Shown here: positions 1-59,108 of the stretch, in pieces
Layout: the number at the start of each line of letters is the position of its first letter
How positions within the stretch are numbered: the stretch's first letter is position 1
NCBI GenBank assembly: GCA_030603495.1
Contig: JAUVXR010000016.1
Location: 1 to 59,108, forward strand
Source of the DNA: a bacterium
GTDB lineage: Bacteria > Armatimonadota > Zipacnadia > Zipacnadales > Zipacnadaceae
Length of the DNA stretch: 59,108 nt
Reading direction: 5' to 3'
Translations under genes and position numbers: made by a program
The notes under the pieces: model-generated
What the model saw: only the letters and a program-made list of their open reading frames with translations
What the model was told of the DNA's origin: nothing
Databases searched by the model: none

Positions 1-1
1 C

Positions 2-166
2 GACATTGAGCTGGCCGAGGGCACGGAGATGGTGATGCCGGGGGACAACGCCCAGTTCACGGTGGAACTGATTCAGCCCATTGCGATGGCGGAGGGCTTG
101 CGCTTTGCCATTCGCGAGGGCGGGCACACCGTCGGCGCCGGCGTCGTTACCGAGATTCTGGAGTAG
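2..166 (+). CDS. tuf: Elongation factor Tu, C-terminal end (partial)
   Basis: The frame beginning at base 2 encodes 54 residues ending in a TAG at 164-166. The sequence reads through [14 protein letters not shown] and [14 protein letters not shown], the hallmark of domain 3 of EF-Tu, the GTPase that delivers aminoacyl-tRNA to the ribosome. The start and the G domain lie upstream of the window. Its place directly before rpsJ is the usual str-to-S10 junction, where fusA and tuf precede the S10 operon. Confidence 0.96.
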
Positions 167-240
167 GGAAGCAACCGGACATCGTCATTAGATGCTGGCG
201 GTTACCGTGATCATTTGTGAGCTTGCAGGGAGAGACTATT

Positions 241-561
241 GTGGATGTCAGTTCTCAAATAAGAATCAAGCTAAAGGCCTTTGATCACGAAGTGCTGGAC
301 CAGTCGTGCGAGAAGATTGTTGAGACCGCCAAGCACACGGGGGCACGAGTGACGGGTCCCGTGCCGTTGCCGACTGAGAAGCACGTGCACTGTATTGTAA
401 AGCCGACGGCGCTGGGGCGGAGTACCCGGACGATGGAACACTTCGAAATCCGGATTCACAAACGCTTGATTGACATTTTGGATTCAACGGCGCGGACCGT
501 TGACGCCCTGATGGAACTAGATCTGCCCGGCGGGGTGGACATCGCCATTCGCACGTCGTGA
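241..561 (+). CDS. rpsJ: Small ribosomal subunit protein S10
   Basis: This 106-residue protein matches S10 (NusE), a head protein of the 30S subunit that also acts in antitermination. Diagnostic stretches are [14 protein letters not shown] near the N terminus and [13 protein letters not shown] in the middle. The frame opens further upstream at GTG 217, but AGGGAG at 227-232 sits 8 bases before GTG 241, and a start there gives the usual S10 length. It is the first gene of the S10 operon, 74 bases after tuf. Confidence 0.96.
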
Positions 562-610
562 CCTTGATTTGGCCTGCGGAAGCGAACCGTTCAGTGAAGT
601 GGTGACTGGC

Positions 611-1246
611 ATGACGGTAGGATTGTTGGGCAAGAAAATAGGTATGACGCGCGTATTCGCCGACGACGGTCGTGCTGTACCGGTGACGGTCGTGCAGGCT
701 GGCCCCTGCACCATAGTGCAGCGCAAGACCGTGGAGCGAGACGGATACGACGCGGTACAGGTGGGCTTTGAGCGGCGTAGTCGGCGGCGAACTAACAACC
801 CGATGGCCGGTCATTTTGAGAGTCGCGGGCTCACTCCGCTGAGGCATTTGGCCGAGTTCCGCATTGCGCCGGAGGACGAGTACGAAGAGGGCGCAGAGAT
901 CACGGTCGAGATATTCAGCGAGGGTGACAATGTAAACGTGACGGGCACATCCAAGGGGCGAGGATTCGCTGGCGTAATGAAGCGTTACGGTTTCCATGGC
1001 GGGCCAGCGAGCCACGGCTCGAAGGTGCACCGGAGCTTGCAGTCGGCGGGCGCGACCGATGCTCAGCGAATCTTCCCGGGGACGCGCATGCCCGGGCAGA
1101 TGGGCAACAAGCGCGTCACAGTCAAGGGGCTTGCCGTTGTAGGAGTGGACAAGGAGCAGGATGTGCTGCTCATCAAGGGTGGTATCCCGGGTCCCAGAGG
1201 TGGTCTGGTCATCGTCCGCCTAGCGGAAACAGCAACGAAGGACTGA
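611..1246 (+). CDS. rplC: Large ribosomal subunit protein L3
   Basis: This 211-residue protein is L3, an early-assembly 50S protein that reaches the peptidyl-transferase centre. It opens with VGLLGKKIGMTRVF and carries the conserved GTSKGRGFAGVMKRY and FPGTRMPGQMGNKRVTVK stretches. ATG 611 is preferred because it places the L3 signature at the N terminus and gives the family length. In-frame starts at 569, 599 and 602 would add up to 14 unconserved residues. The ribosome binding site before 611 is weak, so some coupling to rpsJ, which ends at 561, is likely. Confidence 0.95.
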   Translation: MTVGLLGKKIGMTRVFADDGRAVPVTVVQAGPCTIVQRKTVERDGYDAVQVGFERRSRRRTNNPMAGHFESRGLTPLRHLAEFRIAPEDEYEEGAEITVEIFSEGDNVNVTGTSKGRGFAGVMKRYGFHGGPASHGSKVHRSLQSAGATDAQRIFPGTRMPGQMGNKRVTVKGLAVVGVDKEQDVLLIKGGIPGPRGGLVIVRLAETATKD

Positions 1247-1253
1247 CCTACTT

Positions 1254-1901
1254 ATGCCAACGATGGCGGTTACCAATATGGCGGGGGAAAAGATTGGGGA
1301 GATCGAGGCGAGTGATGAGTGGCTTGCCGCTCCTGTGCATGACGATCTGATCCACCAGGGGCTGGTTACGGTGGACCGCAGGCTGAAACGCCATGCCGGC
1401 CGCACCAAGACCCGTGCGGAAATTCGCCTGACCAAGAGCAAGTGGTATCGTCAGAAGGGTACGGGTCGGGCCCGACACGGGAGCCGGGCGGCACCGATAT
1501 TTGTCGGCGGCAGTAAGGCGCATGGCCCCAAGGGAGTCGCGGCGCGCGTAACGATGCCCAAGAAAATGCGACGCAGAGCACTGTGCGGCGCACTGTCGGC
1601 ACGAGCGGGCGAGGGGCGAGTGATAATTCTTGACAAGCTGGACGTAGACGAGATCCGCACCAAGGCGATTCTGGAGATGCTGGCGGCGTTGGGCTGCCGA
1701 GGCAAGGTTATGGTGCTGATCGGCGAAGACGAGTACCTGGACCAGTACATCTATCTGAGCAGCCGCAATATACCAGACTTAGTCCTGCGCGAAGCGCCTC
1801 ACTTTAGTGTGCGAGATGTCCTGTGGGCGGATCACATCATCATAACTCGGTTTGCGCTGGGCCAGATGGCAGGGGAGGGTGGGGCAGATGCCGACGCCTG
1901 A
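1254..1901 (+). CDS. rplD: Large ribosomal subunit protein L4
   Basis: This 215-residue protein matches L4 (uL4), which lines the peptide exit tunnel. The tunnel-loop signature WYRQKGTGRARHGS is present around residues 64-77. It is followed by GGSKAHGPKG, corresponding to the usual GGxxxGPxP loop, although the second half is less typical. L4 represses its own operon in some bacteria, but no S10-type leader can be assessed here because the promoter is outside the window. Its 3' end overlaps the rplW start by 14 bases. Confidence 0.94.
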   Translation: MPTMAVTNMAGEKIGEIEASDEWLAAPVHDDLIHQGLVTVDRRLKRHAGRTKTRAEIRLTKSKWYRQKGTGRARHGSRAAPIFVGGSKAHGPKGVAARVTMPKKMRRRALCGALSARAGEGRVIILDKLDVDEIRTKAILEMLAALGCRGKVMVLIGEDEYLDQYIYLSSRNIPDLVLREAPHFSVRDVLWADHIIITRFALGQMAGEGGADADA

Positions 1902-2202
1902 ACAACTCAACGAGTATCGCGGTATTATCCGGGCCCCTATCATCAGCGAGAAGAGCATGGGCCAGGCTGAGCAAGAGAACAAATATCATTTCGAGGTACA
2001 TCCCGAGGCCAACAAGGTGCAGATCCGAGAAGCGATCGAAGCGCTCTTTGACGTGCGGGTCGTTAAGGTGAACACCCTGACTATCAAAGGCAAGATCCGC
2101 CGGCGCAGCTATCGCCACCGCACCGGTAAGACAGCGCGTCAGAAGAAGGCGATTGTGACACTGGCTGCGGGTGAGCATATTGATCTCGTCGATGTGGCCT
2201 AA
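1888..2202 (+). CDS. rplW: Large ribosomal subunit protein L23
   Basis: This 104-residue protein is L23, the exit-tunnel protein that docks trigger factor and SRP. APIISEKSM near the N terminus and VRVVKVNTLTIKGKIRR in the middle are family signatures. The frame is open from 1852, but AGGGGAGGG at 1871-1879 lies 8 bases before ATG 1888, which gives the normal length. It starts inside the last codons of rplD, so translation is probably coupled. Confidence 0.95.
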   Translation: MPTPEQLNEYRGIIRAPIISEKSMGQAEQENKYHFEVHPEANKVQIREAIEALFDVRVVKVNTLTIKGKIRRRSYRHRTGKTARQKKAIVTLAAGEHIDLVDVA

Positions 2203-2245
2203 GCGGCGCAGCTATGCAGGCCATCTGCCAATGGGGAAATAGACG

Positions 2246-3082
2246 ATGCCAGTAAAGGATCACAATCCGACGTCGCCGGGCAGGCGAACCTACGTCTCGC
2301 TGGATCGCGCTGAGTTGGACAAGAAGCGGCCCGAGAAGGCGTTGACGGTTCGCCGCAAGAGCAAGGCCGGGCGCAACGCAGACGGACGTATTACCTCGCG
2401 GCATCGGGGCGGTGGCCACAAGCAGCGCGTTCGAGTGGTGGATTTCAAGCGCAGCAAAGACAATATCGAGGCAAGAGTAGCAGCGATCGAATACGATCCG
2501 GGGCGCTCGGCCTTTGTGGCGCTGTTGCACTATGCAGACGGCGAGAAGCGCTATATTCTGGCTCCTGATGGGCTGCGGAAAGGTGATACGGTCATGTCCG
2601 GTGAAGGGGCACCGATTCGGCCAGGCAGTTGCCTGCCGCTAGGGTCCATTCCCCTGGGCACCGTGGTGCACAACGTCGAGCTGCAGCCTGGCCGAGGCGG
2701 CCAACTAGTGCGTGGCGCAGGTACCAGCGCACAAATTATGGCGCGCGAAGGCAAGTATGTGCATCTGCGGCTGCCGTCAAATGAGGTCCGGCTAATCCCG
2801 ACGCAATGCCGCGGAACAATCGGCCGCGTCGGCAATGTAGACCGTGTCAACATCAGGGACGGGAAGGCGGGACGGGCACGTTGGAAGGGCAAGCGGCCGC
2901 ATGTGCGTGGGGTAGCGATGAATCCGGTGGACCACCCGCACGGAGGCGGGGAGGGCAAGGCGCCAATTGGTCACCCTAGTCCCTTGAGTCCGTGGGGCAA
3001 GAAAACGCTGGGCAAAAAGACTCGTCCCAAGCACAAACAATCTGATAAGTACATCGTGCGCCGCCGGCGTGCGAAGCGCTGA
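2246..3082 (+). CDS. rplB: Large ribosomal subunit protein L2
   Basis: At 278 residues this is a full-length L2, the 23S rRNA-binding protein needed for subunit association and peptidyl transfer. The signatures are [14 protein letters not shown] at the N terminus, [14 protein letters not shown], and [19 protein letters not shown] near the C terminus, which contains the conserved histidine at the catalytic centre. It lies 43 bases after rplW and 30 bases before rpsS. Confidence 0.97.
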
Positions 3083-3112
3083 GGAACTGGATCTGCTCAG
3101 GAGGTTGTGGCT

Positions 3113-3397
3113 GTGCCGCGATCAACAAAGAAGGGGCCGTACGTAGACGAGAAGCTAATGCGCAAAATTGAGAAGCTGAACGCGACTAGTGACCGAGAAG
3201 TCATCCGCACGTGGTCGCGTCGGTCAACGATCTTTCCGGAAATGGTGGGGCACACGCTCGCAGTGCACGATGGGCGGCGGCACATTCCGGTATACATCTC
3301 AGAGAATATGGTTGGGCACAAGCTTGGAGAGTTCGCACCGACGCGAACCTACCGGGGGATGCGCGGTGGGCGCGGCGAGCGCGAACGCCGCGAATAG
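3113..3397 (+). CDS. rpsS: Small ribosomal subunit protein S19
   Basis: This 94-residue protein is S19 of the 30S head. It begins [14 protein letters not shown] and contains [20 protein letters not shown]. An upstream GTG at 3107 is in frame, but AGGAGG at 3099-3104 is only 2 bases from it and 8 bases from GTG 3113, and S19 proteins characteristically begin MPRS. The later GTG is therefore the better start. Confidence 0.96.
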
Positions 3398-3479
3398 TGA
3401 CAGTAACCAGGCAATAGGCAAGACGAAGCAGTAGGCAGAGACTATTGGGCGCCGTGTAGTCTGCAGGAGAATGTCGCCA

Positions 3480-3827
3480 ATGGAAGCACATGCAGTGGCA
3501 AAATGGATACACCGGGGGCCGCGCAAGGCGCGTAGGTATGTGGACTTGATCCGCGGCCGCAACGTAGCGCAGGCCCAGGCAATCCTGGAGGTACAGGCAT
3601 CAGCCGCCGCTGGGAATGTGCTGAGTTGTCTTAATTCTGCCGTGGCCAATGGCGAGAACAATCACGGTATGGACTCCGATGACATGTTCGTGGCGCGAGC
3701 AGCTGTTGACGAAGGACCGCGTATGCGCCGGATGCGGCCACGGGCGCGGGGCCGGGCGGACATTTACACACGGGCTACCTGTCATATCACCATTATTGTT
3801 AGCGACGTGAGCCAGGATACGGCCTAG
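3480..3827 (+). CDS. rplV: Large ribosomal subunit protein L22
   Basis: This 115-residue protein is L22, whose hairpin lines the exit tunnel. It begins MEAHAVAKWIHRGPRKARR, followed by VDLIRGR, both typical, and the C-terminal part RMRPRARGRADIY matches the hairpin region. ATG 3471 is also in frame, but AGGAG at 3465-3469 abuts it and is 10 bases from ATG 3480, where L22 homologues begin. The 82-base gap after rpsS shows no obvious signal. Confidence 0.94.
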   Translation: MEAHAVAKWIHRGPRKARRYVDLIRGRNVAQAQAILEVQASAAAGNVLSCLNSAVANGENNHGMDSDDMFVARAAVDEGPRMRRMRPRARGRADIYTRATCHITIIVSDVSQDTA

Positions 3828-3857
3828 GTAGTTGGCTAGGCATGAGGGGTGACGCAG

Positions 3858-5126
3858 ATGGGTCAAAAAGTCCATCCATATGGTTTCCGGCTGGTCAGTA
3901 TCCGTAAGCCGCGCAGTCGATGGTTCGCTGAAGGTGAGCAATATCGCAAGCAGCTCATCGAGGATCTGCAAATTCGCGCGTACGTTCAGGATACACAGCG
4001 TAACGCGGGGATTTCCAACATCGTGATAGACCGGACCGCGGATACGATAACGGTAACCATCGAAGCGTCCAAGCCGGGGATCATGATCGGCCGTGGGGGG
4101 CGGGATGTGGACCGATTGCGGCGGAGACTGGAAAAGAAGATTGGTTCGCGGATTCGAGTCAATGTGGAAGAGACGCCCCGGCCGGAGCTGTGTGCCCAAT
4201 TAGTGGCGGAGAACATCGCCTGGCAAATTGAGCGACGCACCTCGCCGCGCCGGGCAATGGGCCAGGCTATGGAGCGGACTATGGAGCAAGGCGCGGAGGG
4301 AGTACGCTGCCAGATCGCGGGTAGAATTGGGGGCGCGGAGATAGCTCGTCGGGAGACGATGGGGCCCGAGGGCCGTGTGCCGCTGCATACGCTGCGAGCC
4401 GATGTTGACTATGGTGTTACCGAAGCCAAGACCGGCTATGGGAATATCGGGGTGAAGGTGTGGGTATATAGGGGCGAGATTCTGCCGCCTAAGAAGAGGG
4501 AGAAAGAGGACGTCTGGGCCGAGCTCGAAACCGAAGCCGCCAAGCTGGAAAGCGAGCGCGATGCGGTAGGAGCCGAAGCCCTGGTGGAACCGGAAGCTCC
4601 GGTGGAAGCCGAAGGCCCGGAGGCGGAAGCCCCGGTGGATGAGGAAGCCCCGGTGGATGAGGAAGCCCCGGTGGATGAGGAAGCCCCGGTGGAACCGGAA
4701 GCCGTGGTGGAACCGGAAGCCGTGGTGGAACCGGAAGCCGTGGTGGAACCGGAAGCCGTGGTGGAACCGGAAGCCGTGGTGGAGCCGGAAGCCGTGGTGG
4801 AACCGGAAGCCACAGTGGAGCCGGAAGCCACAGTGGAGCCGGAAGCCACAGTGGAGCCGGAAGCCACAGTGGAGCCGGAAGCCGTGGTGGAACCGGAAGC
4901 CCTGGTGGAACCGGAAGCTGGTGCGGGGAGCGACGAGGCGGCGGCAGCTGAGGAAGAAGGGGAAGCAGAGGCGGAGCTACAAGTTGCAGTGGAGACTGTG
5001 CCCACTGAAGAGATAGAAAAGCTACAAGAGCAGGCTGAGACTACGCCAGATACTATGGCAGGAGAGGCGACGGAAGAGGATAGGGAAGACGAGGGGGAGG
5101 AGGCCGATAGCAATGTTGATGCCTAA
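3858..5126 (+). CDS. rpsC: Small ribosomal subunit protein S3 with a long acidic repeat tail
   Basis: The first roughly 215 residues are a normal S3. They run [12 protein letters not shown] at the N terminus, the KH-domain loop IGRGGRD at about residue 77, then domain II ending near [15 protein letters not shown]3 normally stops about here; this protein runs to 422 residues. The extra 207 residues are almost entirely Glu, Pro, Ala, Val and Asp. They include sixteen tandem hexapeptides (residues 258-353) of the types APVDEE, AVVEPE and ATVEPE, then a Glu-rich end. GAGGGG at 3844-3849 is 8 bases before ATG 3858, so GTG 3849 is rejected. The 3' end overlaps rplP by 14 bases, so the tail is in frame up to a coupled downstream start. 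It should project near the mRNA entry side of the 30S subunit; its function is unknown. Confidence 0.93.
4629..4916 (+). repeat. Sixteen tandem 18-bp repeats inside rpsC
   Basis: This stretch is exactly 288 bases, or sixteen 18-bp units, each coding a hexapeptide of the form A-x-V-E/D-P/E-E. The order is three units of one type (GCCCCGGTGGATGAGGAA), one APVEPE unit, six AVVEPE, four ATVEPE, one AVVEPE and one ALVEPE. Neighbouring units are nearly identical at the base level, including synonymous sites. That points to recent expansion by slippage or unequal crossover, with reading frame preserved. Confidence 0.95.
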
Positions 5127-5529
5127 GCGGTTAAAGCACCCCAAGGAGCATCGGGGGCGGATGAGAGGAATGGCCTACCGCGGCAGCACGATCGCCTTCG
5201 GCCAGTATGGGCTGCAGGCGCTGGAGCCGGGCTGGATTGATTCTCGACAGATTGAGTCGGCTCGGGTAGCAATGACCCGGCATGCCCGGCGTGGCGGGAA
5301 GGTCTGGATTCGCATATTCCCGCACAAGCCGGTCACCAAGAAGCCAGCGGAGACGCGAATGGGCAAGGGCAAGGGAGCGGTGGAGTATTACGTGGCGGTG
5401 GTCAAACCAGGGCGGATAATGTTCGAGATGGGCGGGGTGCCCGACGACGTTGCTCGCGAGGCCATGCGCTTGGCAGCCCACAAACTACCCATCAAGACCA
5501 AGTTCGTCACGCGGGAGGAAGATGAATAG
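5113..5529 (+). CDS. rplP: Large ribosomal subunit protein L16
   Basis: This 138-residue protein is L16, which helps position the A-site tRNA on the 50S subunit. [34 protein letters not shown] and [20 protein letters not shown] are strongly conserved. ATG 5113 is chosen over ATG 5119 because GGGAGGAGG ends about 9 bases upstream of it, and L16 proteins normally begin with one or two residues before PKR. It overlaps the end of rpsC by 14 bases. Confidence 0.96.
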
Positions 5530-5530
5530 G

Positions 5531-5758
5531 ATGCCCGATACCGTTAATACAACCCGCGAGTTTGTTGACCAGTTGCGCAGTGCCAGTGACGAGGAACTAC
5601 GAGATCGCAAGCGACATATTATTGAGAGTCTGTTCAACCTGCGCTTCCGGATGGCCTCGGGCCAGATTGACGATCCCAAGCGGGTCCGGAAATATCGCAA
5701 GGCTATCGCGCGGATTGAGACGATCCTGCGCGAGCGGGAGCTGGGAATTAATCAATGA
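5531..5758 (+). CDS. rpmC: Large ribosomal subunit protein L29
   Basis: This is a small 75-residue, mostly helical protein. [27 protein letters not shown] and the basic [18 protein letters not shown] match L29, which sits by the tunnel exit near L23. GGGAGGA at 5513-5519 is 11 bases before ATG 5531 and only 2 before ATG 5522, so the later start is preferred; the alternative adds three residues. The stop overlaps the rpsQ start as ATGA. Confidence 0.92.
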
Positions 5759-6021
5759 GCCCAACGACCCAGAGCGGCACCAAGCGCACCGCCGTAGGCA
5801 CAGTGATCAGCGACAAGATGGACAAGACGGTCGTGGTAGAGATTCACCGTCTTACCCGGCATCCGCTGTACGGGAAGGTGTTGCGTCGTACCACTAAGCT
5901 CAAGGCCCACGACGAGCCCAACGAGTGTCGTACGGGTGACCGCGTGGAAATCACTGAATGTCGTCCGCTGAGCAAGAGCAAGCAGTGGCGGGTATCTGAG
6001 GTTATCGCTCGTGCCAAGTAA
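5755..6021 (+). CDS. rpsQ: Small ribosomal subunit protein S17
   Basis: This 88-residue OB-fold protein is S17, an early 16S rRNA binder. It carries [16 protein letters not shown] and [19 protein letters not shown], with C-terminal [13 protein letters not shown]. The ATG overlaps the rpmC stop by 4 bases (ATGA), so translation is coupled. The S10-type cluster ends here; normally rplN follows directly, but an EF-G-like gene intervenes. Confidence 0.96.
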
Positions 6022-6077
6022 CTGGTCTCAACGGCCTGCGAACCTGGGGATGGCGATGTGTCCGGGAGGAAATGCAC

Positions 6078-8165
6078 GTGCCGCAGTATGAAAGCAATCA
6101 AATCCGAAATATAGCGCTTACCGGCCATCGGGGATGTGGCAAGACGAGTCTGGCCGAGGCCCTGCTGTTCAGCACCGGAATGAAGACGCGCATGGGTGAA
6201 GTGGAACAAGGCGGGACCACATGTGACTTCGGCGCACAAGAGGTGGAACGGCAGATATCCATCGCCGCCGCGGCCTGCTACTGTGACCATGGGGGGACAA
6301 AGATAAACCTGATAGACACCCCCGGCTATGCAGAGTTCTTTGCGGAGGTCGTGCCGTCGCTGTGGGTGGCCGATTGTAGTCTGCTGGTGGTAGATGCTGT
6401 GGCCGGGGTGGAGGTCCATACCTTCAAGGTATTCGAGACGGCGCGGCAGCGGAGCCAGTCGTTGATCGCGGTCGTCAATAAGATAGACAAGGAACGGGCG
6501 AACTTTGATGGTGCAGTTGCCAGCCTGCGGGACAATCTCAGCGGCCCCGAGGTGGTGCCGGTACAGCTTCCCATTGGCGCCGAGGATAGATTCGAGGGAG
6601 TAATTGATTTGCTGGCGATGCAGGCAGTTGTCGGTGATGCTTCGGAGGCCAAACGCGGCAGCATACCTGACGAACTGACTGCTGCGGCGCAGAGCGCCCG
6701 CGAGGCGCTGATTGACGCGGTAGCAACCACCAACGACGACCTGACCATCAAGTATCTGGAAGAGGGCGAGCTTACCACAGAGGAACTGGCCGAAGGCTTG
6801 AAGAGTGCCGTCGCGCAGGGCCTGATTATGCCGGTGTTGGCGACCAATGCCCGGGGGGCGGTCGGCGTGGTAGCGTTGGCTGATTTCCTGGTGCAAATTG
6901 CGCCGTCGCCACTGGAGCGCGGCACCTGGAGCGGACACGGGCCGGACAGCGATGAGCAGGTCAACCGTGAACCCGATCCCAGCCAACCCTTCGCTGCGGT
7001 GGTATTTAAGACCATTCTCGATCCGTATGTGGGCCGTCTGAACGTCATTCGGACGATTTCGGGAATAGCCCAAGCCGACGCGTCAGTAGTGGATGCGCAG
7101 AGCGGCGCGACTGCCAAGCTGACTGGGCTGGCTTTCGTCCAAGGGCGGGAGATGGTCTCGGCGGGAACAATAGCCCCAGGCGATATTGGCTGTGTGACCA
7201 AGCTCGACGATGTCGTAAGCGGGACAACGCTATGCGACGCCCGTGAGCGGATCGTTTTTGACTGCCCGCCCTTGCCGATTGGTATGCACGCGACGGCCCT
7301 GGAGGCGAGTTCCCAGGCGGATCAGGATAAACTTTCCGGCGCGCTGGCGCAACTCGCCAGTGAAGATGTGGGCCTGAGCTACGAGCGCGACGGGGAGACC
7401 GGCGAGCTGATCGTGCGCGGCATGGGCCCGCTGCACGTCGAGGTGATGACCAGTCGCCTGAAGAGCGAATTTGCCGTTGACGTGGTACTCAAGCCGCCCA
7501 AGATCGCTTACCGGGAAACGGTAACCCGCAAAGTGCGTGTTCAAGGGCGGCACAAGAAGCAGACGGGCGGGCGGGGGCAGTTTGGCGATGTCTGGATTCG
7601 TATAGAGCCACTGGGGCGGAGCGAGGGTTTTGAATTCGTTAACGAGATTAGAGGCGCATCTGTTCCGACTAACTATATTCCCGCAGTCGAGAAGGGTCTG
7701 CAGGACGCTATGGCCATTGGGACACTGGCGGGCTATCCGGTGACGGATGTCCGCATCATCCTGGACGACGGCAGCTCGCATCCGGTTGACTCTTCAGATA
7801 TGGCTTTCCGGATGGCCGGACAGATTGCGATGCGCAATGCCTTGGTCGAGGGGGCGCCGAGCCTGCTAGAGCCAGTAGTAGCAGTGGAGGTGACCACGCC
7901 CGACGATATCATGGGTGACGTAATAAGTGATCTTAACGGGCGTCGCGGGCAGATTCAGGGGATGGATGCCATCGGTGCGGGGATGCAGCGGGTGCGGGCC
8001 CTGGTGCCCATAGCCGAGATGAACACCTATGCGGCAGATCTGCGTTCCTTGTCGCAGGGACGGGCCAGCTACACCATGGAGTTGGCGCATTATCAAGCGG
8101 TTCCGCCTCATCTGCAGGAACGCATCATTGCTGCGGAAGCGGCTCAAGACAAAGAGTCGGGGTAG
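6078..8165 (+). CDS. fusA: Elongation factor G-like translational GTPase (EF-G2 type)
   Basis: This 695-residue protein has the five-domain EF-G layout. The G domain has P-loop GHRGCGKT (residues 16-23), DTPG at 80-83 and NKID at 134-137. Domains III-V include GMGPLHVEVMTSRLK, the domain IV stretch KKQTGGRGQFGDVWIRIEP, and GRRGQIQGMDAIG. Canonical EF-G has AHIDAGKT in the P-loop and RGITI in switch I. Here they read GHRGCGKT and ERQISI, as in the EF-G2 paralogues of bacteria that also carry a normal fusA, so a second, canonical fusA probably lies upstream of tuf. GGGAGGA at 6064-6070 is 7 bases before GTG 6078 and 1 base before ATG 6072, favouring GTG. It lies 56 bases after rpsQ and 35 before rplN, which is not its usual place. 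Confidence 0.93.
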   Translation: MPQYESNQIRNIALTGHRGCGKTSLAEALLFSTGMKTRMGEVEQGGTTCDFGAQEVERQISIAAAACYCDHGGTKINLIDTPGYAEFFAEVVPSLWVADCSLLVVDAVAGVEVHTFKVFETARQRSQSLIAVVNKIDKERANFDGAVASLRDNLSGPEVVPVQLPIGAEDRFEGVIDLLAMQAVVGDASEAKRGSIPDELTAAAQSAREALIDAVATTNDDLTIKYLEEGELTTEELAEGLKSAVAQGLIMPVLATNARGAVGVVALADFLVQIAPSPLERGTWSGHGPDSDEQVNREPDPSQPFAAVVFKTILDPYVGRLNVIRTISGIAQADASVVDAQSGATAKLTGLAFVQGREMVSAGTIAPGDIGCVTKLDDVVSGTTLCDARERIVFDCPPLPIGMHATALEASSQADQDKLSGALAQLASEDVGLSYERDGETGELIVRGMGPLHVEVMTSRLKSEFAVDVVLKPPKIAYRETVTRKVRVQGRHKKQTGGRGQFGDVWIRIEPLGRSEGFEFVNEIRGASVPTNYIPAVEKGLQDAMAIGTLAGYPVTDVRIILDDGSSHPVDSSDMAFRMAGQIAMRNALVEGAPSLLEPVVAVEVTTPDDIMGDVISDLNGRRGQIQGMDAIGAGMQRVRALVPIAEMNTYAADLRSLSQGRASYTMELAHYQAVPPHLQERIIAAEAAQDKESG

Positions 8166-8200
8166 CCTGACGTGCAGAAAAGCGAAAGAGACTTGGCCTT

Positions 8201-8569
8201 ATGATACAGAAAGAGACAAGACTAAAGGTAGCCGATAACTCGGGCGTTCGCGAGATTGGCTGTATTAACATAGCTGGTCGCGGTGCGGCGAAGTATGCAT
8301 CACTGGGGGATGAGATCATAGCTTCGACCAAGCAGGTCACACCCCAGAGCCCGATTGGGAAGGGCACCATCGTCCGCGCAGTGGTGGTGCGCTGCCGTCA
8401 GAGCGTGGTGCGGCCAGATGGGACGCAGGTGCGCTTCGATGACAACGCTGCGGTGATAATTGACACTGTGGGCAATCCGCAGTGCACGCGGGTATTCGGA
8501 CCGGTTGCCGAGGAACTCCGTGAGAAGCGATTCATGAAGATCATATCCTTGGCGCCCGAGGTGGTATAG
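8201..8569 (+). CDS. rplN: Large ribosomal subunit protein L14
   Basis: This 122-residue protein matches L14 throughout, from MIQKETRLKVADNSGVREI to the central GDEIIASTKQV and the C-terminal IISLAPEVV. L14 forms inter-subunit bridges with 16S rRNA and binds the silencing factor RsfS. It starts 35 bases after the EF-G2 gene. Only a weak purine run (GAAAGAGA) precedes ATG 8201, but the N terminus fits the family exactly. Confidence 0.96.
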   Translation: MIQKETRLKVADNSGVREIGCINIAGRGAAKYASLGDEIIASTKQVTPQSPIGKGTIVRAVVVRCRQSVVRPDGTQVRFDDNAAVIIDTVGNPQCTRVFGPVAEELREKRFMKIISLAPEVV

Positions 8570-8643
8570 GCATAGACCGGGTGGGCCGGGCACACGCTGG
8601 AGATCCTGCCCCGTGCAGGTCGAGCCAGCAAGGAGTATAGTAG

Positions 8644-8988
8644 ATGCCAACTAATGGCTTAAAGATTCGAAGCGGTGATCAGGTTATCGTGATTGCCGGC
8701 AAGGATAAGTCGTACCGCGGCAGTCCGCGTCGGGGGCGAGTCATCGGCGTCCTCCCCAAGGAGAAGCGCGTGATCGTGGACGGCGTGAATGTTCTGAAGC
8801 GAGCGGTGCGCCAGTCCCAGAAGGTACGCCAGGGCGGGATTATTGAAAGCCCTGGGCCGATCAATGTCTCGAACGTGATGTTAGTCTGCCCGGCGTGTGA
8901 TAAGCCGACGCGGGTGGGTTACCGCAGGCGGGAGGACGGTCGCAAGGTCCGAGTTTGCCGGAAGTGTCACACGGATATTGACGAATAA
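8644..8988 (+). CDS. rplX: Large ribosomal subunit protein L24, zinc-binding form
   Basis: This 114-residue protein has the N-terminal KOW motif (IRSGDQVIVIAGKDKSYRG), typical of L24, an assembly initiator of the 50S subunit. The C-terminal part contains VCPACDKPTRVG and RVCRKCH, two CxxC pairs that would bind zinc. Many L24 proteins have lost these cysteines. AAGGAG lies 8 bases before ATG 8644. The 74-base gap after rplN holds no clear signal. Confidence 0.95.
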   Translation: MPTNGLKIRSGDQVIVIAGKDKSYRGSPRRGRVIGVLPKEKRVIVDGVNVLKRAVRQSQKVRQGGIIESPGPINVSNVMLVCPACDKPTRVGYRRREDGRKVRVCRKCHTDIDE

Positions 8989-9072
8989 GAATCGAGCCGC
9001 GTCGCTGACGCTGTGCCCGGCTGGGTGGAGCGTACTCGACACGCGGCAAGTGAAAGCATAGGCCACTCAGAG

Positions 9073-9624
9073 ATGGCGGTCAAACCAAGACTCAAAGAAC
9101 TATACGAAGAGCGAGCCCGCCCACATCTTATGGAGCGTTTTGGGCACCAGAATATCTGGGAGGTGCCCAGACTCCAGAAGGTATGCGTGAGCATGGGTGT
9201 GTCCGAGGCTACGACAAATTTCGAGACGTTGGAGAAGGCCGTTCATGAGTTGGCATTGATAATTGGCCAGCGGCCCTGTATTACGCGAACTAAGCAGTCC
9301 ATCGCAGCTTTTGGCACGCGCCAGGGACAGGCTATCGGTTGCCGGGCTACGCTGCGGGGTGACCGAATGTGGGAGTTTCTGGATCGACTCTTCAACATCG
9401 CGGTGCCGCGCATTCGGGACTTCCGGGGACTGCCGCGTAGCGGCTTTGATGGCCGAGGCAACTACACTATGGGAATCAACGATCACTTGATATTCCCCGA
9501 ACTAGGCTACGATGATGTGGAAAAGACCCGAGGCCTTAGCGTTACCATAGTCACCACTGCGGAGGCCGACGACAAGGGCATAGCCTTGTTGGAGGAACTG
9601 GGGATACCGCTGGCGGGGGAGTAG
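9073..9624 (+). CDS. rplE: Large ribosomal subunit protein L5
   Basis: This 183-residue protein is L5, the 5S rRNA-binding protein of the central protuberance. Diagnostic segments are RPCITRTKQSIAAFGTRQGQ, DRLFNIAVPRIRDFRGL and GNYTMGINDHLIFPEL. The frame is open from 9013, but the extra 20 residues are unconserved and L5 proteins start near VKPRLKELYEE, so ATG 9073 is used. The preceding ribosome binding site is weak. Confidence 0.95.
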   Translation: MAVKPRLKELYEERARPHLMERFGHQNIWEVPRLQKVCVSMGVSEATTNFETLEKAVHELALIIGQRPCITRTKQSIAAFGTRQGQAIGCRATLRGDRMWEFLDRLFNIAVPRIRDFRGLPRSGFDGRGNYTMGINDHLIFPELGYDDVEKTRGLSVTIVTTAEADDKGIALLEELGIPLAGE

Positions 9625-9669
9625 CCGCGGAACGCTATTAAGATGCAATGAATCAGGAGGCACTAGTTT

Positions 9670-9855
9670 GTGGCAAAGAAATCGTGGATTGCCAAACAGA
9701 AGCGGGAGCCGAAATTCAGCACGCGGGCGTACAACCGCTGTGCGCTGTGTGGACGACGACGTGGTTATCTGCGCAAGTTCGGCATATGTCGTGTTTGCTT
9801 CCGCGAAAACGCTTTGGCTGGGAATATTCCGGGGATAACAAAATCGAGCTGGTAG
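9670..9855 (+). CDS. rpsN: Small ribosomal subunit protein S14, type Z (zinc form)
   Basis: This 61-residue protein is the short S14 form. It carries [27 protein letters not shown], with four cysteines in two CxxC pairs that bind zinc, and ends in the typical [11 protein letters not shown]. The long zinc-free S14 of proteobacteria is about 100 residues, so this is the ancestral S14Z. It starts at GTG 9670 with AGGAGG at 9655-9660, 9 bases upstream. It lies between rplE and rpsH as usual. Confidence 0.97.
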
Positions 9856-9932
9856 ATAGATGCCCACCCGTGAGTATGTGGAGCGTCGGCATGGCCGCAG
9901 GAGCATAGTAGGAGTTACTGAGGAGGTAAGTG

Positions 9933-10328
9933 ATGGGTGTTGTAACCGATCCAATCGCAAATATGCTGGTCCAGGTGAAGAATGCATGTACGGCGCAGCA
10001 TACCAGCGTGGATGTGCCGCTATCTCAGATGAAGATGGCCATTGCCAAGATTCTGCACCGGGAGGGGTACGTACGCGGCTTTCAGCTCGTGAATCGCGGC
10101 CGTGCTCTGCGTATTCGTCTGAAATACGATGAGTACCGTCACTCGGTCCTGTCCGGCGTCAAGCGCATCAGCAAGCCAGGTCGGCGGGTATATGCCGGGA
10201 AAGACGAGTTGGGCCGGGTGCTGGACGGGATCGGGCTGGCCATTATCTCGACCAGCCAGGGCATCATAACCGACGAGGAGGCTAGGCAGCGCGGCGTTGG
10301 TGGCGAGGTTATCTGCCACGTTTGGTAG
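9933..10328 (+). CDS. rpsH: Small ribosomal subunit protein S8
   Basis: This 131-residue protein is S8, a central-domain 16S rRNA binder and, in some bacteria, the spc-operon repressor. TDPIANMLVQVKNA and the C-terminal STSQGIITDEEARQRGVGGEVICHVW are clear signatures. AGGAGG at 9921-9926 is 6 bases before ATG 9933 and 3 before the in-frame GTG 9930, so ATG 9933 is preferred. Confidence 0.96.
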   Translation: MGVVTDPIANMLVQVKNACTAQHTSVDVPLSQMKMAIAKILHREGYVRGFQLVNRGRALRIRLKYDEYRHSVLSGVKRISKPGRRVYAGKDELGRVLDGIGLAIISTSQGIITDEEARQRGVGGEVICHVW

Positions 10329-10372
10329 GTGCAAGTGCGAAGCACAGCCGACTCAAGGGGCGAATAAATAGG

Positions 10373-10936
10373 ATGTCACGGGTAGGACAGGCACCAATTG
10401 ACATACCGGACCAAGTCGAGGTGAAACTCGATGCGGGTACTATAAAGATCAAGGGACCAAAGGGCGAGTTGTCCCAGCAGCTGCCGGGGGATATTAGCGC
10501 TGAGGTCACAGATGATCAGATCGTGGTGACTCGTCCCACCAACCAGAGGCAGCACCGCTCCCTGCACGGCCTTAGCCGCGCGTTGGTTGCTAATATGGTC
10601 CAGGGGGTCACCACCGGCTTCGAGAAGCGGCTGGAAGTACAGGGCGTGGGCTATCGGGCTTCGATGGAGGGCAACAACCTGCGACTCTATGTGGGTTTCT
10701 CGCATGATGTGACCGTCGAGCCGGTAGCAGGTGTGGAAATCTCAACTGAGGGCAACAACCTGATTGTCGTCCAGGGCGCCGACAAGCAGAGAGTTGGGCA
10801 GGTAGCGGCCAACATTCGGGCCGTGCGCCCAGTTGGCCCGTACTGGGCCAAGGGCACGCGCTGGCGTGGAATCAAGTACGCTGACGAGCAGCCCCGGCGG
10901 AAGGCCGGCAAGCAGGCGAAAATCGGCGTGGAATGA
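10373..10936 (+). CDS. rplF: Large ribosomal subunit protein L6
   Basis: At 187 residues this is L6, near the factor-binding GTPase centre. It begins SRVGQAPIDIP, has the two-fold repeated domain with GTIKIKGPKGEL and NLIVVQGADKQRVGQ, and ends in GIKYADEQPRRKAGK, all typical. The open frame extends back to 10322 across the rpsH end, but those residues are unconserved. The start MSRVGQ at 10373 matches L6 homologues. Confidence 0.96.
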   Translation: MSRVGQAPIDIPDQVEVKLDAGTIKIKGPKGELSQQLPGDISAEVTDDQIVVTRPTNQRQHRSLHGLSRALVANMVQGVTTGFEKRLEVQGVGYRASMEGNNLRLYVGFSHDVTVEPVAGVEISTEGNNLIVVQGADKQRVGQVAANIRAVRPVGPYWAKGTRWRGIKYADEQPRRKAGKQAKIGVE

Positions 10937-10978
10937 TGCTGGGGCGGCTCAGGCAGTTCGCAGTAGGAAAGATCAACC

Positions 10979-11347
10979 GTGAGCATAGAGCGAGATAGAA
11001 GAGTAGGGCGTCGGCGTCGCCAATTGCGGGGGCGAGCTAAGGTTCTGGGCACTGCCCAGCGCCCCCGGCTGTGTGTAACCAAAAGCTTGAGGCACATCTA
11101 CGCGCAGATAATTGATGACTATCGGGGGCATACCCTGACGGCGGCTAGCACTCGGGATCAAGACATAGCCAAGAGTCTGTCGAGCACCGCCAACGCCGAG
11201 GCGGCGGCTGCGGTAGGCAAAGCTATTGCCCAGCGGGCACTTGAGCAAGGCGTTGACCGGGTAGTATTCGACCGGGCGGGGTGGCCGTATCACGGGAAGG
11301 TAGCGGCGCTGGCTGAAGCAGCGCGTGAGGCGGGGCTCAGATTCTAG
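10979..11347 (+). CDS. rplR: Large ribosomal subunit protein L18
   Basis: This 122-residue protein is L18, which binds 5S rRNA together with L5. The basic N terminus ([20 protein letters not shown]), [20 protein letters not shown] and the C-terminal [21 protein letters not shown] are all characteristic. It starts at GTG 10979 after an AGGAAAG site. The next genes would normally be rpsE and rpmD, but here only 99 bases separate its stop from rplO. Confidence 0.95.
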
Positions 11348-11446
11348 GATTCTCTACTATCACACAGGGCTCCCGCCCTCCATCAGGGCACAAGAGGCGT
11401 GCCGCAGTAGCAAGTGTAGGCGATGTATCACGAAAAGAGAGCTGTT

Positions 11447-11905
11447 ATGGACCTAGGCCAACTTAAACCCAATAGGGACAGACAGAAGTCCCGCAAGCGC
11501 CGGGGCCGGGGAATTGCCGCCGGTGCCGGCAAGACCGGCGGGCGCGGGCAGAATGGCCAGAAGCAGCGCTTTAGTATCAAGCGCGGCTTCGAAGGAGGCC
11601 AGACGCCTCTGTACCGGCGGATTCCCAAGCTGCGCGGTCAGACTAACAAGGCGCAGAACATCGGCATCTTCCGTAAGGAGTGGAGCGTAATCAACGTCGG
11701 GCAACTGGCGCAATTCCCGGAGGGGGCCGAGGTGTCGCCGCAGCTCTTGCTGGAGAGCGGGTTAGTGGCTAAGCTGCGGGATGGGCTGAAGGTCCTAGGT
11801 GAGGGCGAGCTGAGGCGTGGGCTCACCGTGAGGGCCCATGCTTTCAGCAAATCGGCCCGAGACAAGATTGAGGAAGCCGGGGGAACAGTGGAGGTCATTG
11901 ACTGA
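11447..11905 (+). CDS. rplO: Large ribosomal subunit protein L15
   Basis: This 152-residue protein is L15, a late-assembly 50S protein. It has the glycine- and arginine-rich N terminus (RKRRGRGIAAGAGKTGGRGQ) and KLRGQTNKAQNIG, and ends with AHAFSKSARDKIEEAGG. The frame opens at 11423, but ATG 11447 gives the typical N terminus and follows an AAGAGAG site. Its stop overlaps the secY start by one base (TGATG), implying coupled translation. Confidence 0.94.
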   Translation: MDLGQLKPNRDRQKSRKRRGRGIAAGAGKTGGRGQNGQKQRFSIKRGFEGGQTPLYRRIPKLRGQTNKAQNIGIFRKEWSVINVGQLAQFPEGAEVSPQLLLESGLVAKLRDGLKVLGEGELRRGLTVRAHAFSKSARDKIEEAGGTVEVID

Positions 11906-13248
11906 TGAAGGAGCGGTTGGGCAGCCTGGCGCAGGCAATGAAGCTTCCCGATGTGCGCAAGCGCGTGCTATTCGTGATGTATATGTTCGCTGTGTACGTC
12001 GCCTGCGCGCATGTACCGCTGCCCGGGGTCAATCGCGAGGCGATTGAGCAGCTCTTCTCCGGCGCCTTTGGAGGCGGCATCGGCGGCCTGCTCAACGCAT
12101 TCGCCGGCGGGTCGCTGAAGCGCTTTTCGGTCCTAGCTCTGGGGATTATGCCCTACATTACCGCTTCGATTATTTTCCAGTTGCTGGTGATGGCGGTACC
12201 AGCTCTGGAACAACTCCAAAAAGAAGGCGAATGGGGACAGCGCAAGATCCGGGAGTGGACCAAGTATACCACGGTGGGCATTTGCGTGTTGCAGGGCTTT
12301 GGTATGATCGGTCTTTTTGGGTCGGTCGGAGGTGTGACGGGCGGTTCGTTGATCGCTGTGTTCAATGTTACGATGCTGGTCGCGGGTACGGTCTTCTTGA
12401 TGTACATTGGTGACCAGATCACCGAGAAGGGCATCGGTCAGGGCGTGTCTTTGATAATCTTCGTGGGCATAATGACAGCGCTGCCTGAGCAATTGGCAAA
12501 CACAGTGCAAATGATGATGGGCGGACAGATCGGGGTTAGCAACGTCCTGTTTCTGGTAATTATCTTTGTGGGGACGATCTACTTCATCATCAAGGTGCAG
12601 CAGGCTGAGCGCAAGATTCCAGTACAGTATGCCAAGCGAGTCCGGGGCACGCGGGTCTACGGCGGCCAGAGCAGCTACTTGCCGCTGCGGGTCAACCAGG
12701 CGGGCGTAATGCCGATTATCTTTGCCATCGCGGTGATTATGTTCCCCGCGCAGATTGGGGGGTTCTTGCTCAACGATAATGTAGTGCAAGGCATCGCCCG
12801 TATTGGACTTGCCGAAGACACTGTCCGTAACGCCATCCACACGATGATTACCTTTACTAATGTGAGCGAAGCAAATCACTTCGCTTCGTTTCTGTACTTC
12901 CTCTTGGTAGTACTGTTCACGTACTTCTATACCGCCGTTACGTTCAACCCAGAGCAGATCGCCGAGAACTTGCAGAAAAATGGTGGGGCTGTGCCCGGAA
13001 TTCGCCCGGGCGAGAAGACCCGCGATTACCTGGACAAGATTCTCTATCGCATAACCCTGGCGGGAGCACTTTTCTTGGGCGTGGTCGCTTTGATGCAGTA
13101 CTATGTGTCGCCGATCACGGGTGTCCAGAGCTTCACATTGGTGGGCGGGACCTCGGTGCTGATCATTGTCGGTGTAGCCCTGGATACCATGCAACAGATT
13201 GAAGCGCAGCTGCTGATGCGCCATTACCGCGGATTCTTGCACGCCTAG
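11905..13248 (+). CDS. secY: Protein translocase subunit SecY
   Basis: This 447-residue protein is the ten-helix channel core of the Sec translocon. Conserved parts include LGIMPYITASIIFQLL in the second transmembrane region, the cytoplasmic loop RKIPVQYAKRVRG, YLPLRVNQAGVMPIIFA, and NGGAVPGIRPGEKTRDYL before the last helices. It places secreted and membrane proteins, including those encoded elsewhere in this window, in or across the inner membrane. The ATG overlaps the rplO stop by one base. Confidence 0.97.
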   Translation: MKERLGSLAQAMKLPDVRKRVLFVMYMFAVYVACAHVPLPGVNREAIEQLFSGAFGGGIGGLLNAFAGGSLKRFSVLALGIMPYITASIIFQLLVMAVPALEQLQKEGEWGQRKIREWTKYTTVGICVLQGFGMIGLFGSVGGVTGGSLIAVFNVTMLVAGTVFLMYIGDQITEKGIGQGVSLIIFVGIMTALPEQLANTVQMMMGGQIGVSNVLFLVIIFVGTIYFIIKVQQAERKIPVQYAKRVRGTRVYGGQSSYLPLRVNQAGVMPIIFAIAVIMFPAQIGGFLLNDNVVQGIARIGLAEDTVRNAIHTMITFTNVSEANHFASFLYFLLVVLFTYFYTAVTFNPEQIAENLQKNGGAVPGIRPGEKTRDYLDKILYRITLAGALFLGVVALMQYYVSPITGVQSFTLVGGTSVLIIVGVALDTMQQIEAQLLMRHYRGFLHA

Positions 13249-13310
13249 GCAATATTCCTTATGAGGCTGCCGTTACGTGGTGCGTGAGTTGAGGAAGGAA
13301 TGCCCGCTAT

Positions 13311-13976
13311 ATGCCGCAGCAAGATTTGATAATACTCGGAGCACCCGGCGCGGGCAAGGGCACTCACGCCGAGTACCTAAAAAAACACATGGCCTACGTC
13401 CACATGTCCACTGGGGATATCCTGCGGGTAGCGGTGGCCGGCCAGACGGAACTGGGCAAGCAGGCGCAGGTACATATGGATGCGGGTGCGTTGGTGCCTG
13501 ACGAGCTGGTCATTGACCTGGTCCGGGAGCAAATGGCTGAGCTGGGCTCGGGTGTTCACTACCTGTTGGACGGTTTTCCGCGCACCGTCGCCCAGGCTGA
13601 GGCGCTGGCGGGAATTGTAGCAGCCCTAGGCCGCCCCCAGCCGCTGGTGATATATCTCGCGGTCAGCGACGAGGAAGTCGTACACCGGCTGGGAGGCCGG
13701 CGCATGTGTGGTAGTTGTGGTGCGATCTATAACCTGTATCGCGACGGATTGGATGCCGGCGATAGATGCCCGGCGTGCGCGGGTGAACTGTACTTGCGCA
13801 GCGACGATCGCCGCGAGGCCATCTTGAACCGGCTGGAGGTCTATAAACAGCAGACCCAGCCGCTGATTGACTACTATCAGCAGCGGCGCCGGCTGGTTAA
13901 CGTTGACGGTGAGCAGGGCCAGCAGCAGGCAAGTGAGCAGGTGGCCAGGTTGGCGCGGGGAGAATCGGGCGACTGA
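13311..13976 (+). CDS. adk: Adenylate kinase, zinc-lid long form
   Basis: This 221-residue enzyme interconverts ATP plus AMP and two ADP. The P-loop GAPGAGKGT is at residues 10-18, STGDILR binds AMP, and DGFPRT follows. The lid carries RMCGSCGAIYN and CPACAGELY, four cysteines that form the structural zinc site seen in Gram-positive and many thermophilic enzymes. The gene sits in its usual place between secY and map, and its TGA overlaps the map ATG by one base. Confidence 0.97.
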   Translation: MPQQDLIILGAPGAGKGTHAEYLKKHMAYVHMSTGDILRVAVAGQTELGKQAQVHMDAGALVPDELVIDLVREQMAELGSGVHYLLDGFPRTVAQAEALAGIVAALGRPQPLVIYLAVSDEEVVHRLGGRRMCGSCGAIYNLYRDGLDAGDRCPACAGELYLRSDDRREAILNRLEVYKQQTQPLIDYYQQRRRLVNVDGEQGQQQASEQVARLARGESGD

Positions 13977-14791
13977 TGATGCCTGCTGCCAAGCGGCGAG
14001 GGAGGGCAGTAGCGCGACGTACGGCGGCGGAATTAGACAAGCTCAAGGCGGCCGGCCAGATTGTGGGAGAGACCTTGGCACTGGTGCGGCAGCAGATTGT
14101 AGCAGGCGTAACTGGTGTGGAGCTTGACAGACTGGCTGAGGAGCATATTCGGACTCGCGGCGCGGTACCATCGTTCAAGGGTTACCGCGGCTATCCGGCC
14201 GCTACCTGTATCGAAGTTGATGATATAGTAGTGCACGGCATTCCTAACGAGATGCCGCTGAAGCCCGGGCAGATTGTTGGGGTAGATATGGGTGCTTACT
14301 ACCAGGGCTTCCACGGCGATGCCACGATTTGTGTAGTGGTGGGTGAGGCCGATGCGGAGCAAGAGCGCCTGTTGGAGGCGGTTGAGGGCAGCTTGAGGGC
14401 GGGGATGGGACAAGCGTGGGCTGGCAAGCAACTTCAAGAGATATCGAAGGCCATTGAGGGATATGCACAAGCGCGGGGCTACAGTATAGTGCAGCAACTA
14501 GTGGGCCATGGAATCGGGCAGGAGATGCATGAGCCGCCTCAGATCCCGAACTTTTTCAGTACGGGAGAATTTGCAGACTATGAAATAGTCCTGCAACCGG
14601 GTATGATCCTGGCCATTGAGCCAATGGTCAACGCTGGTAGCCCGGAGGTGCGGGTGGATGATGATGGGTGGACCGTGCGCACGGCGGATGGTGGCCCCTC
14701 GGTGCACCTTGAACATACCATTGCCGTGACCGAATCAGAACCGCTCATTTTGACATTGGCTGAAGGGGCTAAGTATCTGTCTGATGCGTAA
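13976..14791 (+). CDS. map: Methionine aminopeptidase, type I
   Basis: This 271-residue enzyme removes the initiator methionine from nascent proteins. The dinuclear metal site is visible: [15 protein letters not shown] gives the two aspartates, [12 protein letters not shown] a histidine, AIEPM a glutamate, and LEHTIAV the last glutamate. VVHGIPNE supplies the substrate-contacting histidine. The N-terminal 12 or so residues are a basic extension, and a start at ATG 13979 is equally possible. It overlaps infA by 8 bases. Confidence 0.96.
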
Positions 14792-15017
14792 AGAATCGAG
14801 TCTGCGTGATAAGAAGATCCGGGTGATCGGCCGAGTTGTTGAGAAGCTGCCCAATGCCCAGTTCAGCGTAGAACTGGAAACCGGCCATCGGGTGCTCGCG
14901 CATCTCTCGGGCAAGATGCGTACTCATTACATTCGGATTATGTCTGGCGACAAAGTCACCGTGGAGTTGTCGCCATACGATTTGACTCGAGCCCGGATCA
15001 CCTGGTTGCACAAGTAG
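14784..15017 (+). CDS. infA: Translation initiation factor IF-1
   Basis: This 77-residue OB-fold protein binds the ribosomal A site during initiation. Family stretches are [55 protein letters not shown]. Its ATG lies inside the last codons of map. It is directly followed by rpmJ, the usual map-infA-rpmJ-rpsM order. Confidence 0.95.
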
Positions 15018-15101
15018 GCAAGACTGCCACGACTTACGTGAGCAGCACGGGAGTGTGGTGGGAGCTGAGGGACCTTGCCAGGCGTCGAGGAGAGATGTCG
15101 T

Positions 15102-15215
15102 GTGAAAGTCAGTGCTTCGGTAAAAAAGCGGTGTGACAAGTGCAAGATCGTGCGGCGGCGCGGGCGGGTATACGTGATCTGCGACAACCCGCGGCACAAA
15201 CAGCGCCAAGGCTGA
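15102..15215 (+). CDS. rpmJ: Large ribosomal subunit protein L36, zinc form
   Basis: This is a 37-residue protein. It reads [20 protein letters not shown], then [17 protein letters not shown]. The Cys-x2-Cys, Cys and His ligands (CDKC, ICDNPRH) form the zinc ribbon of L36. It starts at GTG 15102 with GAGGAGAG about 7 bases upstream and ends at TGA 15213-15215, 18 bases before rpsM. The position between infA and rpsM is canonical. Confidence 0.96.
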
Positions 15216-15233
15216 TCCAAGGAGGCCACAGCG

Positions 15234-15617
15234 GTGCCCAGGATTGTCGGCGTTGATCTACCCAGAGACAAGCCAATCGCCATTGCTCTCACCTATATCC
15301 ACGGGGTTGGGCGAACCAGCGCAATCCGGATTGTGGAAGATGCGGGCATTGACCCCACTACGCGAATGCGTGATATTACCGAGCAAGATGCAGCGAAGCT
15401 GCGCGAAATCATCGATCGCGATTACTCCATTGAGGGCGAGAAACGGCGGGATGTACAGGCCAACATCCAGCGCTTGATGGAGATCGGCTCATATCGCGGC
15501 ATCCGCCACCGCCGGGGGCTGCCTGTGCGTGGTCAGCGGACCAAGACCAACGCGCGCACCCGTAAGGGTAGGAAGAAGACGGTGGCAGGGCGGAGGAGAG
15601 CGCCTGGGGCCAAGTAA
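15234..15617 (+). CDS. rpsM: Small ribosomal subunit protein S13
   Basis: This 127-residue protein is S13 of the 30S head, which contacts tRNA and the 50S subunit. [28 protein letters not shown] and [20 protein letters not shown] are hallmark segments, followed by the basic tail [15 protein letters not shown]. It starts at GTG 15234 with AAGGAGG upstream. It opens the alpha-type part of the cluster. Confidence 0.97.
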
Positions 15618-15665
15618 CGGCGCTTGGTTAGGTTATCAAGCCGCTTGTCTAAGGAGGCGAAAGCA

Positions 15666-16061
15666 ATGCGACGTGGTGAATCGAATGTGCGCCGCCGCCG
15701 GAAGGGGAGAACACAAGTACCCCACGGACGTGCGTACATCAGGTCTACTTTCAACAATACCATTGTCACGATAACCGATCCGGAGGGCAACGCCCTGTGC
15801 TGGGCCAGTGGTGGCACGATCGGGTTCTCTGGCACCAAGAAGGGCACAGCCTTCGCGGCGCAGTTAGCAGCGGAGAATGTTGCTCGGCAGGCTCAGGAGT
15901 ATGGGATGACACGGATAGACGTCTTTGTCAAGGGGCCGGGATCGGGTCGGGAGACGGCCATCCGCGCGTTACAAGCCGCAGGTCTAGACGTTGGTGCGAT
16001 CAAAGATGTCACACCAGTGCCTCACGACGGCTGCCGGCCCAAGAAGCGGCGGCGGGTATAG
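15666..16061 (+). CDS. rpsK: Small ribosomal subunit protein S11
   Basis: This 131-residue protein is S11 of the 30S platform. [39 protein letters not shown] and [20 protein letters not shown] are strongly conserved, and it ends [18 protein letters not shown]. The frame is open from 15624, but TAAGGAGGCG precedes ATG 15666, which gives the usual length. Confidence 0.97.
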
Positions 16062-16116
16062 GTGAGTTAGATGAGATATTTCCAGCGAGGCTTGTATTCG
16101 GAGGTGAACGGTTGTA

Positions 16117-16761
16117 ATGGCGCAGAATAGCGGGGCGGTCTGCAGGCAGTGTCGCCGGGCCGGCCAAAAACTGTTTCTCAAGGGCCAGCGGTGTTACGGC
16201 CTGAAATGTACATACGAGCGGCGGGACTATGCCCCGGGCCAACGTGGTCGGGATCGTGGCCGTGGCCGGGGCCGTCGCCGTCGCAGTGACTATGGCCGGC
16301 AGCTTGCGGAAAAACAGAAGATGTGCCGAATATACGGTGTGCGCGAACGGCAATTCCGCCGCTATGTCCACGAGGCCGAGCGGATGGCTGGGATAAGCGG
16401 GGAGAATCTGTTGCGACTGCTGGAGCGGCGGCTCGATAATGTCGTTTATCGCGCAGGCTTGGCAACCAGCCGAGCCCAGGCGCGACAGTTGATCAATCAC
16501 CGCCACTTGACGGTAAACGGAAAACCTGTCAATATCCCCTCTTACCTGGTGAATGCGGGGGAGCAGGTGGCTGTGCGGGAGAACAGCAAGGCTCTGGCGC
16601 CAATCCAGGAGGCTGCGGCAGCGACGGCCGGGGGGGGGAGCCTGTCGTGGCTGGAAGTAGATGCCGAGAACAAGTGTGTGAATGTTGTGGGCGCGCCCGT
16701 CCGCGAAGAGATTGATGTTGAGGTGGACGAGCAGCAAGTTATGGAGTTCTATTCGCGATAG
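16117..16761 (+). CDS. rpsD: Small ribosomal subunit protein S4, zinc form
   Basis: This 214-residue protein is S4, which nucleates 16S rRNA assembly. The N terminus carries CRQC at 9-12 and C26 and C31 (RCYGLKCTYE), a four-cysteine zinc site that many S4 proteins lack. An unusually arginine- and glycine-rich stretch (RGRDRGRGRGRRRR) replaces the usual short basic loop. The S4 RNA-binding domain follows, with LERRLDNVVYRAGLATSRAQ and HLTVNGKPVNIPSY. GGAGGTGA precedes ATG 16117. In E. coli S4 represses this operon; no leader is evident here. Confidence 0.95.
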   Translation: MAQNSGAVCRQCRRAGQKLFLKGQRCYGLKCTYERRDYAPGQRGRDRGRGRGRRRRSDYGRQLAEKQKMCRIYGVRERQFRRYVHEAERMAGISGENLLRLLERRLDNVVYRAGLATSRAQARQLINHRHLTVNGKPVNIPSYLVNAGEQVAVRENSKALAPIQEAAAATAGGGSLSWLEVDAENKCVNVVGAPVREEIDVEVDEQQVMEFYSR

Positions 16762-16860
16762 GAGCTGTCCAGTCAATGCTCCAAGGATGGCTGGGATGGG
16801 CCGCGTTGCTCTGCCCTGGGGCGAGGGTAGCCGCCGAAACCGAGATGAGGAGCCGGGAAT

Positions 16861-17856
16861 ATGCCTGAAGGGATTAAGCCTGAGGTAGTCATACTGGAAC
16901 TGAACGAAAAGTACGGGAAGTTCTCCATTGAACCACTGGAGCGCGGCTTCGGGCACACACTGGGCAACGCTTTCCGCCGGGTCTTGCTGGCGGACTTGCG
17001 GGGTGTGACCGTTACTGATGTTCGCATCGAAGGAGTACGCCACGAGTTCAGCACAATCCGAGGCGTCGTCGAAGACAGCACCGAGCTTATGCTCAATCTC
17101 AAGGAACTCATCATTAAGTGGACCAACGGCGCACCACCCCGGACCGAGGAGGACGAGGCGCCCGAATATGTGCTGGAGATCAATGCACGGGGCTCCGGCG
17201 TAGTTACTGGTGGCGATGTCCAGTGTCCCCCGGAACTGGAGATAGTTGACCCGGAACTGCACATCGCCGAGATAACCGGCAAGACCGCCGAGCTGCACGT
17301 GGAGATGTGGGCCACCGAAGGCAAGGGCTATCTACCGGTTGAGGAGCGTGACCGTCAAGCTACGCCGCTGGACGTTATTCCGGTAGACGCAGTCTTCTCC
17401 CCAATCGCCCGGGCTACGTATTATGTCGAGCCGACGCGCCTGGGCAGACGCACTGGCCTCGACCGGCTCACCCTGGAGCTGTGGGGGGATGGAGCAGTTA
17501 TGCCCGACGAGGCGCTGCGGCGCGCCGCGGCCGTTCTTCAGGACTACCTGGTTGTCTTTGCTGCGGTGCCGCAGGAAGAAGCCGAGGCCAAGATGGAGGA
17601 GGCCGAGGCCGAACTCTACGGCAAGACGCTGGGCCTGCCGGTCGAGGAGATGGACCTGACGGTACGCTCACTGAACTGTCTGAAGAAGTCGAATATTCAT
17701 ACGCTTGGTGACTTGATCAAGCATACTGAGCAGGACCTGCTGGCGATCCGTAATTTCGGTGACCGGTCACTGGTCGAGGTTATCGAGAAGCTGGCCAAGT
17801 TCGACATGGCTCTGGCCCAGCCGGAGGGTGAAGACCAGGCCGCACAGGAAGAGTGA
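16861..17856 (+). CDS. rpoA: RNA polymerase subunit alpha
   Basis: This 331-residue protein is the alpha subunit that nucleates RNA polymerase assembly. The N-terminal domain has YGKFSIEPLERGFGHTLGNA and FRRVLLADLRGVTVTDVRIEGV. After an acidic linker near residue 245 comes the C-terminal domain, EEMDLTVRSLNCLKKSNIHTLGDL through RNFGDRSLVEVIEKL, which contacts promoter UP elements and activators. GAGGAG lies 9 bases before ATG 16861. The gene sits between rpsD and rplQ as usual. Confidence 0.97.
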   Translation: MPEGIKPEVVILELNEKYGKFSIEPLERGFGHTLGNAFRRVLLADLRGVTVTDVRIEGVRHEFSTIRGVVEDSTELMLNLKELIIKWTNGAPPRTEEDEAPEYVLEINARGSGVVTGGDVQCPPELEIVDPELHIAEITGKTAELHVEMWATEGKGYLPVEERDRQATPLDVIPVDAVFSPIARATYYVEPTRLGRRTGLDRLTLELWGDGAVMPDEALRRAAAVLQDYLVVFAAVPQEEAEAKMEEAEAELYGKTLGLPVEEMDLTVRSLNCLKKSNIHTLGDLIKHTEQDLLAIRNFGDRSLVEVIEKLAKFDMALAQPEGEDQAAQEE

Positions 17857-17908
17857 AACTGGCCGGAGATGCTGCGGCCACCAAGCGATACAGAGGACAG
17901 AAACAGGA

Positions 17909-18262
17909 ATGCGACATCGCAAGAGCGGCAGACAACTGGGAAGGCCATCGGATCAGCGTATGGCTCTGTTGCGCGGGCTAGTTAGCGCACTGTTCCGCCA
18001 CAATCGGATCAAGACGAGCTGGCCGAAGGCCAAAGAGGCTGCTCGCCTTGCTGAGAAGATCGTTACTAAGGCCAAGCGCGGAGATTTGGCTGCCCGCCGC
18101 CAGGTTCTGCGCGACATTTCTGATCCCGACTTGGTGGATCATCTGTTTTCCGAGATAGCCCCTCGTTATGGCGACCGGCCGGGAGGATATACGCGCGTGA
18201 TCCGCGCAGGGGTCCGCCGCGGGGATGAAGCACAGATGGCGATCCTGGAACTGGTTGAGTAA
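17909..18262 (+). CDS. rplQ: Large ribosomal subunit protein L17
   Basis: This 117-residue protein is L17, at the tunnel exit. RHRKSGRQLGRPSDQRMALLRGL at the N terminus and RHNRIKTSWPKAKEAARLAEKI are clear. The C-terminal GGYTRVIRAGVRRGDEAQMAILELVE is also typical. The open frame begins earlier inside rpoA, but the protein starts at ATG 17909, preceded by an AGAAACAGGA stretch. Confidence 0.96.
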   Translation: MRHRKSGRQLGRPSDQRMALLRGLVSALFRHNRIKTSWPKAKEAARLAEKIVTKAKRGDLAARRQVLRDISDPDLVDHLFSEIAPRYGDRPGGYTRVIRAGVRRGDEAQMAILELVE

Positions 18263-18306
18263 GGTCGCCGTAGTCTGCTGCACACAGGCGGGGTGGAGCG
18301 GTGGCG

Positions 18307-19044
18307 ATGCGCAAGTTGATGCTGATGGTGCAATATGACGGCACCGACTATGCCGGATTTCAGATACAGCCGCACGCGCCGACTGTGCAGGAGGAGTTGG
18401 AGCGAGCTCTGACCGGAGTTCTGGGTGAACCGACAAAAGTCCGGGCGGCCAGTCGCACTGACGCCGGGGCTCATGCCCTGGGCCAGATTGTGACCTTTGA
18501 AACGAGTAATCCGATCCCAGCGGGTAACCTGGTAGCAGCGCTGAACGAACGGCTACCGGTGGCAGTGAACGTGGTGGAGGGGAGCGAAGCCGAGGCGCAG
18601 TTTGACCCGCGCTACGATGCAGTGCGCAAGCTGTATTCGTACCGGATTCTGAACCGCGCGAGCGGCTCGCCATTTATGGCTCGCTACGCGTGGCATGTCG
18701 CCGATCCACTAGATGGGGAGGCGATGCAATGCGCCGCTGACCTGCTGTGCGGACGACATGATTTCAGCGCGTTTTGTGCAGCCGGCGGCTCCGCCACGAA
18801 TATGATGCGGGAGTTGTATCGTTTCGACGTAGACGACGCCGGGCAGGTCGTTGAAATGCATATCGAGGGCGACGGGTTTCTCTACAAGATGGCGCGCAAC
18901 ATGGTGGGCACAGTCGTCGAGGTTGGTCTGGGACGAATGCGTGCGACGACCGCGGGAGAGGTTCTGGCCGGTCGCGATCGAAGCCGGGCGGGGCCCACCG
19001 CACCAAGCTGTGGATTATGCCTGGTGCGGGTGTCATACGAATAG
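18307..19044 (+). CDS. truA: tRNA pseudouridine(38-40) synthase TruA
   Basis: This 245-residue enzyme isomerises uridines 38-40 in tRNA anticodon arms. The catalytic aspartate lies in ASRTDAGAHALGQ, and QYDGTDYAGFQIQP and GDGFLYKMARNMVG are family signatures. GGAG at 18295-18298 is 8 bases before ATG 18307 and only 2 before the in-frame GTG 18301, so the ATG is preferred. It follows rplQ by 44 bases, a common arrangement (rplQ-truA-rplM-rpsI). Confidence 0.95.
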   Translation: MRKLMLMVQYDGTDYAGFQIQPHAPTVQEELERALTGVLGEPTKVRAASRTDAGAHALGQIVTFETSNPIPAGNLVAALNERLPVAVNVVEGSEAEAQFDPRYDAVRKLYSYRILNRASGSPFMARYAWHVADPLDGEAMQCAADLLCGRHDFSAFCAAGGSATNMMRELYRFDVDDAGQVVEMHIEGDGFLYKMARNMVGTVVEVGLGRMRATTAGEVLAGRDRSRAGPTAPSCGLCLVRVSYE

Positions 19045-19125
19045 TCGTTGGCTCGTCTCGGGCTCACAGTAGCGGACCAGGGAATTGGGTGGGAATGCGC
19101 GACGGGCCCGGAAAGGGACTAAGCG

Positions 19126-19566
19126 GTGGCAAACTTGAAGACCAGATCGTTCACAGAACAACAGGTGCAGCAGGATTGGTGGATAGTCAGTGCCGCGGGG
19201 CAACGTCTGGGGCGGCTAGCAGCTCGCGTTGCCCTAATCCTTCAGGGCAAGCACAAGCCCCAGTATACTCGGCACGCTGATACCGGAGACTTTGTTATTG
19301 TCACCGACGCTGCCCGCGTGGTATTGACCGGCAACAAGCTGACGGCCAAGAAGTACTACCGCCACTCGGGACGTCCGGGTAGCTTGAAGGAAGAGACGGC
19401 GGAGGAACTGCTGCAGCGCGCGCCCGAAGAAGTAGTTCGCCGGGCAGTGCTGGGGATGTTGCCTCACCATAGTCTGGGGCGCAAGATGGGCAGGAAACTT
19501 AAGGTCTACGCGGGTAGCGAACACCCTCATGATGCTCAGCAACCCCAACCACTGGTGCTTAAGTAG
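19126..19566 (+). CDS. rplM: Large ribosomal subunit protein L13
   Basis: This 146-residue protein is L13, an early 50S assembly protein. It shows WWIVSAAGQRLGRLAARVA, GDFVIVTDAARVVLTGNK and MLPHHSLGRKMGRKLKVYAG, with the usual HPHDAQQP near the end. It starts at GTG 19126 after AAAGGGA. It pairs with rpsI as usual. Confidence 0.96.
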   Translation: MANLKTRSFTEQQVQQDWWIVSAAGQRLGRLAARVALILQGKHKPQYTRHADTGDFVIVTDAARVVLTGNKLTAKKYYRHSGRPGSLKEETAEELLQRAPEEVVRRAVLGMLPHHSLGRKMGRKLKVYAGSEHPHDAQQPQPLVLK

Positions 19567-19615
19567 GATGGGGAGACCTGGGAATAGGCACCATTGACCA
19601 AGGAGGCAGTGTAGA

Positions 19616-20011
19616 TTGGCTGAAGCACAACTACATTATGGCACTGGGAAACGCAAAGGCGCGATAGCCAAGGTGTGGCTGCGGCCGGGCACAGGGGAGA
19701 TTGTGATAAACAATCTGTCCGTGGCCGAATATCTGCATCGGTATGCTCTCACCCAGATAGTTCTTGAAGCGTTCGAGGTGACAGGGACAACTGGTCAGTA
19801 CGACGTGAAGGCAATAGTATTGGGCGGCGGGAAATCAGGTCAGGCTCACGCCATCCGCCATGGTATTGCCAAGGCCTTGGTCGAGGACAACGAGGAATTC
19901 CGTGGTCCCTTGCGCGAGAAGGGTCTACTTACTCGCGATCCTCGCGTCAAAGAACGCAAGCATGCGGGTTTCCGCAAAGCGCGTCGCCGCAAGCAATTCT
20001 CGAAACGTTAG
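19616..20011 (+). CDS. rpsI: Small ribosomal subunit protein S9
   Basis: This 131-residue protein is S9, whose C-terminal tail reaches the P-site tRNA anticodon. HYGTGKRKGAIAKVWLRPG at the N terminus and DPRVKERKHAGFRKARRRKQFSKR at the end are diagnostic. It starts at TTG 19616, supported by AAGGAGG 9 bases upstream. It is the last ribosomal gene of the superoperon. Confidence 0.97.
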   Translation: MAEAQLHYGTGKRKGAIAKVWLRPGTGEIVINNLSVAEYLHRYALTQIVLEAFEVTGTTGQYDVKAIVLGGGKSGQAHAIRHGIAKALVEDNEEFRGPLREKGLLTRDPRVKERKHAGFRKARRRKQFSKR

Positions 20012-20059
20012 ACGGTTGTGGCCCTCGTCGGTCAGTGTTCATTTGGGGCTGGTAGCATG

Positions 20060-20115
20060 GTGGGAGTGCCCACAGCAAAACCTAAACAGCCGTCGGGGCG
20101 AACTCGGCGGCTGTT
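20060..20115 (+). other. Two hairpins downstream of the ribosomal superoperon
   Basis: GTGGG (20060-20064) can pair with CCCAC (20069-20073). Twelve bases on, AACAGCCGTC (20085-20094) pairs with GGCGGCTGTT (20106-20115) with one G-U pair, and three further inner pairs close a GCGAA loop. The longer stem is stable but is not followed by a U-run. This may be a Rho-independent-like or processing stem at the end of the rplM-rpsI transcript. It is the only notable signal in the 163 bases before the next gene. Confidence 0.45.
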
Positions 20116-20174
20116 GGCGTGTCAAAAAGGGCATGCGGCAGAGGAATCTGGTGAGAAGAGAGAAGTGATGCGTA

Positions 20175-22127
20175 ATGCGCCCGCATCCTGATAAGACAGT
20201 GTTACGGCTGATGCTGATATTGTGTCTGCTCGCTGTCGCGGTAGGAACATCCGCTAACGACCGGGCGGCGCGTTATCACTGGCTTATCAGTCGTGCGGTG
20301 CTCTACGGGGTCGAAAGGATGGCCTCAGGGACGGACCTCGAGCTGATTCCACAAGGGGCGGGCTGGCCCAGCGTTTGCGCGGAAAGTCCTGGTTATGTTC
20401 TGGCGACTTTGGAACAGAACGCGGACGTTGACAGGGGCCAGCGCGTGCTGGCGGCGATACTCGCCGGCCAGGACACAGCCCCGGCCTCAGCCACCGTGGG
20501 GCAGTTCCCGTGGCATATTGGGGCAGATAGCCACCCCAGCCTGGAGGCGACCTATTTTGCGGCTCCGGTACTCTCGCAGATATACCTGAAGCATAGCGAT
20601 AAGCTGTCGCCGGAGCTTTCCGACAAACTCCGGGGAAGTCTAGATCTCGCCTTCACTTCGATCGCACGCAATGCACCGCCCTCGCCGGATGAAGTGACTG
20701 GTCTGCTGCGGGCAGCAGCGCTAGCCATGCTGGGTCGCGCGCTCGGCGGCGAGAGAGAGGTGCTTGATAGCGTCGCCCACGTCGCTGAGTGGTTATCCCG
20801 TGTAATGAAGGACGGCGTGGGTGGGGGCTACAGCCACAGTCTTGACGCTTATCGTCTGGCGGCCCTGAAGTGGATCTGGCAAGCGGCCTCCGCGCAGCAG
20901 CGGCCGGGGGCGCTGGAGGATGCTCTGGCTCTGATGTACCAAGATCTTGCCTATCGGGTGCAGCCCGATTCTGGTGCGGTGGGCGGGGCTCTGCTGTTTG
21001 CTGAGCGGGGCGACTATGTGCGTGGGGGGGAGTACAGTCCCTACCTTGTTTATACCGATCTGGGTGGGTCCCGGCCGGTGGCTGTCACCCCGTTTGCCAT
21101 GTTCTTTGTAGCACCTGATTACCAGCCGCAGCAGGACCTGCTGGCGGCGGCAGCTGGGGCGATGCCCTATCAGGTATCAACGGCAGCGCTGGCACAGGCA
21201 TACGTGCCCCGGACCGATACATATATGCACCGGCTGTTCAGCCTGGGGACGATGACCGGTCAGCCCAGCGCCACGAGTATACCGCTGTTTATGACTTTTG
21301 CGGAGCGAGGTAGCCGGCCGACTGCGTACTTCTTCACCCGGCCCCAGGCTAGCCACATTACCAGCATCCAGATGGGCAACGTAAGCGTGATCACAGTTGA
21401 CTTCGACTTCATCGGGCGGGGCGAGCGACGAACAGCCCTGCTTCAAGGAATATTGGGGCCTCGCTCGCGGGTCGGGCAAGTCGTGCTGGGGTCGGGGGAG
21501 TGGAACGGGCTGTCAGCGGCGGTGCCTGAGATGGGCATAATAGCGCTGGAGAGATCGGGATGCTACGTGGGCATCCGAATTCTGCGCGCTGGTCCCGCCG
21601 AGAGCCAGGGGGTTGTGTCCGGCCCCAAGCCTGGCACGTTGGCGTGGAGTGATGAGGGTGACAGCGGCGAGCTGCAATTGACCGTCTATGCGCGCAAGCA
21701 AGGCTATGACCTGCGTGCGCGGGAGCATAATCTACGCGTCGGGGTAGCCGTAGAGGTGGTGCCAGCCAGCGATTTTGAGTCGCTATCGGCGTTTGCCACA
21801 AATTTCGCGCGTGTACGGCTCCGCCAGAGCGTCGAGCGGGTTAAAGAGGCACTCCCGGAGCCGAGTGATCCTTTCGAAGCAGTGTTAACGGAGCACGATC
21901 CCAAAGGCAAGTCCGATCTGGAGTACAAACATTCACTGCTGCATACGATAGAGTATCAGAGCCAGGAGCTGACGCTGGAAGTTCAGGAGGATATGCTTAG
22001 CGGAGAGGTCATATACCGGCTAGCCAATGGGGAGCCAATGGTAGTAGGTGGTCCCTGGCAGGTGGGGGAGCGGGTGTTGGAGTGGGGAGCCCCGGGACCC
22101 GCGTCATTCTTGACAACCACCCCCTGA
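20175..22127 (+). CDS. Secreted protein of unknown function, 650 residues
   Basis: I do not recognise a named family. The N terminus has basic residues followed by a hydrophobic stretch (VLRLMLILCLLAVAVGTSAN), a typical signal peptide with cleavage near residue 27. The first half is rich in short helices with aromatic and small residues and resembles alpha/alpha-barrel proteins. The second half (from about residue 330) looks beta-rich, like the sandwich domains of secreted polysaccharide lyases or hydrolases. A lyase-like architecture is a guess from composition; no catalytic motif is claimed. It begins at ATG 20175 after an AGAAGTGATG region and lies between rpsI and the rpmF promoter, so it may share the ribosomal transcript. 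Confidence 0.7.
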   Translation: MRPHPDKTVLRLMLILCLLAVAVGTSANDRAARYHWLISRAVLYGVERMASGTDLELIPQGAGWPSVCAESPGYVLATLEQNADVDRGQRVLAAILAGQDTAPASATVGQFPWHIGADSHPSLEATYFAAPVLSQIYLKHSDKLSPELSDKLRGSLDLAFTSIARNAPPSPDEVTGLLRAAALAMLGRALGGEREVLDSVAHVAEWLSRVMKDGVGGGYSHSLDAYRLAALKWIWQAASAQQRPGALEDALALMYQDLAYRVQPDSGAVGGALLFAERGDYVRGGEYSPYLVYTDLGGSRPVAVTPFAMFFVAPDYQPQQDLLAAAAGAMPYQVSTAALAQAYVPRTDTYMHRLFSLGTMTGQPSATSIPLFMTFAERGSRPTAYFFTRPQASHITSIQMGNVSVITVDFDFIGRGERRTALLQGILGPRSRVGQVVLGSGEWNGLSAAVPEMGIIALERSGCYVGIRILRAGPAESQGVVSGPKPGTLAWSDEGDSGELQLTVYARKQGYDLRAREHNLRVGVAVEVVPASDFESLSAFATNFARVRLRQSVERVKEALPEPSDPFEAVLTEHDPKGKSDLEYKHSLLHTIEYQSQELTLEVQEDMLSGEVIYRLANGEPMVVGGPWQVGERVLEWGAPGPASFLTTTP

Positions 22128-22138
22128 TTCGGTATACT
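22110..22138 (+). promoter_or_regulatory. Near-consensus sigma-70 promoter for rpmF-plsX-fab cluster
   Basis: TTGACA at 22110-22115 is followed after exactly 17 bases by TATACT at 22133-22138. Transcription should start near 22145, about 200 bases before rpmF. A perfect 12-bp palindrome, CCCCAGCTGGGG (22157-22168), lies just inside the transcript and could be an operator or a small hairpin. Confidence 0.85.
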
Positions 22139-22286
22139 GGCCTCATCGGTCAGAGACCCCAGCTGGGGCATGCCATACGGCAGTGCGGGGCAGGAAGCCA
22201 GAGCCATCTTCATAAGTTCGGGGGAGCATGGTCGACTGGTGTGGAGCCGCTGGGGCGCAAGCTGGTAAGGGACCCGGTGCGTTCTG

Positions 22287-22312
22287 CTGCGTGGGGACGT
22301 GTACCCACGCAG
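22287..22312 (+). promoter_or_regulatory. Perfect 9-bp hairpin in the rpmF leader
   Basis: CTGCGTGGG (22287-22295) pairs perfectly with CCCACGCAG (22304-22312) around an 8-base loop, GACGTGTA. It is followed by TTTAGTT and lies 30 bases before the rpmF start. It could be an attenuator, a protein-binding leader element or a processing site. The short, mixed U-tract makes a full terminator doubtful. Confidence 0.5.
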
Positions 22313-22342
22313 TTTAGTTGCTACGGAGAGAGATGAACAGAC

Positions 22343-22543
22343 ATGGCCGTGCCCAAGAGAAAAACTTCCAAGAGCCGGCGTAACAAGCGCCGCACCCATC
22401 ACGCACTCAATGCGCCGACCCTCGTGGAGTGCTCCAATTGCGAGGCAATGATCCGGCCGCACAACGCCTGCCACAAGTGCGGCTATTATCAAGGCGAGAA
22501 GGTGGACCATACCGTGGAGCAGGAGACCAGCCGGCGCAGCTAA
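22343..22543 (+). CDS. rpmF: Large ribosomal subunit protein L32, zinc form
   Basis: This 66-residue protein is L32. It starts AVPKRKTSKSRRNKRRTHHA and carries ECSNCEAMIRPHNACHKCGYY, with four cysteines in a zinc ribbon. rpmF commonly precedes plsX and the fab genes in bacteria, and does so here. The yceD/DUF177 gene that often lies directly upstream is absent, and a long leader with its own promoter takes its place. Confidence 0.96.
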   Translation: MAVPKRKTSKSRRNKRRTHHALNAPTLVECSNCEAMIRPHNACHKCGYYQGEKVDHTVEQETSRRS

Positions 22544-22576
22544 GAGAGCGTCGGCGAGGTTGTGTGGGAGCAGCTT

Positions 22577-23581
22577 ATGGTCATTGCGGTTGATGCCATG
22601 GGAGGGGACTGTGCACCACGCGCGGTAGTGGAAGGCGCGCTGCGTAGCGCAGGCGCGCTGCCCGTGGAAATAGTGTTAGTGGGTCGGCCGGACCAAATCG
22701 AGCAATATCTGCCGTCCCCTGGCCGCCGGCCCAATAACCTGCGAACGGTGGCAGCCGACGATGTGATCCCCATGGCATCCGCCTCACCGCGGCGTGTGCT
22801 CAGACGGCGCAATTCATCAATGTTTATGGCTGTGGATATGGTCAGCAGTGGCGAGGCGCAGGCGGTAGTCTCGGCGGGCAATTCCGGTGCGTTGCTAGCT
22901 CTTTCCCATGCCTGTTTGGGCGTAATCGAAGGATTGCGCCGGCCAGGCATCGCCGCGCCACTCATTACCTTGCAGGGCCCGGGCGTGTTGATAGATGCCG
23001 GGGCTAACGTGGACTGCCAGCCGATTCACCTAGCCCAGTTTGGCCTGATGGGCAGTACCTATGCCCAATATGCCTTGAACATTGACAACCCCCGGGTGGG
23101 TTTGCTCAACATCGGCGCGGAACCCTCCAAGGGGACTGACTTGACGCGGGCTGCCTTTGAGCTACTCTCGCAGGCGGCGATTAACTTTATCGGCAACGTC
23201 GAAGCGGAGCATATTTTCAACGGGGATGCCCAAGTGGTGGTCAGTGACGGGTTCGTGGGCAACGTAACCCTAAAGATGACTGAAGCCGTGGCCCAGTTTG
23301 TCATGGAAGAGCTGCGGCGCTCCTCTCAGAAGAGCTTGACCACCAAGCTTGGCACCTTCTTACTGCGTGATGGGCTTCGTCAGTTGCACGAACGCTATGA
23401 CTATGCTACCTACGGAGGTGCTCTGCTGTTGGGCGTCCAGGGCATTAGCGTGGTCGGCCATGGCCGCTCGGATGCCAAGGCGATCGCCAACGCTATTTCC
23501 GTAGCATACCACGCGGTCGAAGGCCGAGTGGTTGGGCATCTCCGGGAAACGTGTGGTTTACTGGTGGGGAGCCCGAGCTGA
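22577..23581 (+). CDS. plsX: Phosphate acyltransferase PlsX
   Basis: This 334-residue enzyme makes acyl-phosphate from acyl-ACP, feeding phospholipid synthesis through PlsY. The N terminus VIAVDAMGGDCAPRAVVEGA and the middle SAGNSGALLALS, LIDAGANVDCQP and NIGAEPSKGTDL match the family. The C-terminal GGALLLGVQGISVVGHGRSD is also typical. ATG 22577 follows GGGAG; an upstream in-frame GTG at 22562 would add five residues. It lies between rpmF and fabH as in many bacteria. Confidence 0.96.
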   Translation: MVIAVDAMGGDCAPRAVVEGALRSAGALPVEIVLVGRPDQIEQYLPSPGRRPNNLRTVAADDVIPMASASPRRVLRRRNSSMFMAVDMVSSGEAQAVVSAGNSGALLALSHACLGVIEGLRRPGIAAPLITLQGPGVLIDAGANVDCQPIHLAQFGLMGSTYAQYALNIDNPRVGLLNIGAEPSKGTDLTRAAFELLSQAAINFIGNVEAEHIFNGDAQVVVSDGFVGNVTLKMTEAVAQFVMEELRRSSQKSLTTKLGTFLLRDGLRQLHERYDYATYGGALLLGVQGISVVGHGRSDAKAIANAISVAYHAVEGRVVGHLRETCGLLVGSPS

Positions 23582-23644
23582 CCATTGCGCTGCTGAGCGA
23601 ATTCGACTAGCCCTCCCGCACCCTCATCTGGAAGAAAGTCAAGA

Positions 23645-24655
23645 ATGTCCTTGCGTGGCGCAACAATTTGCGGTGTAGGGTCGTATCTCCCCGAGCAGGT
23701 CTTGACCAACGCTGACTGGGAGCGGATGGTTGATACCACCGACGAATGGATTCTCAGCCACACCGGCATCCGGGAGCGTCGGCTGGCGGCACCAGATCAA
23801 GCCTGCTCAGACCTGGCTATCCCCGCAGCCCAGCGGGCTCTGGAAGACGCCAGTGTTGACCCCCAGCAAATCGGCCTGGTCATAGTGACAACGGTCAGTC
23901 CCGACCATTTCTTCCCTGCCACAGCCTGCTTGGTCCAGAGCGCAATTGGTGCAACTAACGCGGGAGCGATGGATCTGACCAGCGGCTGCACAGGGTTCAT
24001 CTATGCGATGGTCACGGGCGCGAACTTCATCCGCGCCGGCGCCTACGACTACGTGTTGGTGATCGCTTCGGAGGTGCTGACGCGCACTGCCAACTGGGCG
24101 GATCGGACGACCTGCGTGCTATTTGGCGATGGAGCAGGCGCGACCGTGCTTGGCCCATGTGAGCCAGATGAGGGCTTGCTATCGTTTGCGCTAAGCTCGC
24201 ACGGTGAGTACGGTGACCTGCTGATAATGCCAGGAGGCGCCTCGCGCATGCGCGCGACCGCGGAGGGGATTGCCCGGCATCAGGACTGCCTACAAATGGA
24301 AGGGCATGACATCTTCAAGCTGGCCGTTCGGGGCATACCCCGAATTGCCCGTGACGCGCTGGCCAAGGCAGGACTAAAGACCGGCGACATATCGGCTGTG
24401 GTTATGCACCAGGCTAACCAGCGCATCCTGGATGCCTCAGCCGACCGGCTCGGGATAGAACGCGACAGAGTGATAAGCACGGTGGGCAAGTACGGCAATT
24501 CCTCCGCCGCTAGCGTGCCGCTGTGTCTCGATGATGTCTATCGCAGTGGCGGCTTGGAACCAGGCGATATTGTCTTGCTCGTGGGTTTCGGAGCTGGCTT
24601 TACCCTGGGGGCAGCCGTCCTGCGCTGGACATTGCCCCGCTTTCCTGCCGAATAG
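23645..24655 (+). CDS. fabH: Beta-ketoacyl-ACP synthase III
   Basis: This 336-residue enzyme condenses an acyl-CoA primer with malonyl-ACP to start fatty-acid synthesis. The catalytic triad is clear: Cys115 in TSGCTGFIYA, His255 in VMHQANQRI and Asn285 in YGNSSAAS. GIRERR near residue 41 contacts CoA in homologues, and the C-terminal VGFGAGFTLGA is typical. It follows plsX by 63 bases. It precedes an acyl-CoA dehydrogenase rather than fabD. Confidence 0.97.
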   Translation: MSLRGATICGVGSYLPEQVLTNADWERMVDTTDEWILSHTGIRERRLAAPDQACSDLAIPAAQRALEDASVDPQQIGLVIVTTVSPDHFFPATACLVQSAIGATNAGAMDLTSGCTGFIYAMVTGANFIRAGAYDYVLVIASEVLTRTANWADRTTCVLFGDGAGATVLGPCEPDEGLLSFALSSHGEYGDLLIMPGGASRMRATAEGIARHQDCLQMEGHDIFKLAVRGIPRIARDALAKAGLKTGDISAVVMHQANQRILDASADRLGIERDRVISTVGKYGNSSAASVPLCLDDVYRSGGLEPGDIVLLVGFGAGFTLGAAVLRWTLPRFPAE

Positions 24656-24698
24656 CGCTTCAACCAGATGAGCGCAAGCCGTTTGCCGGAGGGACGAA

Positions 24699-25850
24699 AT
24701 GGACTTCTCATTCACCGAAGAACAACGGGAGATCTTCGCGGCGGTCCAAGAGATCTGCGCGGAGGAGCTCAAACCGAAGGCCGACGAGATAGACCGACGC
24801 GGTGAATATCCCTGGGATAACATCAAGCTGCTGGCGGAATTGGACCTGTTCGGCATCCCGGTGCCGCCGGAGTACGGCGGCCTAGGCTTGGGCTTTATAG
24901 AATGGGCTGTGGTTGGTGAACTGCTCTCTGCAGCCTGTACGACTACCGGGGCGGTCTACGGGGCTCACATGCTGGCCGAATACCCGATTATGGTCTTCGG
25001 TACCGACGAGCAGAAGCAGAAGCATCTCGCTCCCCTGGCAAGAGGCGAAAAGATTGGTGCCTTTGGCTTAACTGAGCCTAACGCCGGCTCGGATGCCGGC
25101 GCCGTGCAGACCCGCGCCGAACTTCGTGGTGACGAGTACATCCTCAACGGCAGCAAGGTGTTCATCACCAACGGCGGGGATGCCGAGATATATGTCATCA
25201 TCGCCAATGTAGCCCCCGAGATGGGCACGCGTGGGCTGACCGCCTTCATCGTAGAAAAGGGCACGGAGGGCTTCAGCTTCGGCAAGGACGAGGAGAAGAT
25301 GGCCTACTCGGCATTGTCTAACCGCGAGTTGATCTTCCAGGACGCACGTGTGCCCCAAGCAAACCTGCTGGGCCGTGAGCGTCGGGGCTTCCGCGTGGCG
25401 ATGGCGACGCTGTCGGTGGGGCGAATTGGCATGGCTATCGGCGCGGTGGGCCTGGCCCAGGCCGCCTACGATGCCGCCGTAGCCTACGCACCGACCCGAG
25501 AGCAGTTTGGCCAGCCCATCAGCGAGTTCCAGGCGATTCAGTTTATGCTGGCGGATATGGCGACGGGCATCGAGGCGGCTCGCTGGCTGACGTACAGTGC
25601 CGCCTGGCGCAAAGACCAGGACCTCGATTACGAGAAGCAAGCTGCTATGGCCAAGGTGTTCGCCTCCGAGATGTGTGTGGACGTCTGCAACAAAGCTGTG
25701 CAGATTCACGGCGGCTACGGGTACAGCAAGGACTACGCGGTCGAGCGCTACTACCGCGAGGCCAAGCTGTTTGATATCGTCGAGGGCACCTCGCAGATTC
25801 AGCGGCTGGTCATCGCTAACCGCTTGCTTAAAGAAGCGAAGAGCCAGTAA
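24699..25850 (+). CDS. Acyl-CoA dehydrogenase family flavoprotein
   Basis: At 383 residues this has the full three-domain ACAD layout. LTEPNAGSDAGAVQTRA binds FAD and substrate, FITNGGDAEIYV follows, and the C-terminal helical domain ends in YREAKLFDIVEGTSQIQRL. Glu362 in VEGTSQ is at the position of the catalytic base in short-chain and butyryl-CoA dehydrogenases. Such enzymes interconvert acyl- and 2-enoyl-thioesters with FAD and pass electrons to ETF. Here the partner genes etfB and etfA follow directly. Its place between fabH and fabD suggests a role in chain synthesis or supply rather than degradation; that is inference. Confidence 0.93.
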   Translation: MDFSFTEEQREIFAAVQEICAEELKPKADEIDRRGEYPWDNIKLLAELDLFGIPVPPEYGGLGLGFIEWAVVGELLSAACTTTGAVYGAHMLAEYPIMVFGTDEQKQKHLAPLARGEKIGAFGLTEPNAGSDAGAVQTRAELRGDEYILNGSKVFITNGGDAEIYVIIANVAPEMGTRGLTAFIVEKGTEGFSFGKDEEKMAYSALSNRELIFQDARVPQANLLGRERRGFRVAMATLSVGRIGMAIGAVGLAQAAYDAAVAYAPTREQFGQPISEFQAIQFMLADMATGIEAARWLTYSAAWRKDQDLDYEKQAAMAKVFASEMCVDVCNKAVQIHGGYGYSKDYAVERYYREAKLFDIVEGTSQIQRLVIANRLLKEAKSQ

Positions 25851-25870
25851 TAGAGTACCACCAACAAGAG

Positions 25871-26653
25871 ATGAACATAATCGTCTGCATAAAACAGGTT
25901 CCTGACACTGCTGACGTCAGGATTGACCCGGAGACTAACACGCTGATCCGCGAGGGCGTGCCCAGCATCATCAATCCCTTCGATGAGAACGCGATTGAGG
26001 CCGCGCTTCAGCTCAAAGAGCAGCACGGTGGGCAGGTCACGGTAATTACGATGGGCCCACCGCAGGCCGAAGGGGCGCTGCGGCAGGCGCTGGCGATGGG
26101 CTGTGACGAGGCTATCCTGATCAGCGACCGGGCCTGTGCGGGCAGCGACACGCTGGCGACTTCGTATATTCTGTCTCAGGCCATACGGAAAATCGGCGAC
26201 TACGACCTGATCATCTGTGGCAAGCAGGCATTCGACGGCGACACTGCCCAGGTTGGCCCGGGCATCGCTGAGCACCTGGGCATTCCGCAGGCGACCTACG
26301 CGGTAGATGTTGAGGTCGAAGAGCAGACGATTCACGTGAGACGTTTGCTGGCGGGGCGGTTTGAGACTATAGAGATGAAGTTGCCGGCGCTGCTTACCGC
26401 CGATAAGCATATGAATGATCCCCGGCACGCGGGACTGCGCGGTGTGATGCAGGCCCGCAAGAAAGAGATACCTATCTGGTCAATTGAGGAGATCGAGGCG
26501 GACCCGGAGCGGTGTGGCCTGTTGGGCTCGCCCACGACGGTGATCGAGATATTCCCGCCCCAGCGCTCCCGTCAGAGCCAGCGCCTCGAGGGCGACCCGC
26601 ATGAGGTTGCCAGCCAGCTCTTCGCGAAGCTACGCGAGAACCAGATAGTATAG
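25871..26653 (+). CDS. etfB: Electron transfer flavoprotein, beta subunit
   Basis: This 260-residue protein has the EtfB adenine-nucleotide domain: IIVCIKQVPDTADVRIDPET at the N terminus, INPFDENAIEAALQLKE, and LLAGRFETIEMKLPALLTA with PRHAGLRGVMQARKK near the C terminus. The loop FDGDTAQVGPGIAEHLGIPQ resembles EtfB of anaerobic butyryl-CoA dehydrogenase systems, some of which bifurcate electrons. Mitochondrial-type EtfB differs there. It begins 20 bases after the dehydrogenase. Confidence 0.94.
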   Translation: MNIIVCIKQVPDTADVRIDPETNTLIREGVPSIINPFDENAIEAALQLKEQHGGQVTVITMGPPQAEGALRQALAMGCDEAILISDRACAGSDTLATSYILSQAIRKIGDYDLIICGKQAFDGDTAQVGPGIAEHLGIPQATYAVDVEVEEQTIHVRRLLAGRFETIEMKLPALLTADKHMNDPRHAGLRGVMQARKKEIPIWSIEEIEADPERCGLLGSPTTVIEIFPPQRSRQSQRLEGDPHEVASQLFAKLRENQIV

Positions 26654-26670
26654 CCAAGGACTCACAGAGC

Positions 26671-27870
26671 ATGGACATATACATAGATGTGGAAAAGTGC
26701 ACCGGCTGTCAGCTGTGCGTAAAGGCATGTCCCTACGGTGCAATCGAGATGGCCGGCGACACCGCCAGCATCACGGGGGCCTGCACGCTGTGCGGGGCAT
26801 GTGTAAGTGTCTGTCCCGTCCAGGCCATAATCAGGGAGCTACCGGCAGTAGAAGATATTGATAATAGTGATTACCGAGGCGTATGGGTAGTGGCGGAAGT
26901 GAGCGACGGCCAACTGGCAGGCGTGAGCCTGGAGCTGCTGGGCAAGGGGCGCGAGTTGGCTGACACGCTTCAGGCACCGCTGAGCGCGGTCTTGGTGGGT
27001 GACGACGTCGCCGGGTTGGTGGTGGGGGCGGCGGAATCTGGCGCGGACCAGGTCTATCTGGCAGAAGATCCGGCTCTGGCGCAGTACCGCACCGGGCCGT
27101 ATACGGATGTGCTATCAGGGCTCATAAACCAACATAAACCCGAGATCGTCCTCTTGGGCGCGACGGAACAGGGTCGGGACCTGGCCCCACGGGTGGCGGC
27201 TCGAGTGAAGACTGGGCTGACCGCTGATTGCACAGGTCTGGAGATTGACGAGCAGGAGCGTCTTCTAATTCAAACGCGACCGGCGTTTGGTGGTAACATC
27301 ATGGCCCGGATTATCACCCGCAATCACCGCCCGCAGATGGCAACGGTTCGCCCTCGGGTGATGCGACGACTGGAACCTGTGCCGGGCCGCGAGGCGGCGG
27401 TAGTCAAGGTACCTGTCGCCTTTGATGAGAAGTCAATACTGACGCGCATCGTGGAGATCGCGCGCGACGAAGGTGCCGAGGCGGTTAATCTTCAGGACGC
27501 AGATATTATCGTCGCCGGGGGACGGGGTCTGAAGAAACCCGAGAACTTCGGAGTCATCTACGAGCTGGCGGAGGCATTAGGTGGGGTGGTGGGCGCGTCG
27601 CGGCCGACGGTGGACGAGGGCTGGATTCCCCCCTATCACCAAGTCGGCCAGACCGGCAGGACCGTCCAGCCCAAACTCTATATCGCCTGTGGCATCTCCG
27701 GCGCGGTACAGCATCTGGCGGGAATGTCCGGTGCTGATTGTGTTGTGGCTGTCAACAGCGATCCCAACGCCGCGATATTCGACATTGCCCACTACGGTAT
27801 CGTCGGCGACTTGTTCGAGATAGTGCCAGCGCTGACCGAAATCGCGCGACAAGAGCTTGCCCAAGACTAG
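26671..27870 (+). CDS. etfA: Electron transfer flavoprotein alpha subunit fused to a two-cluster ferredoxin domain
   Basis: This 399-residue protein begins with a ferredoxin domain. Cys10, 13, 16 and 20 (KCTGCQLCVKACP) and Cys38, 41, 44 and 48 (CTLCGACVSVCP) would bind two [4Fe-4S] clusters. A normal EtfA follows, with the FAD-binding C terminus GQTGRTVQPKLYIACGISGA and AVNSDPNAAIFDIAHYGIVG. EtfA proteins with such N-terminal domains are known from acetogen and clostridial lactate, caffeyl-CoA and related reductases. The domain would let ferredoxin or an iron-sulfur partner exchange electrons with the dehydrogenase. Confidence 0.94.
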   Translation: MDIYIDVEKCTGCQLCVKACPYGAIEMAGDTASITGACTLCGACVSVCPVQAIIRELPAVEDIDNSDYRGVWVVAEVSDGQLAGVSLELLGKGRELADTLQAPLSAVLVGDDVAGLVVGAAESGADQVYLAEDPALAQYRTGPYTDVLSGLINQHKPEIVLLGATEQGRDLAPRVAARVKTGLTADCTGLEIDEQERLLIQTRPAFGGNIMARIITRNHRPQMATVRPRVMRRLEPVPGREAAVVKVPVAFDEKSILTRIVEIARDEGAEAVNLQDADIIVAGGRGLKKPENFGVIYELAEALGGVVGASRPTVDEGWIPPYHQVGQTGRTVQPKLYIACGISGAVQHLAGMSGADCVVAVNSDPNAAIFDIAHYGIVGDLFEIVPALTEIARQELAQD

Positions 27871-27890
27871 TTGAGGATTCCCCTGGGAAT

Positions 27891-28820
27891 ATGATCGCCT
27901 TCATTTTTTCTGGACAAGGTTCACAGCATGTAGGCATGGGCGCTGATCTGGTAGCGGGCTATCCCAGTGCTGCGGCGATCGTCGAGCAGGCCGATGAGGT
28001 ACTCGGCTTCGAGTTGTCACGTCTGATGTTTGAAGGCCCTGCGGGGCAACTAATCGCCACGGAGGTGACCCAACCGGCCGTGCTCACGCACAGCGTGGCG
28101 ACTCTACGTGTGCTCGAAGAGCGGGGGGTACGCCCGGATATCGTTGCAGGACACAGCGTGGGGGAGTATTCGGCATTGGTGGCCTCCGGGGCCCTAGAGT
28201 TCGAGCGTGCGCTGCGGTTGGTTCGCCAGCGTGGGGAACTAATGGCGGAAGACGGCGCGCGCATCGGGGGCACGATGGCGGCGATAATTGGCCTGCCATC
28301 AACCGAGGTGGCAGCGGTGGTTGAAGAAGTGACCCGGGAGGGAGAGCCTGTGGCGATGGCGAATTATAACTGTCCAGGTCAGGTGGTGGTCTCAGGCACA
28401 GTGCCGGGCGTCGAGCGCGCGCGTGTGCTGGCCAGGGAAGCTGGTGCCCGGGGAAGCATGCCGCTCAAGGTCAGCGGTGCGTTTCATTCGCCGCTGGTGA
28501 GAACAACGGCCCAGCGCTTCAGGGAATACCTGGCCAATGCGGGGATAGAAGAGGCGCAGATGCCGCTGGTGTCGAATGTGGACGCAGTGGCCCGCACAGA
28601 TGCAGCGGGTATTACCAGAGCGCTGGCCCAGCAGATTGACCACAGCGTGCTCTGGGAGAAGTGTATGCGCACGATGATACAGTGGGGGGCCGACACTTTC
28701 GTCGAGGTAGGTCCCCAGCGGGTGTTGACGAAGATGATGGCGCGGATTGATGAGGATGTCACCGCGTTGGACACGTCTGGTGTAAGTAGCCTTGAGGGTA
28801 CGATCGCCAGCCTGTCGTAA
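27891..28820 (+). CDS. fabD: Malonyl-CoA:ACP transacylase
   Basis: This 309-residue enzyme loads malonyl groups onto ACP. The N terminus IAFIFSGQGSQHVGMG has the oxyanion glutamine. The nucleophile Ser89 lies in GHSVGEYSAL, and His199 in SGAFHSPLV completes the dyad. VEVGPQRVL near the end is typical. The open frame extends back to 27738 inside etfA, but ATG 27891 gives the family start. It ends just before fabG. Confidence 0.96.
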   Translation: MIAFIFSGQGSQHVGMGADLVAGYPSAAAIVEQADEVLGFELSRLMFEGPAGQLIATEVTQPAVLTHSVATLRVLEERGVRPDIVAGHSVGEYSALVASGALEFERALRLVRQRGELMAEDGARIGGTMAAIIGLPSTEVAAVVEEVTREGEPVAMANYNCPGQVVVSGTVPGVERARVLAREAGARGSMPLKVSGAFHSPLVRTTAQRFREYLANAGIEEAQMPLVSNVDAVARTDAAGITRALAQQIDHSVLWEKCMRTMIQWGADTFVEVGPQRVLTKMMARIDEDVTALDTSGVSSLEGTIASLS

Positions 28821-28845
28821 GATGCGAGCACTGGGAGGCAACGAA

Positions 28846-29586
28846 TTGGACCTGGCAGGCCAAGTAGCGCTGGTAACTGGATCCGGTCGGGGAATTGGGC
28901 GGGCGATTGCCCTGGCCCTCGCTGACCACGGCGCGAACCTGGTGATAAACGATGTGGTGGCCGAGAGCGCAAAAGTGGTGGCGGCAGAGACAGAGGAACT
29001 GGGGCGGGAGGCGATGGCAGTCGCGGCGGATGTGACTGATGAAGCGGCGGTTCAGGAAATGATTGATTCTGTCCTGGACAGGTTCGGACGCATTGATATC
29101 CTGGTGAATAACGCTGGCATTACCCGAGATGCTCTGCTCATTCGGATGTCCGAGGAGCAGTGGGATGCAGTGCTCAGTATCAACCTGAAGGCAGCCTTCC
29201 TATGTACCAAGGCAGTGGCTCGTCTTATGCTGAAGGCGCGCAGCGGCCGGATCATCAATATTGCATCTGTGGTCGGGCTGACCGGGAATGCCGGGCAGGC
29301 CAACTATTCGGCATCCAAAGGTGGTCTGGTTGCCCTGACCAAGACGACGGCGCAGGAGCTAGGCAGTCGCGGGATTACCTGTAATGCGGTTGCCCCCGGC
29401 TTCATTGAGACCGAAATGACTGAGGCGCTACCCGACGAAGCACGGGAACAGATGCTGAGGCGGGTTCCGCTAGGCCGCGCGGGCCATACAACAGATGTCG
29501 CCAATGTCGCGGTCTTCCTGGCCGGACCGGCTGCCTCATACATTACCGGACAGGTCATTACCGTTGACGGCGGAATGGTGATGTAG
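28846..29586 (+). CDS. fabG: 3-oxoacyl-ACP reductase
   Basis: This 246-residue SDR enzyme reduces 3-oxoacyl-ACP with NADPH. The cofactor loop TGSGRGIGRA is near residue 12, NNAGITRD follows, and Ser141, Tyr154 and Lys158 (ANYSASKGG) form the catalytic set. ETEMTEALPDEAREQ and GQVITVDGGMVM are typical of FabG. GGGAGG at 28833-28838 is 7 bases before TTG 28846, which gives the usual LDLAGQVALVTG start; ATG 28822 would add eight residues. Confidence 0.96.
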   Translation: MDLAGQVALVTGSGRGIGRAIALALADHGANLVINDVVAESAKVVAAETEELGREAMAVAADVTDEAAVQEMIDSVLDRFGRIDILVNNAGITRDALLIRMSEEQWDAVLSINLKAAFLCTKAVARLMLKARSGRIINIASVVGLTGNAGQANYSASKGGLVALTKTTAQELGSRGITCNAVAPGFIETEMTEALPDEAREQMLRRVPLGRAGHTTDVANVAVFLAGPAASYITGQVITVDGGMVM

Positions 29587-29603
29587 AGTCGTAACGGACA
29601 ATC

Positions 29604-29612
29604 TGATATAAT
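29604..29612 (+). promoter_or_regulatory. Extended -10 promoter upstream of acpP
   Basis: TGATATAAT is a consensus TATAAT (29607-29612) preceded by the extended -10 dinucleotide TG. The -35 region is poor. It lies 35 bases before the acpP start, in the short gap after fabG, and could give extra transcription of acpP, the most abundant protein of this cluster. Confidence 0.6.
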
Positions 29613-29646
29613 CCTGTCGTAGGTCAACTTACGGAGGTGAACCTGA

Positions 29647-29886
29647 GTGGCACTGTTTGAACGAGTTAAGGAAGTGATTGTGCGTGAGCTAGCCGTTCCC
29701 GAAAGCCAGGTAACCGAGGGGGCGAGCTTCGATGGCGATCTGAAGGCTGATTCGCTGGATGTGGTCGAGTTGGTGATGGCTCTGGAGGACGAATTTGACT
29801 TGGAAATTCCAGAGGAGGATGCGGAGAAGATGCAGACCGTCGGAGATGCAGTTGCTTATCTGGAAGAGCACGGGGCGGCGAGGTAG
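29647..29886 (+). CDS. acpP: Acyl carrier protein
   Basis: This 79-residue acidic helical protein carries the growing acyl chain on a 4'-phosphopantetheine arm. The attachment site is Ser36 in [19 protein letters not shown]. The rest, [21 protein letters not shown], is the usual fourth-helix region. It starts at GTG 29647 after ACGGAGGTGA. The order fabG-acpP-fabF is the standard one. Confidence 0.97.
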
Positions 29887-29985
29887 GCTTATCGCGACGC
29901 GCAACAGACCGTCCATGTTAGCGGAACTGTTCCTCCTTGAGGATGCCCATTTTGCATCCGGTGTCCTGGGACACTGCAGGTGACA

Positions 29986-31224
29986 ATGAGTAATAGACGC
30001 GTAGTGATAACAGGTGTCGGGATGGTTTCACCGGTGGGTAATTCGCCCCAGGAGTTCTGGGGTGCTGTCTGTGCCGGCGAGTCGGGGATTGCGCCGATCA
30101 GGCAATTTGACGTGAGCCAATACGGTGTGCGTATTGCCGGCGAGGTCAAGGATTTTGATCCAACCGTCTGGGTTGACCAAAAGGTTGCTCGACGGTGTGA
30201 CCGCTTCGTGCAGTTTGCCCTCGCCGCGACTAAGATGGCGCTCGCCGACGCGACCCTCGAGATAACAGACGGCAACCGTGATCGCGTGGGGGTACTGATC
30301 GGCTCGGGCGTCGGGGGGATGCGCACGTGGGAGGAGCAGCACGAGATTCTCCTGAAGCGGGGGCCGTCGCGGGTCTCGCCGTTCCTGGTACCGATGATGA
30401 TCGTTGATATGGCCTCGGGAATGGTCGCCATTCAGACTGGGGCACGGGGGCCGAATATCGCTATCACTAGCGCCTGCGCCACGGCGGGACATGCAATCGG
30501 CGAGGCGGCAGAAACAATAAGGCGAGATGCTGTGGACGTGATGGTAGCCGGTGGCGCGGAAGCAGCAATCACCCCGACGGCAATGGCTGGATTTACCTCG
30601 GCCAAGGCGCTGTCTACCCGGAATGATGATCCGCATCGGGCGTGCCGGCCCTTCGACCGTGACCGCGACGGGTTTGTCGTAGGCGAGGGCAGTACCGTGG
30701 TGGTCCTCGAAGAGCTTAGCCACGCGCAGAGGCGGGGAGCGAAGCTATGGGGCGAGTTACTCGGATACGGCGCGACTGCCGACGCCTATCACGTTACCGC
30801 GCCCGACCCGCAGGGCGGAGGTGCACGCCTGGCGATGGAGGCTGCTCTCCAAGACGCCGGGCTTGAGCCTGCGGATATTGATTACGTCAACGCCCATGCG
30901 CCGGGCACGCCGGCCGGCGACGCGGGCGAAGCGCTGGCCCTGGCAGAGGTCTTCGCTGACCCAGTTCCCATATCCTCGACGAAGCCGATCCACGCCCATC
31001 AGCTTGGTGCAACCAGCGCCACTGAGCTAATTGTAGGCCTCCTGGCCATCCGCGAGAATCTCATTCCTCACACGCTCAATTGCGACAACATTGATGAAGC
31101 AGTGCCGGAGAGTCTGGACATCGTGCGTGGGCAGCCGCGCAGGGCACAGATCAATGTGGTGATGTCCAATTCCTTCGGCTTTGGTGGCCACAACGCCGTC
31201 TTGATCGTCTCTGGGGCTGAATAA
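29986..31224 (+). CDS. fabF: Beta-ketoacyl-ACP synthase II family protein
   Basis: This 412-residue condensing enzyme elongates acyl-ACP. The nucleophile Cys164 is in ITSACATAGHAIGEA, and histidines at about 304 (VNAHAPGTPAGD) and 338 (KPIHAHQLGATS) complete the active site. These last two motifs depart from the usual AHGTSTPLGD and KSMTGHLLGAAG: the GTS is replaced by APG, and the loop before the second histidine reads IHAH. NSFGFGGHNAV near the end is normal. ATG 29986 is used; GTG 29980 would add two residues. It closes the fatty-acid cluster before rnc. Confidence 0.93.
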   Translation: MSNRRVVITGVGMVSPVGNSPQEFWGAVCAGESGIAPIRQFDVSQYGVRIAGEVKDFDPTVWVDQKVARRCDRFVQFALAATKMALADATLEITDGNRDRVGVLIGSGVGGMRTWEEQHEILLKRGPSRVSPFLVPMMIVDMASGMVAIQTGARGPNIAITSACATAGHAIGEAAETIRRDAVDVMVAGGAEAAITPTAMAGFTSAKALSTRNDDPHRACRPFDRDRDGFVVGEGSTVVVLEELSHAQRRGAKLWGELLGYGATADAYHVTAPDPQGGGARLAMEAALQDAGLEPADIDYVNAHAPGTPAGDAGEALALAEVFADPVPISSTKPIHAHQLGATSATELIVGLLAIRENLIPHTLNCDNIDEAVPESLDIVRGQPRRAQINVVMSNSFGFGGHNAVLIVSGAE

Positions 31225-31257
31225 CTGCACTAGCAACCGAGCGCGAAGGCTGAGATT

Positions 31258-31977
31258 ATGCCCCAATACAAGCTGTGGCAGCAGTTGGCGGAGGCACTAG
31301 ACTTGCCCGAGTTAGCACCCGACCTGTTACGGCAGGCCCTATCGCACCCCTCGTACGTGCGGGAGGCCGGGCGTAGTCCTCATGAGTCTAACCAGCGACT
31401 GGAATTCTTGGGCGACGCGATCCTCGACGCGGTAGTCGCCCAGGAGCTGTACCGGCGATTCCCCGAGATGGCCGAGGGCTGGCTGACTCGGGCCAAGGCC
31501 GCAACGGTGCGCACTGCCAACCTAGCCAAAGTGGCCCGAGCGCTCGACCTGGGGAAGTACCTGCTGCTGGGCCACGGCGAGGAGAAAAGTGGCGGACGCA
31601 GCAAGACCTCGGTGTTGGCAGATGCGCTCGAGGCCGTACTGGGAGCGATTTACCTGTCCGCGGGCTGGCCCGCAGCCTGCCGGTTTGTGCTCACCCATCT
31701 TCTAGATGCAATCAACAAAGTCGAGGGCCGCACTTTACAGGATGCCAAGACTTCACTGCAAGAGCTTTGCCAGGCATCTACGCAGAGCACGCCGGAGTAC
31801 GTCACAGTGAGCTCTACTGGACCCCCCCATGCTCCAGTTTTCGAGGTTGAAGTGCGATTTGACCAGCGTGTGATAGGGCAGGGCAAGGGGCGCAGCAAGC
31901 AGGAAGCGGAGCAGGCTGCAGCGGATGCCGCACTGGCTGCGAAGGAGCAATGGCTATCTGGGCTGACGGCCAACTAG
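31258..31977 (+). CDS. rnc: Ribonuclease III
   Basis: This 239-residue enzyme cuts double-stranded RNA during rRNA and mRNA maturation. The catalytic signature [12 protein letters not shown] is at about residues 46-57, and [16 protein letters not shown] carries the second acidic cluster. The C-terminal third, [17 protein letters not shown] to the end, is the double-stranded-RNA-binding domain. It is common for rnc to follow fabF. ATG 31258 is preceded by a GAAGGCTGAG stretch. Confidence 0.95.
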
Positions 31978-32011
31978 CCGGCCTGCATCACCCCGAAGCG
32001 AGCAGGCCTCG

Positions 32012-34498
32012 ATGAATAGGCAAGGCGCCTTTATCCTTGTGACACTGCTATTACTGGCGGGTGCCAGTGTGGGCTATGCCCGGCCCGGCCCGTTCGTATT
32101 CGCCTATGACCTCCAGGGCCCTGACGCTGCGCCGCTCGCTGCGGCTATTGGGCTTAACACCCTCTATCTGCCGGTTCCTGCCGATTTCGCCCAGCACCCC
32201 TTCGCCCTCAGAAAGCAGATGGCGGAAGCCGAGAGGTTAGGATTAAAGGTTATCCTCGCCTTACCGACCATGCCGCCCGGGCCGGTCGGGATAACTGCCA
32301 CTGACCCCGAGCTTGCCGAGTACGCAAGGGCGGTGATCGGTGAAACCGTCGTGGCGCTGAGAGATGAGCCTGCGCTGGCCGGATGGGCGACTGCCGACTA
32401 TCTCGAGGAGGATCTTCGCCACACCGACGAAGAGTTCGCTGAGTTTCTTCGGGAACGGTACGGCAGTCTCGAGCTGCTCAACGCCTCCTGGCGCTCCGGC
32501 TTCACAAACTGGTCAGACATCTCTATGGCCCAGGCCGAGGAGCTGGATGAGCAGCAACCTTTTGGGGTCGGCCGGCCGTCAGTTGATCTGGCTGACTATG
32601 AGCGGGCGATGTTTATGCGAGTTATGGAGCTGTGGGGGCACCAGGTGCGAGTCCTGGATGCGGCGACCCCGCTGTTCACTGGTCGTATCGGCTTATACCG
32701 GTGCCTCACGGCGGTTCCCGATAGCTACGATGTGGTCGTGGCGGCTGTCTCGCCGGCTATAATGGAAGCAGACGAATTGTGCCACAACGTTCACGCGGTA
32801 GATATGGCCCGGCAGGCCGGCCGATTCGATGTCGTTCGCGCGTTGCACGTACCGGTGCCAGGGGAACCAGTCTACTCTGACGATGCTCTTGAGCAGTGGA
32901 TGCTCCAGGCGGCGCTTCACGGGGCTGTGGGCGTCGGTCTGGACAACTACTCCCGGCTTATCGGCAGTGGCTTACTACCCATGCCAAGACCGCCGACCGC
33001 TCACCCAACTCCCGAGGCTCTGGTGCAAAGCAAACTGGCAGGAATCGTCCGCGGGGCGCTCGAGCGTGGCGCTTTCACCGTTCAGCCTCAGGCCCATGCC
33101 GCCTTCCTGTACGAGCCCTACGCCGGCGGCCACCAACTCGGAGATCTGCCGGTCTATGGGTACATCGGCGACTTCTCCGAGGGCGAACCCAACAATCTAT
33201 TCAATGCCTTTCGCCGTGGTAGCCGGTTTGGTGGCGTGGACTATCTCAGTATCGAGGTTCTGCGTGAACCGTCGGTGAACCTCGATCAGTATAGCTTTAT
33301 CGCGGCTCCACTGGCACTCAGCCTACCTGCTGAAGCTGCCGCCAGGATACGGGACTACGTAACTGACGGCGGAGCCTTCCTCACGGATCTGGGCGCAGGC
33401 ATGTACCAGAGCGGGTCCTGGCAACGTTTGCCCGACGAACTGGCCCCCCTGCTAGGAGTCGAACAGATGCCCTTGCTGCGTGGGGGAGTAATGGAAAAAG
33501 GTGATTTCTCATTCGGCGTGGCTTCTCAGCATTTCCCTTCAATTCACCCGCCGCTCGACAGCCAGGGTTCTTTCACGGTTCGTAAGACAGTAACAAAGCG
33601 TGAGGGGGAAACTGAGCGCCGAGTGACGCAAGGCAGTGTGTTGGACCTGCGCACCCATACGTACGGTGGGTGGATGGGGTACGCCTCACTGCTTCCCGGA
33701 GCTGTCCCTTTCGCCATAGGCAGACTGGAATACAGTGAAACTGCTGGTCGGCTTTCTTCGGGCATAATCCTCCACGAGTACGGCCTGGGGCTGGGCATCT
33801 TCGCTACGACGCGGCTGTGGGCTAACTGGTCACCCGGTGATCCCGCATTCCAGAGCTTTCATCATGACCTGTGGGCGCGGCGCGCTGCCTATGAACTGCA
33901 CGGCCCCACACTATTCGCTCGGGACATCGAGATCTGCGCGAGCGGCGATTCACTCTATCTACTTAATATCGGACGGGAGCTCGCGCTGGCCGAGTTCACT
34001 GCCGGCCAGGCCGCCAACCGTATCTATCAGGGCGGCTTCTGCTGGTTTTCAGCGGGTCATCGCCTTCCCTCGGGACGCCGCTCGGGCCGTGTGATGGTGA
34101 GCGCTCCGGTACCGCCATTGCGCGTAGCCAGAGTGGTGGCGCGACCGGTGGAGATCAAACCGCACTACGCCGAGGCCGCCGGTGTGGTGCTTACCTACCG
34201 CTCGGACTTGGTTGAGCTGGAGATTGCCGGGGCGGGCGCGCTCCTCAGAGGCAACCCCAGTACCGGCTGGCAGCTTGGCTATGGCCGGCGCACACCCGTG
34301 CGGATAATGCTGCGCCCCGGGGGTAAAGATGCTTACTCAATTGCACCGTTGTCGCAGCACCAGGTTGAGGTCAACTACGACTTCCAGCCGCCGGAAGAGC
34401 TGAGCATCCAGGCGGACCACTCCGGCCGCCTGCGCTTCGACATCAATGCGCGACGCGCCCGTGTCCGCATTATGCCGCTTGCCCCACAAAGCTCCTAG
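32012..34498 (+). CDS. Secreted beta-galactosidase/GH42-like protein
   Basis: This 828-residue protein starts with a signal peptide (FILVTLLLLAGASVGYA). The N-terminal half looks like a TIM barrel. FLRERYGSLELLNASWRSGF resembles the GH42 stretch that begins RYG-x-LE-x-LN-x-WG, and ALHGAVGVGLDNYS follows. From about residue 350 there is a class I glutamine-amidotransferase-like segment (VLREPSVNLDQYSFIAAPLA, RIRDYVTDGGAFLTDLG), which in GH42 enzymes is the trimerisation domain. The C terminus is beta-rich. The catalytic glutamates were not confidently placed, so activity is uncertain. It lies between rnc and uvrA, where a secreted glycosidase is not expected. Confidence 0.75.
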   Translation: MNRQGAFILVTLLLLAGASVGYARPGPFVFAYDLQGPDAAPLAAAIGLNTLYLPVPADFAQHPFALRKQMAEAERLGLKVILALPTMPPGPVGITATDPELAEYARAVIGETVVALRDEPALAGWATADYLEEDLRHTDEEFAEFLRERYGSLELLNASWRSGFTNWSDISMAQAEELDEQQPFGVGRPSVDLADYERAMFMRVMELWGHQVRVLDAATPLFTGRIGLYRCLTAVPDSYDVVVAAVSPAIMEADELCHNVHAVDMARQAGRFDVVRALHVPVPGEPVYSDDALEQWMLQAALHGAVGVGLDNYSRLIGSGLLPMPRPPTAHPTPEALVQSKLAGIVRGALERGAFTVQPQAHAAFLYEPYAGGHQLGDLPVYGYIGDFSEGEPNNLFNAFRRGSRFGGVDYLSIEVLREPSVNLDQYSFIAAPLALSLPAEAAARIRDYVTDGGAFLTDLGAGMYQSGSWQRLPDELAPLLGVEQMPLLRGGVMEKGDFSFGVASQHFPSIHPPLDSQGSFTVRKTVTKREGETERRVTQGSVLDLRTHTYGGWMGYASLLPGAVPFAIGRLEYSETAGRLSSGIILHEYGLGLGIFATTRLWANWSPGDPAFQSFHHDLWARRAAYELHGPTLFARDIEICASGDSLYLLNIGRELALAEFTAGQAANRIYQGGFCWFSAGHRLPSGRRSGRVMVSAPVPPLRVARVVARPVEIKPHYAEAAGVVLTYRSDLVELEIAGAGALLRGNPSTGWQLGYGRRTPVRIMLRPGGKDAYSIAPLSQHQVEVNYDFQPPEELSIQADHSGRLRFDINARRARVRIMPLAPQSS

Positions 34499-34615
34499 AC
34501 GGCTGCCGAGGACTGGAGCGACAGCCGCCCTATCGTCACGCTTCGGGGAGAGGGACAAGCAAGCCGCGGTGCGGTGGCAAAGGCGCCGTGGTATACCCCG
34601 GTTGCTCACAGGACG

Positions 34616-34645
34616 TTGACCCAAGTCTCATTGCGGTGCTATACT
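34616..34645 (+). promoter_or_regulatory. Promoter of uvrA
   Basis: TTGACC at 34616-34621, an 18-base spacer, and TATACT at 34640-34645 form a good sigma-70 promoter. TG one base before the -10 also gives an extended -10 element. Transcription would start near 34652, exactly where a perfect palindrome begins. Confidence 0.8.
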
Positions 34646-34651
34646 AATATG

Positions 34652-34663
34652 TTAGGCGCCTAA
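34652..34663 (+). promoter_or_regulatory. Candidate operator palindrome at the uvrA start site
   Basis: TTAGGCGCCTAA is a perfect 12-bp palindrome 6 bases after the -10 element. A repressor bound here would block initiation. uvrA is part of the LexA regulon in many bacteria, but the sequence does not match the E. coli or Bacillus LexA boxes, so the regulator is unknown. Confidence 0.5.
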
Positions 34664-34697
34664 TAGGTGGGCCGATCATTGGCATAGGATACAGATA

Positions 34698-37538
34698 ATG
34701 TCGGCAGGCAAAATACGCATTTACGGAGCCAGAGAGCATAACCTGAAGGACATCAGCCTGGAGCTGCCGCGCAACAAGCTGGTGGTCTTTTGTGGTGTGA
34801 GCGGCTCGGGGAAGTCGTCACTGGCCTTTGACACGATATATGCCGAGGGCAGGCGGCGTTACATCGAGGCGCTCTCGGTAAACGCGCGGCGGTTGCTTCA
34901 GGAGGTCACTCGCCCCCAAGTTGACCACATCGAGGGCCTCTCCCCGGCCATTGCCATTGACCACAGATCCGCGAGCCGCAGCCCCCGATCAACGGTCGGC
35001 ACCATAACTGAGGTCTATGACTATCTCCGCATACTGTTCGCCAAGGTTGGGGAACCGTTCTGCTACCAGTGTGGGCAGCCGATATCGGCAAGCAGCCGTC
35101 AGCAGATCGTTGATGAACTACTTGACCTCGCCGAAGGCACGCTCGTCGAATTGTTAGCGCCGATCACATCGGACAATGAGGAAGACGCCCGCGAGGTATG
35201 GCACCGACTACGGCTGCGCGGATACGCGCGAGCCCGAGTGAACGGGGAAGTCTATGATTTGGCCGAAGACCTCCCGGTAGCAGGTGATCAATGCGGCGAT
35301 ATCGCCGTGGTGGTGGACCGGCTGGTCATCGGGCGTGACGTCCGATCCCGCCTGGCTGAGTCGGTGGAGACGGCACTGAGTGAAGGAGATCAGATGCTAA
35401 TTGCGTGCGTAGACGGCGGGGAGGACCGGCTCTTCTCTACGCGCTTTGCCTGCGCCCGTTGCAACATAACCTATCCAGAACTGACCCCGGGCCTGTTCTC
35501 GTTTAATCGGCCTGCGGGCATGTGCCCGGAGTGCGAGGGTCTGGGCGTGGTCACACAGATTGACCCGACGCTGCTGGTGGCCGCGCCGGAGCACTCGATC
35601 CTCGACGGTGCGCTACGCATTATTGGCGATGTGAACACACAGCATACCCAGCACATATTTGAAGGACTGGCCGCGCACTACGGCTTTGACTTGCACACGC
35701 CCTGGCGCCAGTTGCCTGAAGACGTCAAACAGGTAATCCTCTACGGCTCCCAGGGCGAGGAGATTGACTTCAGCTACACCACTAAGTCCGGGCGGGAGTT
35801 CGAGTATAGGAAGGAGTATGAGGGGCTTGTGCCGACGGCCCAGCGCAACCGCGACCAAGCCTCCTTGCGCACCCAGACCTTCTACCAGCAGTTCTTCGCA
35901 TCCTTGCCCTGCCCTGCTTGCGAGGGCGGCCGCTTATGCCGCCACGCCCGGTGTGTGCGGGTTGGGGGCAAGACTATTCCCGAAGTTGTTTCCTGCACCA
36001 TCGAGGATGCGCTTGACTTCTTTAAGCACCTTTCGTTCACCGGTAGCGATAAGCTCATCGCTGATGAACTTATTCAGGAGATTGAGGCTCGCCTGCAGTT
36101 TATGACGCAGGTGGGCGTGGGGTATCTCACTCTGGATCGGGCAGCCCCCACGCTCGCCGGCGGAGAGGCGCAGCGGATTCGGCTGGCTACCCAGATCGGC
36201 AGTGGCCTGGCAGGAGTGATGTATATCCTCGACGAGCCGAGCATTGGCCTGCATGCCCGTGATCACAAGCGCCTCCTGGAGGTTCTGTTCGAACTGCGTG
36301 ACATAGGTAACACTGTGATCGTAGTGGAGCACGACCCGCAGACAATCATTAGCGCCGACTGGGTGGCCGAGTTCGGGCCGGGAGCCGGCACCGAGGGCGG
36401 CGAGATCGTCCATATCGGCAGTCTTGAGAGCTTGCTACAGAATGAGCAGTCACTGACCGGTCAATATATGACCGGCGCTCGATCGGTTCCTGTCCCGGCG
36501 TGTCGGCGACGCTCTGAGAACCGCAAGCTGCGCATTCGCGGCGCTCGTGAGCACAATCTCAATAACATAGACGTAGACATTCCCCTAGGGTTACTGGTCT
36601 GTGTTACTGGCGTGTCAGGATCGGGTAAGAGTACGCTAATCAACGATATTCTCTATCCGTCCCTTAGGCGGAAATTGCATCGCGCCAAGCAATCTCCTGG
36701 TGAACACGATGGTATCGAGGGCACCGAGCAACTCACCAAGGTAGTCAATATTGATCAGATGCCGATTGGCCGGACTCCGCGATCCAATCCGGCCACCTAC
36801 GTCCAGGTCTTCGGCCCGATCCGCGAGCTTTTCGCCCAAACACCGCAGGCTCGGGTGCGCGGTTACTCCTCGGGGCGGTTCAGCTTCAACGTCGCGGGGG
36901 GCCGGTGCGAAGCCTGTGGTGGCGACGGCACGCGCCGGGTCGAGATGCATTTCCTGGCGGATGTTTACGTGCTGTGTGAGGTGTGCGCTGGTACCCGATA
37001 TAACCGCGAAACCCTCCAGATCCGCTATAAGGGTAAGAATATCGCCGAAGTGTTGGCGATGACCGCGGCAGAAGCGCAGGAACATTTCCAGAACATTCCC
37101 AGGATCAAACATATCCTGAGCACATTGTGTGACGTTGGGCTTGACTACATCCGCCTGGGCCAGGCGGCGCCGACGCTGTCCGGCGGCGAGGCCCAGCGGG
37201 TTAAACTGGCTCGGGAACTGGCGCGTGTGGGCGCTGGCGACACGATCTATCTGCTCGATGAGCCGACTACCGGCCTGCACTTTGCCGACATTGAGAAGCT
37301 TCTGGAAGTGCTTCAGAGCTTGGTGGATGCTGGGAATACAGTCCTGATTATTGAACACAACCTGGATGTCATAAAGACAGCCGATTATATTATTGACCTG
37401 GGCCCAGAGGGGGGAGCTGCTGGCGGCCAGGTTGTGGCCGCCGGTACGCCCGAAGAAATCGCGGGATGTGACGAGTCGCACACCGGAAGGTGCCTACGCG
37501 CCGTCCTGTCATCGGTCAAGACTGCAGCGGATGGGTAG
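34698..37538 (+). CDS. uvrA: Excinuclease ABC subunit A
   Basis: This 946-residue ATPase finds DNA lesions and hands them to UvrB. Two ABC modules are present. The first has Walker [10 protein letters not shown] near residue 34 and later signature [12 protein letters not shown] and DEPSIGLH. The second has [13 protein letters not shown], then [12 protein letters not shown] and DEPTTGLHF. Zinc modules are visible as [12 protein letters not shown] with CPECEGLG, and CEACGGDG with [10 protein letters not shown]. The length is normal. It has its own promoter, and its last codons run into the start region of the next gene. Confidence 0.97.
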
Positions 37539-37545
37539 CAATACT

Positions 37546-38517
37546 ATGGAGTCGAGCAAGACATTGACATTCTCGGTGATTATTCCCAGCTATCATCGTC
37601 CGGGAAGTCTGTTGCGCTGTCTGGAGGGATTACAGGAAGGCGCCCGCCTGCCTGATGAAGTCGTAGTGGTGCTTCGGGATGAGGACAGGGCTAGTCAGGA
37701 GGCATTGGACCAATGGTGCGGGGCAAATGACCTGGGTAGGCGGGTAAAGCTGGCACTGGCGACGAAGCCCGGGCAGATCGCAGCGATGAACCGCGGGCTA
37801 GCGGTGGCCACGAGCGATGTGGTCTGCTTTACTGATGATGACTGCGTTGCGCAGGTCGAATGGCTGGCACGGCTATCGCGCCATTACCCAGATCCATCGG
37901 TCGGGGGTGTCGGTGGCCGGGATGTTGTGCACCACGGCAATAAGCAGATTACAGCCCAGGCGCGCGTCGTGGGCAAGCTTACCTGGTGGGGCCAGGTCAT
38001 CGGCAATCACCACTGCGCTGCGACCGAGCAGCCGGTGGACGTAGATCATCTCAAGGGCGCAAATATGAGCTTTCGGCGGGCGCTCTTGGCCGGATTCGAC
38101 GAGAACCTGGCCGGAGGATCAGCATGTCTTAACGATACGGAGGCCTCCCTGCAAGTCACCGGTCAGGGCTTTCGCCTGGTTTACGACCCGCGCGCGGTGG
38201 TTGATCACTATCCGGCTGACCGCTTTGGTGAGTCCACGCGAGAGCTTGATGACCCCGGCTTGGTATACTCAGACAGTCATAATTGGGTATACTGTATGCT
38301 AAAGCATCTCTCGCCGCTGCGCAAAGTCGCTTTTCTGGTCTACGCGCTGCTAGTGGGCACAGGCAACAGATATGGCGTGTTGAAGTATCTGGCGAGAGTG
38401 CCGTATGGACCAGTAGCGGCGACCCGACAACTGGTGGCCTCTACCGCGGGCAAACTACAGGGCGTAAGGACCCATCGAAGGACAAGAGGCAACGGCAATG
38501 ACTGCCAGCGTAGGTAA
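37546..38517 (+). CDS. Glycosyltransferase family 2
   Basis: This 323-residue protein has the GT-A fold of inverting family 2 transferases. FSVIIPSYHRPGSLLRCLEGL at the N terminus binds nucleotide, FTDDDCVAQVEWL carries the metal-binding acidic motif, and GANMSFRRALLAGFDENL with NDTEASLQV gives the later catalytic region. The C terminus has one or two hydrophobic segments (VAFLVYALLVG) that may attach it to the membrane. It starts at ATG 37546, or ATG 37531 overlapping uvrA. It leads a three-gene surface-polysaccharide cluster. Confidence 0.9.
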   Translation: MESSKTLTFSVIIPSYHRPGSLLRCLEGLQEGARLPDEVVVVLRDEDRASQEALDQWCGANDLGRRVKLALATKPGQIAAMNRGLAVATSDVVCFTDDDCVAQVEWLARLSRHYPDPSVGGVGGRDVVHHGNKQITAQARVVGKLTWWGQVIGNHHCAATEQPVDVDHLKGANMSFRRALLAGFDENLAGGSACLNDTEASLQVTGQGFRLVYDPRAVVDHYPADRFGESTRELDDPGLVYSDSHNWVYCMLKHLSPLRKVAFLVYALLVGTGNRYGVLKYLARVPYGPVAATRQLVASTAGKLQGVRTHRRTRGNGNDCQRR

Positions 38518-38537
38518 TATCAAACTCAGGTGGAACA

Positions 38538-40037
38538 ATGCGACGACGTAGGCTTCCCCCTGCAGCGTCCCTGGTGGTAGCCGGTGTGGTGGGGTTGGCT
38601 ATCGCGGCCCTGGCTGCGGGACCAACAGTGCACGGCCAGACCATGAAAGTGGTCTTGGCAGTTTTGGCTGTAGGTGTATTCGTGGCGGCGTTGGCCTCCC
38701 TGGAGGTGGCCCTCCTTGCCCTCATTATCGTTGCCTTCATGGACGGCTTCACCAAGTGCCTGGTGATCAGTCCGGCGACCCTCCTGGCCAAGGACATCAT
38801 GCTCATAATCGCGCTGGTCCGCTGGTTGTGGATGGGACTTGCCGCCCAAAGGTGGGGAGCGCTGCGTCTGCCGGTGATCCTCCCGGCCTTTCTGCTCACC
38901 CTCTACTGCATTGCCCAGATGTTCAATACCGAAACGGCCAGTCCCCTCGTGGCCCTGGCGGGCTTGCGGTCCTGGATTATTTGGATCGGTGTAGTGATTG
39001 TGGCATACGAATATATCAGGACACGGGCGCATATTGAGCGCGTACTGGTACTCATTATGGTCCTGGCCCTAGCCACGGGCATCTATGGTATTGTTCAATA
39101 CAATCTGGGGTTTGGGCACTTGTACAGATTAAGCGAAGGGTTTGACTATTATGGAGACTTCACCTGGGGAACAGGTGTACGTGCGGTGTCCACGTTTGTG
39201 GGGCCGGGGGCCTTCGGGGATGCTATGTCGTTGTCGGCAATTTTCTGCATCGGCGGTGTGATGTACATCAGAGGCAAGCAGTGGTTCAAGATAATGCTGG
39301 TGGCCACCGCAGCGGTGTGCGTGGTCGCTATGGCCACCAGCGGCAGTCGCGCCCCCCTCTTGGGCCTGGTAGTCGGCGGACTGAGCTTGCTTGTGCTGGT
39401 ACGCCGCCCACAGTTCCTGTTCGGTGCGATCGTCGCGGGCATCTTGGCGGTGGTGGTGCTTAACAGCTTCGCAGGTGGTGCCTTTGAGGCTCGCTACAAT
39501 CCCCGGATGGTCAACTACTTCGTGGTTGTTAGTCGCTCTATTGGCCCATTGAAGCAGGGCCTGAGATCTGCCTTGACCCGGCCCCTCGGTGTGGGGGTAG
39601 CCACCGGTGTCGGCGTAGGGCGCGGCCTGGACATGTTCGGAGGCGAGTCAATAAGGGTCAAGAGAACGGCCGGCGGGATGGTGGAAAACGAATATGGCCG
39701 AGCCATGCGCGAGCTGGGCATTCCGGGTTTTGCGCTCTTTCTGTGGCTTCTCTATGCAGTCGTGAAGATGAGCATATTGAGCTTCAGCCGAGCTCAGACA
39801 ATCGCCTCACGTTCGCTCATTGCGGCATGCTTGGGCGTAATCATCTCCACCCTAGCCCGATTGGCGGTGGGCAGTGCGCTCTATCTGGCGCCGAGCGGGC
39901 CGCTATTCTGGCTGGCCGCCGCGATCGCCGTGCGGACTGCTGATATCGAGGCCGCCTCAATGGAGGAGGCCTACCAGCTGCCAGACGACCCCAAAGAACG
40001 TGATGAGGCCGTCCGGGATAGCCTGGCGCTAAGGTGA
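38538..40037 (+). CDS. O-antigen ligase/polymerase-like membrane protein
   Basis: This 499-residue protein is very hydrophobic, with about ten to twelve membrane segments along its length. A larger loop between residues 160 and 250 contains YNLGFGHLYRLSEGFDYYGD. ATSGSRAPLLGLVVGGLSLLVL resembles the segment following the conserved loop of Wzy/WaaL-type ligases, and NEYGRAMRELGIPGFALFLWL is typical of that superfamily near the C terminus. Such proteins polymerise or ligate polysaccharide on the outer face of the inner membrane. The flanking glycosyltransferases fit. Ligase or polymerase cannot be decided from sequence alone. Confidence 0.85.
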   Translation: MRRRRLPPAASLVVAGVVGLAIAALAAGPTVHGQTMKVVLAVLAVGVFVAALASLEVALLALIIVAFMDGFTKCLVISPATLLAKDIMLIIALVRWLWMGLAAQRWGALRLPVILPAFLLTLYCIAQMFNTETASPLVALAGLRSWIIWIGVVIVAYEYIRTRAHIERVLVLIMVLALATGIYGIVQYNLGFGHLYRLSEGFDYYGDFTWGTGVRAVSTFVGPGAFGDAMSLSAIFCIGGVMYIRGKQWFKIMLVATAAVCVVAMATSGSRAPLLGLVVGGLSLLVLVRRPQFLFGAIVAGILAVVVLNSFAGGAFEARYNPRMVNYFVVVSRSIGPLKQGLRSALTRPLGVGVATGVGVGRGLDMFGGESIRVKRTAGGMVENEYGRAMRELGIPGFALFLWLLYAVVKMSILSFSRAQTIASRSLIAACLGVIISTLARLAVGSALYLAPSGPLFWLAAAIAVRTADIEAASMEEAYQLPDDPKERDEAVRDSLALR

Positions 40038-40066
40038 GGCAGCCGAACGCAACGGTGAGTTTGCCG

Positions 40067-42391
40067 ATGAAGATCGCCATCGTAGCGGAACATGTTAATC
40101 AGCGAGGCGGCCAGGAGCGCGTGCTCGCCGAGCTGGCAACGCGCCTGGCCCGGCGGCATCAGGTGGACCTAATCTGTTTTTCGGCAGCGGATATTCCCCG
40201 AGGCCGGGTTCGTGTCCATCGGCTCTGGTGCCCGTTCGAATCCAGCACCATACAAGCTATCTGGCTCGTGTTGCTTTCTCCCTTCATCATCAGGCGGCGG
40301 TCGTATGACGTCATCCTGTCGCAGGGCGGGAACAGCCTGGTCCAGAACTTTGTGTTTGTCCATACCTGTCACGCGGACCGCGCCCGGGCGCTGCGCGAGG
40401 TCAGGTGGCAGTATGAACGACCTTCGTGGGCGGTTCGACTAGGCTTGACCCTGCGCCAGGCGTGGGCCACGTGGATGGAAGGCCGAGCGGTGCGCAAGTG
40501 CCGGGGACGCGTTCTGGGGGTCTCGGAGATGGTGGTCCGTTACCTCGTCACGCAGCACGGACTGGATCCGACGGAAGCCTATGCCACGCCTAATGGTGTT
40601 GACCATGATACCTTCAACCTGCGCGCACGCGCTGAATTTCGCCAGGAAGCTCGCGCGGCCCTGGGGATGTCGGCGGACGATTTTCTGATACTCTTCGCCG
40701 GAGGGCGATGGTTTGACAAGGGCCTGCCCCTGGTCCTCGATGCCCTGGCGTTGATGAAGGAACCAGCCAGACTGGTCATCGTGGGCCAGGGCGACCAGGA
40801 GTTGTTCGGGGGGCTGGCTGAGCAAAACGGCGTCAGTGACCGCGTTATCTTCACCGGCCTCACCAACGAAATAGTGAAATACTACGCTGCCGCTGACTGT
40901 CTGGTCATGCCGGCACGAGGGGAGGCCTTTGGCCTCGTAGCCGCGGAGGCCGCCGCTTGCGGAGTGCCCCTGGTTACGACCGATATCGGTGCGGCTGATG
41001 AGATAGTACAAGACGGTGTCAGCGGCTTCCGGGTTGATTACAACGCTGCACAGATCGCCGAGCGGCTAGATCGCTTAGGCAAAGACCCGTCACTGCGCGA
41101 GCGCATGGGGCATACTGCCCATCGCAAGGCGATGGCACTTTCCTGGGACCGGCAGGCGGCGGAGATTGAGCAGTTTCTGGCTACTCGCCTGTCGGTGCGT
41201 GTCCCTGCTCCTCTGCTGCAGCCCCGGCGAGCGGACGGCCGAGATCCCCTGCGTGTAGCGGTCATAAGCCATTCTTGTGTGATAGATGTCAACCAGGAGC
41301 CATACGTGGAGTTGCTCCGGCAGGGCGATATCGAATTGTGCTTGCTCAGCCCCCGGCGCTGGTGGGCAGCCGTGAGCGGTGAGGTGGAGTTTGCGGCCCT
41401 GCCCGCGATGACTGACTACGCGGCTGCCCTTCCCGTCTGGCTGCCCGGGCAGATCCATCTGCATTGGTACACCCGCGACCTGGCCAGACAGCTCGATGCC
41501 TTCCGCCCCGATGTCTTGTTTATTGATGAAGAGCCCTACAGCTTCCCGGCGGCCCAGGGGACAAGCCTAGCTGCGCGGGGAGGATACCGGCTGGTCATCT
41601 TCAGCAAGGAGAACCTGAAACGCCGCTTGCCCGTGCCCTTTGGATGGATATACTCAGCAGTCCTGAGCCACTCTGACCACGTTGTGGTCGTCAGCGAGGA
41701 ATGCCGGGAAGTGCTGGTTGATCGCGGGTATAGAGGCGCCGTCAGCACAGTGACGCACGGGGTGGACCCCACCGTGTTTAGGCCCGGCTTGTCGGATGAG
41801 CGACCCGCGGAACTGCCTCAGTCCGGTGCCCTAGTCGGTTACGCCGGCCGCCTGGCTACACAGAAGGGCGTTCTCGACCTGATTGAGGCGGCTCGACTGG
41901 CTGCCGCCAATGGGGGGGAGGAGTTCGGTCTGGTGCTAATCGGCGATGGGCCACTACGCTCCAATATAGAAGAGATCGCTCGCACCAGTGGGAGCCAGCC
42001 CTGGATACAGGTAATCGGCCACATTCCCCACCGCCGGATACCTGAATATATCGGCGCCTTGGACATACTGGTGCTGCCTTCGCGGACCACGCCGAACTGG
42101 AAGGAGCAGTTTGGCCGGGTCATCATCGAGGCGCTGGCCTGCGAGGTCCCGGTGATCGGCTCGGACTCCGGGCATATCCCTTATCTGATTAACGACACTG
42201 GTGGGGGCCTCATTTTCCCGGAGGGCGATGTTGAGCAGCTTGCCGAGCATATCCAGCGGCTGCTGAGCAATACGGCCAGCGCGCGGGAGATGGCGCAGCA
42301 GGGCCGCAAGCGCGTGCTGGAAGAATACACCTGCGAGCAGACCGCCCAGAAGTTGCGGGAGCTATTCCTGGAGGTGGGCGGCCGAGCGTAA
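40067..42391 (+). CDS. Double glycosyltransferase: two GT4 modules in one protein
   Basis: This 774-residue protein contains two full GT-B family 4 modules. Module one (about 1-390) begins KIAIVAEHVNQRGGQERVLA and has the E-x7-E motif in RGEAFGLVAAEAAACGVPLV. Module two (about 395-774) begins LRVAVISHSCVIDVNQEPYV and has KEQFGRVIIEALACEVPVIG. Both should use nucleotide sugars to add hexoses during glycan synthesis. ATG 40067 follows GGTGAG; GTG 40034, overlapping the previous gene, would add 11 residues. No frameshift or extra start separates the halves, so the fusion looks genuine. Confidence 0.92.
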   Translation: MKIAIVAEHVNQRGGQERVLAELATRLARRHQVDLICFSAADIPRGRVRVHRLWCPFESSTIQAIWLVLLSPFIIRRRSYDVILSQGGNSLVQNFVFVHTCHADRARALREVRWQYERPSWAVRLGLTLRQAWATWMEGRAVRKCRGRVLGVSEMVVRYLVTQHGLDPTEAYATPNGVDHDTFNLRARAEFRQEARAALGMSADDFLILFAGGRWFDKGLPLVLDALALMKEPARLVIVGQGDQELFGGLAEQNGVSDRVIFTGLTNEIVKYYAAADCLVMPARGEAFGLVAAEAAACGVPLVTTDIGAADEIVQDGVSGFRVDYNAAQIAERLDRLGKDPSLRERMGHTAHRKAMALSWDRQAAEIEQFLATRLSVRVPAPLLQPRRADGRDPLRVAVISHSCVIDVNQEPYVELLRQGDIELCLLSPRRWWAAVSGEVEFAALPAMTDYAAALPVWLPGQIHLHWYTRDLARQLDAFRPDVLFIDEEPYSFPAAQGTSLAARGGYRLVIFSKENLKRRLPVPFGWIYSAVLSHSDHVVVVSEECREVLVDRGYRGAVSTVTHGVDPTVFRPGLSDERPAELPQSGALVGYAGRLATQKGVLDLIEAARLAAANGGEEFGLVLIGDGPLRSNIEEIARTSGSQPWIQVIGHIPHRRIPEYIGALDILVLPSRTTPNWKEQFGRVIIEALACEVPVIGSDSGHIPYLINDTGGGLIFPEGDVEQLAEHIQRLLSNTASAREMAQQGRKRVLEEYTCEQTAQKLRELFLEVGGRA

Positions 42392-42422
42392 ACCTACCCC
42401 CAGTTATTCGGGCCACCCCTTG

Positions 42423-42809
42423 TCAGGTCCGGGGGCGGGCCATGTCCGCACCTCTGGCTGCCACTAAAGCCCCAACCCACGCCATTAGTGCCAGGACGAC
42501 CAGCCTGAGCCCAAATGCTGCTGCCAGATCCAATAGGCCCGGCCCTGGGGAAGGAGTGGCAACCGTGACCTCAGGTGGGACTGGCTCCGCTGCTGTGGTG
42601 TCCGCTGTGACAGCTGGATTGGTCGCTGGAGTAGTGGTGGAAACGTGGGCGAACGTGCCGTCTATAGTACCGAAGAGCGTATAGGTCCACGCAAAAACTA
42701 GAATAATCATTACTACACCAGCCAGGAATATCAATAGGCCGATTAGGCGTACAGTATCGCCCGACAGAGTCAGGCGTCCTGTTTGGGTGTCGCGTTCTGC
42801 ATCAGGCAC
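42423..42809 (-). CDS. Small membrane protein with two TM helices and a Thr/Pro-rich linker
   Basis: This minus-strand gene encodes about 128 residues of unknown function. A hydrophobic helix (LIGLLIFLAGVVMIILVFAW) is followed by a low-complexity Thr/Pro/Ala/Val linker of about 45 residues, then a second helix (LRLVVLALMAWVGALVAARG). Both termini are probably cytoplasmic and the linker exported. AAGGAGG lies 9 bases before GTG 42809; ATG 42818 and GTG 42833 are alternative starts. It converges with the glycosyltransferase cluster and diverges from pheS, whose promoter -10 (TATAATTATA) is self-complementary and might also read toward this gene. Confidence 0.6.
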   Translation of the reverse strand: MPDAERDTQTGRLTLSGDTVRLIGLLIFLAGVVMIILVFAWTYTLFGTIDGTFAHVSTTTPATNPAVTADTTAAEPVPPEVTVATPSPGPGLLDLAAAFGLRLVVLALMAWVGALVAARGADMARPRT

Positions 42810-42907
42810 TGGACTCATCCTCCTTGGCAGCACATAGCTTCCCCCTATTTTTGGACGATACCTCCCTGGGCGGTGGCTCGTTGCAGACTTGTTGCCAGCA
42901 CAGGGGC

Positions 42908-42936
42908 TTGATAATTGGGCGGGTTCCGGATATAAT
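42908..42936 (+). promoter_or_regulatory. Promoter of the pheS T-box transcript
   Basis: TTGATA at 42908-42913 and TATAAT at 42931-42936 are separated by exactly 17 bases. Transcription should begin near 42943, about 355 bases before the pheS start, leaving a long structured leader. Confidence 0.85.
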
Positions 42937-42942
42937 TATAGC

Positions 42943-43252
42943 CAAACTGACTCACGCATAAAGGTAACGACGGGGAGAAGTAGGCCGTGTAGTGGGCCGC
43001 AGAGAGGAGATGTCATGGGCTGAGAGCATCTCCGGCCACGACGCGGTTGAAGTTCGCCCCCGAACCGCCGGCTGAACGGTGTTGGGGACAGTTAGCTGTG
43101 GGAGGGGTGTCGTGGCCCGACCACAATAGATCATACCCCATCCAGTAAGCTGGGCCGGAAAACTGCGCCGTTATCGTAGTCCACTCCTACTTGGGTGGTA
43201 TAGCCAATTCCCTCCGCCTTTGTCCCAAGACGATAGTGGAGGGTTTGTCTTT
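42943..43252 (+). ncRNA. T-box riboswitch for tRNA-Phe upstream of pheS
   Basis: The leader has the parts of a T-box. Stem I is closed by CGGGG (42971-42975) with CCCCG (43058-43062), with AGAAGTA on the 5' side of the specifier loop. TTC (43053-43055), a Phe codon, is on its 3' side. The AG-bulge AGAGAG (43001-43006) precedes a distal stem GGAGATG (43006-43012) with CATCTCC (43027-43033) capped by a loop with GCTGAGAG. The T-box core GGGTGGTA (43193-43200) has TGGT, matching an ACCA tRNA end, as expected for tRNA-Phe with A73. A terminator follows. Uncharged tRNA-Phe would stabilise the antiterminator and allow pheS transcription. It fills most of the 488-base gap before pheS. Confidence 0.88.
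43210..43252 (+). terminator. Conditional intrinsic terminator of the T-box leader
   Basis: CCCTCC (43210-43215) pairs with GGAGGG (43238-43243), with an additional inner GTC/GAC pairing, and is followed by TTTGTCTTT. The 5' arm sits just after the T-box core, where antiterminator and terminator compete. Confidence 0.75.
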
Positions 43253-43297
43253 AGCGATAGACGAGTCCATGCTGTGTTTCAGGTGGAGGTGGGACCG

Positions 43298-44311
43298 ATG
43301 GACGACAAACTTGAGCAGTTGAGGCAGCAGGCTGTAGAGACATTTCAGGCAGCCGCCGATGAAGAGCAGCTTGAACAGGCCCGCATCGAATATCTGGGGC
43401 GACATGGTCAGTTGCGCGAGATAATGAAGGACCTGGGCAGTGTTTCGCCTGAGCTGCGACCCGCTCTCGGTAAGCTGGCTAATCAAGTCTCCCGCGAGGT
43501 CGAGCAGGCCTTCGCGCAACGCCAGGAGCAGATAGCGGCGCAGGTGGCCAGCCAAGAGGCCGAAGCCATTGATGTCACCCTGCCCGGCCGGGCGCCGCGC
43601 GTGGGCAAGCAGCATCCGCTCCTGGCAACGCTGGAGGAGATGATCGAGATATTCCTGGGGCTGGGTTTCACGGTGGTTGAGGGGCCAGATGTGGAGAATT
43701 ACTACTACAGCTTCGAGGCGCTTAACTATCCCGAACTCCACCCGGCTATGGACGAGCAGATGACCTTCTATATTAGCGATAATGCGCTACTGCGCTCGCA
43801 GACATCGCCGGTGCAGATCCGGGTGATGGAGCAGCAACAGCCGCCGGTGCGCATCGTGGCGCCGGGCCGCTGTTTCCGGCGCGATACGGTGGATGCCACC
43901 CATTGCCACACCTTCTACCAGCTTGAGGGCCTACTGGTGGATGAAGGGGTAACTTTCGCCGATCTTAAGGGTACGCTGGAGGTCTTTGCCCGTGAGATGT
44001 TCGGACCGCAGTGTCACATGCGCTTCCGGCCTGATTTCTTTCCGTTCACCGAGCCAAGTGCAGAGATTGCGCTGACTTGCATTATCTGCGGGGGCGAGGG
44101 GTGCCGGGTATGCGGCAATACCGGCTGGTTGGAGGTCGGCGGCAGCGGGATGGTTGACCCCAATGTCCTTGCCGGCGTCGGCTATGATACAGAGACGTAC
44201 ACCGGTTACGCATTCGGGGTAGGGGTCGAGCGTCTGGCGATGCTGCGTCACGGCATTGACGATATCCGCCTGTTCTACACCGGCGATATGCGCTTTTTGC
44301 AGCAGTTCTGA
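43298..44311 (+). CDS. pheS: Phenylalanine-tRNA ligase alpha subunit
   Basis: This 337-residue subunit carries the class II catalytic core. The N-terminal coiled coil (about 1-85) grips tRNA-Phe. HPLLATLEEMIEIFLGLGF, LLRSQTSPVQIRVM, FRRDTVDATHCHTFYQLEGL and MRFRPDFFPFTEPSAE are the motif 1-3 regions. ICGGEGCRVCGNTGWLEV is a cysteine-rich insertion common in bacterial PheS, and AFGVGVERLAMLRHGIDDIR closes motif 3. GGAGGTGGG precedes ATG 43298. Expression is controlled by the upstream T-box. Its partner pheT is separated from it by two genes. Confidence 0.96.
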   Translation: MDDKLEQLRQQAVETFQAAADEEQLEQARIEYLGRHGQLREIMKDLGSVSPELRPALGKLANQVSREVEQAFAQRQEQIAAQVASQEAEAIDVTLPGRAPRVGKQHPLLATLEEMIEIFLGLGFTVVEGPDVENYYYSFEALNYPELHPAMDEQMTFYISDNALLRSQTSPVQIRVMEQQQPPVRIVAPGRCFRRDTVDATHCHTFYQLEGLLVDEGVTFADLKGTLEVFAREMFGPQCHMRFRPDFFPFTEPSAEIALTCIICGGEGCRVCGNTGWLEVGGSGMVDPNVLAGVGYDTETYTGYAFGVGVERLAMLRHGIDDIRLFYTGDMRFLQQF

Positions 44312-44326
44312 GGAGGCGTACAGACT

Positions 44327-44941
44327 ATGACAATGGCGGCTATCACGCTGGCTCTGGACTACCTTGGGGTGTTCGCCTTCGGAATCTCCGGCGCGCTCAA
44401 GGCTGGTCAGCGAGAGATGGACGTCTTCGGGATGTTCGTGCTGGCGCTGATCACGGGAGTGGGCGGAGGAACAATCCGCGACGTCCTGCTAGGCGAGTCG
44501 CCCGTGTTCTGGCTGGCGGATATGAATTACCTGGCGCTGTGCGGTATTGCGACTGCCGGCGTCCTGGTACTGGCACCACGGATAGTGCAATGGCAAAAAG
44601 GGCTGCTCGTGTTTGACGCCATTGGCCTGGGGGTATTCAGCGTAATCGGTACTACCAAAGGGGCACAGGCCGGACTGGCTGTAGCTGCGTGTATCGGCCT
44701 GGGATGCGTGACAGGCATTGGGGGTGGAATTTTGCGAGATGTCCTGGCCCTGACCCGTCCGATCGTCCTGCACCGCGAAATCTATGCGCTCGCCAGTCTG
44801 GGGGGAGGGGCACTTTGGTTGGTACTCGACCATTGCGGCGTACTGCCGGTCGTGAGTCTGCTGGTGGCGGGACTCTCCGTTGTGACAATTCGACTGCTAG
44901 CTGTTCGGTACAAATGGGGGTTGTACAGCCTTGGCGGATGA
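44327..44941 (+). CDS. TRIC-type (UPF0126) membrane protein
   Basis: This 204-residue protein has seven hydrophobic segments with an internal two-fold repeat. ALDYLGVFAFGISGALKAG and GVGGGTIRDVLLGESPVFWL in the first half are echoed by FDAIGLGVFSVIGTTKGAQA and GIGGGILRDVLALTRPIVL in the second. The GGGxxRD pairs are the family signature of bacterial TRIC cation channels. GAGGAGG lies 9 bases before ATG 44327. It follows pheS by 15 bases, so it should share the T-box-controlled transcript. Confidence 0.92.
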   Translation: MTMAAITLALDYLGVFAFGISGALKAGQREMDVFGMFVLALITGVGGGTIRDVLLGESPVFWLADMNYLALCGIATAGVLVLAPRIVQWQKGLLVFDAIGLGVFSVIGTTKGAQAGLAVAACIGLGCVTGIGGGILRDVLALTRPIVLHREIYALASLGGGALWLVLDHCGVLPVVSLLVAGLSVVTIRLLAVRYKWGLYSLGG

Positions 44942-44998
44942 GGTGGAGCAAGTCGCAATAGATCGCACCGTTAGTGATAGGGAACAGACAACAACAAT

Positions 44999-46255
44999 AT
45001 GACTCCTGTAGTACCCGCAGAATCGGACAAGGCTAGAGCTGAATTAGAAGATGAGGGCCAGCCCCGCTGGCGACGGACGCTGTATGCGGTGTGGCTCTCA
45101 CAGCTCATCGTCGTCATCGGCTTTGGCTTTGTGGCGCCATTCTTGCCCTTCTACGTTCGGGAGTTGGGCATAACCGACGAAAGACAGCTGCGGATATGGG
45201 CGGGGCTGCTCATCTTTGCGCCGGGGCTGATGTTCACGATCTTCGGCCCCCTGTGGGGAATAGTGGCCGATCGTTACGGCCGGAAGCTGATGCTGGCGCG
45301 GGCGGTCTTCGCTGGTGCCGGGATACTGGCCCTGATGGGTACGGTCAGCAATGCTTGGCAGCTTCTGGGCCTGCGTTTCCTGCAGGGCGCTCTGACCGGA
45401 TCGATTTCGGCGGCGATGGCCCTCGTCTCCAGCACAGCGCCCACCGCACGGCTTGGCTATAGCATGGGGTTGATGCAGACCTCGATCTTTGTTGGCTTTG
45501 CCATCGGGCCGCTGGTCGGGGGCTTATCGGCAGACTACCTCGGTTATCGGGAGTCGTTTTACATCGCGGGTGGGCTGCTGTTTGTTGCCGGGCTGGTGGT
45601 GGTTCTTGGGGTTAAGGAGAACTTCGTGCGGCCCACTGCGGAAATGGTCAAGGCTAATGGGGATCTGCGCAGTGTGGCCAGGAACCCGGGCTTTTCGGCA
45701 GTGCTGGCGATATTGTTTCTAGTCAACCTGGGCGGGACTATTGCCTGGCCCATCTTTCCGCTCTTTGTGGAGAGCCTGGGAGTACCCGGAGGGCGAGTGG
45801 CCGTTGCCACGGGCGTCCTCCTGTTTGTGAGCGGACTTGCCGCTGCGGTCTCTGCCATTGTGATGGGTCGGGTGAGCGACAGGCGTGGGCCGCGGCCGAT
45901 TTTGATACTGTCCACTCTGTTCTCGGGGATCTTTTCCATTCCTCACGCCCTGGTTCGGAGCGTGGCCCAACTGCTGGGTGTCCGGGCGCTGTTCGGACTG
46001 GCCGCGGGCGGTACGGGGCCATCCGTCAATGCCCTTGTGGGCAGAATGGTGCCCCGGGACAGTTACGGCCGTGCCTACGGGATTACTTCCGCCGCAGCTT
46101 GGCTGGGTGCAACGGTTGGCCCACTTGTTGGCGGCTTCACTGCATCAGCGCTGGGCCTGCGCGCGCCGTTTGTGATTATGGGAGTGGTGCTCATCATCGT
46201 CTCCGGTGTTGTTGCAGCCGTGGTTAAGGAGGGAGAAGATGCGCGTTCCGTATAG
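44999..46255 (+). CDS. Major facilitator superfamily transporter
   Basis: This 418-residue protein has twelve predicted membrane segments. The cytoplasmic loop between helices 2 and 3 reads GIVADRYGRKLMLARAV, the MFS signature. The matching loop in the second half is GRVSDRRGPRPILILSTLF. MQTSIFVGFAIGPLVGGLSADYLGY resembles motif C of drug/proton antiporters, so efflux is likely; the substrate is unknown. Its last 17 bases overlap the pheT start, tying it translationally to pheT. Confidence 0.9.
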   Translation: MTPVVPAESDKARAELEDEGQPRWRRTLYAVWLSQLIVVIGFGFVAPFLPFYVRELGITDERQLRIWAGLLIFAPGLMFTIFGPLWGIVADRYGRKLMLARAVFAGAGILALMGTVSNAWQLLGLRFLQGALTGSISAAMALVSSTAPTARLGYSMGLMQTSIFVGFAIGPLVGGLSADYLGYRESFYIAGGLLFVAGLVVVLGVKENFVRPTAEMVKANGDLRSVARNPGFSAVLAILFLVNLGGTIAWPIFPLFVESLGVPGGRVAVATGVLLFVSGLAAAVSAIVMGRVSDRRGPRPILILSTLFSGIFSIPHALVRSVAQLLGVRALFGLAAGGTGPSVNALVGRMVPRDSYGRAYGITSAAAWLGATVGPLVGGFTASALGLRAPFVIMGVVLIIVSGVVAAVVKEGEDARSV

Positions 46256-48437
46256 TTGGCTAAAAGAATACCTACAAACCGAGTTGAGCCTCGCGGAGCT
46301 CTGTCATCTGCTGACTATGGGGGGGCTGGAGGTGGAGGGGTTCGAAGAGTGGACTGCCCAGGACGGCGGCGCCACCGAGCAGATACTGATGACTTCGGTC
46401 ACCCCGAATCGGGGCGATCTGCTTTCGATTATCGGCGTTGCTCGTCACGCTGGGGCGCTATCAGGCGATGGTCATAGCCAGCCCGCGTCCAGTTTTCCGG
46501 AGGTTGACGAGGCGCTGATTGATGCGAACAAGGCCACTGCTGGTCCAGTGACGGTGGAAATTGTTGACCCAATCGGTTGCCCGCGGTATTCGGCGCTGCT
46601 CATTGAGGGCATAGATGTCGGCCCGTCGCCCGATTGGCTACGCTACCGGCTGGAGGCAGCCGGCATTCGCTCGATCAACAATGTGGTGGACTGTACGAAC
46701 TATGTGGTCTGGGAATTAGGCCAACCGATGCACGCTTTTGATTTCCGGTTAATCAAGGATGGGCATATCATCGTCCGCCGCGCCGAGCCCGGGGAGAAAC
46801 TGCTGCTGCTCGATGACACCTGGCAAATGCTGGGCCCCGAGGATGTGGTCATTGCCGACCCGATGGGCGCGGTAGCGCTGGCTGGTATCATGGGTGGTGC
46901 CGACACCCAGATGCGCGAGGTCACTACCACGGTGCTGCTCGAATCGGCACATTTTGACCCCGTCGCTATTCGCAGAACGAGCCTAAGGCTTGGGGGCACA
47001 CAGGCGTCGTACCGCTTTGAGCGGCACGTGGATCCCAACCTGACGCTGCCGGCGCTGGCCCGCGCGGCCCAATTGATTCTGGAGACTGCTGGGGGGGCGA
47101 TCACCCAGCGAGCGCTTGACGTGAAGACTGCTGATTTCGCACCGCAAGCGATCGAAATGCGCCCGCAGCGATGTAACGCCATCCTCGGCACCGACCTCGA
47201 TGCGGCGACAATGGCCGCCTACCTGCGCCGATTGGGATGCCAAGTGGAAGAGGGTGAGCCGCTAGCAGTCTGCGTCCCCACCTTCCGGCCAGATATCGAG
47301 AGGGAGATAGACCTGGTTGAGGAGGTGGCGATAGTCCATGGCTACGAGAATATCAGCCCGACTGTGCCCGGCCATCTGGTGGCCAGCGGCCGGCTGACCG
47401 AGGTGCAGCGACTGCGGCGGCGCGCCGGTGAGCTGCTCCGCGAGTGTGGCCTGCACGAGAACCTTAGTTTCTCGATGACGTGCGCCGCTGAGCTGGACCG
47501 CTGCTGTTTTCCAAGCGACGCGACCTCGCGCAGCCTGGTGCTGCTGTCGAACCCGATCAGCACTGAGCTGAGCGCGATGCGCCGGGCGTTGTTGCCGGCG
47601 CTGCTGGAGGCTGCGGCTCGCAACGCGCGCCAACGGGTGGCTGACGTCGCTTTGTATGAGATCGGCACGGTGTTTCACCCGCAGAAGATAGTAGGACAGG
47701 CGTCTCGCCTGTCCACAACGCCGCCGGGCGAGACGCCCGTCGTACCGAACGGCGATGAAGCGCCGCTAGGAGAGGGGCCGGACCTTCCCCACGAGCAGCA
47801 GCGCGTGGCCGCGATAATGATGGGCAGCCCGTTGGTCGGACACTGGAACCTTCCCGACGAGCAGGCGGGGGTTGACTTCTACTACCTGAAGGGAATCGTG
47901 GAGCAGATGTGTACGGGGCTGGGCCTCACCCGGGTGAGTTTTGTGCGCTACGAGCATTCGATGTTCCACCCCGGCAAGTGCGCGGAGGTTACGCTTGGCG
48001 AGAGGAGTCTAGGCGTGATGGGGGAGATTGCGCCGGAGGTCGGCGAGGCGTACGATCTGCCCGGGCCGGCCTATGCTTTTGAGCTTAGCCTGGATATGCT
48101 ACTGGAGCAGGCCACCTTGCAGAGGGCCTACCGGCCGCTACGCCGTTACCCGGCTGCGGAACGCGACCTGGCGGTGATTGTGCCCGACAGCGACGACTTC
48201 TCGGCAGTACGCCTGGCTGCAGAGATAGCACAAGCCGGCGGGCAATTCCTGGAAAGCGTGACACCGTTTGACGTCTATGCGGATGCCGAACAGTTCGGTG
48301 CTGAGCACAAGTCAATCGCCTTCCGCTTGATCTTCCGCGCTGAAGACCGCACGCTGACCGACGACGAGCTTGACGGGGCAATGGCGGAGGTTCACAGGCA
48401 CCTGGAAGAGAGAGTTGGCACAGAAGTCCGCAAGTAG
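46239..48437 (+). CDS. pheT: Phenylalanine-tRNA ligase beta subunit lacking the tRNA-binding OB domain
   Basis: This 732-residue subunit pairs with PheS and carries the editing site and tRNA-binding parts. It starts RVPYSWLKEYLQTELSLAEL. After GLEVEGFEEW it jumps straight to TSVTPNRGDLLSIIGVARH. The HPNADKL-type EMAP-like OB-fold of about 110 residues, which lies between those points in standard PheT, is missing. The B3/B4 editing region (INNVVDCTNYVVWELGQPMHAFD), B5, the catalytic-like B6/B7 core and the C-terminal FDX-ACB domain (LRRYPAAERDLAVIV, FDVYADAEQFGAEHKSIAF) are present. Residues 485-503 come from a palindromic DNA element inserted in frame. AAGGAGGGAG precedes ATG 46239, which is 17 bases inside the MFS gene. 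Confidence 0.95.
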   Translation: MRVPYSWLKEYLQTELSLAELCHLLTMGGLEVEGFEEWTAQDGGATEQILMTSVTPNRGDLLSIIGVARHAGALSGDGHSQPASSFPEVDEALIDANKATAGPVTVEIVDPIGCPRYSALLIEGIDVGPSPDWLRYRLEAAGIRSINNVVDCTNYVVWELGQPMHAFDFRLIKDGHIIVRRAEPGEKLLLLDDTWQMLGPEDVVIADPMGAVALAGIMGGADTQMREVTTTVLLESAHFDPVAIRRTSLRLGGTQASYRFERHVDPNLTLPALARAAQLILETAGGAITQRALDVKTADFAPQAIEMRPQRCNAILGTDLDAATMAAYLRRLGCQVEEGEPLAVCVPTFRPDIEREIDLVEEVAIVHGYENISPTVPGHLVASGRLTEVQRLRRRAGELLRECGLHENLSFSMTCAAELDRCCFPSDATSRSLVLLSNPISTELSAMRRALLPALLEAAARNARQRVADVALYEIGTVFHPQKIVGQASRLSTTPPGETPVVPNGDEAPLGEGPDLPHEQQRVAAIMMGSPLVGHWNLPDEQAGVDFYYLKGIVEQMCTGLGLTRVSFVRYEHSMFHPGKCAEVTLGERSLGVMGEIAPEVGEAYDLPGPAYAFELSLDMLLEQATLQRAYRPLRRYPAAERDLAVIVPDSDDFSAVRLAAEIAQAGGQFLESVTPFDVYADAEQFGAEHKSIAFRLIFRAEDRTLTDDELDGAMAEVHRHLEERVGTEVRK
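47691..47745 (+). repeat. In-frame palindromic repeat element inside pheT
   Basis: The ends GTAGGACAGGCGTCTCGCC (47691-47709) and GGCGAGACGCCCGTCGTAC (47727-47745) are inverted copies of one another with two mismatches. Inside, GGACAGGCG-TCT-CGCCTGTCC (47694-47714) and GGGCG-AGA-CGCCC (47726-47738) form two small hairpins. In the pheT frame it encodes VGQASRLSTTPPGETPVVP, a peptide that resembles products of dispersed palindromic repeats in some bacterial genomes. It falls in a surface loop of PheT between YEIGTVFHPQ and the segment LPHEQQRVAAIMMG. Confidence 0.8.
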
Positions 48438-48541
48438 CTATTCGTTGCCTCATACGTGAATACAGGCTGAACAATACAAGGGAGCTGATTGAGATAAACA
48501 GGGGGAAACACCCGGTCGTAATCACTTGGCTGCGACTGTAT

Positions 48542-49663
48542 GTGGTCCTGGCATTCGGGCTGTGTCTTTCACAGGGCACTATCGGTTGTGGAGGCGGGGT
48601 GGTGGCCCCGGTAGAGGCGGCCACGCTCGTGGATATGGGGCCGACCCTGGGGGACCTGACTCCGAACTCGGTCCTTGTCACCTGGCACACTAATCAGCCC
48701 ACCGTTGCCTGGCTCGAAGTGGACGGGCTCAAGATCGGAGAGGGCGGGCCGACTCATACCCACCGTGTGCGCCTGGAAGGGCTGAAGCCCGGTCAGACTT
48801 ATTGGTACACGATCAAGGCCACGGCTGGCGAGGAATCGGACAGCATTGGTCCCCATAGCATCAGGACACCGGAGGAGTCGCTCACGAATTGGACCTTCGC
48901 AGCGTACGGCGATAGCCGCAGCCGGCCGGCTCAGCATCGCCAGGTGGTTGCAGCGATGCTCGGCGCTAACCCCCGTCTCATCTTGCACACCGGTGACCTA
49001 GTCGCAGATGGCGAAGTGCTGGAGCAGTGGTACCATTTCTTTCCCGTAATCGGCACCTTCGCCCGCAATCTGCCCTTCTACCCGTCCCTGGGTAATCACG
49101 AGCACAACTCCTCGCTTTACTACGAGCTCTTGCCTCTGCCTAGCGGCGGTGGTGACTACCAGAGCGAATGGTACACGTTTACCTTCGGCAACTGTCAGTT
49201 CTTCGCTTTGGATAGCTGCCGACGTATCGCTGAGCAGACTGAGTGGCTACGCGGGCAACTGGCCCAGCCTAGGCCCGAGGGCGTGGACTGGCGTTTTGCC
49301 ATCTTCCACCATCCGCCATTCTCGTCCGGCCTATATGGAGGTAACCAGACGATTCAGGAGCAGTGGTGTCCCCTGCTGGAGCAGGGCGGTGTGGCGGCGG
49401 TCTTCGTCGGCCATGACCATATCTACGAGCGTTCACTGCACGAGGGCGTGTATTATGTGATGTTGGGCACGGGGGGCGCACCCTTGTACATTCCGGGTGT
49501 TAATCCCAACCCCTACAGCCAGTTCGCGGTTCGTTCTCTGGGATTCTGCCGGGTTGACGTCACTCCTATGCAGCTTACACTAACCTTTGTGAACGAAAGG
49601 TCCCGGCAGTTGGATCAGGTCACGGTCGTCAAGGAGCCCTCGGCTGACTTGACCTACCGCTGA
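48542..49663 (+). CDS. Secreted purple-acid-phosphatase-like metallophosphoesterase
   Basis: This 373-residue protein has an N-terminal hydrophobic export segment (VLAFGLCLSQGT), a fibronectin-III-like domain (LTPNSVLVTWHTNQPTVAWL, RLEGLKPGQTYWYTIKA), then a calcineurin-like phosphoesterase domain. Metal ligands are visible in AAYGDSRSRP, HTGDLVADG, SLGNHEHN, IFHHPPFSS and GHDHIYERS. It probably releases phosphate from organic esters outside the membrane. The start is uncertain: GTG 48542 is used, but the in-frame upstream sequence (about 18 codons back) would give a better signal peptide with a basic N terminus if a rare start codon is used. Confidence 0.9.
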   Translation: MVLAFGLCLSQGTIGCGGGVVAPVEAATLVDMGPTLGDLTPNSVLVTWHTNQPTVAWLEVDGLKIGEGGPTHTHRVRLEGLKPGQTYWYTIKATAGEESDSIGPHSIRTPEESLTNWTFAAYGDSRSRPAQHRQVVAAMLGANPRLILHTGDLVADGEVLEQWYHFFPVIGTFARNLPFYPSLGNHEHNSSLYYELLPLPSGGGDYQSEWYTFTFGNCQFFALDSCRRIAEQTEWLRGQLAQPRPEGVDWRFAIFHHPPFSSGLYGGNQTIQEQWCPLLEQGGVAAVFVGHDHIYERSLHEGVYYVMLGTGGAPLYIPGVNPNPYSQFAVRSLGFCRVDVTPMQLTLTFVNERSRQLDQVTVVKEPSADLTYR

Positions 49664-49694
49664 GAGCAGGCTACAGAAATGAGTATGTGTTATC

Positions 49695-50217
49695 ATGATG
49701 CGTTATTGTTACCCGTTTATGCTATTGACAGTGCTGGCACTTGCACCAGCATTCGCGGACGATCTGGCCATTGATATGGGCCCGACCCTCGGGGAGCTGA
49801 CCCCAAATTCAGCGCTACTTACTTGGCATACCAACAAGCCCGCGGTGGGCTGGGTCGAGGTAGCCGGGGAGAGAGTCGGTGTCGGTGAGCCGACCGAGTT
49901 CCACCGCGTACGGCTGGAGGGGCTGCTGCCGGGCAAAGGATATGACTATGCGCTTCAAGGTGAAGGCAGGCGACGAGTCGGCCTCTGCCGGACCCTATCG
50001 CTTCCGTACACCGTCGCCGTGGCTCGCCCAGTGGACCTTCACCGCCTACGGCGATACCCGCAGCCACCCCGACAAACACCGCTCGGTGGTGGCGGCGATG
50101 CCGAACGTCAACCCCCGTCTCATCTTGCACACCGGTGACTTAGTGGGAAGCGGCGAAGTGCTGGAGCAGTGGTACCATTTCTTCCCGGTAATTGGTGCCT
50201 TCGCAAGAGGGACATAG
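49695..50217 (+). pseudogene. Decayed second copy of the metallophosphoesterase
   Basis: The frame from 49695 encodes a good signal peptide (MMRYCYPFMLLTVLALAPAF) and the same domain start as the gene before it: DMGPTLGELTPNSALLTWHTNKPAVGW. Homology leaves this frame at about 49950 and continues in the frame open from 49879 to 50217 (KAGDESASAGPYRFRTP, TAYGDTRSHPDKHRSVVAA, LEQWYHFFPVIGAFARGT). It then stops about 165 residues in, where the intact copy continues with SLGNHEHN. A single-base indel and a 3' deletion are both implied. A transposase fragment lies directly beyond the break. Confidence 0.85.
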
Positions 50218-50219
50218 CT

Positions 50220-50381
50220 TCAACGGAGTTCCTTGTCCGAGCAGTAACAGTCACTGACTAAGTCGGAGACGAAACTGAAATCTACTGCTGCCGCTAGTCT
50301 ACGCAGCAGGTGGTCAGCGGGGATTAGGTCTTCGTAGATCATGCCGAAGAAACTATTGTGGCTGCTGTGTTCGCCCTGCAC
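50220..50381 (-). pseudogene. N-terminal fragment of an IS1182/IS5-like transposase
   Basis: On the minus strand, GTG 50381 opens a 53-residue frame that ends in TGA at 50222-50220. It includes VQGEHSSHNSFFGMIYEDLI followed by PADHLLRRLAAAVDFSFVSD and ends DCYCSDKELR. The pattern x-LIPxDHLLRRL-x-VDFSFV-x-L-x-DCY is the N terminus of DUF772-type transposases of the IS1182 and related families, normally several hundred residues. The rest is missing, and the stop abuts the broken phosphoesterase copy, so an insertion followed by deletion is likely. The 336-base gap 50218-50553 holds only this and the cobO promoter. Confidence 0.75.
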
Positions 50382-50458
50382 TGCTCAAATCAGCAACTGA
50401 TGAAGTTTGCAGAACTCGTGATGATTCTAGCACAACCGCTCCTTGACAGCACCTCCCC

Positions 50459-50467
50459 TGCTATAAT
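50459..50467 (+). promoter_or_regulatory. Extended -10 promoter of cobO
   Basis: TGCTATAAT has a consensus TATAAT (50462-50467) and the extended -10 TG. Transcription would start near 50474, about 80 bases before cobO, in an AT-rich stretch that stands out from its surroundings. TTGACA at 50443 lies only 13 bases upstream and is probably not used as a -35. Confidence 0.6.
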
Positions 50468-50553
50468 AAGAAGGTATCTTTTACAACAGTCTCATAATAA
50501 CACAAAAGCACACTTTTTCAACACGCTCTTGGGACACAGATAGGAGAAATAGT

Positions 50554-51093
50554 GTGAATTCAAGCGAAGCGCCCTGGCAACGCGGCTACGTTCAGACATA
50601 TACCGGCGATGGGAAGGGCAAGACCACTGCCGCCATGGGACTGGCACTGCGGGCCGCCGGTGCAGGGGCCAAAGTATTCATCGCCCAGTTTGCCAAGGGG
50701 AGGAAAACCAGTGAGCTGACTGCCTTGGCGCGGCTTTCGGACGTCATCACCATTAAACAGTATGGCCGCGGCCGCTTCATTCGTGGCGAGCCCGAGCCAG
50801 AGGATATCGAGGCTGCCCGGGCGGGATTGAAGGAGGCCGCGCGGATTATTGCCTCGGGCGAGTATCCACTGGTCATACTGGATGAGGCCAACATAGCGGT
50901 TCACCTGGGCTTGTTTTCTGCAGATGACCTGCTGGCGGTCATCGAAGTCCGTCCCGAGCACGTCGAGCTGGTGATAACGGGGCGTCGTGCGGACCCGCGG
51001 GTAGTTGACGCAGCCGATCTGGTCACCGAGATGCGGGAAGTCAAGCACTACTACAACCAGGGAGTACCGGCGCGAAAAGGGATTGATAAGTGA
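50554..51093 (+). CDS. cobO: Cob(I)yrinic acid a,c-diamide adenosyltransferase
   Basis: This 179-residue enzyme of the CobA/CobO/BtuR type transfers adenosyl from ATP to cobalt to make adenosylcobalamin. The P-loop is GDGKGKTTAAMGLALRAAG, QFAKGRKTSE follows, and LVILDEANIAVHLGLF is the Walker B-like region. RRADPRVVDAADLVTEMREVKHYY near the C terminus is diagnostic. It starts at GTG 50554 with GGAGA about 7 bases upstream. No other cobalamin gene is nearby. Confidence 0.95.
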   Translation: MNSSEAPWQRGYVQTYTGDGKGKTTAAMGLALRAAGAGAKVFIAQFAKGRKTSELTALARLSDVITIKQYGRGRFIRGEPEPEDIEAARAGLKEAARIIASGEYPLVILDEANIAVHLGLFSADDLLAVIEVRPEHVELVITGRRADPRVVDAADLVTEMREVKHYYNQGVPARKGIDK

Positions 51094-51191
51094 GTGGAGT
51101 ATGCGTTGGCCTGGCGTCCTGATGAGTGACCTGTCAGGTGGCGTTGACGACAAGGGAGCTCGGTTGGAGCTCACAAAGGGAGTCAATAGCT

Positions 51192-51695
51192 GTGTCTGGT
51201 AAGCCTGTCATCGAGAAGCTGGGAACCATTGGCTGTGATCTGGTGGAGACTACGCCGGTGGTATTCCGTGATCGTCTGTACCGCTTTGAGTCAGTGAGGC
51301 GAGGTCAACGGTCCAAGCACAACCCGGCAGGGGATGGGAGTTTCCGGTTCATCGACGTTGCCACTGGCGAGTCTACGCCCGAGTTTGCCGTAGGATATTG
51401 CCTGGGAAGCGCATATGTGGCGGGGGACATGGTTTATGCCTATGGCGTTCCTAATAGCGGACCGGAAATCGGCGTGTTCTGGTCTGAGGACGTATACCTC
51501 ACTGTATTCCGCGAAATTCACAACGCCCAGCCTGAGGCCCAGTTGCGCCTGGTCTTCCTAATGGATACACAAATCGACCTTGACGATCTACAGACTGAAA
51601 GGCACTGGACAGTAGACGTCGGCAGCGACGGCACTGTTGCGTTTCACCTGCCGGACCCGGGAACCTTCTTGTTCCTGCGCTATCAAGCACACTAG
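51192..51695 (+). CDS. Beta-propeller-like protein, possibly a chimeric remnant
   Basis: About 167 residues, not assigned to a named family. The first 105 or so (GTIGCDLVETTPVVFRDRLY, FRFIDVATGESTPEFAVGYC, GSAYVAGDMVYAYGV) resemble the opening blades of five-bladed propeller glycoside-hydrolase-like proteins, normally over 300 residues. From about EDVYLTVFREIHNAQ the sequence changes character and ends ERHWTVDVGSDGTVAFHLPD, more like the end of a different protein. A deletion joining two genes would explain this. AAAGGGAG is 9 bases before GTG 51192; the frame itself is open from 51126. Confidence 0.5.
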   Translation: MSGKPVIEKLGTIGCDLVETTPVVFRDRLYRFESVRRGQRSKHNPAGDGSFRFIDVATGESTPEFAVGYCLGSAYVAGDMVYAYGVPNSGPEIGVFWSEDVYLTVFREIHNAQPEAQLRLVFLMDTQIDLDDLQTERHWTVDVGSDGTVAFHLPDPGTFLFLRYQAH

Positions 51696-51822
51696 ATGTC
51701 CGCCTGTTATGTGCGGCCTAATGGCCTTGTGCCCGCAAACGAGTCCAGGGTTAATGTTAGTATTTGAGGAATGTGGATGAAAGACGACCAGACTTTTTCC
51801 CGAGCAATAGGGAGGTTTTTGG

Positions 51823-53164
51823 ATGAGTGCTTCGCAACACAATTCTTCTCCGACGCCAAACTCAGATAGCTGGCCCAACATTGTGTTTTTGTTTACCGAT
51901 GATCAGCGCTTTGATACAGTTCACGCGTTGGGTAACGAGGAAATCGAGACGCCAAATATCGATAGGCTGGTTCACAGGGGGGTATCCTTTACTCACGCTC
52001 ATATTATGGGGTCAATGAGCGGTGCGGTCTGTATGCCCAGTCGTGCCCAACTGATGAACGGGCAGACAATCTTCCGCGCTCCGGACGATCTGGCCGGCAC
52101 ACTGACTTTTCCTGAGCTGCTTCGCGAAGCCGGTTACGTGACCTTTGAAACGGGTAAATGGCACAATGGTCGCGAGTCGCTGGCCCGAAGTTTCACCGCT
52201 GGCGCGCAAATCTTCTTTGGAGGGATGTCTAATCATCTGGAGGTACCGGTCTATGACTTTGATGCGACTGGTGAATATCCCGAAGGCTACGAATATATCG
52301 GAAAACAATTCTCCACCGAATTGTTCAGCAATGCTGCTGTAGGATTTCTGCGCGAGTATGACAGGGGACAAGCCTTTCTGTCTATATTTGCCCTACACGG
52401 CACCGCACGACCCTCGGATGGCGCCGGAGCCACATGGCAGTATGTACAATCCGGCTGAAATCGCCCTGCCGCAGAACTTTATGTCTGAGCATCCCTTCGA
52501 CAATGGCGAGTTGAAGATTCGGGACGAACAACTGGCGCCCTGGCCCCGTACTCCGGAGATCATCCGCCAGCACATCGTAGACTACTACGCGATGATTACG
52601 CATCTGGACGTCCATATTGGGCGTGTCCTGACAGCTCTGGATGAGACCAGCCAGGCCGACAATACCATTATTATCTTCGCCGGGGACAATGGTCTGGCTA
52701 TCGGGCAGCATGGCCTGATGGGCAAGCAAAACCTCTACGACCACAGCGTCCGAGTGCCCCTGGTCATTAGTGGTCCCGGCCTTCCCCAGGGCCAGCGGTC
52801 GGATGCCCTGTGCTACTTGCTGGATATCTTTCCGACTCTCTGCGATCTGTTAGACTTACCCATACCCGCTTCGGTGGAGGGAAAAAGCCTGGCTCCGATC
52901 ATCAATGAAGAACAGGAAACGCTCAGGGATACCCTCTTCTTTGCCTACAAGCACTATCAGAGAGCAGTCAGCGACAACCGCTACAAGCTAATAGAGTATT
53001 TCGTGGAGGGCAGCCGGACGACGCAACTGTTCGACCGGGCCGAGGATCCCTGGGAGATTAACAACTTGTCCGCTGATTCTGACTACTCCAGCCACTTGAC
53101 GCGGCTTCGTGAAGAGCTATCCAGATGGCAGGAGCGGGTTGGTGACCCGTTGACTGACCAGTAA
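51823..53164 (+). pseudogene. Sulfatase split by a single-base frameshift
   Basis: The first frame (51823-52458) starts after GGGAGG and has NIVFLFTDDQRFDTVHALGN and the activation motif AVCMPSRAQL, a C-x-P-S-R site whose cysteine becomes formylglycine. At about 52363 homology moves to the frame open at 52358-53164, with PFCLYLPYTAPHDPR, IIIFAGDNGLAIGQHGLMGK and LYDHSVRVPLVISGPG. Removing one A at 52363 restores EYDGDKPFCLYL and a continuous protein of about 446 residues. The sulfatase would remove sulfate esters from sugars or polysaccharides. Whether the extra base is real or an assembly error cannot be told from this sequence. There is no signal peptide. Confidence 0.88.
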
Positions 53165-53247
53165 CATGCTTGGCCCGGCGCAGCCAGTGTGCCTCCAATT
53201 GGCTATTGAGCTCAACGTCGGCCAGCCGACCAATTTCCGCCATCCGC

Positions 53248-54249
53248 CTAGCACAACGTCACTATTCTCTTCTCAAGCTGAGATTGCTTCGCTGCGAGAC
53301 ACACGCGCAGACTGCTCTCTGCCTCCGCTATTGACGTCGGCAGGGGCTTTCGACCGTCAAGAGCGTCCAGAAAATCCTCCGCCTGAATGATAAAAATGTC
53401 ATCATAGGAGTAGGAGAACCCAGCGACGGTTTCCCACTGGTTCTCGCTGCTGCCGCACAGCTCAATACGGCGCACTGGGCCGTCTACCTCGACCTTGAGG
53501 TTGGCCTTCGTACCGACGACCTCGAGCTGTCGAGTGTTGGGCTTTTGAAATTGATTGAAGAAAAGCTGTACCAGAGCGCCGTTCTTCCGGAAGCGTATCA
53601 TAATGACCGCCGCGTCCTCACATTCGACCCCTTCAAGTACCAATCGGTCGTAAAACGAGGCAACCTCCTGCGGCTCTCCGAAGATCCACTCGGCGAAATT
53701 GATGAAGTGGCTGGCCGCGTCCAGAATGCAACCACCGCCCAGCTGCTGCCGGGCATAATAGGTATGCTGATAGTCCGGCCGGGCCTGACGGAAGTTATGG
53801 CTGAAATTGATATGCGCCATCTTAATATCACCCAGCCGACCGCTCAGGGCAATCTCTCTAAACTTCTGATAGGCGGGCAGACTTCGTCTCATGTACCCAA
53901 CACCAGCGGTGAGGTTCTTCTGCTCAACGATGCTCTTCAGTTCGGCTACGCCCTGCAAGTCAACCGACAGCGGCTTTTCCAGCAGGAAAGGTACTCCGGC
54001 TTGCGCACACTTCAGTGCCATCGGTATATGCAGATGGGGGGGCACCGCAATGACTACTCCGTCAAACGACTGCAGGTCGATCTCGTCAAAATCAGAAAAG
54101 GTCTGGTTGATTTCATATTGAGATGCCACGTCGTCGAGTTTGGCAAGATCGCTGTCACAAACGGAGGCCCGCACTTTCCCAGTCGCCAGAAAACAGTGCA
54201 AATGTCGCTCGCCAATTCCGCCGGCACCGACAATCAATATCTCTTTCAT
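53248..54249 (-). CDS. Gfo/Idh/MocA-family oxidoreductase
   Basis: This 333-residue protein has the NAD(P)-binding Rossmann start EILIVGAGGIGERHLHCFLA. LLEKPLSVDLQGVAEL gives the conserved EKP motif near residue 91. The C-terminal alpha/beta domain includes GGGCILDAASHFINFAEWIFG with the usual aspartate and histidine. Such enzymes oxidise or reduce sugar and inositol hydroxyls. The substrate is unknown. It is the last gene of the minus-strand catabolic cluster and converges with the broken sulfatase. Confidence 0.92.
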   Translation of the reverse strand: MKEILIVGAGGIGERHLHCFLATGKVRASVCDSDLAKLDDVASQYEINQTFSDFDEIDLQSFDGVVIAVPPHLHIPMALKCAQAGVPFLLEKPLSVDLQGVAELKSIVEQKNLTAGVGYMRRSLPAYQKFREIALSGRLGDIKMAHINFSHNFRQARPDYQHTYYARQQLGGGCILDAASHFINFAEWIFGEPQEVASFYDRLVLEGVECEDAAVIMIRFRKNGALVQLFFNQFQKPNTRQLEVVGTKANLKVEVDGPVRRIELCGSSENQWETVAGFSYSYDDIFIIQAEDFLDALDGRKPLPTSIAEAESSLRVCLAAKQSQLEKRIVTLC

Positions 54250-54339
54250 AGGTTGCCTTCACTTTTCTATGCGACATTGCTGGACTGCGTCCGCTGCCCG
54301 GAGTTGGTCTGCCTGCCTCGACGGCGGAGATATATCAGG

Positions 54340-55140
54340 CTACTTGGCGGTATAGCCACCGTCAACCGGCAAGTTGATCCCAGTGATGTAGGCTGATGCC
54401 TCCGATGCGAGAAAAACCACCGCTCCCATCGCGTCAGTGTCGTTAGCCATCCGCCCGAGGAAGGTCCGGTCACTGTATTGCTTGAGGAATCGCTCGGGGT
54501 GGGCTTGCGTCCTGAGCCCACCGGGGCTGATGCAGTTGCACCGAACATCGTACGGCCCATAGTAGCTAGCCACAAAGCGCGTGAAGTTGATCATGCCGCC
54601 CTTGTGGAAGAAATAGTCAGGAACAAAGCCGTCCATGTCCGTGCCGCGATATATCGTGCGGTCAGGCCCGACCATTCCGTGAATGGATCCGATATTGATT
54701 ATTGAGCCTTTGCCGCGCTCTGCCATTGCATCGCCTATCGCGCGGGTTATCGCGAACAGACCTGTCGCGTTAACCCGCATACTCAAATCAAATTTGGCCA
54801 CATCGTCATGATCATCACCCATGGGACGCATGGGACGCAGAACGGAATTGTTTATCAGTATATCAACCCTGCCTTCCTGCTCCAGTAACTCGTCACGCAG
54901 TGACATGATTGATTCCTCTCTGCTTAGATCCAGTTGAGCCGCCCAAACATCGCGCCCCGCAGACCGGTGGCTGGCCGCCGCCTCCTCGAGCTGGTCTAGG
55001 TTGCGAGAAGCAATGTAGGTCTTGGCCCCTGCCTCAGCCACAGCTGTGGTGATCTGCACACCGTATTTGCCCGCGCCACCTGTTACTAAGGCCACTTTCT
55101 CCTGTAGCGAGAACCAATCAAGGACTGTGCCTGCGGTCAT
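54340..55140 (-). CDS. Short-chain dehydrogenase/reductase
   Basis: This 266-residue SDR has cofactor loop VTGGAGKYGVQIT, INNSVLRPM in place of the usual NNAG, NIGSIHGMVG with the catalytic serine, and a Tyr-x-x-x-Lys pair in DYFFHKGG. NCISPGGLRTQAHPE and ITGINLPVDGGYTAK are typical C-terminal segments. GAGGAGG lies 11 bases before ATG 55140; ATG 55164 overlaps the previous gene and is less likely. The neighbours suggest a role in sugar-acid breakdown. Confidence 0.92.
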   Translation of the reverse strand: MTAGTVLDWFSLQEKVALVTGGAGKYGVQITTAVAEAGAKTYIASRNLDQLEEAAASHRSAGRDVWAAQLDLSREESIMSLRDELLEQEGRVDILINNSVLRPMRPMGDDHDDVAKFDLSMRVNATGLFAITRAIGDAMAERGKGSIINIGSIHGMVGPDRTIYRGTDMDGFVPDYFFHKGGMINFTRFVASYYGPYDVRCNCISPGGLRTQAHPERFLKQYSDRTFLGRMANDTDAMGAVVFLASEASAYITGINLPVDGGYTAK

Positions 55141-55156
55141 AGGTTCTTCATCCTCC

Positions 55157-55933
55157 TCAGTCATATGGGGCGAATACTCCCCTGATTTCCCGACAGTAGT
55201 TGCCCAGTCCAATTACGTCCGCACCCATCGTGATGAAACGGAAGCCCATTTCCACCAGTTCGTCGATGTTGTCGGGATTGCCGGGACAGCCTGCAAATTT
55301 ACCGTGGTCGGCGGCCGCCTCTGCCACTCGCCGTCGGGTCTCTTCGACTTTAGGGTGATCCCATTGTGCGGGGGCGCCGATCCCATGTGTGAAATCACCG
55401 GGACCAAAGAACAAAATGTCAAACCCGTCGAGCGCGGCAATTTCTTCGATCTCACCAACAGGCTCCGGATCCTCAATTTGAAGCGCGACAAATCGCTCGC
55501 GATTAGCCTGCTCTAAGTAATCCAGCAAGTCAACTTGCCCATATGCGCCGTCTGCATTGCCCCCATCCATCGGCCGCCTGCCCACAGGATGGAAACGAGT
55601 CCACCATATCACCTGCTTGGCATCCTCGACGCCCATTACGTGGGGGACCATAATCCCTGTAGCATCCAGTTCCAAAGGGCGTATATAATCGCTGTAGCTG
55701 CCCCGCGGGACCCGTACCAGCACATCCACATCGTGGGCTTTTGCCGCCAGGATCTGTTTCTCGATGACCGCGTAATCGTTGGCCACGTGCTCCTGACATA
55801 ACCACAGGCAATCAAACCCAGCCAGAGCGACAATCTCAGCGGCTCGCGCGTCGGCCAGATTCAACTTAAAACACCCGACCACCTTGCCCTCGCGCAACTT
55901 TCTGAGAGTCCTACTTCGCCGCATATCCACCAT
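55157..55933 (-). CDS. HpcH/HpaI-type class II aldolase
   Basis: This 258-residue protein resembles metal-dependent 2-keto-3-deoxy sugar-acid aldolases. CLWLCQEHVANDYAVIEKQI, LVRVPRGSYSDYIRPLELDA, ALQIEDPEPVG (metal-binding glutamate) and FFGPGDFTHGIGAP (metal-binding aspartate) mark the active site. These enzymes split 2-keto-3-deoxy acids to pyruvate and an aldehyde. GAGGAGAG is close to ATG 55933, which directly follows the stop of the upstream oxidoreductase gene at 55934. Confidence 0.92.
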   Translation of the reverse strand: MVDMRRSRTLRKLREGKVVGCFKLNLADARAAEIVALAGFDCLWLCQEHVANDYAVIEKQILAAKAHDVDVLVRVPRGSYSDYIRPLELDATGIMVPHVMGVEDAKQVIWWTRFHPVGRRPMDGGNADGAYGQVDLLDYLEQANRERFVALQIEDPEPVGEIEEIAALDGFDILFFGPGDFTHGIGAPAQWDHPKVEETRRRVAEAAADHGKFAGCPGNPDNIDELVEMGFRFITMGADVIGLGNYCREIRGVFAPYD

Positions 55934-56640
55934 TTATCTCTCCTCAATCTCGGTTAGTGCTACTACTTTGCCGCCCTCTTCTCTGCTTCGGATTCCGGCT
56001 ATAACCATCTTCATCAGTTCAATGGTTTCGGCAAGCTCGAAGGGGCGTTGGCCGGTGCGTAGATACTCGACGAACGCTTGTAGCTGTTTCTTGAACGCAT
56101 AGAACGTATCCGAACAGGCTGCCTGCACCATGCCATCAGTGCCGCAGATCTGCAGGCCACCGAACCCCCCTAGCATATCGTACGTGTTCACCACGACAAC
56201 GTCCACCTCGGCTGCGTGCCTAAGGTGAACCACATTCCGCCGCTGTGTGCCAATGTTCTGAACTGACCCAAAGCCCGGGCCCAAGATTGGGTAGACGGCC
56301 TCCAGAGCATGAATGCCGTAACGCTCCCACGTATTGGACATGGTTATGCCCACAAAGCGGGTCTCGCCCAGATTGCTGATGGACTGACGATAGGGCATAA
56401 ACTCCTTGCAATAACGCATGCAGCTGCTCGAGAGAATCGCGGCTCCCTGATCCACCCAGTCTACGAACACTTGCAGGTCGTCATCGTTGTCCACCAGAGG
56501 CTTATCAACGAAAATGGGAAGTCCCGCCTCGACAAAGGGTCTGCTGCGCTCGACATGCTCGTGGCCAATGTCTGTCGGTATTATCACTGCGTCAACTTCA
56601 CCAATGACGTGGCCCGGGACCAGCGAATCGCTGCCTACTG
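55934..56640 (-). pseudogene. 5'-truncated Gfo/Idh/MocA-family oxidoreductase
   Basis: The frame carries VDAVIIPTDIGHEHVERSRP, VDKPLVDNDDDLQVFVDWVD, and a C-terminal domain through GGFGGLQICGTDGMVQAACS and ELAETIELMKMVIAG, typical of this family. The first 50-60 residues, with the GxGxxG dinucleotide-binding loop, are absent. Upstream of about 56640 the frame (open to 56752) just reads through the end of the PHP-domain gene in another frame. The gene appears to have lost its start when joined to that gene. The retained part lacks the NAD-binding motif, so it is probably inactive. Confidence 0.75.
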
Positions 56641-57942
56641 AGACTTTGCAGAGACCCAGATAGGAGCTGACCACAGTCGGTTTCCGTCCGCCTGGGTGAT
56701 CTTCACAAAATAGTAATGCTTGCCAGGCGTGGCAGCAACCGATGTTTCCCACCGGCGTGTCGGGGCGTTGGGCTCGTCGGTGCGAATAATATTGCCGTCT
56801 TCGAACAGTTCTATCCTTGCAGTCGCGTCGCCAGGGTCGGGGTCTGCCACGTAAACTGTGACCGCGATGTGCTCCACCGGTTCATTGACGATGTCTCCCA
56901 TGACCGCGGCGTTTATCCAAAAGTATAGACGGCAGTTGCGATCACCAGTGGAATAACAATGGCGGTTGCGCAAGGCATCTAGGATGTTGAGTCGGCAGAG
57001 ACCTGGCGCAAGGACAGCAGTCCAGGTGCCACAGTCACCCCAGTTGGCACTATGCGTGTCGTCTGAACCTTCAGGAGCAATGTGCCAACCTAGGTCGAGC
57101 ATGCGGGTGAAAGCCGCTTCTCCGGCGTCGCCGCGGACTTCTACCATTTGAAACACGGCATCCGCGGCCTCCGAATACTCGAACTCATTAAAGACTTCCG
57201 ACGAGGGATAGTTGGGGTGGTTGAATTTGCACAGGACACTTGCATCTGATGCTGTCTGGTAGAGTCCGGTAACATCCGACGGCCAGCGGGTGGAGGGAGG
57301 ATCATATAGACAGGCATGGCCCTCTCGTTTGGTCCATTCCAGGCCGTAGAAGGCGACAAATCTGCCGCAGTCATTGGCCTTGAGCGCCTGCTCGCGCGTG
57401 TCAGCCCATTCGACGGGGTCTACAAGCTCCAGATGATCAGTCAGACAGAAGAAATCCAATCTGGCGACATCGCGGGCATAGGCGTACGCATCCTGGGGAA
57501 AAAGAACCCCATCGGAGTACATGGTGTGACTATGAAGATCACCAAAGTAGCACTGTAAGCCATTGAGGATTACGACCTGAACCGATGCGCCTGTCGAACG
57601 CCCGCTTGGGGTGTGGGCATACGCAGTCAGGGTAGCCTCGCCATTTGGCAGCATGGTCGTGTCAATACTGGTGGTCCATTCACTCGTTTGGCCCACTCTC
57701 TGCAGGGCAAACCACGAAGCATGGCCGAAGCCCACATAGATGGAGGGCGGTGTAGCATCCTCGGGCGTAGCTGTCACTCGCACTGCCACCACGCCCTGCA
57801 AGGTCTCATCGGCGGCGGGCTCGAGTATCTCCAAGGCGAGTTGAGCAGGCGGCTGATCGGCGGACGTATGCGCGCCGCACAGGAGCACTATAATGCCCAG
57901 GAAGATCGCGAATATGGTAACAGTCGAACGTTTGGTGGTCAT
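56635..57942 (-). CDS. Secreted PHP-domain protein (CehA/McbA-like)
   Basis: This 435-residue protein has a signal peptide (STVTIFAIFLGIIVLLCGAH) and an Ig-like domain (about 35-130). A PHP-type metallohydrolase domain follows. Metal ligands appear in YFGDLHSHTMYSDGVLFPQD, LTDHLELVDPVEW, FNHPNYPSSE and EGSDDTHSANWGDC. CehA/McbA proteins are known from carbaryl hydrolysis, but most members are uncharacterised phosphoesterase- or esterase-like enzymes. A beta-rich C-terminal domain ends the protein. GGAGG precedes ATG 57942. It leads the minus-strand cluster. Confidence 0.88.
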   Translation of the reverse strand: MTTKRSTVTIFAIFLGIIVLLCGAHTSADQPPAQLALEILEPAADETLQGVVAVRVTATPEDATPPSIYVGFGHASWFALQRVGQTSEWTTSIDTTMLPNGEATLTAYAHTPSGRSTGASVQVVILNGLQCYFGDLHSHTMYSDGVLFPQDAYAYARDVARLDFFCLTDHLELVDPVEWADTREQALKANDCGRFVAFYGLEWTKREGHACLYDPPSTRWPSDVTGLYQTASDASVLCKFNHPNYPSSEVFNEFEYSEAADAVFQMVEVRGDAGEAAFTRMLDLGWHIAPEGSDDTHSANWGDCGTWTAVLAPGLCRLNILDALRNRHCYSTGDRNCRLYFWINAAVMGDIVNEPVEHIAVTVYVADPDPGDATARIELFEDGNIIRTDEPNAPTRRWETSVAATPGKHYYFVKITQADGNRLWSAPIWVSAKSQ

Positions 57943-58046
57943 GATCGCAGGCCTCCGGTCTTATCGGGATTCCTCCTATGGACTATGCCTGGTTGTAGTA
58001 TTCTCTGAACGACACATGCATCCCTTCCCATACGCTCTATTGTTAC

Positions 58047-59108
58047 CTATGCAATTCTTTCTGCGCGACTATCGGTCCCCCGCTCGTGCACCGTGAACCG
58101 GCGTGCGTTGCTCGGGCTTTGCGCCGGGGAGCCCTCGGCGTAGGCGCGAGCGCGGACCGTGGTGATCCCCGCCCGAAGAGTGAGCGGGCCGGTGTAGAGC
58201 GCAGAGCGGCGCGTCGGTTCGGTACCATCCAGAGTGTAGCGGATAGTCACGTCATCCTGCAGCGGCCGGAGCCGCACCGTGTCGCCGGCCATCAGGTGCT
58301 CGCTATCACACTCGATCTCGGGCATGCGCAGAGGCAGGACTGTGCGGAATTCGTCCCGGTACAGGCCCATCTCCCCAAAGCGGATCGGTTCAAAGCCCGG
58401 TATCTCCCGGTAGACAGCGGCGTCCTCGCGTAGGCGGAAGTCCATGTTCCGAGCGTCAACGAACCCCGGGTCCTGGTCAGTGCTGTAGTTGTGCTCGCCC
58501 GACGGATGGCCCGTCAGCAGGGTCACACAGTCGTACGCGACGTTCCGCGCCACGGTGTTGTTCTTGGGGTCATACCACCCGACCTTCCCGTAGCCGGTCA
58601 TGCCCGGGTAACGTTCGGAGTACGGTGGCTGCGTAAGGTCAATAATCTCAAGGAGCTTGCTGCGTGCGCCTCCCAGGTTGTGAACGGCGCCTTTGTCGTA
58701 TTCCCCCAGCAAAATCCCGCGCCTGGCATCAATGAAAACGTTGTTGCTGACTGTGAAGCATTGGGCGCCATTGCTTAGCCAGATATGCCCAAAGTTGCCT
58801 GGGTTGGCATAGAAGACGTTGCCCTCGATTGTCGCACCCATCGGACCGCAGTTTGCTGGCGTGTCGAAGTACACGACAGTGTACTTCTTGGAGACCGTTG
58901 ACTCGTTGTGGTGCCAGAAGTTGTGTCGTATGATGTGGCCCAACTGCGTGGGATCCATGCCGGTGTACAGCGCCGCCATGTCATCCACGCGCAGGGCATT
59001 GCGGCAGATCTCGTTGTACTCGATGACCTGGTCGTTGCCCTGCAGATAGATGGCCATGTTCGGGTGCTCGTTAATGAGACAGTGGGCCACGCGATTCCCC
59101 ACACCATC
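58047..59108 (-). CDS. Right-handed beta-helix protein with chitobiase-type C-terminal domain (partial)
   Basis: The gene enters from beyond the window edge and ends at 58047. The 353 residues present include repeated short beta-helix coils (NDQVIEYNEICRNALRVDD, IIRHNFWHHN, ATIEGNVFYANPGNFGHIWL, VSNNVFIDARRGILLGE), typical of pectate-lyase-like or alginate-active proteins. The C terminus, TIRYTLDGTEPTRRSALYTG, is a chitobiase/beta-hexosaminidase C-terminal-type domain. It is probably a secreted polysaccharide-acting protein. A 104-base gap with no clear signal separates it from the PHP gene. Confidence 0.88.
   Translation of the reverse strand, partial: DGVGNRVAHCLINEHPNMAIYLQGNDQVIEYNEICRNALRVDDMAALYTGMDPTQLGHIIRHNFWHHNESTVSKKYTVVYFDTPANCGPMGATIEGNVFYANPGNFGHIWLSNGAQCFTVSNNVFIDARRGILLGEYDKGAVHNLGGARSKLLEIIDLTQPPYSERYPGMTGYGKVGWYDPKNNTVARNVAYDCVTLLTGHPSGEHNYSTDQDPGFVDARNMDFRLREDAAVYREIPGFEPIRFGEMGLYRDEFRTVLPLRMPEIECDSEHLMAGDTVRLRPLQDDVTIRYTLDGTEPTRRSALYTGPLTLRAGITTVRARAYAEGSPAQSPSNARRFTVHERGTDSRAERIA

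Follow-up and report, generated by a model that had tools for sequence, protein, structure and literature searches.

A candidate enoyl-ACP reductase of the acyl-CoA dehydrogenase–EtfAB type encoded in the fatty-acid synthesis cluster of WS1 and other bacterial lineages

The window, i.e., the whole stretch of 59,108 nucleotides that was analyzed, carries an 11-gene cluster in which genes for an acyl-CoA dehydrogenase (ACAD)-family flavoprotein and the two subunits of an electron-transfer flavoprotein (ETF) lie among genes for type II fatty-acid synthesis (FAS II) (Table 1). The identities of plsX, fabH, fabD, fabG, acpP, and fabF were assigned using Pfam and NCBIfam profiles. The fabH–ACAD–etfB–etfA–fabD order on the forward strand, first described in a sequence-only reading of this DNA, was confirmed with the same coordinates, as was the lack of fabI, fabK, fabL, fabV, and fabZ between rpmF and fabF. 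The recurrence of the five-gene order in relatives, which that reading had left to be checked, proved to be strong: the entire 11-gene order recurs across the genus, family, order, and class, and thus a chance arrangement can be excluded.

Table 1. Features of the fatty-acid synthesis cluster and of the ACAD coding sequence (positions in the window)
Feature	Position	Strand	Remarks
rpmF	22343..22543	+	upstream end of conserved cluster; neighbor kept in relatives
plsX	22562..23581	+	PF02504, E 1e-98
fabH	23645..24655	+	PRK09352 and TIGR00747 (NCBIfam), both over cut-off
ACAD-family flavoprotein gene	24699..25850	+	proposed enoyl-ACP reductase subunit; 383 aa; PF02771/PF02770/PF00441 over cut-off
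Asp49 codon of ACAD	24843..24845	+	diagnostic of fab-type ACADs; Gly in Bcd-type
Codons 90-91 of ACAD	24966..24971	+	flank a one-residue deletion relative to Bcd, acyl-pocket region
Glu362 codon of ACAD	25782..25784	+	catalytic; invariant in 73 aligned ACADs
etfB	25871..26653	+	bifurcating type; 260 aa; PF01012
etfA	26671..27870	+	CarE-like, N-terminal 2x[4Fe-4S] ferredoxin domain; 399 aa; Pfam Fer4 twice, ETF, ETF_alpha
fabD	27891..28820	+	ATG at 27891, stop 28820; TIGR00128 over cut-off
fabG	28846..29586	+	YxxxK type; TIGR01830 over cut-off
acpP	29647..29886	+	TIGR00517 over cut-off
fabF	29980..31224	+	TIGR03150 over cut-off
rnc	31258..31977	+	downstream end of conserved cluster; neighbor kept in relatives

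The catalytic glutamate of the ACAD, as originally read, is present. Asp49 was found in 51 of 53 members of two fab-type ACAD clades and in none of 20 other ACADs, while the one-residue pocket deletion was found in all 53 members; both features were also tracked in further genomes and, at the sequence level, are marks of fab-type ACADs. Bcd lacks both marks and falls outside both clades in the ACAD tree, which was taken without CarC. A single lineage for the two clades was not rejected (p-AU of 0.51), which is not proof of one lineage. A basic residue, Arg209, is enriched in the fab-type ACADs (86% and 75% in the two clades versus 5%), and its possible role in an ACP-binding patch was set aside, as it could not be placed with respect to the substrate entrance. 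An AlphaFold prediction for the ACAD, made from the single sequence, was likewise set aside as poor (mean pLDDT of 35).

The solved structures nearest to the ACAD include the butyryl-CoA dehydrogenases 5OL2 and 4L1F (Bcd) and the caffeyl-CoA reductase subunit CarC (6FAH). Sequence features of bifurcating ACAD–EtfAB complexes are present in all three subunits. The β-FAD motif described for bifurcating EtfB (PMC9232219) occurs exactly as DGDTAQVGP at residues 122-130 (about 26234-26260), and the form [DE]GDTxQV(G/P)P occurs in EtfB of 33 of 34 fab-linked loci. EtfB is closest to the structures 6FAH CarD, 4KPU, and 5OL2 (E values from 1e-74 to 1e-78), whereas non-bifurcating ETFs match it at 1e-35. 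EtfA matches 6FAH CarE over its full length (E 4e-120). The two ferredoxin-like clusters reported earlier in EtfA were verified as two CxxCxxCxxxC motifs (C10,13,16,20 and C38,41,44,48) within a domain spanning residues 1 to about 57, and Pfam also recognized Fer4 twice; the eight cysteines were invariant in 16 relatives and intact in EtfA of all 34 fab-linked loci. The ACAD–EtfA interface residues with roles described in other complexes (EtfA R243, Bcd E198, and Bcd D345; PMC5691135, PMC9232219) are kept as Arg311 of EtfA and Glu198 and Asp345 of the ACAD.

Among the known systems, CarCDE of Acetobacterium woodii has the same composition, i.e., ACAD, EtfB, and EtfA with a fused 2x[4Fe-4S] domain, and all three subunits are homologous over their full lengths. 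However, CarCDE serves caffeate respiration and has a CoA thioester as its substrate, whereas the trio described here is encoded within a fatty-acid synthesis cluster. Bcd–EtfAB (Clostridioides difficile, 5OL2; Acidaminococcus fermentans, 4KPU/4L1F) shares the EtfB motif, the catalytic Glu, and the contacts between EtfA Arg and ACAD Glu/Asp, but its EtfA has no ferredoxin domain, and it serves a butyrate pathway with a crotonase.

The source genome (2.67 Mb, 93.5% complete, so that about 6.5% may be missing) was surveyed for other enzymes of this step. The fab-linked ACAD is the only ACAD encoded. As for fabZ, fabI, and fabK, which the sequence-only reading had proposed to search for genome-wide, fabZ was located on contig 33 beside lpxA, while neither FabI nor FabK was found; the FabK model gave no match in this genome. 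All nine short-chain dehydrogenases/reductases (SDRs) of the genome are of the YxxxK type, none being named FabI and none carrying YX6K, and the E. coli FabI query retrieved only FabG-level matches (best E value of 6e-12). A partial SDR match on contig 31 (L012) was rejected as a 44-codon remnant behind another ORF. The FabV profile (PF12241) gave no match in any genome, controls included, and was not counted as evidence. The fab-linked protein itself is an ACAD and not an SDR with YX6K, the definition of the FabI/FabL family. The trio, encoded with the FAS II genes, is thus the only candidate found in the source genome for enoyl-ACP reduction, and the fallback that a normal enoyl-ACP reductase (ENR) is encoded elsewhere found no support in the search for FabI, FabK, and YX6K reductases. 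No crotonase (PF00378) was found in the source genome, and therefore there would be no β-oxidation for the trio to serve. This absence argues against a CoA route via hydration/dehydration; it limits a CoA role and not the electron-transfer mechanism.

The same pattern was observed in related genomes, most of which were metagenome-assembled. Each of the 28 sampled genomes of the same class encodes exactly one ACAD; a YX6K reductase was absent from 23, FabK over cut-off from all 28, and crotonase from 27. The trio lies inside the fab cluster in 23 of the 27 cases where it could be placed (21 linked without ENR, 2 linked with ENR, 1 unlinked without ENR, and 3 unlinked with ENR; Fisher p of 0.013), and unlinked trios tend to accompany a FabI. 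Two class genomes (G019 and G024) have both the cluster and FabI, and therefore the trio is not always the sole reductase. In the phylum sample, the fab-type ACAD versus known ENR table was 29/8/4/13 (p of 2e-4, with the genomes not independent and the fab type defined after part of the data had been seen), and the p value was 0.04 for the unmixed families; this count supersedes an earlier one that included any ACAD (p of 0.02). Most same-phylum genomes without a fab-type ACAD carry FabI or FabK. Both kinds of enzyme, known ENRs and fab-type ACADs, are missing from four phylum genomes (G053, G090, G103, and G119), showing that an unrecognized reductase can exist. Fab-linked trios were also found in nine Omnitrophota loci, Nitrospirae GWC2_57_13, a Dehalococcoidia, a Deltaproteobacterium, and bacterium Yes71-08. 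The closed 1.14-Mb Omnitrophota chromosome CP070655 encodes one ACAD, which is fab-linked, and the searches of it returned no FabI-level match, no FabK, and no crotonase.

Taken from these sequence comparisons, the ACAD–EtfB–EtfA trio very probably acts as an enoyl-ACP reductase and replaces the usual enzyme in the candidate division WS1 and several other lineages of uncultured bacteria. The replacement was already proposed in the sequence-only reading, and the failure to find FabI, FabK, or another YX6K reductase elsewhere, together with the conserved gene order, now argues strongly for it. We infer that the complex uses an ACP-bound substrate and works in the reducing direction, with NADH as the donor and ferredoxin as the acceptor. 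The three gene products would form one complex for the last step of each FAS II cycle. The trans-2-enoyl-ACP supplied by FabZ would receive a hydride at C3 from the ACAD flavin, with Glu362 handling the C2 proton, to yield acyl-ACP. NADH would reduce the EtfB flavin, from which one electron would reach the ACAD by way of the shuttle flavin of EtfA; the other, if the complex bifurcates like its closest structural relatives, would be handed to ferredoxin by the fused 2x[4Fe-4S] domain (2 NADH + enoyl-ACP + 2 Fdox -> acyl-ACP + 2 NAD+ + 2 Fdred). Bifurcation on top of the reductase role is about evenly balanced, and the corollary that in several anaerobic lineages each elongation cycle uses two NADH and banks two reduced ferredoxins might hold or fail with equal likelihood.

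A possible, though less likely, variant is an enoyl-ACP reductase without bifurcation, in which NADH or reduced ferredoxin alone feeds the ACAD, as in the acryloyl-CoA reductase of Clostridium propionicum (AcrCAB). The best NCBIfam models are AcrC for the ACAD and AcrA for EtfA, with AcrB second for EtfB, and the related C. propionicum ETF was described as non-bifurcating (PMC9232219). However, AcrCAB acts on a CoA substrate, and the trio scores far below the equivalog cut-offs of the acryloyl-CoA reductase models (454.6/640, 257/475, and 349.2/600). The ferredoxin domain, intact throughout the fab-linked loci, also speaks against this variant, as truncation of the equivalent domain abolished the coupled reaction of Ldh–EtfAB (PMC9232219). 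This variant shares the main claim and differs in the electron path only.

It is improbable that another reductase (FabV, or an MDR- or NMO-type enzyme) performs the ordinary step while the trio makes special primers or works on side products. The FabV search had no working positive control, and the four phylum genomes with neither enzyme leave room for such a reductase, but the same absence pattern is seen in many genomes, one of them closed, and the trio is the only element constantly added to the cluster. The production of reduced acyl primers, considered earlier, is disfavored, since no pathway leading via CoA to an enoyl thioester is visible. A degradative or fermentative ACAD (β-oxidation or butyrate formation) placed in the fab cluster by happenstance is more improbable still. 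The ACAD and ETF families are classically CoA-linked, and the relatives 5OL2, 4L1F, and 6FAH use CoA thioesters; the absence of crotonase in the source genome and nearly all class genomes, the single ACAD per genome, and the cluster order kept in the class as well as in several phyla disfavor this view, including its earlier form as an inserted β-oxidation unit. Least probable is the oxidation of a medium-chain acyl-ACP to start unsaturated fatty-acid synthesis, with the normal step left to an unrecognized reductase. FabX of Helicobacter pylori, an unrelated single-protein dehydrogenase/isomerase with flavin and [4Fe-4S] that works oxidatively in making unsaturated fatty acids, offers a precedent of acyl-ACP dehydrogenation within FAS II (PMC8626469), and the cluster co-occurs with FabI in G019 and G024. 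However, this reading calls for a second, unseen reductase in Omnitrophota and in 23 of the 28 class genomes, and the transfer of electrons to NAD+ or ferredoxin would be uphill.

Nearly all bacteria synthesize fatty acids, and the final reduction of the pathway has been assigned to SDR-type or FabK-type enzymes. FabI, FabL, FabV, FabI2, FabL2, and FabMG are SDR-type and FabK is nitropropane-dioxygenase-type, whereas the trio proposed for the same step is ACAD-based. Acyl-CoA dehydrogenase and electron transfer both go unmentioned in a review of ENRs from 2022 (PMC9260719), and no earlier report of the trio in a fab cluster was found in the literature searched, the scope of which excluded preprints and most subscription journals. 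If the proposed role is correct, one more enzyme fold would join the enoyl-ACP reductases, and an apparent pathway hole would be filled in uncultured lineages, WS1 and Omnitrophota among them, where the output of a pipeline would be 'missing FabI' together with a stray 'acyl-CoA dehydrogenase'. If bifurcation also holds, it would reach from catabolism into membrane-lipid biosynthesis with an energy return per two-carbon addition, and membrane-lipid synthesis would be partly energy-conserving via an undescribed class of enoyl-ACP reductase.

The + strand of the window carries the order rpmF-plsX-fabH-[ACAD-etfB-etfA]-fabD-fabG-acpP-fabF-rnc, in which the bracketed trio encodes an acyl-CoA dehydrogenase family protein (ACAD) and both ETF subunits. 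As the gaps around the trio are short (43, 20, 17, and ~20 bases), it is likely transcribed together with its neighbors, which were assigned by NCBIfam and Pfam. The sequence-only reading, which had placed a dehydrogenase with Glu362 and a two-cluster EtfA between fabH and fabD, was borne out by the ORFs and by these databases: Glu362 and the full set of three ACAD domains are present in the ACAD, and the N terminus of EtfA forms a ferredoxin domain, in which two 4-cysteine motifs have cysteines that are invariant among relatives. From exclusion and genomic context, we propose that the trio is an enoyl-ACP reductase (ENR).

The window corresponds to a single contig from a 62-contig, 2.67-Mb genome (93.5% complete). 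Among named genomes, full cluster synteny at high identity was found only in a candidate division WS1 bacterium (L066), whose genome coincides with that of the same-order relative G029 (contig and coordinates as in G121); thus, the window genome is a relative of WS1, an unranked bacterial clade in NCBI taxonomy.

Coordinates of the trio and of additional features
Feature	Location	Coordinates	Observation
ACAD	window, +	24699-25850	
etfB	window, +	25871-26653	
etfA	window, +	26671-27870	
Ribosomal protein S3 ORF	window	3849-5126	425 aa; S3 domains stop near residue 206, then long C-terminal extension
Long ORF flanking fab cluster	window	20175-22127	650 aa; no Pfam match at 1e-10
Long ORF flanking fab cluster	window	32012-34498	828 aa; no Pfam match at 1e-10
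Second ferredoxin-type EtfA, with EtfB, then FixC-like flavoprotein	own genome, contig 20	273958-275124 (L065 5294-8929)	EtfA 52% identical; looks like a separate EtfABCX/FixABCX-type complex
SDR C-terminus remnant	own genome, contig 31	6327-6413	44 codons; closely follows another ORF, same strand
FabI gene directly upstream of ACAD-etfB-etfA	G045, contig 170	L225 5050-9457	outside any fab cluster; possible intermediate or backup arrangement

The solved structures closest to EtfB and EtfA (6FAH CarCDE, 5OL2 Bcd-EtfAB, 4KPU A. fermentans Etf, 7QH2 Ldh-EtfAB, and 7KOE EtfABCX) all belong to electron-bifurcating complexes, non-bifurcating ETFs being weaker by ~30 to 40 orders of magnitude. CarC and the Bcd proteins of 5OL2 and 4L1F are among the closest solved ACADs. 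In relatives, β-FAD reduced by NADH divides its electrons, one each, between ferredoxin and, by way of α-FAD, the ACAD flavin, the potentials being −10 mV for crotonyl-CoA/butyryl-CoA, −320 mV for NADH, and −405 mV for ferredoxin (PMC5691135). The window complex retains the β-FAD motif DGDTAQVGP, described as missing from non-bifurcating ETFs (PMC9232219), the counterparts of the interface residues EtfA Arg243, Bcd Glu198, and Bcd Asp345, and a ferredoxin domain like that of CarE (PMC5861303). On the strength of these features, we propose that NADH would drive enoyl-ACP reduction, with ferredoxin reduction as a by-product; the use of ACP and NADH and the bifurcation are predictions. A complex of this kind may also lack bifurcation, as the window subunits give hits, below the cut-offs, to the models of AcrCAB, a related complex without it.

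An ENR encoded elsewhere had been another possibility; the genome-wide search found no FabI, FabL, or FabK, and fabZ, which had not been seen in the cluster, adjoins lpxA. The E. coli FabI query yielded only FabG-level matches in the window genome (best E 6e-12), and the YX6K reductases of other same-phylum genomes scored 1e-27 to 1e-78. The FabK model had no match, nor did the FabV profile, but as this profile was equally silent in controls, its result is not taken as evidence that FabV is absent. The genome encodes nine SDRs, all with YxxxK and none named FabI or FabL by NCBIfam, and one fragment.

The suggestion of an inserted β-oxidation unit is disfavored by the gene content, as the cluster ACAD is the only one in the genome and crotonase (PF00378, matched in 11 of 14 control genomes) is absent, and likewise across the class exactly one ACAD was found in 28/28 genomes sampled and no crotonase in 27. 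With one ACAD and no crotonase, a 2-enoyl thioester could therefore come, as far as visible, from FabZ only and on ACP.

Recurrence of fabH-ACAD-etfB-etfA-fabD, proposed earlier as a check, was observed in relatives from genus, family, and order to class, down to ~60% EtfA identity. No known ENR was found in 23 of the 28 class genomes, and its absence was associated with linkage of the trio to the fab cluster (p = 0.013; G015, with the trio on a 3.6-kb contig, was left out of the placement). The three genomes with the trio outside the cluster and a FabI-like reductase were G043, G044, and G045 (YX6K was seen in the latter two; G043 was assigned by score and kinship only). G042 is an exception, with an unlinked trio and no ENR found; G019 and G024 have both a fab-linked trio and FabI.

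In the wider phylum sample, FabI-bearing genomes (such as G052, G056, G057, G066, G069, and G116) have another ACAD type, which lacks Asp49 and in most cases also the one-residue pocket deletion, the two marks of the fab-type ACAD. The table of fab-type ACAD versus known ENR was 29/8/4/13 (p = 2e-4, with related genomes counted as independent and a type whose definition drew on some of the same data); unmixed families alone gave p = 0.04. The genomes compared are mostly MAGs, and their kinship inflates counts. Both fab-type ACAD and a known ENR are present in G046, G067, and G088, and neither in G053, G090, G103, and G119, the last of which (one contig, 3.3 Mb) has no FabI-level match, no FabK over the cut-off, and no ACAD. 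The ENR-less G050, G064, G106, G108, and G113 have a fab-type ACAD, solitary and away from its own ETF and fab genes; these are possible further cases without synteny.

Beyond the phylum, genome scanning and gene mapping placed the trio beside fabF in nine Omnitrophota loci, mostly with acpP too, and inside plsX-fabH...fabD-fabG-acpP-fabF-rnc in Nitrospirae GWC2_57_13, where the ACAD is short. A Thermodesulfovibrionales genome has etfB-etfA-fabD together and a fab-type ACAD elsewhere, and further fab-linked cases were found in one Dehalococcoidia, one Deltaproteobacterium, and bacterium Yes71-08. No FabI-level match and no FabK over the cut-off was found in any of these other-phylum genomes. 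The Deltaproteobacterium, which also has FabK-like proteins below the cut-off, and the Dehalococcoidia are not clean cases because each has many ACADs and crotonases. The one clean case is CP070655, a closed Omnitrophota chromosome of 1.14 Mb, with a single ACAD in its fab cluster and no crotonase, FabK, or FabI-level match.

In the maximum-likelihood tree, fab-linked ACADs formed two well-supported groups, WS1-type (100/100) and Omnitrophota with others (100/99), with the Bcd of C. difficile and A. fermentans outside both. Asp49 is common to both groups (51/53, versus 0/20 other ACADs), and the pocket deletion occurs in 53/53 and also in T. thermophilus 1UKW; judging from ACAD structures, the deleted region presumably lines the acyl pocket. 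A single origin, which both groups may share, was not rejected.

For bacterial enoyl reductases, a 2022 review covers FabI, FabK, FabV, FabL, FabL2, FabI2, and FabMG and mentions neither acyl-CoA dehydrogenases nor electron transfer (PMC9260719). Fatty-acid synthesis and enoyl-ACP are likewise absent from a review on electron bifurcation (PMC5861303). Our literature search, of incomplete coverage, found nothing closer to a fab-embedded ACAD-ETF trio. The parts (ACAD and ETFs) are already known; what appears to be new is their proposed role, their setting, and the repeated replacement of ENR.
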